Positions 1 through 33,696 of a stretch of DNA of 33,696 nt are shown here, piece by piece. Origin of the DNA: Kribbia dieselivorans NBRC 106261 (GTDB lineage: Bacteria > Actinomycetota > Actinomycetes > Actinomycetales > Dermatophilaceae). Under the pieces are notes generated by a model. That model did not search any database, was not told the origin of the DNA, and saw only the letters and a list, made by a program, of their open reading frames with translations. A program made the translations under genes and the position numbers. How positions within the stretch are numbered: position 1 is the stretch's first letter; every line of letters starts with the position of its first letter. The DNA lies in contig NZ_BCRE01000068.1 of the NCBI RefSeq assembly GCF_001552435.1, positions 1 through 33,696 on the forward strand, written 5' to 3'.

Positions 1-806
1 CGAATGTCCATGGTCCCGTCGTGGTTGTCCCACGTGGTCAGTTTGACCTTCTCCAGCGCGGCGGCTTCCTCGTCGCGGACGACCTGGTCGTGGTGCGCGT
101 CGACTTCCTCCACCGACGCCTTGGTCTGTTCGAGGACGCGGCGGGCCTCCTTGCGCAGGGTGTCGGGGTCGACGACCTTCGCCCGCTCGGCGAGGTACTC
201 CTCGACGACCACTTTCTCCTCGGGTGCGATGCCCTCGGGCAGATCCGTCATGGTCTTCGCGATGGTCCGGGCATGCTCGGGCGTCGCAGCCCCCTCCTGA
301 AGCGCGGCCCGGGTCGCCGGCAACCCCTCGTCCAGCGCAGTGGCCAGTTTCACGTCTCGCGCTGCCTCACGCGAACCCTGTCGCGACGCTCCGGCCAGCC
401 ACGCCTGCGTTCCATTGCGCCCCCGCCCCTCAGCCACGCCCGAACGCCCCGCCGCCGTGATCGCCGACAGTCTCTTCGCTGAAGCTTGCGCGACCAGTCG
501 ATCCAGGTCGGCGATGTACCGCTGCGCCTCCGCCTCCGACCTGAACTTCTCCGGCACAGCCACCTGAGCCAGCGCGTCACGCGCGACCGCAAGCCACGCC
601 CGGTCCGACGGTTCCGACGCCACCCCGACATTGACCATCTCGACTTCCGCCCACACCGCCTGATCCGGGCCCTCACCCAGGACGGTGGCAGACCCGGCGG
701 CGGCGACAGACCCAGGCGCACCAGCAACCGGCGGGGCGGCCTGAGCCGTTCCCGCCCCGCTGAGGCGCGTCGTCTGACTGATCATGACCCTGATCTTACC
801 GAACAT
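1..806 (-). CDS. DUF222 / 13E12-repeat family protein, N-terminal part, cut by window edge
   Basis: The minus-strand frame is open from here to base 1 without a stop, giving about 268 residues, so the gene is truncated by the window and not visibly broken. After a low-complexity Ala/Gly/Pro N-terminus, the region from about residue 75 onward is helical and resembles the DUF222 domain of actinobacterial 13E12 proteins, with an AxRxGVAEGRGR-like stretch, WLAGASR and a run of EAARD, LPATRAALQEG and TPEHARTIAK. In that family a C-terminal HNH nuclease domain usually follows; here it would lie beyond base 1 and cannot be confirmed. Two in-frame ATGs compete, at 806 (GGGA four bases upstream) and 785 (weak AGGG). 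These genes often occur in several copies per genome and their role is not settled. No neighbour shares its transcript. Confidence 0.65.
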   Translation of the reverse strand, partial: MFGKIRVMISQTTRLSGAGTAQAAPPVAGAPGSVAAAGSATVLGEGPDQAVWAEVEMVNVGVASEPSDRAWLAVARDALAQVAVPEKFRSEAEAQRYIADLDRLVAQASAKRLSAITAAGRSGVAEGRGRNGTQAWLAGASRQGSREAARDVKLATALDEGLPATRAALQEGAATPEHARTIAKTMTDLPEGIAPEEKVVVEEYLAERAKVVDPDTLRKEARRVLEQTKASVEEVDAHHDQVVRDEEAAALEKVKLTTWDNHDGTMDI

Positions 807-903
807 ATGTTCCCAATAGGTTGCCAAAAAGTGAACAAAACATGAACAGTGACCGATCGAGACTCCACCTCACCCGGTCGCGACAACCTCACGCCCCCGC
901 GCG

Positions 904-933
904 CGAGACTCCGCTGTACGAGACTCCGTTCTA
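904..933. repeat. 15-bp imperfect tandem repeat (CGAGACTCCGYTSTA)
   Basis: Two adjacent 15-bp units at 904-918 and 919-933 differ at two positions; a further GAGACTCC lies at 859-866. They fall in the intergenic space between the DUF222 gene and the nitrilase gene. They could be a binding site for a regulator of either gene, or chance; nothing else was recognised in 807-1006. Confidence 0.45.
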
Positions 934-1006
934 TCGAAGCCCACCGACAACGCTGCCGGCCTCATCGGCCGCCGCACACGTGATACCCGCGGCGACGCGC
1001 ACGCCC

Positions 1007-1012
1007 TAGGGT
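1007..1012 (+). promoter_or_regulatory. Candidate -10 element (TAGGGT) for a leaderless nitrilase mRNA
   Basis: TAGGGT fits the actinobacterial TANNNT -10 pattern and ends six bases before the ATG at 1019. There is no Shine-Dalgarno sequence in that gap, so transcription probably starts at or next to the start codon. A -35 box was not recognised. Confidence 0.5.
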
Positions 1013-1018
1013 GCCTCT

Positions 1019-1828
1019 ATGAGCAGCACGCTGACCGTGGCCGCCGCGCAGATCCGCTCGACCGACGACCCCGTCGAGAACCTCGAGACGGTGCGTCGCG
1101 TCTCCGCCCAGGCGGCCGACCGCGGCGCCGAACTGGTCGTCTTCCCCGAAGCGACGATGGCCTCGTTCAGATCCCGCCTCGACACCGTCGCCCAACCCCT
1201 CGACGGTCCCTTCGGCACCGGCATCCTCGCCACCGCCGCCGACCTGAACCTCACCATCGTCGCCGGCATGTTCACCCCCGCCGACCAGCACACGACCGCG
1301 ACGGGCAAGGTCCGCAACCGCGTGCGCAACACCCTCCTCGTCGCCGGTCCGGACGGCAACATCGCCGCGACCTACGACAAGGTCCACCTCTTCGACGCGT
1401 TCTCCTCACGAGAATCCGACACGGTCGCACCGGGATCGCAGTACATCTCCGTCGACGTGGCCGGCTGGCAGGTGGGCCTTGCGACGTGCTACGACATCCG
1501 CTTCGCCGACCAGTTCCATGAGTTGGGTCGTCGCGGCGCCCACCTGATCGTCGTCCCAACCTCGTGGGCCGACGGCCCGGGCAAGGCCGACCAGTGGGAC
1601 CTGCTGACCCGCGCCCGCGCCCACGACGCGCAGGCCTGGTTGCTCGGTGCCGCCCAGGCGTGGTGTCCCGATTCTGTCACGGGCCCCTTTGGCATCGGTC
1701 GATCCAGTTTCAACGACCCGACCGGAGCCGTGCGGGCTCGCCTCGACGGGTCGCCTGACCTCCTCGTCGCGACGGTCGACATGAAGGCAGTGCAGCGGGC
1801 GCGCGCCACCGTTCCGCTGCTGACCTGA
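1019..1828 (+). CDS. Carbon-nitrogen hydrolase (nitrilase superfamily, Nit-type)
   Basis: The 269-residue protein spans a complete single-domain nitrilase-superfamily hydrolase, which cleaves non-peptide C-N bonds of amides. The Glu-Lys-Cys triad is visible: E44 in VVFPEA, K121 in YDKVHLFD, and C157 in LATCYDIRF. The YDKxHLFD form resembles the Nit1/Nit2 and deaminated-glutathione amidase branch, so a metabolite-repair amidase is a reasonable guess, but the substrate cannot be read from sequence. The ATG at 1019 is the first start and is preceded by a leaderless-type -10. It stands alone upstream of gatC, with 127 bases between them and a separate promoter for gatC. Confidence is high for the family and low for the substrate. 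Confidence 0.85.
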   Translation: MSSTLTVAAAQIRSTDDPVENLETVRRVSAQAADRGAELVVFPEATMASFRSRLDTVAQPLDGPFGTGILATAADLNLTIVAGMFTPADQHTTATGKVRNRVRNTLLVAGPDGNIAATYDKVHLFDAFSSRESDTVAPGSQYISVDVAGWQVGLATCYDIRFADQFHELGRRGAHLIVVPTSWADGPGKADQWDLLTRARAHDAQAWLLGAAQAWCPDSVTGPFGIGRSSFNDPTGAVRARLDGSPDLLVATVDMKAVQRARATVPLLT

Positions 1829-1942
1829 CGCTCGAATGTCACGGCCCGGTGACGTTGCCGGCGTTCACGTTGACCCAGACCCCCTGACCACACCGCCGCG
1901 GCGCCGTCGCAGGCCGCGACGGCACCACGACCGCCGGGCTCC

Positions 1943-1948
1943 TAGACT
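1943..1948 (+). promoter_or_regulatory. Candidate -10 element (TAGACT) for leaderless gatC
   Basis: TAGACT lies seven bases upstream of the gatC ATG at 1956, the spacing expected if transcription begins at the start codon. No ribosome-binding site lies between, and no clear -35 box is visible. Confidence 0.55.
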
Positions 1949-1955
1949 GACCCGC

Positions 1956-2252
1956 ATGGCAGAACTCACTCGCGACGACGTGGCCCACCTGGCCGGTCTC
2001 GCTCGCATCGACCTGTCCGAGGCCGAACTCGACCGGATGGTCGGCGAACTCGGGGTCATCCTCACCTCCGTCGCCCAGGTCCAGCAGGCCGACACCGACG
2101 GGATCGAGCCGATGTCGCACCCGATGCCGATCACGAACGTCACCCGCCCCGACGAGGTGCGCCCCTCCCTGACCGCCGACGAGGCGCTCTCCGGCGCGCC
2201 GGAATCCGAGCTGCAGCGCTTCTCCGTGCCGCGCATCCTGGACGAGGACTGA
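1956..2252 (+). CDS. gatC: Asp-tRNA(Asn)/Glu-tRNA(Gln) amidotransferase subunit C
   Basis: GatC is the small stabilising subunit of GatCAB, which amidates misacylated Glu-tRNA(Gln) and Asp-tRNA(Asn) in the cytoplasm. The 98-residue product has the typical length and hallmarks: an N-terminal VAHLAGLARIDLSEAELDRM helix pair, then IEPMSHPMPITNVTRPDEV and the terminal SELQRFSVPRILDE. The frame extends upstream to 1836, but the extra 40 residues are Arg/Pro-rich and not family-like. The ATG at 1956 gives the normal length and sits directly behind a -10 element. It is first in a gatC-gatA-gatB operon, 12 bases before gatA. Confidence 0.95.
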   Translation: MAELTRDDVAHLAGLARIDLSEAELDRMVGELGVILTSVAQVQQADTDGIEPMSHPMPITNVTRPDEVRPSLTADEALSGAPESELQRFSVPRILDED

Positions 2253-2264
2253 GGTAGCCCGACA

Positions 2265-3791
2265 ATGACGAACACCACCACGGACCTCACCCGCGCCACC
2301 GCGGCCCAGCTCGCCGACCTGCTCGCCGCCGGTCAGGTCAGCTCCGTCGAGGTCACCCAGGCCCACCTCGACCGCACGACGGCGGTCGACGAGCAGGTCC
2401 ACGCCTACCTGCATGTCGCCGGCCAGTCCGCCCTCGCCGAGGCCGCCGAGATCGACCGGCGCCGCGCCGCCGGCGAGCCCCTGCACCGCCTCGCCGGAGT
2501 CCCGATCGCCGTCAAGGACGTCATGACCACCGTCGGCATGCCGACCACCTGTGGCTCGAAGATGCTCGAGGGCTGGATTCCGCCCTACGACGCCACCGTC
2601 GTCGCGCAGATCAAGGCCGCCGGGCTCCCGATCCTCGGCAAGGTCAACATGGACGAGTTCGCCATGGGCTCCTCGACCGAGCACTCCGCCTACGGCCCCA
2701 CCCGCAACCCGTGGGACCTCGAGCGCATCCCCGGCGGCTCCGGCGGTGGCTCCAGCGCCGTCGTCGCCTCCTTCCAGGCGCCACTGGCCACCGGCACCGA
2801 CACCGGAGGCTCGATCCGCCAGCCTGCGGCCGTGACCGGCTCGGTCGGCACCAAGCCCACCTACGGCGGAGTCTCGCGGTACGGGCTTGTCGCCCTGGCC
2901 TCCTCCCTTGACCAGGCCGGGCCGTGCGCCCGCACCGTCCTCGACACCGCGCTCCTGCACGAGGTCATGGGCGGCCACGACCCGCGCGACTCGACGAGCA
3001 TCGACGCTCCGGTCCCCGCCGTCGTCGAGGCCGCGCAGCGGGCCGACATCAAGGGCATGAAGATCGGCATCGTCAAGGAACTCACGGGCGAGGGCTACCA
3101 AGCCGGCGTGTCGGCCCGCTTCGAGGAGAGCCTCCAACTGCTCGTCGATGCCGGAGCCGAGATCGTCGAGGTCTCGTGCCCGAACTTCCGTTACGCGCTC
3201 GCCGCGTACTACCTCATCCTGCCCAGCGAGGCCTCCTCCAACCTCGCCAAGTTCGACGCCATGCGCTACGGCCTGCGCGTCCCCCCGACGGGCATCGACC
3301 ACCCCAGCGCCGAGCAGGTCATGGCCGCCAGCCGCGACGCCGGCTTCGGCGACGAGGTCAAGCGCCGCATCATCCTGGGCACCTACGCGCTCTCCTCGGG
3401 CTACTACGACGCCTACTACGGCACCGCCCAGAAGGTCCGCCGCCTCATCGCCAACGACTTCGACCGCGCGTTCGAGACCGCCGACGTGCTTGTCTCGCCG
3501 ACCGCCCCGACCACGGCGTTCCGCCTGGGCGAGCAGCTCGACGATCCGATGGCGATGTACCTCAACGACGTCGCGACGATCCCCGCCAACCTCGCCGGCG
3601 TGCCCGGCATGTCGTTGCCCAGCGGCCTCGCCGACGAGGACGGCCTGCCGACCGGCCTGCAGATCCTCGCTCCGGCGATGCAGGACCAGAGTCTCTACTC
3701 CGTCGGCGCCGCCCTCGAGGCCGCGCTCACCGACCGCTGGGGCGGGCCGTTGCTCGACCGCGCCCCCGACCTGACCGCCAAGGGAGCCTGA
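2265..3791 (+). CDS. gatA: Asp-tRNA(Asn)/Glu-tRNA(Gln) amidotransferase subunit A (amidase)
   Basis: GatA hydrolyses glutamine and passes ammonia to GatB. The 508-residue product is full length and carries the amidase-signature Ser-cisSer-Lys triad: K84 in IAVKD, S159 in the GGSGGGSS loop and nucleophile S183 in [10 protein letters not shown], with the same spacing as characterised GatA proteins. [12 protein letters not shown] and the C-terminal [13 protein letters not shown] stretch are also typical. The ATG at 2265 follows GAGGT by about eight bases. It sits 12 bases after gatC and 3 before gatB, so the three are almost certainly co-transcribed. No anomalies were seen. Confidence 0.97.
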
Positions 3792-3794
3792 GCC

Positions 3795-5360
3795 ATGACG
3801 ACGACGGTGGACGAGGTTCTGCCCTACGACGAGGCGCTGGCCGCCTTCGACCCGGTCATGGGTCTGGAGGTGCACGTCGAACTCGGCACGAACACGAAGA
3901 TGTTCTGTGGCTGCGCGACAACGTTCGGCGCCGAGCCCAACACCCAGGTGTGCCCGGTGTGCCTGGGCCTGCCCGGCGCGCTCCCGGTGGTCAACGCCAT
4001 GGGTGTGGAATCGGCGATCCGCATCGGCCTTGCCCTCAACTGCGAGATCGCGACGTGGTGCCGCTTCGCCCGGAAGAACTACTTCTACCCGGACATGCCG
4101 AAGAACTTCCAGACGAGCCAGTACGACGAGCCGATCGCGTTCAACGGGTACCTGGACGTCGAGGTGCCCGGCGAGCACGGCGAGGAGCCGTGGACCTACC
4201 GCGTCGAGATCGAGCGCGCCCACATGGAGGAGGACACCGGCAAGTCGCTGCACGTCGGTGGGTCGACGGGGCGCATTCACGGAGCCGAGTACTCCCTGGT
4301 CGACTACAACCGTGCCGGTATTCCGTTGATCGAGATCGTCACGAAGCCGCTGACCGGCGCCGGTGAACGCGCCCCGCAGGTGGCCCGGGCGTACGTCGCG
4401 GCGCTGCGCGACCTGCTCAAGGCGCTCGATGTTTCCGACGTCAAGATGGAGCAGGGCTCGATGCGCTGCGACGTCAACCTCTCGCTGCGCCCGAAGGCCG
4501 GCGAGCCGACCTCGCCCGAGCAGGCCGCGGTGCCGCTAGGCACCCGCTCGGAGACGAAGAACGTCAACTCACTGCGCTCCGTCGAGCGGGCCGTACGCTT
4601 CGAGATCTGCCGTCACGCGGCGGTGCTGAGCAACGGTGGCTCGATCGTCCAGGAGACGCGGCACTTCCACGAGGACACCGGGGCGACGACGTCGGGGCGC
4701 ATCAAGTCCGACGCCGACGACTACCGCTACTTCCCCGAGCCCGATCTCGTGCCGGTCGCGCCGTCGCGGGAGTGGGTCGAGGAACTGCGTGCCACGCTGC
4801 CGGAGAACCCGGCCGAGCACCGCCGCCGGCTGCAGACCGAATGGGGCTACAGCGACCTCGAGATGCGCGACGTGCTCAACGCCGGTGCGTTGGACCTCAT
4901 CGAACGTACGGTGGCGGCCGGGGCCAGCGCCCAGTCGGCGCGCAAGTGGTGGCTCGGCGAGCCGTCGCGCCGCGCCAACACCGAGGCGCTCGAACTCGTC
5001 GCGTACGCCGACCAGGTCGGGCTGACGCCGGCGTATGTCGCCGAGTTGCAGTCGATGGTCGACGCGAAGCGGCTCAACGACAAGATGGCGCGCCAGGTGC
5101 TGGAGGGCGTGCTCGACGGTGAGGGCGCGCCGACGGCCGTCGCCGACGCCCGTGGGCTGGAGTTGGTCCAGGACGACGGTGCGCTCGAGGCGGCCGTCGC
5201 GAAGGTCATCGAGGGCAACCCCGACGTCGCCGACAAGATCCGCGACGGCAAGGTGCAGGCGGCCGGAGCGTTGATCGGTCAGGTCATGAAGGAGATGAAG
5301 GGTCAGGCGGACGCCGGCAAGGCCCGCGAACTCATCCTGTCGACGCTGGGTGAGGGCTGA
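3795..5360 (+). CDS. gatB: Asp-tRNA(Asn)/Glu-tRNA(Gln) amidotransferase subunit B
   Basis: GatB activates the misacylated tRNA side chain by phosphorylation and accepts ammonia from GatA. The 521-residue product shows the N-terminal [18 protein letters not shown], then [17 protein letters not shown] (paired cysteines of the family), [16 protein letters not shown], a central LIEIVTKP and [12 protein letters not shown], and a C-terminal GatB/YqeY-type helical tRNA-binding tail ending [22 protein letters not shown] lies upstream of the ATG at 3795. It is the last gat gene; the next gene begins one base after its stop and may be read through. Confidence 0.97.
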
Positions 5361-5361
5361 C

Positions 5362-6282
5362 ATGGCCGTCGTCGTCTCGTTCGCCGACGAGGCCTGGCGC
5401 GACGACGTCGGCCCGATCGACGGGGTCACCCCCGTCATCTGGGACCCGGACGGCGAGCCGCCGGTCGAGGACGTCGAGGTGTACGTCGCTCCGTATGGAC
5501 TCGGCACGGACTTCGTGCGCCCGGTGGCAGCCAAGCCGAGCGTGCGCCTCGTCCAGCTCATGAGCGCCGGGTACGACGGCGTCATCGAGGAGCTGCCGCC
5601 GGGCGTGGCGCTGGCGAACGGTCGCGGCATCCACGACGCGGCGACGGCGGAGTTGGCCGTCGCGCTGACCCTCGCCTCGCTGCGTGACATCCCCGACATG
5701 GTGCTGGCGCAGGCGCGCGGGGAGTGGCTGCCCAAGCGGTTCTCGACGTCGCTGGCCGACCGCCGGGTGCTCATCATCGGGTACGGCTCGATCGGGCGCG
5801 CCATCGCCGCCCGGATGCTGCCCTTCGAGACGACGGTCACGGCGGTGGCCTCGCGCGCTCGCGGTGGTGACGACCTGGTCGACCGGGTATACGGGATCGA
5901 TGACCTTGCCACTCTGGCACCGGATCACGATGTGGTCGTGCTCGTCACGCCACTCACCGACTCGACCCGAGGCCTGGCCGGAGAATCGTTTCTCGCGTCA
6001 TTGCCGGACGGCGCGTTGGTCGTCAACGTCGGCCGTGGCCCGGTGCTCGACACGGCGACGGCGCTACGCCACGCCGGCCGCCTGCGGTTCGCGCTGGACG
6101 TCACCGATCCCGAGCCGTTACCGGCGGATCACCCGCTGTGGACCGCCCCCGGGGTGCTCATCGCTCCGCACGTCGGTGGGTTGGCGTCGTCGTTCCGTTC
6201 CCGCGCGGTGCGGTTGATCCGAGAGCAGTTGCGCCGCGTCGTCGCCGGCGAGGAGCCCCTCAACATCGTCCACGCGGGTTGA
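5362..6282 (+). CDS. D-2-hydroxyacid dehydrogenase, NAD(P)-dependent
   Basis: The 306-residue product is a D-isomer-specific 2-hydroxyacid dehydrogenase that interconverts 2-oxoacids and D-2-hydroxyacids. The Rossmann motif GYGSIG starts near residue 140. Catalytic residues are R225 in NVGRGPVLD, E251 in DVTDPEPLP and H270 in APHVGG. The ATG at 5362 follows GAGGG with six bases of spacing; the in-frame GTG at 5350 would overlap gatB and has no better site. It abuts gatB, so it is probably expressed with the gat operon, although no functional link is obvious. The catalytic domain is short and the family includes glyoxylate, hydroxypyruvate and other reductases; the substrate is undetermined. 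A weak hairpin follows the gene. Confidence 0.88.
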   Translation: MAVVVSFADEAWRDDVGPIDGVTPVIWDPDGEPPVEDVEVYVAPYGLGTDFVRPVAAKPSVRLVQLMSAGYDGVIEELPPGVALANGRGIHDAATAELAVALTLASLRDIPDMVLAQARGEWLPKRFSTSLADRRVLIIGYGSIGRAIAARMLPFETTVTAVASRARGGDDLVDRVYGIDDLATLAPDHDVVVLVTPLTDSTRGLAGESFLASLPDGALVVNVGRGPVLDTATALRHAGRLRFALDVTDPEPLPADHPLWTAPGVLIAPHVGGLASSFRSRAVRLIREQLRRVVAGEEPLNIVHAG

Positions 6283-6418
6283 GGCGGGCTCGGCGCAGTG
6301 CCGACTGATGTGACGTGCGCCATGCAAAGGGTGAATCACGGTCCTGTCAAGACGCGGAGAGTAGCGTTTCCTTTGCAGGGCAGCATCAGATGTTGGTGCT
6401 CGTGAGCATAGGGGGAAA
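6283..6418. other. Intergenic start of an AT-richer segment
   Basis: This spacer carries a small CGGC-gcagt-GCCG hairpin at about 6290-6302 that may end the gat-side transcript, and a separated inverted pair GCAAAGG (6324-6330) and CCTTTGC (6370-6376). Base composition shifts toward A and T from about 6320. AGGGGG lies just upstream of the ATG at 6419. Confidence 0.4.
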
Positions 6419-7256
6419 ATGCGAACGGCGACCGTGGTGTCGGTCTCAGCCGCTTTGACAGCGATGATGGGTGGATCTCTGGCGCCAGTCGAAGCGCAGG
6501 AGGGTGATGTGGAGTCAGCTGTGGTCCAAGTTATCCTTGGTCGTTATGCGGCCATCAACGGCCAGCCGGACGCGAGGCTAACTGACTCCATAGCCAACAC
6601 GGGGGAGGAGATCGAGGTTCGGAATGAATTGAGGGACCAGTTTCAAGGGATTGGTCACTCTTATCGCGATGCGAGCGTCGAAGTGATGGATTCGGTTCCT
6701 GTCGCTGGGCGACCCGGGGCCTGGATCATGAGCATCAAAGTGCAAAGTACGCTGGAAGCGGTCGACGGCGTGCGCACGTCCATGGAAGTGTCTGAACGGC
6801 TGTAGGAATGGGCGTATAGGCGAAACGGCGAATTTCGTGTAATGGCAGGGGGTGATTGTACGAATTTCGTTTCCCAAGCGCTATCGGCGGGTGGCTGGGA
6901 GCCCAAGGCTGGATTTTATCGCAACACGACTGCGTGGTGGTATCGTCAGAATGGAGCACTTCCCGATACGTGGGCGCGGGCATGGTCTGGCTCCCAAAAC
7001 TTCTGGCACTTCAACAACAATACGGGGCGGGCTCCCCGTGTAGCGTCCTATAAGGACATGCTCGCGGGGATGTCCTTCAGATTGACTGCTCTGGTGACGG
7101 GACGGTCGATCATTCGGCAATCGTGGTGGAGAAGACCTCGTCAAACATGTATTTGCCCAGCATACAATTGATGATGCCCGACGTTCATACTTGTCCATGC
7201 GCGCAAAGTACCCCAATCCGAGGTGGCACAAATGGCACTACGTGTACGGATCCTGA
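6419..7256 (+). pseudogene. Broken secreted Amidase_6-type protein (one stop, two frameshifts)
   Basis: Three lesions split what reads as one exported protein. The first 128 codons begin with a signal peptide (cleavage near PVEA-QEG) and end at a TAG at 6803-6805. The same frame resumes at once with EWAYRRNGEFRVM and then GGDCTNFVSQALSAGGW, the hallmark of the putative amidase domain (Amidase_6), followed by TTAWWYRQN and SQNFWHF. A missing base near 7066-7070 moves the frame to AGDVLQIDCSGDGTVDHSAI, the expected second half with its Asp-His pair. Another missing base near 7154-7156 moves it to LAQHTIDDARRSYLSMRAKY and a stop at 7254-7256. The segment is more AT-rich than its neighbours and its codons differ, which suggests transfer followed by decay. 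Sequencing error at all three sites is possible but less likely. Confidence 0.75.
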
Positions 7257-7714
7257 GGTTTGGAGGCGCGGCGGCAGCGATGGGCCTGGTGTTGTCCGGG
7301 TGCGCCGTTGGCGATGCACGCCGACCCGATCCGCAGCCGACCGCTTCAGAACTCCAGCAGGTCTTGACCCGTCACGATGATGCCGCACTCGCGCAGATGC
7401 TGGCCCCGCCCGGCCAGGACGAGGCACCCGCGGTCATTCGCGCGACCGGCGACTTCCGGCCCGATGCGCAGGCCGAGGTGTTCAGCACCGACGATTTCGG
7501 TAATCCGTGTGTGTGGTTGCGAGGCACGAACGACGGCGTGTCGGGCTACATCGTGGCACGTCTCTATTGGCACGACACGGACGCTCGATGGTGGCAGAAG
7601 CCCAGCGGTCGCTGGACGGTCGACCCGACCTATCTGCCCGGCACCAACAGTCCAAAAGCCGAGCCGTGTGAGGCCGTCCCCACCGATCTCAGGGACGCCC
7701 GCCGACTGCGCTGA
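7232..7714 (+). CDS. Small putative lipoprotein, function unknown
   Basis: The 160-residue product starts with a lipoprotein signal peptide: basic MALRVRILRF, a short hydrophobic run and a lipobox VLSGC, with the cysteine about 24 residues in. The mature part is acidic and includes VWLRGTNDGVSGYIVARLYW and a C-terminal cysteine near PCEAVP. I do not recognise a domain. The ATG at 7232 was chosen because GAGGT lies seven bases upstream; an in-frame GTG at 7223 lacks such a site. The gene starts inside the last codons of the broken amidase gene, in another frame, so it was probably once translationally coupled to it. It converges with the SixA-like gene on the other strand, 12 bases away. Confidence 0.65.
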   Translation: MALRVRILRFGGAAAAMGLVLSGCAVGDARRPDPQPTASELQQVLTRHDDAALAQMLAPPGQDEAPAVIRATGDFRPDAQAEVFSTDDFGNPCVWLRGTNDGVSGYIVARLYWHDTDARWWQKPSGRWTVDPTYLPGTNSPKAEPCEAVPTDLRDARRLR

Positions 7715-7726
7715 AGGGTGCCGATC

Positions 7727-8245
7727 TCACGGGCTGAAGAGGTCCACCAGCGTCGCCTGGCCAGGTGACAAGAGCGACCACGGCCCGCTGTATCGGAGCA
7801 CGGCCGCGGTGGCGGTCGGGAATCCGCGCATGAGCCGTTCGTGCGCCTCCAGGTCGCCGTCCCCGTCGCACAGCAGGCTCGCCAAGGCAGGCAGGCCGGG
7901 GGAGTGACCGACGACCACCACGATGTTGGCACTGTCGTCGGCACCCTGCACGACGTCCAGGACCATGTCCGCGCTGGCGTTGTAGATCCGCTGGTCCGAC
8001 CACACCTCCGCCTCGGACTCACCGGCCGCGGCCAACTGCTCGCACGTCTGCTGCGCCCGCACCGCGGGAGAACACAGCACGAGGTCCGCACCCAAGCCCT
8101 GGTCGACGAGCCACCCGCCCACGGCATGGGCCCGGCGTCGACCGAGATCCGTCAACGGCCGATGGATATCAGCCTCCGTCAGGGAGGTGGCGGCGTCGCC
8201 GTGACGCACGAGCACGAGGGTGCGGTCCTGCGCGGATCGGGTCAT
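7727..8245 (-). CDS. SixA-like histidine phosphatase family protein
   Basis: The 172-residue product belongs to the histidine phosphatase superfamily and is close in size to SixA, which dephosphorylates phosphohistidine on signalling or phosphotransfer proteins. The phosphate-accepting histidine is H15 in LVLVRHGDA, and the second catalytic histidine is H114 in VVVGHSPGLPAL. The open frame runs to 8434, but the ATG at 8245 places RHG at the usual distance from the N-terminus; the extra 63 residues are antisense to the neighbouring gene. It is the last gene of the minus-strand pstS2-pstB-transglycosylase run, 56 bases after the transglycosylase, so it may be induced with them or have its own promoter. 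The substrate is unknown. Confidence 0.82.
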   Translation of the reverse strand: MTRSAQDRTLVLVRHGDAATSLTEADIHRPLTDLGRRRAHAVGGWLVDQGLGADLVLCSPAVRAQQTCEQLAAAGESEAEVWSDQRIYNASADMVLDVVQGADDSANIVVVVGHSPGLPALASLLCDGDGDLEAHERLMRGFPTATAAVLRYSGPWSLLSPGQATLVDLFSP

Positions 8246-8301
8246 GATCCCAGCGTTACCCGTCGACGCCCCGACGTCAACGATCCGTTCACCCCGCGTG
8301 G

Positions 8302-9126
8302 TCAGCCCACCGTGGCGGCGGCGTACCGGGCGGCTGCGCGGTACACGTCGGTGATGTAGACGTCCGATTGGTTGTAGCTGAAGATCGCCGCGGTCCACCC
8401 CGATCCGGTGGTCAGATCGCCACCCGAGGCGCACAGATACCGACCGGCCGCCAAGGCCGCGTCGTTGACGTTGTTCGGGTCGGCTGCGCCATCACCGCTG
8501 GCATCCGTGCCCCACGTCGCCCACGTGCTCGGGATGAACTGCATCGGCCCGACGGCGTGATCCCACGTCGGATTGCCATGCCAGCGGGTCGAGTCCTCCG
8601 TCGCCCGGATCGCCGCCACGCCCTCGGACCCGTCCAACGCTGGGCCGAGGATACGTGGGCTGACCGTGCCGTTCGCGTCGGGAGCGCTGCCACCGCTGCG
8701 CCCATGGTCGGATTCGATCTCTCCGATGCCGGCCAGGGTCGGCCAACTTAGACGGCAGGCGGGGCGCTCGATCTGCACCTGAAGCGCGGCCCGACCATAG
8801 GCAGCCACGGCCACCTGGGGGATCCCCGTCTGGGCGGAGACGGTGTTCACCCACGCGGAGGACGGAGTGGGCAGCCCGTTCGTCACGGCTCCGGGCATGG
8901 CCTGCGCGGGCTTGGCGCGCAACTTCGCCACCTGCTTCGAACTCACGGACACGAGCGCGCCATTGGAGGTGGTCGATCGAGTGGTCACCGTCGTCTCGCG
9001 GGCGGTCATGGCCCACCCGGTCGCGGCCATGAGGGCGAACAGAACGGCCACACCCACGACACTCACGACGCGTGCGCGCCAGGAGAGTGCGTGGGTGTTG
9101 TCGGAGTTCGCCGAAGCCAAACGCAT
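8302..9126 (-). CDS. Membrane-anchored lytic murein transglycosylase (MltB/SLT-type)
   Basis: The 274-residue product has a short cytoplasmic N-terminus, one membrane segment at about residues 19-40, a Ser/Thr-rich linker and an extracytoplasmic transglycosylase domain from about residue 90. The family motif LAGIGEIESDHG contains the likely catalytic glutamate at E138, and GPMQFIPSTW at 193-202 is the second hallmark, followed by a DGAADPNNVNDAALAAGRYL segment like other actinobacterial members. Such enzymes cleave peptidoglycan between MurNAc and GlcNAc with 1,6-anhydro product formation. The ATG at 9126 lies nine bases after the pstB stop, so co-expression with the phosphate genes is likely; a link between wall remodelling and phosphate starvation is an inference. 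Confidence 0.85.
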   Translation of the reverse strand: MRLASANSDNTHALSWRARVVSVVGVAVLFALMAATGWAMTARETTVTTRSTTSNGALVSVSSKQVAKLRAKPAQAMPGAVTNGLPTPSSAWVNTVSAQTGIPQVAVAAYGRAALQVQIERPACRLSWPTLAGIGEIESDHGRSGGSAPDANGTVSPRILGPALDGSEGVAAIRATEDSTRWHGNPTWDHAVGPMQFIPSTWATWGTDASGDGAADPNNVNDAALAAGRYLCASGGDLTTGSGWTAAIFSYNQSDVYITDVYRAAARYAAATVG

Positions 9127-9135
9127 CCCCGTCGA

Positions 9136-10137
9136 TCAGCCGAAGCGGCCGTTGACGTAGTCGTACGTCCGCTCGTCCTGTGGGTTGCCGAACATCGTGT
9201 TCGTGTCACCGTGCTCGACGATGACGCCGGGGGTGCCCTGCGAGGCCAGGAAGAACGCACACTTGTCGGAGACGCGCGCGGCCTGCTGCATGTTGTGCGT
9301 CACGATGACGATGGTCACCTCGGAGGCGAGCTCGTGCATCGTGTCCTCGATGACGCGCGTCGACGTGGGGTCGAGCGCCGAACACGGCTCGTCCATGAGG
9401 AGGACGCGGGGCTTGATCGCCAGCGATCGGGCGATGCAGAGCCGCTGCTGCTGACCACCGGAGAGGCCACCCCCGGGAGCGTCGAGGCGGTCCTTGACCT
9501 CGTCCCAGAGTCCACCGCGCAGCAGGCAGTGCTCGACGAGATCGTCCTTCTCGGAGCGGGAGGCCTTGGTGCCGGTGAGCTTGAGGCCGGCCAGCACGTT
9601 GTCGCGGATGGACATGGCGGGGAAGGGGTTGGCCTTCTGGAACACCATGCCGATCTGGCGGCGGGCCTCGATGAGCTTCTTGTCGGGGGAGTAGATGTCC
9701 TCCCCGTCGAGGAGCACCTCACCAGACATCGCCGCGATCGGGACGAGTTCGTGCATGCGGTTGAGGATGCGCAGGAAGGTCGACTTGCCGCAGCCCGAGG
9801 GGCCGATCAGCGCGGTGATCTCACCGGCCTGCATGGTGAGGTTGACGCGGTCGAGGACCTTGCGCTTGCCGAACCAGGCCGAGACGTCGCGGCCCTCGAG
9901 GGTGGCGAGGTGGCCCTTCGGGGCCTGGGCACGCTCGATGCGCGGGTCAGCGGCGTTGGCGTCGCGAGCCTGGGAGACGACAGCGGGCACCTGCTCGGTG
10001 GCGTCGGGGTCATGGGTGGCCACCGGTGAGGTGGGCAGATCGGCCATGTCGTCGGCGTTGACCACCTGTGCGGCGATGGTCGACCCGTTGGCGGAGGCGT
10101 GTCGCGGCTGGAACACCTGCGTCTCGTCCGAGGTCAC
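9136..10137 (-). CDS. pstB: Phosphate ABC transporter ATP-binding protein PstB, with N-terminal extension
   Basis: PstB powers phosphate import through PstC-PstA. The ABC core starts near residue 76 and shows Walker [10 protein letters not shown] (112-120), the Q-loop [15 protein letters not shown], signature LSGGQQQRL (225-233), Walker B LLMDEP and [12 protein letters not shown], all typical of PstB. The product has 333 residues against about 250-260 for the family; the extra 75 are Ala/Asp/Thr-rich and probably disordered. The ATG at 10137 has AAGAG six bases upstream, which supports the long form. Unusually, pstB does not adjoin pstA: four genes separate them, and it follows a second pstS-like gene across a hairpin. 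The transglycosylase gene begins nine bases downstream. Confidence 0.95.
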
Positions 10138-10227
10138 GGTGGCTCTTTCTAGGAAGCAGAAGCGGGGGATGGAGCACGAAGGCGGGGCCCGCGGTTGGCC
10201 CGGGGCACACCCGCGGTGACATACGCA

Positions 10228-10265
10228 GCGGGGTGGATTACCGCATCAAGGGTAACCCACCCCGC
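10228..10265 (-). terminator. 15-bp hairpin between the Ig-tailed pstS and pstB
   Basis: GCGGGGTGGATTACC at 10228-10242 pairs with GGTAACCCACCCCGC at 10251-10265, with one mismatch and an 8-base loop. There is no long T tract. It probably ends part of the upstream transcript or protects its 3' end, giving more binding protein than ATPase. Confidence 0.6.
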
Positions 10266-10308
10266 CACGGGTGCTGTTCAGCCGATCAGGTGAGCACGAG
10301 GCTCAGGT

Positions 10309-11886
10309 TCAGCGAACGGTGACCTTGACGGTCTTGGAGGTGGCCTTCACCGTGCTGGTGCCCAGGTAGCGGTAGTTGATGTAGTACGTGCCCTTGGACG
10401 TGAAGCGCGGGATGGTGACGGTGGCCTTGCCGGACTTCAGGGTGCGGGTGGCGCCGACGTAGCGGTAGGAGCCCTTCGAGCCCTTCTTGACGCGGGCGCG
10501 GACCTTGCCGGTGGCGCTCTTGCCGTTGTCCGTGCGCTTGACCGTGACGGTGGCCTTCGGGGTCTGCTTGCGGGTCAGGGTGGTGTCGGCCTGACGAACG
10601 GTCATGCGGGCGGTGGTGTACACCTTGACCGAGGCGCTGCGCGAGGTGGAGCCCTTGTAGTCCTCGTTGGCGACGTAGCGCGCGGTGTAGGACTTGGTGC
10701 CCGGGGTGACCTTGGACAGCGTCGTGGTGGCGGTGCCACGCGCGACGGAGACGGTCTTGACGACCTTGGTGCCCTGGCGGAACTGGACCTGGCCGGTCGG
10801 GACGGCGTCGGAGCCGGCCTTGACGGTGGCGGTCAACTTGACCTTGTTGGCGCCGGCGGTGGCCGCCTTCAGCGTGGTCGTGGTGTTGGCCGCAACCTTG
10901 ACGGCCTCGGAGACCTTGAGGTTGGTGACGGCCGCGACGGTGGGCTGGCCGCAGGAGCCGCCGTTGGCCGGGGTGGCGAGCTGGTCGAGACCGCCCTTGG
11001 CGATGGCGTCACGCGCCGCCGGGGAGCAGAGGAAGCCGTCCGAGCCGAAGATGCCGGCGAACTTGGTGGTGTCAGCGAGGCTGCGGACCACGTTGTAGAC
11101 GGCGCGCTGCGCGCTCCAGTCACCGTTGCGCTTGATGCCGCCCGGGACCTCGGCGTTGGCGAGGCGGGCGCGCCCGGCCGAGAACGGGGAGATGACGTTC
11201 GGCTGGTTGCGGATCGGCGCGGGGTCGTGCTCCTGCGCCTCCTTGACGGTGCTGCCGTAGACGACCTTGGTGCCGCCGTTGAGCTTGGTCAGCTCGCCCT
11301 CGAAGAAGGAGCGCGTGCCCGAACCCGGCTGCGGGATGAGCGCGGTGATCGTGCCGGGCTTGCCGCCGGGGAACTCGCTCCAGTCGGTCTTCGCGCCCGA
11401 GTAGATGGCGACCAGGTCGGCGCCCGTGAGGCCCGCCGGGGCGTTGGTGGTGCTGGCGGTGAACAGTTCCAGGATGTCGGCCGCGAACGGGATCTGCTGA
11501 AGACCGGCGTTGGTCTCGTCGGCGTTTAGCGACGAGGACGAACGCGCGTAGTCGAAGGCGGTGTTGTTGCCCGCGCCGTAGAGGGTCTTCTTGCCGTCGC
11601 CGGAGCCGTTCGGGCGCTTGACCTCGGTAGCGCCGGCGCGCGGGATGATCATGGCCGGGACATCGCCAACCTGGGCGTCCCAGGAGACGAGGCGGCCTTC
11701 GGTCTTGCCGTCGTTGTACACGTCGGCGGCGGCCTGCATGGACAGCATGGTCGTGTCGGACCCGCTGCCGACGATGTCGGTGGAGTTCGGGAGGAAGTTG
11801 GGCTCGGCGTTGGCCGGGGTGGCGAGCGCCACGGCGCCCAGACCAACCGCGATGGCCGCGCCGGAGGCGACGAGCTTGCGAGACAT
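10309..11886 (-). CDS. Secreted PstS-like substrate-binding protein with C-terminal Ig-like domains
   Basis: The 525-residue product has a signal peptide with cleavage at about ANA-EP (residue 27). The domain from about 28 to 310 is a periplasmic-binding-protein fold of the PstS superfamily, seen in DIVGSGSDTTMLSMQ, YARSSSSLN and a central IPQPGSGTRSFFEGEL, the counterpart of the phosphate-gripping GSGT loop. Two beta-rich domains follow: one Ig-like (VPTGQVQFRQGTKVVKTVSV, about 325-415) and a Lys/Thr-rich one to the end. There is no lipobox or C-terminal membrane segment, so it may be free or bound to the wall by its basic tail. The ATG at 11886 follows AGGAG by seven bases; the in-frame ATG at 11928 lies upstream within a palindrome and is rejected. 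A PHO box lies about 85 bases upstream. Confidence 0.8.
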   Translation of the reverse strand: MSRKLVASGAAIAVGLGAVALATPANAEPNFLPNSTDIVGSGSDTTMLSMQAAADVYNDGKTEGRLVSWDAQVGDVPAMIIPRAGATEVKRPNGSGDGKKTLYGAGNNTAFDYARSSSSLNADETNAGLQQIPFAADILELFTASTTNAPAGLTGADLVAIYSGAKTDWSEFPGGKPGTITALIPQPGSGTRSFFEGELTKLNGGTKVVYGSTVKEAQEHDPAPIRNQPNVISPFSAGRARLANAEVPGGIKRNGDWSAQRAVYNVVRSLADTTKFAGIFGSDGFLCSPAARDAIAKGGLDQLATPANGGSCGQPTVAAVTNLKVSEAVKVAANTTTTLKAATAGANKVKLTATVKAGSDAVPTGQVQFRQGTKVVKTVSVARGTATTTLSKVTPGTKSYTARYVANEDYKGSTSRSASVKVYTTARMTVRQADTTLTRKQTPKATVTVKRTDNGKSATGKVRARVKKGSKGSYRYVGATRTLKSGKATVTIPRFTSKGTYYINYRYLGTSTVKATSKTVKVTVR

Positions 11887-11913
11887 CGAGTCACTCCTGT
11901 GGAGACGAGAAAT

Positions 11914-11931
11914 CGTTTGGGATCCCAAACG
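11914..11931. promoter_or_regulatory. Perfect 18-bp palindrome upstream of the Ig-tailed pstS
   Basis: CGTTTGGGATCCCAAACG is a perfect palindrome ending 28 bases before the start codon, downstream of the PHO box. It may be an operator for an unknown repressor or a 5' leader hairpin. No second copy was noticed in the window. Confidence 0.55.
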
Positions 11932-11969
11932 CCCCCACCGTCATCCGCGAAGGTGCCATTTTGGTACTC

Positions 11970-12002
11970 ATCAGGTGAACTGCAGGTGACGAGCAGATGA
12001 CG
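11970..12002 (-). promoter_or_regulatory. PHO-box-like triple repeat for the Ig-tailed pstS
   Basis: On the minus strand three cores TCATCTG, TCACCTG and TCACCTG begin at 12000, 11989 and 11978, exactly 11 bases apart, the last within GTTCACCTGAT. This matches the 11-base direct-repeat units (GTTCACC plus four) bound by PhoP in Streptomyces. An AT-rich CAAAAT about eight bases further on is a possible -10. Confidence 0.7.
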
Positions 12003-12028
12003 AGTTGGTGCCGTGCCAGAACGAAAGT

Positions 12029-12067
12029 CGCCCCCGGCGCCGCTGTGGACCAGCAACACCGGGGGCG
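12029..12067 (-). terminator. Hairpin ending the pstC-to-sortase-like operon
   Basis: CGCCCCCGG and CCGGGGGCG form a 9-bp stem (12029-12037 with 12059-12067), and the loop can form a small GCTG/CAGC stem. On the minus strand it is followed by ACTTTCGTTCT. It lies 24 bases after the stop of the sortase-like gene and before the PHO box of the next gene, so it probably separates the two transcripts. Confidence 0.6.
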
Positions 12068-12090
12068 CATTCCTCATGCGTGGAAGGCGG

Positions 12091-13059
12091 CTACACCAGG
12101 TTGGGCAGCAGACGCACCAGCGTGTCGGTCGTCAACCAGGCCAGCAGCAGCGCCACCGGCGAGAGAACCACCCAGACCATGACGGTGTCGAAGCGGCGGG
12201 CGGCGATGACGATCACCGCCAGCAGACCGACCAGCAGCGCCAAGCACAGCGTCAGCAGCGGCAGCGCCCCCAGGTCACGACCCATCGCCTTCTCCGACTC
12301 GGGGACGAAGCTGACCCGTCCGCCGGGATCGGCGAAGACCTCTGACTTGCCCTTCCCCTTGGTGACGAGTTCGGCATCGACGTAGGCCGTGTCAGCCGGC
12401 GCCAACGCGGCCAGCCGCCCGGATCCCTCGGCGGTGACCAAGGTCAACCGAGCCTTCCCCTGCTCCAGCGGCTGGGGGAGGGGGTCGCCGGCGCGGCGCA
12501 CTCCCGAGACCTTGAACACGGCGTCACCGAGGGCGCTGGTCACCTCGATCCGGTCGCCCTTGGCCAGGGTCAAGGCCTTGCCGAACGGCGCTCCGTACGT
12601 GCTCGCCCGGCCGTACACCAACGAGACGCCCGGCTGGCCGGGCAGGGGAGTGTCGCGCCGGTGGCCTGGGGCGAGCATAGTCTCCGACGACGAGGAACCC
12701 TCGACGATGACCTGCTCGACCCCGATCGCCGGGATCTTCATCAGGGCCACGGCCGAGCCCGGCTCGATCTGTCCGCCGGTCGGAATCGTGGCCATGGCCA
12801 GCCCCTCCCGGAGGTCGGAGTAGAGCTCGTACTGGGCGCGGTTCTGGCTGATCGACCCCAGGAAGAGCATCTGGGCGAGCACCCACAACGTCACCAGCGC
12901 GATCATCAACGTTGCGCTGTTGAACGCCGTCAGACCGTCCCGGGGCGCGGGGGGAAGGGTGTCGTCATCGGCCGCGCTCGGCTGCACGATGGTTTCCTGC
13001 ACGGGGAGCGCCGGAGCCTTCTCCTCGTTCTCGTCCGGGCGGGTCAAGGTCGTCGTCAC
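12091..13059 (-). CDS. Membrane protein with sortase-like domain lacking the catalytic cysteine
   Basis: The 322-residue product has a cytoplasmic N-terminal tail, a membrane segment at about 48-70, an extracellular domain at about 95-235 and two C-terminal membrane segments (about 265-287 and 291-312). The extracellular domain reads as a sortase fold: APGHRRDTPLPGQPG with H133 in the position of the catalytic histidine, then LTLAKGDRIEV, VFKVSGVRR and LTLVTAEGSG. In sortases the last strand ends TLxTC; here codon 210 is GCC, alanine, so transpeptidation is not expected. R215 may match the conserved arginine. The GTG start overlaps the stop of the upstream PBP-like gene (GTGA), indicating translational coupling. 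Neither anchored neighbour carries an LPXTG signal. It may be a structural or ligand-binding partner of those proteins; the role is unknown. Confidence 0.7.
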   Translation of the reverse strand: MTTTLTRPDENEEKAPALPVQETIVQPSAADDDTLPPAPRDGLTAFNSATLMIALVTLWVLAQMLFLGSISQNRAQYELYSDLREGLAMATIPTGGQIEPGSAVALMKIPAIGVEQVIVEGSSSSETMLAPGHRRDTPLPGQPGVSLVYGRASTYGAPFGKALTLAKGDRIEVTSALGDAVFKVSGVRRAGDPLPQPLEQGKARLTLVTAEGSGRLAALAPADTAYVDAELVTKGKGKSEVFADPGGRVSFVPESEKAMGRDLGALPLLTLCLALLVGLLAVIVIAARRFDTVMVWVVLSPVALLLAWLTTDTLVRLLPNLV

Positions 13060-15875
13060 GACTGCCCCCCGAACCGGCGCAGGAGTTGACCGCCGCCGGC
13101 GAGCAGGGCGGCCGCCGGGCCGACGACGAGCAGCATCGGGACGAAGAACCGACCCAGCCAGGAGTTGACCTTGGCCGTCGGCGCCGTCTCCACCTTGCCG
13201 GAGGCGTTGGTCTTGGCCTCATTGGACGGAGCGTTCTTCTCGGTCCCGCCGGAGCCGTTCTCCGACGGTGTCGACCCACTTCCCCCGGCGTTGTTGGCCG
13301 AGCCGGATCCCCCACCGGGAACCTCTCCACCGGGGACGGTGTTGCCACCCGGGACCGTGTTTCCGCCGGGAACGGTGCCACCGCCGGGGTTGGAGCCACC
13401 CGGGGTCGTGCCGCCACCGCCGGGGTTGCCGCCTCCCGGGGTCGTGCCGCCCGTGTTGGACGTGGGTGCCTTCGCGCCCTTCTGGGCCTCGATCGCCGCG
13501 GCGGCGTCCTGGGCCGCCTTCCACAGCGGCGCGGTCGCTCCGGTCTTGGTCAGGGGCACGAAGCCCTCCGCGAGTTCGCCGTTGCCGGGACCCGGCTTCT
13601 GGCCTTCGCTCGTCGACACGCGGATGAACTCGGCGACCTTCTTCGCATCGGCCCTGTCCAGGCCAGTGGTCTTGGCCACCGTGTAGATGACCTGGGTGCC
13701 CGGGTAGGCGTCCTTGGCCTTGCGAACCTGCTCCTGGGTCCACGGGAAGGTGCCGAGGCGACCGTCGATCTTGGTGCCGAGCTTGACGGCGTTGAGCATG
13801 CCCTTCTCCGTCGGGCCGACGAAGGTGCGGCCGGCAGCCGACGTGAACTTGCCGGCCGGCTTCGCCGGGCCCGTCGTCTGGAGCGACGCCGTGCGCAGGC
13901 CGAACCGCTTGGCGTCGCCGAGGGCGGTCACACCCATGACGAAACGCGTCCCGACACCTTGTCGGTCGGTGCGTCCCAATTTCCACGGGTCGGTCGTGGT
14001 GGGCCGATCACACTTGGTGGCCGCCAAGGGCCAGCCGTCGAGCACGGCCTCGGCGATCTTGCGCATGTTCGTGACGGGCGCGGCGACGTTCGACAGGTAC
14101 GGGGAGGGGTTCTGCTGGAGGCACTCCTGCTGGGTCTCTGGGACCCAGGTGTCCAGCAGAGGCCATTCCGCGGTCGGCAGGGACATGCCCTTGTACGCCG
14201 GGTTGATGACCATGCCCCACGGGTCGGCCTTGCCCTCCATGAACGCCGTGGCCTCCGGGTCGGCCGCGATGTACTCGGTCAGGGCGCTGATCGTGTCCGA
14301 CGACTCCGACAGGGACATGAGGGTGGCCGCGGACTCGCGCGTGGTGGAGTCCAGGCCCGGGTTGAGTGCCCTGAACTCGGGATCCAGGTTGATCGACACC
14401 GGGTTTGTGCCGATGCCGGGGTGAGCGGTGCCCAGTCCGGACGCGGGGTAGGACGAGGTGAGCAACTTGGCGATCAGTCGCGCATTGAGCCGGAGGTTGG
14501 TGAACTCCCCGGTGTTGTGCGGCTTGTCGATCGCGTAGGCGATGGAGAACCCGGTGATGGCCGTCGGTGCGTAGGCCATCGGGGAGGTGGCGCCGGCCGC
14601 CGAGCGCTTGCGCGCCAGGAAGGCCGCCGGGGCCTCACCGTTGTCGACGAGGCGGTACGCGGCCGCGTCCGACATGCGGTTGTGCTGGAAGTTGAACCGC
14701 TTCTTGTTCAGGCAGTAGGCCGGGGTCCACTGGGTTGTGGTCTGGCCCATGAGTTCGGAACCGTAGAAGCCGGTGGGCGCCCGGGTGTCGAGCACGTCGC
14801 AGACGTCCGGCGGGAGACCGAAGCTCAGTGGCACGGAGAAGCGATTGCGCCAGTTCGACTCGGACCACCAGTACTTCGGTCCGACGGCCTGCTGGATGCC
14901 CTCGTTGTTGAAGTTGTTCGAGCCGGGTGCGAACCGACCCTGCTGCCGGCACTCGGTGCCGGCGGGGTCGTTGGAGTCGGTGCAGCTCAGCCCCATGATC
15001 GGGATGACGACCAGCGAGCACGCGGTGTTCTCGTTGCAGCCCAGCGACTCGTTCTCGACGTCGGTGCGGATCTCGAACTGCGCCTCGCCCTTGCCCGCGT
15101 CGGTCGTGAATCCATACTGCTCGGCCGGGGGGTAGGCCGAGTCGACCGCCGCCTCGGGGGGCATGCTCGTGGCATTGCAGGCCGCGAACTCCTTGCCCTT
15201 GGCGGACCGGAAGGGGGTCACGACACCGTTGTAGGTCGGGAGCTTCCAGTCCGGGCAGGTGACGTCCGCGCCGTTCTCCTTGCCGATGACCGGGAGTGCG
15301 GCGTTGGCCTTCCCACCCACGGTGTACTGGCTGTCGCGCAGCGACTTGGGAGCGTACAGGTCGTTGCGCCACACGGCGGTGCGATCGCCCTCGACCATCG
15401 ACCGCTGGATCCACGTCGAGGTCCAACAGGTCTCGGGGGAGAGACGCTTCTTGGGGTCCTTCGCGCCGTCGACGCCGCGACACTGCATGATGACGACCGG
15501 GTACTCCTGGGCCAGGCCGGAGGTGCCGAACGGGCTCGCGGCCCGGCCACCGCTGGGCGTGGCGCCGCTCCACGTCACCTGAACGCGCTCGCGACCGCGC
15601 AACTCCTTGGTCTTGTTGACCTTGACGGTGACATTGCGTGAGTCGACGACGTCGAGCTTGGTCCCGTTCTGGAACACGCGCTGGAGTTTCTTGGTCTTGG
15701 ACCACGCACCGCGATCAGCCGTCGTGCTCGTGGCCGCCTTGGGGGCGGCGACGACCGGGGCGGCCTGTGCCGCCGGGACGGTGTTTGGAATCACGGCCGG
15801 AGCTCCGACCACACCCCCCAACAGGAGGGCGACGCCGGCGATGGCCGCCGGCCGCGAAAGGACGAGGCGCTTCAT
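13056..15875 (-). CDS. Large secreted, membrane-anchored PBP/PstS-superfamily protein (939 aa)
   Basis: A signal peptide (about residues 1-39, ending AQAA) precedes a very large extracellular region and a single C-terminal membrane segment (about 907-930) ending LLRRFGGQS. The middle has a part that resembles a PstS-type binding fold: TAITGFSIAYAID, LRLNARLIAKLLTSSYP and INLDPEFRALNPG recall the PstS helix and IxxWNDPxIxxLNPG stretch. A second stretch, TFPWTQEQVRKAKDAYPG with VAEFIRV, may be a further lobe. Several cysteines in the first half suggest disulfides. A repetitive Gly/Pro linker (PGGGNPGGG and VPGGNT units, about 805-860) spans toward the membrane. It begins six bases after the membrane-anchored pstS and its stop overlaps the sortase-like gene. 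The ligand is unknown. Confidence 0.7.
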   Translation of the reverse strand: MKRLVLSRPAAIAGVALLLGGVVGAPAVIPNTVPAAQAAPVVAAPKAATSTTADRGAWSKTKKLQRVFQNGTKLDVVDSRNVTVKVNKTKELRGRERVQVTWSGATPSGGRAASPFGTSGLAQEYPVVIMQCRGVDGAKDPKKRLSPETCWTSTWIQRSMVEGDRTAVWRNDLYAPKSLRDSQYTVGGKANAALPVIGKENGADVTCPDWKLPTYNGVVTPFRSAKGKEFAACNATSMPPEAAVDSAYPPAEQYGFTTDAGKGEAQFEIRTDVENESLGCNENTACSLVVIPIMGLSCTDSNDPAGTECRQQGRFAPGSNNFNNEGIQQAVGPKYWWSESNWRNRFSVPLSFGLPPDVCDVLDTRAPTGFYGSELMGQTTTQWTPAYCLNKKRFNFQHNRMSDAAAYRLVDNGEAPAAFLARKRSAAGATSPMAYAPTAITGFSIAYAIDKPHNTGEFTNLRLNARLIAKLLTSSYPASGLGTAHPGIGTNPVSINLDPEFRALNPGLDSTTRESAATLMSLSESSDTISALTEYIAADPEATAFMEGKADPWGMVINPAYKGMSLPTAEWPLLDTWVPETQQECLQQNPSPYLSNVAAPVTNMRKIAEAVLDGWPLAATKCDRPTTTDPWKLGRTDRQGVGTRFVMGVTALGDAKRFGLRTASLQTTGPAKPAGKFTSAAGRTFVGPTEKGMLNAVKLGTKIDGRLGTFPWTQEQVRKAKDAYPGTQVIYTVAKTTGLDRADAKKVAEFIRVSTSEGQKPGPGNGELAEGFVPLTKTGATAPLWKAAQDAAAAIEAQKGAKAPTSNTGGTTPGGGNPGGGGTTPGGSNPGGGTVPGGNTVPGGNTVPGGEVPGGGSGSANNAGGSGSTPSENGSGGTEKNAPSNEAKTNASGKVETAPTAKVNSWLGRFFVPMLLVVGPAAALLAGGGQLLRRFGGQS
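13310..13450 (-). repeat. Low-complexity coding repeat (Gly/Pro linker)
   Basis: Short units coding PGGGN, PGGGT and VPGGNT repeat through this stretch of the 939-residue protein; a 15-base unit coding VPGGN is present in near-identical adjacent copies. Such repeats expand and contract easily, so linker length probably varies between strains. Confidence 0.7.
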
Positions 15876-15881
15876 GGTGGC

Positions 15882-17636
15882 TCAGGCCCCCTGACCGCGG
15901 CGGCGCATCCACACCACGACCGCACCGGGCAGCAGCACGATGGCAAGCAACTCGGCCACTGCCAGCCACGAGAAGACCTTGTCGTCCTTGGAACGGTTGG
16001 CCTGGAGCTCGGTGGGGACGCCGAACACCGGACCGGCAGCGCCGGCCTCGGTGCCGGCGGCGACGACCTGACCCGTCTCGGGGTCGACGGTCGTGCCACT
16101 ACCGGCCGCGTTGGAGTTGGCGGTGCCATTGCCGGTACCCGCACCCGTACCGGGCGCGTTGCCGCTGCCGGTCTTCGAGGTCCCACCGTTGGCCGTCGTG
16201 TTCGGGCCATTGCCGCCGCCGGAGTTGCCGCCGCCATTACCGCCTCCGCCGGAGTTGCCGCCGCCGTTGCCGCCGCTGCCATTGCCACCGCCGGAGTTGC
16301 CGCCACCGGAGTTGTTGGTCGTGCCACCGGAGTTCTTCGCCGCGGAAACGCTGGTCGGGGCTTGACCGGTGGCGCCGCCGCACGGGCCGGCACCGTTCTT
16401 GTCGCATGAGGCCGGCATGGGCGCGATCTGAGCGAGCTTGTTGTTGTTGATGTTGCGACCGTCGAACGTCGGGTTGTTGCACGACTTGACGTCACGGTTG
16501 GCCAACTCGACGCCACTGTCGGCGGTCTTGAGCTTCTTGATCTCGTCGAAGCCCGCCTGCACCAGGTTCAGCGGCAGCGGGGAGTAGCCGTAGCTGCCCG
16601 CCTTGGTCTGGCCGGCGCACAGCGAATAGAAGAGGAAGTCGGCCAGGGTCTGGCGCTTGGCCGTGCTCATGCGCTGGTCGCTCTTGCCCGTCGGGAGCAA
16701 CAGGTACGAGTACGACGAAAGTGGGTACGCCCGCTTGTCCGGGTTGGTGTACACCCCATCGAGGATCTGGGTCAGGTACGCCTGCGAGCCCTTGTTCTTG
16801 TTGATCTGGGCCTTGGTCAGGCCGACCGCGACGTTGTACTGGGTCGGCTCGACGTAGTAGCCCGACTTGTTCAGCACCTTGACGACCGGGTAGTCCTTGT
16901 TGACCGGGTAGGAGTACTCGACGTACCCGATCGTGCCGTTGCCCGAGGCCGCGGAGATCGTGTTCATGACCTGGTCGGAACCGGCCGCGGCGATCATGCG
17001 GCCCTTCTTCGGGTAGTACGACGTCAGGCCGGACTTGCCGAAGTACGGACGCCACACGCTGGGGTACTGCTTGTCCAGGTAGGTCGTGAACTGGGCCGTG
17101 GTACCCGAACCGTCCGAACGGACCACCGGGGTGATCGGCAGCTTGGGGAACTTGACGCCGTTGTTGTCCTTGGAGATCTGCGGGTCGGACCAGTCGGTGA
17201 TCTTGTTGGTGAAGATCTTCGCGATGGTGTCACCCGAGAGCCGCAGGTTGCGCACCTGCTGGTTGCCGATCTTCAGCTGGTACGTGAAGGCCGTGCCACC
17301 GGCGACGATCGGCAGGTAGGAGTACTGGCGGTTGCCGGCGGAGTCGACGTTGCCGAACTCGTCCTTGCCCTGGTAGGGGATCTCGGTGATGCCGAAGTCG
17401 GTGACGTTGTTCGCGAACGACTTGCGGCCCTGGGACGACCCACCACCGGAGTAGGACACCTTCATGCCCTTGGAGTCGACGTCGGAGATCCACTGTTGGA
17501 CGATGACCTCGGACCAGGTCGAGCCGTTGCCTTCGATGGCGGCATAGGTCACGCCGTAGGCGGGGAGCGCCGCGATGCTCCCGGCCAGGGCGGTGGCCGA
17601 CAGGGCGGCCACGGCGGTGATGAGTCGGCGGGTCAC
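15882..17636 (-). CDS. pstS: Phosphate-binding protein PstS, C-terminally membrane-anchored
   Basis: PstS binds phosphate outside the membrane and delivers it to PstC-PstA. The 584-residue product has a signal peptide (about 1-28), then a PBP domain to about residue 380 with IEGNGSTWSE, VSYSGGGSSQGRKSF, a DFGITEIPY segment, ITDWSDPQI and VVRSDGSGTTAQFTTYL, the phosphate-gripping loop. A Gly/Asn/Ser linker (about 440-500) leads to a C-terminal membrane segment (WLAVAELLAIVLLPGAVVVW) with a basic MRRRGQG stop. There is no lipobox: anchoring is by the tail rather than by lipid, unlike most Gram-positive PstS. There is no LPXTG motif. The GTG start overlaps the pstA stop (GTGA), so the genes are translationally coupled. 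Usual PstS proteins have about 370 residues; the surplus is linker and anchor. Confidence 0.9.
   Translation of the reverse strand: MTRRLITAVAALSATALAGSIAALPAYGVTYAAIEGNGSTWSEVIVQQWISDVDSKGMKVSYSGGGSSQGRKSFANNVTDFGITEIPYQGKDEFGNVDSAGNRQYSYLPIVAGGTAFTYQLKIGNQQVRNLRLSGDTIAKIFTNKITDWSDPQISKDNNGVKFPKLPITPVVRSDGSGTTAQFTTYLDKQYPSVWRPYFGKSGLTSYYPKKGRMIAAAGSDQVMNTISAASGNGTIGYVEYSYPVNKDYPVVKVLNKSGYYVEPTQYNVAVGLTKAQINKNKGSQAYLTQILDGVYTNPDKRAYPLSSYSYLLLPTGKSDQRMSTAKRQTLADFLFYSLCAGQTKAGSYGYSPLPLNLVQAGFDEIKKLKTADSGVELANRDVKSCNNPTFDGRNINNNKLAQIAPMPASCDKNGAGPCGGATGQAPTSVSAAKNSGGTTNNSGGGNSGGGNGSGGNGGGNSGGGGNGGGNSGGGNGPNTTANGGTSKTGSGNAPGTGAGTGNGTANSNAAGSGTTVDPETGQVVAAGTEAGAAGPVFGVPTELQANRSKDDKVFSWLAVAELLAIVLLPGAVVVWMRRRGQGA
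16195..16315 (-). repeat. Low-complexity coding repeat (Gly/Asn/Ser linker of PstS)
   Basis: GGN and SGGGN codons repeat in this part of the PstS gene, coding a flexible spacer between the binding domain and the membrane anchor. Length variation by slippage is likely. Confidence 0.7.
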
Positions 17637-18922
17637 TTGATGCCTCCGGTGGGTCGGACGTTCGTGGCGTCGTTCGGGTACGGGGAGTCGGCGATCTCCA
17701 CCAGGACGGGTTCGCCCGAGGGGAGTTCGGCCGCAGGTTGCGGGGTCGTCTGGCGAGGAGCGCGGATCGTCCGCGACTTGTCTCGCCGCGGTCGGGCGAG
17801 GAGTCGGGCGCCGGTGAAGAGCAGCAGGACGAGCGTCATGAGGATGGCCGCTGCGCCGAAGCCGCGGACCTCATAGATCGGCTCGCCCGAGCGCACGGTC
17901 GAGAAGATGAACAGGGGCAGCGAGGTCATGACACCGTCGAACGGGTTGAGCTTCAGCGACGAGGTCACACCCGAGGTGAGCAGCAGCGGCGAGGTCTCGC
18001 CGACACCGCGGGCGACACCGAGGATGACCGCGGTGGCCAGACCCGGCCGCGCGGTCGGCAGCACGACGTGCCAGACCGTCTTCCACCGCGAAGCGCCCAG
18101 GGCCAGGCTGGCCTCGCGCAGGGAGCCCGGCACGACGCGGAGCACGACATCCGCAGCGCGCGCGATGATGGGCAGCATCATCACGCCGATGGCCAGAGCG
18201 GCCGCGGCGCCGGACTTGGGCAGGATCCCGGTGAGGATCACCGTGGTGTAGATGAACAGACCGGCCACGATCGACGGGAGCGCGGTCATCGACTCGACGA
18301 CCGTGCGCACGACCTTCGCGTACGGTCCTCCGACCTCGGTCATGAACACGGCCGTGCCGATGCCCAGGGGCACGACGATCGCGATGGCGATGAACACCTC
18401 GATGAGCGAGCCGACGATGGCGTGGAGCACACCACCCTTGTCGAGCGAATCCTTCGGTCCGATCCCCGACATGTCCTGGGTGTAGATGTTCACGTGGAGC
18501 AGCGCCTCGAAGCCACGGTAGAACGTGAAGATCACGGCCGAGGCCAGGGCGACGAAGACGATGAGCGCCCCCGCGGGCACGAGGACGTTCATCACCCGGT
18601 CCTGGACCTCGGTGATGCCACCGCGCAGGCCTCCGACGACGGCGGTCAGCGCGAGGATGCACACGAGCGAGACGAGGAGGTAGCCGACGAGGCCGTTCCA
18701 GGGGAGCAGGCGGTAGCAGATCAGCCAGGCCAACGCGAAGCCGCCGATGATCGGTCCGAAGCGGCTGAACAACTCCTCGTCGGTGGCCTGGGACAGCGCG
18801 CGCTGCGGCGGGGCCGGTGTGGTTGGCGGGTCGAGCAACGGCAGCTCGGTGATCCCGGAGCCGAACGTCGGACGTTGCGGCTCGACGGTCGCGGTCGTGG
18901 GCCGCTCGAGGGTCGTGGTCAT
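17633..18922 (-). CDS. pstA: Phosphate ABC transporter permease PstA
   Basis: PstA is one of the two membrane subunits of the phosphate importer. The 429-residue product has a Pro/Thr-rich cytoplasmic tail (about 1-50), two N-terminal hydrophobic segments (about 57-100), then the standard six-segment permease core with TALPSIVAGLFIYT and the coupling EAA-type loop SLREASLALGASRWKTVWHVVLP near the middle. FIFSTVRSGEPIYEVRGFGAA and a further membrane segment follow, with a 50-residue hydrophilic C-terminal tail. Both tails and the two extra leading segments make it about 130 residues longer than the common form. The ATG at 18922 lies one base after the pstC stop, and its own stop overlaps the GTG of pstS. 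Confidence 0.95.
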   Translation of the reverse strand: MTTTLERPTTATVEPQRPTFGSGITELPLLDPPTTPAPPQRALSQATDEELFSRFGPIIGGFALAWLICYRLLPWNGLVGYLLVSLVCILALTAVVGGLRGGITEVQDRVMNVLVPAGALIVFVALASAVIFTFYRGFEALLHVNIYTQDMSGIGPKDSLDKGGVLHAIVGSLIEVFIAIAIVVPLGIGTAVFMTEVGGPYAKVVRTVVESMTALPSIVAGLFIYTTVILTGILPKSGAAAALAIGVMMLPIIARAADVVLRVVPGSLREASLALGASRWKTVWHVVLPTARPGLATAVILGVARGVGETSPLLLTSGVTSSLKLNPFDGVMTSLPLFIFSTVRSGEPIYEVRGFGAAAILMTLVLLLFTGARLLARPRRDKSRTIRAPRQTTPQPAAELPSGEPVLVEIADSPYPNDATNVRPTGGIK

Positions 18923-18923
18923 G

Positions 18924-19934
18924 TCAGGCCTCCGCGTCGGCGCCGGACCGGCTGCGCGAGACGACGATCGCGGCCAGCGTGTTGACGATCAGGGTGAGCA
19001 CGAACAGCACCAGACCTGCCGTGAGGAGCGCGGACATCTGGGCGCCCGTCGCGGTGCCGAACTTGTTGGCGATGAGGGCGGAGATGTTGTTCGTGCCGGT
19101 TTCGAGGATGCGCCACTTGAGCTCCTCGGCCTGGCTGATGATGAGCAGCACGGCGATGGTCTCACCGAGCGCGCGACCGAGGCCGAGCATCGTGCCACCG
19201 ATCATGCCGCCGCGACCGAAGGGCAGCACGACGGACTGGACCATGCCCCAGCGCGTCGCGCCGAGGGCCAACGCAGCCTCGCGCTCGCCGGGCGGGGACT
19301 GGCTGAAGACCTCGCGCATGACCGAGGCGATCATCGGCAGCACCATCATCGCGACGGCGATCCCGGCGCAGAAGGCCGACTGGATGTAGCGGGTCTGGTC
19401 GACGAAGGCGGAGTTCGGATCGGTCTGCACGTCGAAGATCGGCAGCCATCCCATCCACCGGTGCAGCCAGCGGGCGACGTCGCCGGCGTAGGGCATGACA
19501 AGGAAGAAGCCCCACAGGCCGTAGATGATCGAGGGCACGGCCGACATGAGGTCGACCGCCGAGATCAGGGTCGGCTTGAGGTTCGGGGGAGCGTAGTCGC
19601 TGATGTAGAGAGCGGTGAGGAACGCCAGCGGCACCGCCAGGGCGAGCGCGACGAAGGCGATCGACACCGTGCCGCCGAGCACGGCCGCGATCCCGACGAC
19701 GTTCTGCTCCGGGTTCCACTGCGTCTCGGTGAAGAAGCTCCAGCCGTAGTACCGCAGCGTGGGGATCGAGTTGCCCAAAAGGAACAGGCCGATGCCACCG
19801 GTGATGAGGAGCACGATCGTGCCGATGGTGGTGGCCGAGATCTCGAACACCTTGTCCACCCCGGTCATGCCCTTCTTGAGGGTGCGCGGGGTGTCTTCCA
19901 CCCCCTCGGGGCGGGTGGGGAGATACGTCGTCAC
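18924..19934 (-). CDS. pstC: Phosphate ABC transporter permease PstC
   Basis: PstC pairs with PstA to form the phosphate channel. The 336-residue product has about six membrane segments, the conserved YYGWSFFTETQWNPEQN extracellular stretch after the first, LMSAVPSIIYGLWGFF, and the cytoplasmic coupling loop PPGEREAALALGATRWGMVQ followed by LGRALGETIAVLLI. The start is a GTG at 19934, with GAGG ten bases upstream; an ATG at 19950 is in another frame. It is the first gene of the minus-strand pst operon, about 105 bases downstream of a PHO box. Length and motifs are normal. Confidence 0.96.
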   Translation of the reverse strand: MTTYLPTRPEGVEDTPRTLKKGMTGVDKVFEISATTIGTIVLLITGGIGLFLLGNSIPTLRYYGWSFFTETQWNPEQNVVGIAAVLGGTVSIAFVALALAVPLAFLTALYISDYAPPNLKPTLISAVDLMSAVPSIIYGLWGFFLVMPYAGDVARWLHRWMGWLPIFDVQTDPNSAFVDQTRYIQSAFCAGIAVAMMVLPMIASVMREVFSQSPPGEREAALALGATRWGMVQSVVLPFGRGGMIGGTMLGLGRALGETIAVLLIISQAEELKWRILETGTNNISALIANKFGTATGAQMSALLTAGLVLFVLTLIVNTLAAIVVSRSRSGADAEA

Positions 19935-20039
19935 AGGTCGAAAACCTCATGCTGAAGGGCCCGAACCTTGCCGGGCTGACGTGGAGCAGGGGAGCGCATC
20001 CAGTGTGCGTTGCCTCGGGTGGCCTCCTTCACCACTTTG

Positions 20040-20083
20040 CGTGAATGAATGGTGAACGGGAGAGGATCATTTGGTGAACATGA
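20040..20083 (-). promoter_or_regulatory. PHO-box-like repeats for the pstC operon
   Basis: On the minus strand GTTCACC occurs at 20079-20073 and 20057-20051, 22 bases apart, with a degenerate unit between and ATTCACG at 20046-20040, so four 11-base units lie in register. This is the arrangement bound by phosphorylated PhoP in actinobacteria and implies induction by phosphate starvation. Confidence 0.75.
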
Positions 20084-20156
20084 TCGACGAACGACCCGAC
20101 GGGCGTCCCCTTCTTGTTGCGTATTGTGCGCAGGAGTGAACCAGCGGTCGCGAGGT

Positions 20157-20178
20157 GTTCACCCGTCGTTCAGATCAA
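20157..20178 (+). promoter_or_regulatory. PHO-box-like repeat for the PHP-domain gene
   Basis: GTTCACCCGTC (20157-20167) is followed directly by GTTCAGATCAA (20168-20178), two 11-base units of PHO-box type reading toward the PHP-domain gene, whose start lies 86 bases downstream. Confidence 0.65.
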
Positions 20179-20263
20179 TGGGGTTGGGCGGTTACCGAGC
20201 GGGAGGAACGTGACGTCTGCCGCCCAGTCGAGCGGCAGCCCTCCCCCCACTAGGAGACCACTC

Positions 20264-21964
20264 ATGGGTCACTCCCACGACCACGGTCACGGCCACGGTC
20301 ACCACCACCACGCGGACGTCACGCCCGCGACCGACCTCTCCATCTCCGACTCCGACCTGCACCCGGCGGACCTCGGCCGCCGCAACTTCCTGCGTGCCGC
20401 CGGTGTCCTGGGCGCCGGCGCCGCCACCACGGCGCTCGTGACGAACGCCGGTGTCGCCACCGCGGCCGCCGACGAGGACCGTCGCGAGAAGAGCAAGAAC
20501 CGCCCCAACAAGGGCTACCAGTGGCTCGCTGGTGACCACCACATCCACACCCAGTACTCCTCCGACGCCATGTACCGCGTCGACGACCAGGTCAAGAACG
20601 CCTCGGCGCTCGGCCTCGACTGGATGGTCATCACCGACCACGGCAGCGCCACGCACGCCAAGCTCGGTGTCGACTTGGTCAACCCCGACATCCGCCGCGC
20701 CCGCGCCGACCACCCGGAGATGCTCGTCTTCCAGGGCCTGGAGTGGAACATCCCGGCCGCCGAGCACGGCACCGTCTTCGTGCACCCCGGCTCCAACGAG
20801 GTCGACGTCCTCAAGCAGTTCGAGAACACCTACGACGGCACCGTCACGGGCGCCGGCCACAACGCGGCCGGTGAGGCCCTGGCCGTCTCCGGTCTGCAGT
20901 TCCTCAAGTCGCAGGTCAACGCCGGTACCGTCGACGACGCGCTGATGTTCGCCAACCACCCGGCTCGTCAGGGCATCGACTCGCCGCACGAGGTGCGCGC
21001 CTGGCGTGATGCCGCCGACGGTGTCGCCATGGGGTGGGAGGGCGCCCCCGGCCACCAGGCGGCCGGCATCTCCAAGGCCCAGAACGGCCCGGGCTCGGCC
21101 CGCGGCTACTACGGCAACGCCCCGCGCGCCGACCGTTCGTTCCCGGGCTACCCGCTCGAGGCCTACCGCACCTGGGGTGGCTTCGACTTCTACACCTCCA
21201 CCGTCGGCGGTCTGTGGGACTCCCTGCTCGCCGAGGGCAAGCCGTGGTGGATCACCGCGAACTCCGACTCGCACTCGGTCTACCTCGACCCGGCCGTGCG
21301 TGGCGCGAACTCCAACTTCAACCTCAACGGCAAGTACAACGACCCGGAGTACGGCGGCACGCCGAACCAGAACGCCGGTGACTTCTGGCCGGGGTACTAC
21401 TCGCGCACCAACGTGGGTACCCGCAAGGACAGCTACGCCGCCGTCATGGCCGGTCTTCGCGACGGCAACGTCTGGGTCGACCACGGTCACCTCATCGACT
21501 CCATCGACGTGCAGGTGCGCGCCAAGGGCGACAACGTCGGCCTCGGTGGCGTCATCGTCGCCAAGCGCGGCACCCAGGTCGAGCTCGTCGTGACGATCGT
21601 CCCGGCGCAGCACGCCAACTGGGCGCAGTTCCAGCCGCAGCTCAAGAAGGTCGACCTGATCAAGGGCCGCATCACCGGTCCGGTCGCCGACAAGGACACC
21701 CTCCGCGCTCCGGAGACCAAGGTCGTCAAGACCTGGGAGGTCTCGGGCACCGGCGAGATCACGTTGACCTTCGACCTCGGCCGCATCGACGAGACCGGCT
21801 TCTACATCCGCCTGCGTGGCTCGGACGGCAACCGCACCGCCGTTGGCTATTACGGCGCCGACGCCGACGCGACCGGCCCGGCCATCGACGTCGTCGGTGA
21901 CGCCGACCCATGGCGCGACCTGTGGTTCTACACGAACCCGGTCTTCGTCCTGCCCAAGAAGTGA
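20264..21964 (+). CDS. Tat-exported PHP-domain metallophosphoesterase with histidine-rich N-terminus
   Basis: The 566-residue product opens with a histidine cluster (10 of the first 16 residues or nearly so), then a twin-arginine signal GRRNFLRAAGVLG with hydrophobic core and cleavage near residue 68. Export by Tat suggests the metal centre is loaded in the cytoplasm. The mature protein has PHP-domain metal motifs: GDHHIHTQYS (H93, H95), VITDHGS (D125, H126), a GLEWNIP, FANHPAR and ITANSDSH. PHP enzymes are usually metal-dependent phosphoesterases; the substrate is unknown, but the PHO box upstream suggests release of phosphate from organic phosphates. A beta-rich C-terminal domain (about 430-566) follows. 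The ATG at 20264 has AGGAGA seven bases upstream; the longer frame from 20114 lacks such a site and would bury the Tat signal. A small gene follows 10 bases later. Confidence 0.82.
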   Translation: MGHSHDHGHGHGHHHHADVTPATDLSISDSDLHPADLGRRNFLRAAGVLGAGAATTALVTNAGVATAAADEDRREKSKNRPNKGYQWLAGDHHIHTQYSSDAMYRVDDQVKNASALGLDWMVITDHGSATHAKLGVDLVNPDIRRARADHPEMLVFQGLEWNIPAAEHGTVFVHPGSNEVDVLKQFENTYDGTVTGAGHNAAGEALAVSGLQFLKSQVNAGTVDDALMFANHPARQGIDSPHEVRAWRDAADGVAMGWEGAPGHQAAGISKAQNGPGSARGYYGNAPRADRSFPGYPLEAYRTWGGFDFYTSTVGGLWDSLLAEGKPWWITANSDSHSVYLDPAVRGANSNFNLNGKYNDPEYGGTPNQNAGDFWPGYYSRTNVGTRKDSYAAVMAGLRDGNVWVDHGHLIDSIDVQVRAKGDNVGLGGVIVAKRGTQVELVVTIVPAQHANWAQFQPQLKKVDLIKGRITGPVADKDTLRAPETKVVKTWEVSGTGEITLTFDLGRIDETGFYIRLRGSDGNRTAVGYYGADADATGPAIDVVGDADPWRDLWFYTNPVFVLPKK

Positions 21965-21974
21965 CGCGTCACCC

Positions 21975-22682
21975 ATGACGCTGGACGCATCAACGGCGAC
22001 CGGTCCCACCTCCGTGGTGGGGCCGGTCGCCGGCGTCGCGTCGCCGGGCGTGCCCGCAACGGGTCCGCTCGTCGGCGTCGACCTCGGAATCGGCGACGAA
22101 CTGGACTGCGAGGCGGATCTGCGTACACTCCGCTCCGGCCTGGAGCAGGCCGGCCTCGGCGAAGGCCTGTGGATCACCACCCACCCGGTCGGGGTGCGAC
22201 CCGACCGGCACGCTGCCATCGTCGTGGCGCTGCCGGCCGCCGGCGACGGCCCGGCCGGAGAACGACGGGCCTTTGACGCGGTCCGGGCCGCACTGGCCTC
22301 CGGCCACACCCACAGCCACGCCGTGTACGAGCCGGCGATCGTCTGCGGCGACCAGTCTGTGGGGGAGCGCGAGGCCCTCATCGGGGCCTACGAGGCACTC
22401 GCCGCGCGTGAGGCCGGCTTCGGCGGACGCGCCGTGGCCTTCCCCGGCGACCAGCAGCTCATCGGCGAGGTCACCGTGGCCGACATCCTCGCCTCCGCGG
22501 TGGACGACGTCGTCGACCTCGCGCGCGGTGAGGTCACCCCGGCGGACCGGGTCGGCACGCGCGACTTCGTGCGGCCCCTCCTGCGCGATGGCCGTTGGGT
22601 TCTCATCGTCCAACCCGCCGTCGGTGAGACCTTCGTGCCCTTCGAGGAGCCGAACCCGCACCGCTGCTGTCAGGACCACTGA
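21975..22682 (+). CDS. Conserved-looking protein of unknown function with C-terminal CC motif
   Basis: I do not recognise this 235-residue protein. It has no signal peptide or membrane segment. A low-complexity start (about 1-30) leads to a region with [18 protein letters not shown], a middle with [20 protein letters not shown], and an end [20 protein letters not shown] followed by HRCCQDH. The paired cysteines with flanking histidines, and the HTHSH, could bind metal, but that is only suggestive. The ATG at 21975 begins 10 bases after the PHP-domain gene, so both are probably on one Pho-controlled transcript, and a strong terminator follows. The frame is open upstream to 21816 only as overlap with the PHP gene. 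Confidence 0.65.
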
Positions 22683-22705
22683 CCGGCCCAGCCACGGATT
22701 CGAAA

Positions 22706-22744
22706 CGAGACGCCTCATCCCGGATGGCGGGATGGGGCGTCTCG
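22706..22744 (+). terminator. 17-bp terminator hairpin after the PHP-domain operon
   Basis: CGAGACGCCTCATCCCG (22706-22722) pairs with CGGGATGGGGCGTCTCG (22728-22744), with one T-G wobble and a 5-base loop. There is no T tract, but the stem is very stable and separates this operon from ilvB. Confidence 0.75.
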
Positions 22745-22748
22745 CGCG

Positions 22749-22754
22749 TTGACA
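22749..22754 (+). promoter_or_regulatory. Candidate -35 (TTGACA) of the ilvB leader promoter
   Basis: A perfect TTGACA lies just upstream of a leader region. No strong -10 is seen at the ideal distance (GAGAGT is the best), and the leader peptide's ribosome-binding site lies very close, so the assignment is tentative. Confidence 0.35.
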
Positions 22755-22776
22755 CCGACCCCCCCGGAGGGGGAGA

Positions 22777-22809
22777 GTGCCCGTGTGGCACTTGTTCGTA
22801 TCGTCGTAA
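22777..22809 (+). CDS. Putative ilv leader peptide (10 codons)
   Basis: A GTG at 22777 is preceded by GGAGGGGGAGA at ideal spacing and opens a 10-codon frame coding [10 protein letters not shown] before TAA. Valine and leucine codons fit a peptide that senses branched-chain amino acid supply by ribosome stalling, although they are few. It lies just before an alternative-hairpin terminator upstream of ilvB, the usual layout of actinobacterial ilv attenuators. Confidence 0.5.
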
Positions 22810-22814
22810 CCACC

Positions 22815-22891
22815 GGGCGCTCGGCCTGATCGCACCCGCGATCCAGCCAGCGCCATCCCTTCTGCCCGCACCCGGGCCGAGGGGTTTTTTT
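22815..22891 (+). promoter_or_regulatory. Transcription attenuator of ilvBNC (terminator with competing antiterminator)
   Basis: An intrinsic terminator is formed by CCCT/AGGG and GCCCG/CGGGC around a 4-base loop (22857-22883), followed by seven T at 22885-22891. An upstream segment CTCGGCC (22820-22826) is perfectly complementary to GGCCGAG (22875-22881) in its 3' arm, and CGGGCG (22815-22820) can pair with TGCCCG in its 5' arm, giving a mutually exclusive antiterminator. Stalling in the leader peptide would favour one or the other. Confidence 0.65.
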
Positions 22892-22951
22892 GTGGGTACG
22901 GCAGGCTTGACCCACGCGCCACAGCACCAGACACGACACTCGGAGGCAACG

Positions 22952-24829
22952 GTGAGCGAGAGCACCGCAACACACGGTCGGACGTCCCCCAGCCCGGCCA
23001 CGGTCGCGCAATACACCCAGGGGCAGGTCGCCGCGCAGGTCACCGGTGCCAAGAGCCTGATCCTCTCGCTCGAGGCGGTCGGGTGCGAGCATGTCTTCGG
23101 CATTCCCGGCGGCGCGATCCTCCCGGCCTATGACCCACTCATGGACTCGACCAAGGTGCGCCACATCCTGTGCCGCCACGAACAGGGTGCCGGTCACGCC
23201 GCCGAGGGATATGCCGCGGCCACCGGTCGGGTCGGCGTGTGCATGGCCACGTCCGGTCCGGGTGCGACCAACCTCGTCACCGCCATCGCCGACGCGCACA
23301 TGGACTCGGTGCCGATCGTCGCGATCACCGGGCAGGTCAACAGCGCCTCCATCGGCTCGGATGCCTTCCAGGAGGCGGACATCCGCGGCATCACCATGCC
23401 GATCACCAAGCACAACTACCTCGTCACCGACGCCGCCGAGATCCCCCGCGTCATCGCCGAGGCGTTCCACATCGCCAGCACCGGTCGACCCGGCCCGGTG
23501 CTGGTCGACATCTCCAAGGACGCGCTGCAGGCGACGACGACGTTCGCCTGGCCGCCGCGCATCGACCTGCCCGGCTACCGCCCGGTGACCAAGCCGCACC
23601 AGAAGCAGATCCGCGAGGCCGCGCGCCTCATCACCGCGGCCGAGCGCCCGGTGCTGTACGTCGGTGGTGGGGTGATCCGCGCGGGCGCGGCGCAGGAGCT
23701 GCGTCGATTCGCCGAGCTGTGCAACATCCCCGTGGTCACCACGCTCATGGCTCGGGGCGCGTTCCCCGACAGTCACGCACTGCACCTGGGCATGCCGGGC
23801 ATGCACGGGTCGGTCGCCGCAGTGACCGCGCTGCAGCGCTCCGACCTCCTCATCACGATCGGAGCGCGGTTCGACGACCGAGTCACCGGACAGCTCAGCT
23901 CGTTCGCGCCGCACGCCAAGGTCATCCACGCCGACATCGACCCGGCCGAGATCGGCAAGAACCGGATCGCCGATGTGCCGATCGTCGGGGACGCCAAGGG
24001 CATCCTTGCCGACCTCATCGAGACCGTCACCGCCGAACATGAGGCCGGCGCCGTCGGCGACCACACCAGTTGGGTCGCCGCCACCACGCAGATGCGTGAG
24101 ACGTACCCGGTTGGGTACACCCCCCACGCCGAGCAGACCGGCCTCATGCCGCAGTACGTGCTCGAGCGCCTCAGTGCGATCGCCGGGCCGGAGGCCACGT
24201 ACGTCGCGGGTGTCGGCCAGCATCAGATGTGGGCGGCCCAGTTCATCGACTACGAGCGCCCCAACCAGTGGCTCAACTCCGGGGGCGCGGGCACGATGGG
24301 CTACGCGGTCCCGGCGGCGATGGGTGCCAAGGTGGCCGAGCCCGAGCGCACGGTGTGGGCGATCGACGGTGACGGCTGTTTCCAGATGACCAACCAGGAG
24401 TTGGCCACCTGCGTCATCAACGACATCCCGATCAAGGTCGCGATCATCAACAACTCGACCCTGGGCATGGTCCGCCAGTGGCAGACGCTGTTCTACAACG
24501 AGCGGTACTCCAACACCGACCTGCACACCTCGGCCGGCGGCAGCCGCGTGCCCGATTTCGTCAAGCTCGCCGACGCCTACGGGTGCCTGGGCCTGCGCTG
24601 TGAGCGCCCGGAGGACGTCGACGCGGTCATCGCGCAGGCCATGGCGACCAACGACCGCCCCGTCGTCATCGACTTCGTCGTCGAGCGGGACGCCATGGTG
24701 TGGCCGATGGTCCCCGCCGGTGTGAGCAACGACGACATCCAGATCGCCAAGGACACGGCCCCCCAGTGGGACCGTGAGGAATCCGAGGCGGTCGAGCAGG
24801 ACACCGACGCAGACCACGACGGAGAGTGA
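22952..24829 (+). CDS. ilvB: Acetolactate synthase large (catalytic) subunit
   Basis: IlvB condenses pyruvate with pyruvate or 2-ketobutyrate using thiamine diphosphate, the first common step to valine, leucine and isoleucine. The product of about 625 residues shows [14 protein letters not shown], the catalytic-glutamate stretch [31 protein letters not shown], the FAD-region [11 protein letters not shown], and the ThDP-binding [12 protein letters not shown] ending in [13 protein letters not shown]. The start is taken as the GTG at 22952 with CGGAGG five bases upstream; the frame is open further up but runs through the attenuator. The C-terminus has an acidic tail. ilvN follows after a few bases and ilvC a little later; control is likely by the leader upstream. 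Confidence 0.96.
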
Positions 24830-24837
24830 CCCAGACC

Positions 24838-25353
24838 ATGACCGATGTGCACACCCTGTCCGTGCTCGTGGAGAACAAGCCCGGTGTCCTCGCCCGGATC
24901 TCCGCGCTGTTCTCCCGCCGTGGGTTCAACATCACGTCCCTGGCGGTGGGGGAGACCGAGCACCCCGAGATCTCGCGCATGACCGTCGTCGTCGGTGCCG
25001 CGGACTTCCCGCTCGAGCAGGTGACCAAGCAGCTCAACAAGCTCGTCGAGGTGCTCAAGGTCGTCGAACTCGACCCGCTGCACTCCGTGCGTCGCCAGAT
25101 CGTCCTGGTCAAGGTCAAGGCCGACCAGGCCACGCGCGGTCAGGTGCTGGAGGTCGTGCAACTGTTCGACGCCAAGGTCGTCGACGTCGCCACCGATGCC
25201 CTGGTCATCGAGGCCACGGGCGACTCCAGCAAGATGGAGGCCATGCTCGAACTGCTCGAACCGCATGGCATCCGCGAACTCGTTCAGTCCGGCGTCGTCG
25301 CCCTTGGGCGTGGCAGCCGGTCGTTGACCGACCGCGCGCTGCGCTCCGCCTGA
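24838..25353 (+). CDS. ilvN: Acetolactate synthase small (regulatory) subunit
   Basis: IlvN activates IlvB and confers feedback inhibition by valine. The 171-residue product has the N-terminal ACT domain (HTLSVLVENKPGVLARISALF, RGFNITSLAVGETE) and the C-terminal small-subunit domain (VVDVATDALVIEATGDSSK, LLEPHGIRELVQSGVVALGRG). The ATG at 24838 puts the ACT domain at the usual position; a GTG at 24826 that overlaps the ilvB stop (GTGA) would add four residues and cannot be excluded, because the GGAGAG site lies between the optimum distances. It is followed by 107 bases before ilvC, in which I see no promoter or hairpin. Confidence 0.95.
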   Translation: MTDVHTLSVLVENKPGVLARISALFSRRGFNITSLAVGETEHPEISRMTVVVGAADFPLEQVTKQLNKLVEVLKVVELDPLHSVRRQIVLVKVKADQATRGQVLEVVQLFDAKVVDVATDALVIEATGDSSKMEAMLELLEPHGIRELVQSGVVALGRGSRSLTDRALRSA

Positions 25354-25445
25354 CCGACCGAGCCAGCCCCACGGCGATCCGTCGCGTGACCCACACGCGC
25401 CACCACCGACCAACCCAACCGAAAATCCAGCATCAGCTGCAATGA

Positions 25446-26492
<1,047 letters not shown>

Positions 26493-26529
26493 TCGGTCGC
26501 GGCACCTCGCACCTCACGCGAGACCCCCA

Positions 26530-26596
26530 CCCCACGCGGTTCGAGGTATGAACCGGCGGATTCCCGCCGCGTACTACCTCGAACCGCGTGGGGTTT
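26530..26596 (+). terminator. Nested hairpin (19-bp perfect outer stem) after ilvC
   Basis: CCCCACGCGGTTCGAGGTA (26530-26548) pairs perfectly with 26575-26593, and its 26-base loop contains a second stem CGGCGG/CCGCCG (26554-26569). TTT follows. It most likely terminates ilvBNC, but the cruciform shape would also suit a mobile repeat or regulatory element. Between it and serA lie only the serA promoter and untranslated leader. Confidence 0.7.
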
Positions 26597-26694
26597 GCGC
26601 GTCTGGGGTGCGCGCGTCACGGTGCGTGCGTTGGCGGGCTTGCCAGCCGAGGCGCCGGTGTACCACCCGGAAAAGTCGGGTCGGGGGGCGGCCA

Positions 26695-26700
26695 TACGAT
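26695..26700 (+). promoter_or_regulatory. Candidate -10 element (TACGAT) of serA
   Basis: TACGAT fits the TANNNT pattern and lies about 47 bases upstream of the serA start, leaving a leader of about 40 bases that includes the GAAGGA ribosome-binding site. No clear -35 is visible. Confidence 0.5.
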
Positions 26701-26747
26701 GGAGCCCGGCATTGCCCATCCCCCCGATCGACTGCGAAGGACACCCG

Positions 26748-28334
26748 ATGACCAAGCCTGTCGTGCTCATTGCCGAGAAGCTCAGCCCCGCCACCGTCGA
26801 GGCGCTCGGGCCCGACTTCGAGGTGCGCTACTGCGACGGCGCCAACCGGGACGAGCTCCTGCCCGCCCTTGCCGACGTCGACGCCGTCCTGATCCGCTCG
26901 GCCACCAAGATGGACGCCGAGGCGATCGCCGCGGCCAAGAACCTCAAGGTCATTGCCCGCGCCGGTGTCGGCCTCGACAACGTCGACGTGCCGGCCGCCA
27001 CCACCGCCGGTGTCATGGTCGTCAACGCGCCGACCTCCAACATCACCTCCGCCGCCGAGCTCGCCGTCGGCCTGCTCCTCTCCGCGGCCCGCAACATCGC
27101 CCCGGCCAACGCCGCGCTCAAGGGCGGCAAGTGGGCCCGTAGCCAGTACTCCGGTGTCGAGGTGCTCGAGAAGAAGGTCGGCATCGTCGGCTTCGGTCGC
27201 ATCGGCCAGCTCGTCGCCGAGCGTCTGAGCGGCTTCGACGTCGAGATCCTCGCCTACGACCCGTACATCTCCGCGCAGAAGGCCGGCGCGCTCGGCGCCC
27301 GCCTCGTCAGCCTCGACGAGCTCCTCGCCGAGTCCGACTTCATCACCGTTCACCTGCCGAAGACCGCCGAGACCCTCGGCCTCATCGGCGCCGAGGCGCT
27401 GACCAAGGTCAAGCCGTCGGTGTTCATCGTCAACGCCGCCCGCGGCGGGATCGTCGACGAGGCCGCCCTGGCCGACGCCATCCGCGAGGGTCGCGTCGCC
27501 GGCGCCGGCATCGACGTCTTCGCCACCGAGCCGACCACCGAGTCGCCGCTGTTCGAGTTCGACTCCGTCGTCGTCACCCCGCACCTGGGCGCCTCCACCG
27601 ACGAGGCCCAGGAGAAGGCCGGCATCTCGGTCGCCAAGTCCGTGCGCCTGGCGCTCTCGGGCGACCTCGTGCCGGACGCGGTCAACGTCTCCGGTGGCGT
27701 CGTCGACGAGGAGGTCCGCCCGGGCATCGACCTCGTCGAGAAGCTCGGCCGCATCTTCACCGGCATCGCCGGTCAGGTGCCGGTGCAGCTCGATGTCGAC
27801 GTCAAGGGCGAGATCACCGAGCACGACGTCTCCATCTGGAAGCTCGCCGCGCTCAAGGGCCTGTTCATGGACCTCACCGAGGAGCCCGTCACCTTCGTCA
27901 ATGCCCCGCTGCTGGCCAAGGAGCGCGGTCTCGAGGTTCAGCTCATCACCGACCCGGTGGCCGAGGAGTTCCGCAACGTCACCACGCTGCGCGGCACGCT
28001 GGCCTCCGGTGCGGTCATCACCGTCGCCGGCACCCTGACCGGCCCGAAGATGGTGCAAAAGGTCATCGGCATCGACGGCTTCGACCTCGAGGTGCCCGTG
28101 ACCGACCACATGGCCTTCGCCAACTACGAGGACCGTCCGGGTGTCGTCGGCACTGTCGGCAACCTCTTGGGTGCGGCGGACGTCAACATCGCCAACATGC
28201 AGGTCGCCCGCCGTGACGACGGTCGCGCCCTCATCGCGCTCGGCCTCGACGGCGCGATCCCGGCCGAGCTCGCCACGAGCATCGCCACCGAGATCGGCGC
28301 GGCGTCGATGCGCGCGGTCAGCCTGACCGACTGA
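26748..28334 (+). CDS. serA: D-3-phosphoglycerate dehydrogenase
   Basis: SerA oxidises 3-phosphoglycerate to 3-phosphohydroxypyruvate, the first step to serine. The 528-residue product is the long actinobacterial form: the catalytic and NAD domains (GVGLDNVDV, GFGRIGQLVAERL, NAARGGIVDE, GAGIDVFATEP, VVTPHLGAST), then the intervening ASB domain (about 320-450) and a C-terminal ACT domain (NYEDRPGVVGTVGNLLGAADVNIANMQ) that usually senses serine. The ATG at 26748 follows GAAGGA at six bases; the frame is open further upstream but those residues are not family-like. It is probably a single-gene transcript, with its own -10 and a hairpin after the stop. Confidence 0.97.
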   Translation: MTKPVVLIAEKLSPATVEALGPDFEVRYCDGANRDELLPALADVDAVLIRSATKMDAEAIAAAKNLKVIARAGVGLDNVDVPAATTAGVMVVNAPTSNITSAAELAVGLLLSAARNIAPANAALKGGKWARSQYSGVEVLEKKVGIVGFGRIGQLVAERLSGFDVEILAYDPYISAQKAGALGARLVSLDELLAESDFITVHLPKTAETLGLIGAEALTKVKPSVFIVNAARGGIVDEAALADAIREGRVAGAGIDVFATEPTTESPLFEFDSVVVTPHLGASTDEAQEKAGISVAKSVRLALSGDLVPDAVNVSGGVVDEEVRPGIDLVEKLGRIFTGIAGQVPVQLDVDVKGEITEHDVSIWKLAALKGLFMDLTEEPVTFVNAPLLAKERGLEVQLITDPVAEEFRNVTTLRGTLASGAVITVAGTLTGPKMVQKVIGIDGFDLEVPVTDHMAFANYEDRPGVVGTVGNLLGAADVNIANMQVARRDDGRALIALGLDGAIPAELATSIATEIGAASMRAVSLTD

Positions 28335-28351
28335 CCAAGACCAGTCGAACC

Positions 28352-28391
28352 ACGCAGGGCCCACGCACCACGCGGTGCATGGGCCCTGCGT
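28352..28391 (+). terminator. Hairpin terminator after serA
   Basis: ACGCAGGGCCCA pairs with TGGGCCCTGCGT, continued by GCACC/GGTGC after one mismatch, around a 4-base loop. No T tract follows. The rest of 28392-28496 holds nothing I can name. Confidence 0.7.
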
Positions 28392-28496
28392 CCTCTGCCC
28401 CCCGGTCTCTGCCCCCTCGGCCCGTGCTTTCACCGATCCGACAGCCGCCCACCAACGACGCCACGCCCGCGCAACGACGCCAGGCCTGGCCAGCGA

Positions 28497-29255
28497 TCAC
28501 CCCGGGCTGGTGGGGGAGGTGCTCTTCGTTGCAGTGCTCACCGACAGCCTGACGTACGCGTACTTCCCGATGGTCTTGGCATCGGCCACGCACGACTGTG
28601 GGAGCCGAATCCTGTCGTTGGCGTCGCCCACCTGCACGGGCAGGGCGTCCACCTCGACGCCCTTGTCGACCTCGTAGGTGCGCCCGACCTCCCTCAGCAA
28701 CCAGCGACCGTCTGAGTTGCGCATCAAGGTGACGTCCGTGTCGGCATCAAAGACGAGGATATGGCGATCGGTGCCGAGGAAGCTCGATTTGTCGTCGCCT
28801 TGGACATACGGGCACCCAGAGCTCGTCACCCGGAGACGTTCGAACGGGAGCGCGATATCGGGAAACCCCAGGCCACGCGTGTCGCGCCAGACGGGCACCG
28901 ACAGGGCACCTCTGGCCAGACTCTGTTCCGTCGACGCCGAGTACGTCGACGACGTATCCGGTGATGTCGTCTGCGTCGCCGACGTGGCCTGACTCGTCGA
29001 GTCCGACGCTGGGAGCCATTGGCTGGTCGCCGCGACCGTCGTGACGGCCAGAATGCCAGCCGCCGCGGCACCCACGAGGGGCACTACATGGCGGAGTCTC
29101 GATCGGCGGCGTGTCGGCAGGGGCTGGACCGGCAATGCCGGTCGCCGCCGCTGCGCTCGCGCCGTTTCCACGTCCACCAACTCACGGATCAGGCGGTCGG
29201 TCTCATCGTCGAGGCGCTGGGTGTCGCCGCGATCCTCGGGTGCGGAATCATTCAT
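28497..29255 (-). CDS. Single-pass membrane protein, probable partner (anti-sigma-like) of the ECF sigma factor
   Basis: The 252-residue product has a charged cytoplasmic N-terminus of about 65 residues, one membrane segment (about 58-78: VVPLVGAAAAGILAVTTVAATS), a Ser/Thr-rich linker and an extracellular domain with two cysteines (SSGCPYVQG and LPQSCVADA). Its ATG at 29255 overlaps the end of the sigma-factor gene by 8 bases, the classical arrangement of an anti-sigma factor. However, the N-terminal region lacks the HxxxCxxC motif of zinc anti-sigma factors, so the role rests on context and topology. An upstream in-frame start at 29297 lies within the sigma gene and was not preferred. Confidence 0.65.
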   Translation of the reverse strand: MNDSAPEDRGDTQRLDDETDRLIRELVDVETARAQRRRPALPVQPLPTRRRSRLRHVVPLVGAAAAGILAVTTVAATSQWLPASDSTSQATSATQTTSPDTSSTYSASTEQSLARGALSVPVWRDTRGLGFPDIALPFERLRVTSSGCPYVQGDDKSSFLGTDRHILVFDADTDVTLMRNSDGRWLLREVGRTYEVDKGVEVDALPVQVGDANDRIRLPQSCVADAKTIGKYAYVRLSVSTATKSTSPTSPG

Positions 29256-29772
29256 GGGTGGTGACCTCCACGGCTCGGCGCAGGGTGGCCCGCGCACGGG
29301 ACAGGCGGGACTTCACGGTCCCGGTGGGGATGCCGAGCTCATCGGCGATGTCCTGGTCGGACTGCCCATGGACGGCTCGGCGGATGATGAGGTCACGCTG
29401 CTCCGCGGTGAGTTCGGCCAAGAGCCGCCAGACCTCGTTGAGTTGCGGTTCCTCGAAGGCGATCGCGGCGTCGACCGCGTCATGCAGCGGGTCCAGCCTG
29501 CGGCGGCGGCGCATCTCGTCGATGGTGAGGTTGTAGCCGACCCGACGCACCCACGCTCCGGGCTTGTCATAGTTGCCGACCTTCTCCCACTGCTGGATGA
29601 GCCGGGCGAACGCCTCGTTGACGCACTCCTCCGCCACGTCACGCGAGCCGCCGATGAGCGTCAGTTCGGCGACAAGACGAGGCCACTGATCCGCGTACAG
29701 GCGGCTCAGTTCCGCGTTGCGCTCAACTCTCACGGCCCATACACGTCCTTGACCACGTCTGGTTCCACCCAT
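29248..29772 (-). CDS. ECF-type RNA polymerase sigma factor
   Basis: The 174-residue product has sigma region 2 ([52 protein letters not shown]) and region 4 ([40 protein letters not shown]), with no region 1 or 3, so it is an extracytoplasmic-function sigma factor. The start is uncertain: the ATG at 29772 gives an Arg-rich lead, and the GTG at 29733 gives a tighter family-like N-terminus with AAGGA about 12 bases upstream. It is co-transcribed with the membrane partner downstream and diverges from leuB across about 100 bases. The signal and regulon are unknown. Confidence 0.85.
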
Positions 29773-29860
29773 CTTGCCGCCCCGCCCGAACAGTCGCCGA
29801 CGCCTGCGCTGACGCCGGTCACAAACTGAGACAACGCATCCACATGTCGGACGCCGCGCG

Positions 29861-29866
29861 TACGCT
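29861..29866 (+). promoter_or_regulatory. Candidate -10 element (TACGCT) for leaderless leuB
   Basis: TACGCT lies seven bases before the ATG at 29874 with no ribosome-binding site between, the same leaderless layout as gatC. It also argues against the upstream in-frame ATG at 29844. Confidence 0.5.
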
Positions 29867-29873
29867 GTCGACC

Positions 29874-30935
29874 ATGAGCGAAGCCGTGCAGCAGTCGTCG
29901 TACAACCTGGGTGTCATTGCCGGAGACGGGATCGGTCCCGAGGTCGTGGCCGAGGGCCTGAAGGTCCTCAACGCCGTTGTCGGCGAGAGCGGCCCGTCGT
30001 TCTCCACCACCGAGTACGACCTCGGCGCGAAGCGCTGGCACGCCACCGGTGAGACCCTGCCCGACGCGGTCGTCACCGAGCTCCGTGGCCAGGACGTCAT
30101 CCTCCTCGGCGCCATCGGCGACCCGACCGTGCCGTCCGGCGTGCTCGAGCGCGGCATCCTGCTGCCCCTGCGCTTCCAGCTCGAGCACTACGTCAACCTG
30201 CGCCCAGCCAAGCTCTACCCCGGCGTCACCAGCCCTCTGTCGACGGAGGTCACCGACCAGGGCCTCGACTTCGTCGTCGTCCGCGAGGGCACCGAGGGCC
30301 CCTACGTCGGCAACGGCGGCGCCATCCGCGTCGGCACCCCCAACGAGATCGCCACCGAGGTGTCGATCAACACCCGCTTCGGTGTCGAGCGTGTCGTGCG
30401 TGACGCCTTCGCCCGCGCGCAGGCCCGCCCGCGCAAGCACCTGACCCTGGTGCACAAGCACAACGTCCTGGTCAACGCCGGTCACCTCTGGCGGCGCACG
30501 GTCGACGAGGTCGGAGCGGAGTTCCCCGACGTCGAGATCGCCTACCAGCACATCGACGCGGCCACGATCTTCATGGCCACCGACCCGGCCCGCTTCGACG
30601 TCATCGTCACCGACAACCTGTTCGGCGACATCATCACCGACCTCGCCGCGGCCATCGCCGGCGGCATCGGGCTCGCGGCCAGCGGAAACGTCAACCCGGA
30701 CCGCACCGCTCCGTCGATGTTCGAGCCGGTCCACGGCTCCGCGCCCGACATCGCCGGCCAGGGCAAGGCCGACCCGACCGCGACGATCCTGTCGGTCTCG
30801 ATGCTCCTGGACCACCTGGGCCGCACCGACGAGGCGGCCCGGGTCGAGGCTGCCGTCGCGGCCGACCTCGCCGAGCGCGGCTTCGCCCCCCGCACCACCA
30901 CCGAGATCGGCGACGCGATCGCCGCCCGTCTCTGA
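29874..30935 (+). CDS. leuB: 3-isopropylmalate dehydrogenase
   Basis: LeuB oxidises and decarboxylates 3-isopropylmalate in leucine synthesis. The 353-residue product shows [36 protein letters not shown], the catalytic [15 protein letters not shown] region, [18 protein letters not shown] with the metal-binding aspartates, and [20 protein letters not shown] of the NAD site. The ATG at 29874 was preferred to 29844 because it follows a -10 element directly and gives the normal N-terminus. It is separated from ilvE by 72 bases containing a strong hairpin. The same enzyme class can also act on 3-methylmalate in the citramalate route started by the nearby cimA. Confidence 0.96.
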
Positions 30936-30949
30936 TCCACCTGCCAGAA

Positions 30950-30987
30950 TGGGTCAATGCCCGCCCACGTCGGCGGGCATTGACCCA
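30950..30987 (+). terminator. 16-bp perfect hairpin between leuB and ilvE
   Basis: TGGGTCAATGCCCGCC (30950-30965) pairs perfectly with 30972-30987 around a 6-base loop. There is no T tract, and the ilvE ribosome-binding site follows closely, so it could be a partial terminator, a processing site or a 5' stabiliser. Confidence 0.6.
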
Positions 30988-31007
30988 CGCTCATTGAGGA
31001 GTCCCGC

Positions 31008-32102
31008 ATGTCGCTGACCTTCACCGTCAACCACCGTCCCGACCCGGTCGACGAGACGCGGCGTGCGGAGATCCTGGCCAACCCCGGATTCGGCACGTAC
31101 TTCACCGACCACATGGCGGTCATCACGTGGACCAAGGGCCAGGGGTGGCATGACGCCAACGTGGTCCCGTACGGCCCGATCCAGCTCATGCCCAGCGCCG
31201 CGGTGCTCCACTACGGGCAGGAGATCTTCGAGGGCATGAAGGCCTACCGCCACGATGACGGCTCGGTGTGGACGTTCCGGCCCGAACGCAACGCCGAGCG
31301 CTTCGTCCGCAGCGCGCGACGTCTGGCCCTGCCCGAGCTGCCGGTCGAGGACTTCGTCGCCTCGCTCAAGGCCCTCGTTGAGGTCGACCAGGCGTGGGTG
31401 CCGTCGGCTGAGGGCGAGGAGGCGAGCCTCTACCTGCGTCCGTTCATGTACGCCTCCGAGGCCTTCCTCGGCGTGCGACCGGCCCACGAGATCACCTACT
31501 GCGTCATCGCGTCTCCGGCCGGCGCGTACTTCTCCGGCGGTCTCAAGCCGGTGACGCTGTGGCTGACCGAGGAGTATTCGCGCGCCGGCGCCGGCGGCAC
31601 GGGCGCGGCCAAGTGCGGCGGCAACTACGCCGCCAGCCTGGCTGCCCAGCTCGAGGGCGAGGCCAACGGCTGCGACCAGGTCGTCTTCCTCGACTCCTCG
31701 ACGCACACGTACATCGAAGAGCTCGGCGGCATGAACGTCTTCTTCATCACCAAGGACGGCCGCATCGTCACGCCGGAGTTGACCGGCTCGATCCTCGAGG
31801 GCGTCACGCGCGACTCGATCCTCCAGCTCGCCACCGAGATGGGCCTCAAGCCGGAGGAGCGTCGTGTCCCGATCCAGGAGTGGAAGGGCGGGGTGGCCTC
31901 GGGAGAGATCGAGGAGATCTTCGCCTGTGGCACCGCCGCGGTGATCACGCCCATCGGTGAGCTCAGGTGGGCCGGCGGTTCCGTGCCGTCGACCGCGGGG
32001 GAGAGCGGGGGTCCGGTGACCAACGCGATCCGTGAGCGGCTGCTCGACATCCAGTACGGCCGGGTCGAGGACACCCACGGCTGGCTGACGAGGCTCGTCT
32101 GA
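31008..32102 (+). CDS. ilvE: Branched-chain amino acid aminotransferase
   Basis: IlvE transfers an amino group between glutamate and the 2-oxoacids of isoleucine, leucine and valine, using pyridoxal phosphate. The 364-residue product is a fold-type IV enzyme with VLHYGQEIFEGMKAYR, FRPERNAERFVRSARRL, the PLP lysine in GAAKCGGNYAASL, VVFLDSSTHTYIEELGGMN and FACGTAAVITPIG. GAGGAG precedes the ATG at 31008. Its TGA shares one base with the cimA ATG (TGATG), so the two are translationally coupled. Confidence 0.97.
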   Translation: MSLTFTVNHRPDPVDETRRAEILANPGFGTYFTDHMAVITWTKGQGWHDANVVPYGPIQLMPSAAVLHYGQEIFEGMKAYRHDDGSVWTFRPERNAERFVRSARRLALPELPVEDFVASLKALVEVDQAWVPSAEGEEASLYLRPFMYASEAFLGVRPAHEITYCVIASPAGAYFSGGLKPVTLWLTEEYSRAGAGGTGAAKCGGNYAASLAAQLEGEANGCDQVVFLDSSTHTYIEELGGMNVFFITKDGRIVTPELTGSILEGVTRDSILQLATEMGLKPEERRVPIQEWKGGVASGEIEEIFACGTAAVITPIGELRWAGGSVPSTAGESGGPVTNAIRERLLDIQYGRVEDTHGWLTRLV

Positions 32103-33685
32103 TGACGTCCTTGCAGGTCTACGACACCACCCTGCGCGACGGAGCCCAGCAGGAGGGCATCAACCTCTCCATCGACGACAAGCTCGCCATCGCGGCGCTC
32201 CTCGACCAGCTCGGCGTCGGCTTCATCGAGGGCGGCTGGCCCGGCGCGAACCCGAAGGACACCGGCTTCTTCGAGCGGGCGCGTACGGAACTGAATCTGC
32301 GCCACTCCGTGCTGGCGGCGTTCGGGTCGACCCGGCGCGTGGGGATCAAGGCCGCCGACGACCCGCTGACCCGCGCGCTCATCGACGCGCAGACCCCGGT
32401 GGTCACGCTCGTGGCGAAGTCCCATGTCGGGCACGTCGAACGGGCGCTGAAGACGACGCTGGATGAGAACCTCGCGATGATCCGCGACACGACATCGTTC
32501 CTCGTGGCGGAGGGGCGTCGGGTCATCATCGACGCGGAGCATTTCTTCGACGGGTGGGTCCGGTACCGCGACTATGCCCTCGAGGCGGTGCGGGCCGCGG
32601 CCGAGTCGGGCGCCGAGGTCGTCGCGTTGTGCGACACCAACGGCGGCATGCTGCCCGACCAGGTCGCCGAGGCGGTAGCCGACGTCATCGCCGCGACCGG
32701 CGCGAGGGTGGGCATCCACTGCCACAACGACACCGGGTGTGCCGTTGCGAACTCGATGGCCGCGGTCACGGCCGGAGCGTCGCACGTGCAGGGGACGATC
32801 AACGGGTATGGCGAGCGCACGGGCAACGCCAACCTCGTGACGATCATCGCCAACCTTCAGCTGAAGAAGGGCCTTGAGGTCGTCACCCCCGAGCAGCTCG
32901 GCCAGCTCTCGCACGTGGCGAACAAGATCGCCGAGGTGACGAACTTCCCGCCGTACTCGCGCCAGCCGTACATCGGCTCCAGCGCGTTCGCACACAAGGC
33001 GGGGCTGCACGCCTCCGCCATCAAGGTCGACCCCGACATGTACCAGCACACCGACCCGCAGCTGGTCGGCAACGACATGCGCATGCTCGTCTCGGACATG
33101 GCCGGCCGGGCGTCGATCGAGCTGAAGTCCAAGGAGGTCGGGATCGACCTCGACGGGGACACCGAGACGCTGACCCGGGTGCTGGCCAAGGTCAAGGACC
33201 TGGAGATGCAGGGCTACACCTTCGACGGCGCCGACGCCTCGTTCGAGTTGTTGTTGCGCCGCGAGGTCGGCGACTCGGTGCCCGACTTCGCCGCCTTCGA
33301 GGGGTGGCGGGCCATCACCGAGGCGCGCGACAGCTCCGGGGAGACCGCGTCGGAGGCGACGATCAAGGTGCGCACCGGCCAGGGCCGCGTCATCGCCACC
33401 GGTGAAGGCAACGGTCCGGTCAATGCCCTCGACACCGCGCTCCGGCAAGCCCTGACCCCGGTCTACCCGGAGATCGAGGGCATCGAACTCGTCGACTTCC
33501 GGGTGCGACTGCTCGACACGAGCCACGGCACCGGGGCGATCACGCGGGTGCTCGTGGAGCATCGTGACGCCGACCGGGCCTGGACGACGATCGGTGTGGG
33601 CGGCAACCTCGTCGAGGCCGCGTGGGAGGCGCTCTGGGATGGCCTGAGCTACGGGCTGATGCAGTCCGGCGTCGCCGCCCGCTGA
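32102..33685 (+). CDS. cimA: (R)-citramalate synthase
   Basis: CimA condenses pyruvate and acetyl-CoA to citramalate, a threonine-independent route to 2-ketobutyrate for isoleucine. The 527-residue product has the DRE-TIM metallolyase barrel (YDTTLRDGAQQEGINLS, GVGFIEGGWPGANPKD, DTNGGMLP, GIHCHNDTGCAVANS, NGYGERTGNAN), the NFPPYSRQPYIGSSAFAHKA stretch typical of the citramalate synthase subgroup, and a LeuA-type C-terminal regulatory domain (about 385-520). 2-Isopropylmalate synthase differs in the GGWPGxNPKD segment. The start overlaps the ilvE stop, so the product is probably made in proportion to IlvE. The window ends 11 bases after the stop. Confidence 0.92.
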   Translation: MTSLQVYDTTLRDGAQQEGINLSIDDKLAIAALLDQLGVGFIEGGWPGANPKDTGFFERARTELNLRHSVLAAFGSTRRVGIKAADDPLTRALIDAQTPVVTLVAKSHVGHVERALKTTLDENLAMIRDTTSFLVAEGRRVIIDAEHFFDGWVRYRDYALEAVRAAAESGAEVVALCDTNGGMLPDQVAEAVADVIAATGARVGIHCHNDTGCAVANSMAAVTAGASHVQGTINGYGERTGNANLVTIIANLQLKKGLEVVTPEQLGQLSHVANKIAEVTNFPPYSRQPYIGSSAFAHKAGLHASAIKVDPDMYQHTDPQLVGNDMRMLVSDMAGRASIELKSKEVGIDLDGDTETLTRVLAKVKDLEMQGYTFDGADASFELLLRREVGDSVPDFAAFEGWRAITEARDSSGETASEATIKVRTGQGRVIATGEGNGPVNALDTALRQALTPVYPEIEGIELVDFRVRLLDTSHGTGAITRVLVEHRDADRAWTTIGVGGNLVEAAWEALWDGLSYGLMQSGVAAR

Positions 33686-33696
33686 AACCCCTCTTA

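Follow-up and report, generated by a model that had tools for sequence, protein, structure and literature searches.

The window, the whole stretch of 33,696 nucleotides from Kribbia dieselivorans NBRC 106261 (contig NZ_BCRE01000068.1) that was analyzed, encodes a Pst-type operon on its reverse strand. The permease genes pstC (18924..19934; TIGR02138, 252 bits) and pstA (17633..18922; TIGR00974, 202.8 bits) score above the cut-offs of their models, and the ATPase gene pstB (9136..10137) falls slightly below its own (TIGR00972, 338.1 versus 343.2 bits). Homologues of PstC, PstA, and PstB of the PstSCAB importer are all present. The same strand encodes PSTS1 (15882..17636), a PstS family protein with a long linker and a C-terminal membrane segment, in which a lipobox was not found. 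W939 (13056..15875), recognized as an open reading frame and by profile, is a 939-aa protein with a degenerate PstS-like core with insertions, a low-complexity linker, and a C-terminal membrane segment. PSTSIG (10309..11886) joins a PstS-like region to Big_3_5 Ig-like repeats and has no C-terminal membrane segment. For its start we chose the ATG at 11886, which follows AGGAG; the automatic listing gives a TTG at 11928.

Also in this operon, at 12091..13059 on the reverse strand, is a gene for a 322-aa protein that we call the pseudosortase, based on its translation, Pfam, hydropathy, and fold comparison. Its GTG start codon overlaps the TGA stop of W939 (GTGA). An initial annotation, made from the sequence alone, had placed the gene inside the pst operon and described it as translationally coupled to anchored PBP-like proteins; the surrounding pst gene set and the start/stop overlap with W939 bear this out. 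A terminator-like hairpin of 17 pairs (12029..12067, reverse strand) lies directly 3' of the pseudosortase stop, in a region where the number of such hairpins (six, versus a shuffle mean of 5.0) is at chance level.

The same genome (G000) also carries an ordinary pst set (L184:1-5297), with genes labeled pstC, pstA, and pstB and a lipobox PstS, so the operon in the window is a second Pst-type system. A second PstS-like open reading frame is present in L184:1-5297, its start cut by the edge of the stretch. At 6419-7171 of the window, two short adjacent open reading frames in different frames resemble pieces of one secreted protein and may be interrupted; they contain a GGDCTNFVSQ motif, which we take to be amidase-like.

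Sortase domain and catalytic residues

Hydropathy places membrane segments at residues 49-67, 268-286, and 297-315 of the pseudosortase, the three that the initial annotation had described. The protein consists of an N-terminal membrane segment, a sortase domain at approximately residues 95-240, the two further membrane segments, and a C-terminal LLPNLV. Pfam Sortase (PF04203) matches residues 107-209 with an E value of 2.4e-11 (43.9 bits versus a cut-off of 26.6). The best NCBIfam model is that for class E sortases, at 47.4 bits, well below its cut-off of 160 bits; with the same model the intact sortase of L153 scores just 141.6 bits and L244 scores 120.7. A profile of five family members matched 37 PDB sequences at an E value of ≤0.01 (best sortase, 1.5e-18), 35 of them named sortase or sortase-like. 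The two exceptions by name are an "LPXTG-site transpeptidase family protein" and a "putative secreted protein" (5go6) that is elsewhere titled sortase E.

An AlphaFold model of the protein was built from three sequences (window, L032, and L033). Its mean pLDDT of 51.8 is low, and given this value and the three-sequence input we do not trust its details. Every one of the 50 matches that Foldseek listed for this model is a sortase (best E value, 1.6e-8), and the same is true of the 50 listed by VIA-align, which cover approximately residues 95-240, with Z scores of 12.9 for the class A sortase 7f87, 12.5 for SrtE (5go5), and 12.1 for SrtE1 (5cuw). The superposition on known sortases that the initial annotation had called for thus returned sortases, class E enzymes included, from a low-confidence model, and the result that would have refuted the proposal, a structure without the sortase beta-barrel, was not encountered. 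Overall, the Pfam match, together with the fold matches of the low-confidence model, supports the earlier assignment of a sortase domain with a beta-barrel fold.

To compare the catalytic columns, we aligned 83 distinct family members with 28 ordinary class E-type sortases. The His, Cys, and Arg are all kept in 28/28 of the ordinary enzymes, and in 12/12 further ones (40/40 in total). In the window protein, the His column holds Arg151 (codon CGG, 12607..12609, reverse strand), the Cys column holds Ala210 (codon GCC, 12430..12432, reverse strand), and the Arg column holds a residue other than Arg, so the entire triad is missing. Replacement of the catalytic cysteine by Ala210, with GCC at 12432-12430, had been read correctly from the sequence. 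The proposal that His133 (codon CAC, 12661..12663, reverse strand) is the catalytic His is rejected by the alignment: it belongs to the first GH motif and is non-catalytic. Its column is conserved (28/28 ordinary sortases and 80/83 family members). At position 210, Ala is the commonest residue (59/83).

Across the 83 family members, the Cys column contains A 59, S 14, G 8, V 1, and T 1, with no Cys; the His column contains Arg 78, Lys 4, and one gap, with His in 0/82 residues; and the Arg column contains V 41, A 16, T 10, I 7, L 5, S 2, E 1, and one gap, with Arg in 0/82. Five members from outside the class (L240-L244) have no Cys, no His, and a single Arg, in L244, which looks like an intermediate because it keeps the catalytic Arg and has lost His and Cys. 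In all 88 homologues taken together the Arg is kept once and His not at all: position 151 holds Arg (82) or Lys (5) in 87/87 sequences with a residue there. The commonest residues at position 210 are A (61), S (15), and G (8). Cys is kept in 0/88, so the situation that would have spoken against the original proposal, homologues that mostly keep the cysteine, was not encountered. The losses of Cys and His recur in every homologue compared, which argues against chance. Sequence comparison establishes the sortase assignment, the loss of the triad, and the conserved Arg/Lys at the His position; with the fold comparison, it supports the suggestion of a non-enzymatic sortase fold, and the family has very probably lost sortase catalysis.

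Several other positions are conserved in the family, namely Q76 (87/87), R84 (83/87), R188 (81/87), and D228 (79/86). In SrtE1 of Streptomyces coelicolor, the triad is His251, Cys320, and Arg329, and a Tyr in the beta3/beta4 loop has been proposed to read the Ala of LAXTG, according to the available text of PMC5148588. We infer that the column after the first GH may correspond to this Tyr. It contains Tyr in 18/25 ordinary sortases, versus 0/32 family members, 18/32 of which have Arg.

Distribution, gene neighborhood, and selection

The pseudosortase family reaches many families of the phylum. With the five-sequence profile, 30 of 396 genomes in the order sample score ≥223 bits over almost the whole profile (next best, 112 bits). 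A threshold of ≥136 bits, which takes in fragments and divergent members, is reached by 52 of 394 genomes in the class sample (next best, 116). The phylum sample has matches in at least 8 of 246 genomes, at least 5 of them outside the class (among the matches listed, E value of 1e-33 or better); here L245, L246, and L247 (121-133 bits) were read as ordinary sortases, and G870 and G929 were left out. No relatives were found in viral contigs. Within the window's own family, with one genome for each of 36 genera, only G000 and, in a divergent form, G025 have the protein at the search sensitivity used.

In a tree of 57 sequences, with the three catalytic columns removed, 31/32 family members group together with support of 95/64 (not a starred branch), and L244 lies beside ordinary sortases. 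The tree of these sequences neither shows nor rules out a single origin of the family. In this tree, the closest neighbor of the window protein comes from a Nocardioides metagenome-assembled genome (support, 98/85). This placement, together with the rarity of the pseudosortase in the window's own family, suggests that the operon may have been acquired by transfer.

Neighborhoods were labeled by profiles for 64 members (of the class, or located on named contigs) and for 5 from outside the class. The labeled genes are pstC, pstA, PSTS1, W939, pseudosortase, PSTSIG, and pstB, in varying order. At least one pst-system gene lies on the same strand in 62/64 loci, and pstA, pstB, or pstC does so in 54/64; in the two loci without one (L128 and L151) the gene is at a contig end. 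Outside the class, a same-strand pst-system gene is present in 5/5. The control set, 11 loci centered on ordinary sortases (L153 and L215-L224), contains none of PSTA, PSTC, PSTS1, W939, or PSTSIG. Weak ABC ATPase matches (126-139 bits) occur in 3/11 of them, versus mostly >420 bits for pstB of the pst operons.

One control locus (L153:6756-14427) encodes a class E-like sortase that is intact and has C-terminal hydrophobic segments; beside it are an ABC ATPase, a permease, and several anchored-looking proteins, one of which ends in ELPNTG plus a membrane segment. Judged from its genes, this may be a transport operon equipped with an active sortase of its own.

Among the 394 class genomes, 52 have the pseudosortase (136-bit cut-off), 53 have W939, and 49 have both (p 6e-54, computed as if genomes were independent, which is not the case). 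Contig ends accompany all four cases of W939 without the pseudosortase. The G632 contig ends within the pseudosortase gene (model positions 3-50 are present), that of G739 ends approximately 330 bases beyond W939, and those of G485 and G487 end downstream before any pstB or pseudosortase, so that in the last two the missing piece may lie beyond the end. Of the three genomes with the pseudosortase and no W939, G550 has a divergent form, and in G435 and G478 the gene is on a contig of approximately 3.5 kb. The earlier idea that the protein is a partner of W939 and of the anchored PstS is supported by gene order in the operon, translational coupling, and co-occurrence; operon membership and the co-occurrence with W939 are established at the level of sequence.

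Purifying selection on the gene is indicated by dN/dS values of 0.05-0.45 in 9/9 hand-chosen pairs of close relatives. Reading frames are uninterrupted in nearly all strong matches, the exception being G517, where the match spans two stops.

The consensus of the PHO box is TTCACC. A pattern search of the window identified PHO-box-like 11-nt direct repeats on the reverse strand upstream of pstC (20040..20056) and of PSTSIG (11974..11990). In the window alone, the pattern is not above chance (3 found versus 1.66 expected). Across loci, it occurs 8 times upstream of pst-system genes and 7 times elsewhere (odds ratio 7.0, p 4e-4), a count of 8 that includes the two sites of the window from which the pattern was taken. 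When the window is left out, 6 sites remain versus 7 elsewhere, in 5/63 loci (odds ratio 5.1, p 0.006), and this fall in enrichment weakens the argument, on which our estimate for docking (see below) does not depend. The available text of PMC7866108 describes 11-nt direct repeats upstream of pstS as binding sites of PhoP. Given the enrichment across loci, phosphate control is a plausible reading for close relatives, and for most it is unproven.

Membrane-tethered partner proteins

PSTS1 belongs to the PstS family, with PF12849 at an E value of 3.2e-42 and PstS structures at 1.8e-28 or weaker; its TIGR00975 score of 191.1 is below the cut-off of 205. The last Asp of the PstS motif DFGASD is a phosphate ligand. 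PSTS1 keeps the RSDGSGTT loop, and Glu replaces the last Asp of the DFGASD found in solved PstS proteins. This Glu is almost invariant among ten PSTS1 sequences.

By hhalign (probability 97.5, E value of 8.7e-12) and by profile match to the PstS structure 1pc3 (8.8e-11), W939 is a distant, degenerate relative of PstS. It seems to be without the RSDGSGTT loop in the profile alignment. The W939 protein of the window has no match in a Pfam search; 3 of 17 W939 members match PBP_like_2 weakly (best E value, 0.0035). A structure prediction from three sequences was useless (mean pLDDT, 32.7). In our reading of its N-terminus, W939 has a predicted signal peptide and is probably secreted.

A C-terminal hydrophobic or membrane segment is present in 44/45 PSTS1, 46/49 W939, and 0/49 PSTSIG proteins, where the 45 PSTS1 include the opposite-strand PstS of L035 and L148. 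An LPXTG-like motif is absent from the last 75 residues of both PSTS1 and W939 of the window, consistent with the anchored PBP-like proteins without LPXTG of the initial annotation; across loci, a loose version occurs in this region of 2/45 PSTS1 and 1/49 W939 proteins. PSTS1 of the window thus has neither the lipobox of a lipoprotein nor, like W939, a sorting signal for a sortase. To compare ordinary PstS proteins, 58 relatives were searched with PSTS1, and 30 match at an E value of 1e-20 or better. Among these, the ordinary PstS of 27 relatives that are free of the system has a lipobox in 27/27 and a C-terminal membrane segment in 0/27. In one small genome (L226:3827-7475), genes past PSTSIG encode more secreted or anchored-looking proteins.

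Possible functions and relation to known systems

Gene context gives an even chance, in our estimate, that the pseudosortase is embedded in the membrane as a non-enzymatic subunit on which tethered binding proteins dock. The protein is conserved although its catalytic residues are lost, which makes holding or docking rather than cutting probable. Specifically, a sortase domain of class E descent, flanked by membrane segments, has lost its triad and would have been kept as an accessory of a second, specialized Pst-type importer. PSTS1 and W939 would be held by C-terminal membrane segments and not by a lipid or sorting signal. On the outer membrane face, the old sorting-signal groove of the pseudosortase, or another of its surfaces, would bind W939 and PSTS1 at the juxtamembrane linker or body, uncleaved, and so keep them docked near PstC/PstA. 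Docking would be the simplest use of the groove, since the chemistry is gone and the neighbors keep a linker, membrane segment, and basic tail without the motif. Operon expression may be phosphate-controlled. The scaffold or ligand-delivery partner for phosphate capture that had been suggested from the sequence may be of this kind. A stronger version appears somewhat doubtful: that a widespread and so far undescribed type of Pst importer requires the pseudosortase as a subunit, and that its tethered binding proteins dock on this dead sortase, whose site was rebuilt around Arg/Lys and recognizes partners or an anion.

Several observations count against docking. Gene order varies across loci, and three divergent loci (L035, L148, and L243) have their canonical pst genes on the strand opposite the pseudosortase. 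The tree places L244, which retains the catalytic Arg, beside ordinary sortases. The sole W939 tail motif, LPVTG in L124, and the PSTS1-like protein of G056 (L155), which is without a C-terminal membrane segment, also do not fit it.

Other functions would also account for part of the evidence. The old active site, with its Arg/Lys, could bind a small anion such as phosphate or a phosphorylated wall polymer, making the protein a sensor or hand-over subunit and not a protein dock. Arg/Lys at position 151 in 87/87 sequences and mostly A, S, or G at 210 would suit such a pocket, as would the pst gene context and the PHO-box-like repeats at both promoters. However, the Arg at the His position could have a structural role, and the pocket model is of low confidence; we regard anion binding as unlikely. 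A new catalytic activity via other residues, to which the conserved Q76, R84, R188, and D228 might point, is improbable: the old site has no nucleophilic Cys (A, S, G, V, or T instead), and a hydroxyl is available only in the Ser/Thr members.

The pseudosortase might instead act on a separate, active sortase of the cell, as a regulator or helper that, for instance, occupies sorting signals. In a PF04203 search of the 66 carrier genomes, 63 have two or more matches, which would allow for this, although some of these matches are second pseudosortases. In G000, G663, and G712, drafts that are 95-98% complete and of which the last two are of one genus, the single match is the pseudosortase itself, and the genetic link is to pst genes. 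We consider such a role very improbable, and reject it for G000, where only the window protein is found in a 96.8% complete draft. Finally, loss of the triad could mark a decaying sortase gene without function. The dN/dS range in all nine pairs led us to reject pseudogene decay, which the largely uninterrupted frames, wide distribution, and fixed neighborhood leave with almost no credence.

If docking is correct, this would be a conserved family of sortase pseudoenzymes in which the whole triad was lost and that is tied to nutrient uptake and not to wall anchoring. It would help to account for the arrangement, around an ABC importer, of membrane-tethered binding proteins that have no sorting signals. 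The name "sortase," given to these genes from a Pfam match alone, may mislead. We found no published description of such a protein in the titles and abstracts of the open-licence PubMed Central literature, and in the available text of a review of Streptomyces phosphate transport (PMC7866108) the word sortase occurs 0 times.

Among known enzymes, class E sortases such as SrtE1 of S. coelicolor (PDB 5cuw; available text of PMC5148588) share the sortase domain, N-terminal membrane helix, and motifs with the pseudosortase. Unlike them, it is without the catalytic His, Cys, and Arg, is located in a pst operon, and carries two additional membrane segments C-terminal to the domain, with a conserved LPN at its end. 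Intact sortases from L245, L247, and L153 also combine the sortase domain with C-terminal hydrophobic segments, and the LP-N-type C-terminus of the pseudosortase is comparable to the ends of L245 (LPGNY) and L247 (LPPNL). These three differ in their intact His, Cys, and Arg, and the pst labels nearby are limited to weak ATPase matches. L245:8031-8915 and L247:6200-7570 are from outside the class, and because these intact enzymes have the pseudosortase-like C-terminal architecture, it may predate the catalytic loss.

For the tethered binding proteins, a parallel is the znu cluster of Corynebacterium diphtheriae, an ABC importer whose accessory binding proteins have a C-terminal membrane segment and charged tail, with the sortase motif absent; none of the six known sortases of this species is needed for ZnuF to reach the wall (available text of PMC12445094). 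As in the window, the importer's binding proteins have membrane-segment tails and no sorting motif; the cluster differs in handling zinc and not phosphate, and a pseudosortase is unmentioned in the available text of that paper. The PstSCAB importer itself shares pstC, pstA, pstB, and a PstS homologue with the system of the window. Unlike PstSCAB, the window system has a PstS with a C-terminal membrane segment in place of the lipobox, and it adds a degenerate PstS-like protein, a secreted PstS-like protein, and the pseudosortase.
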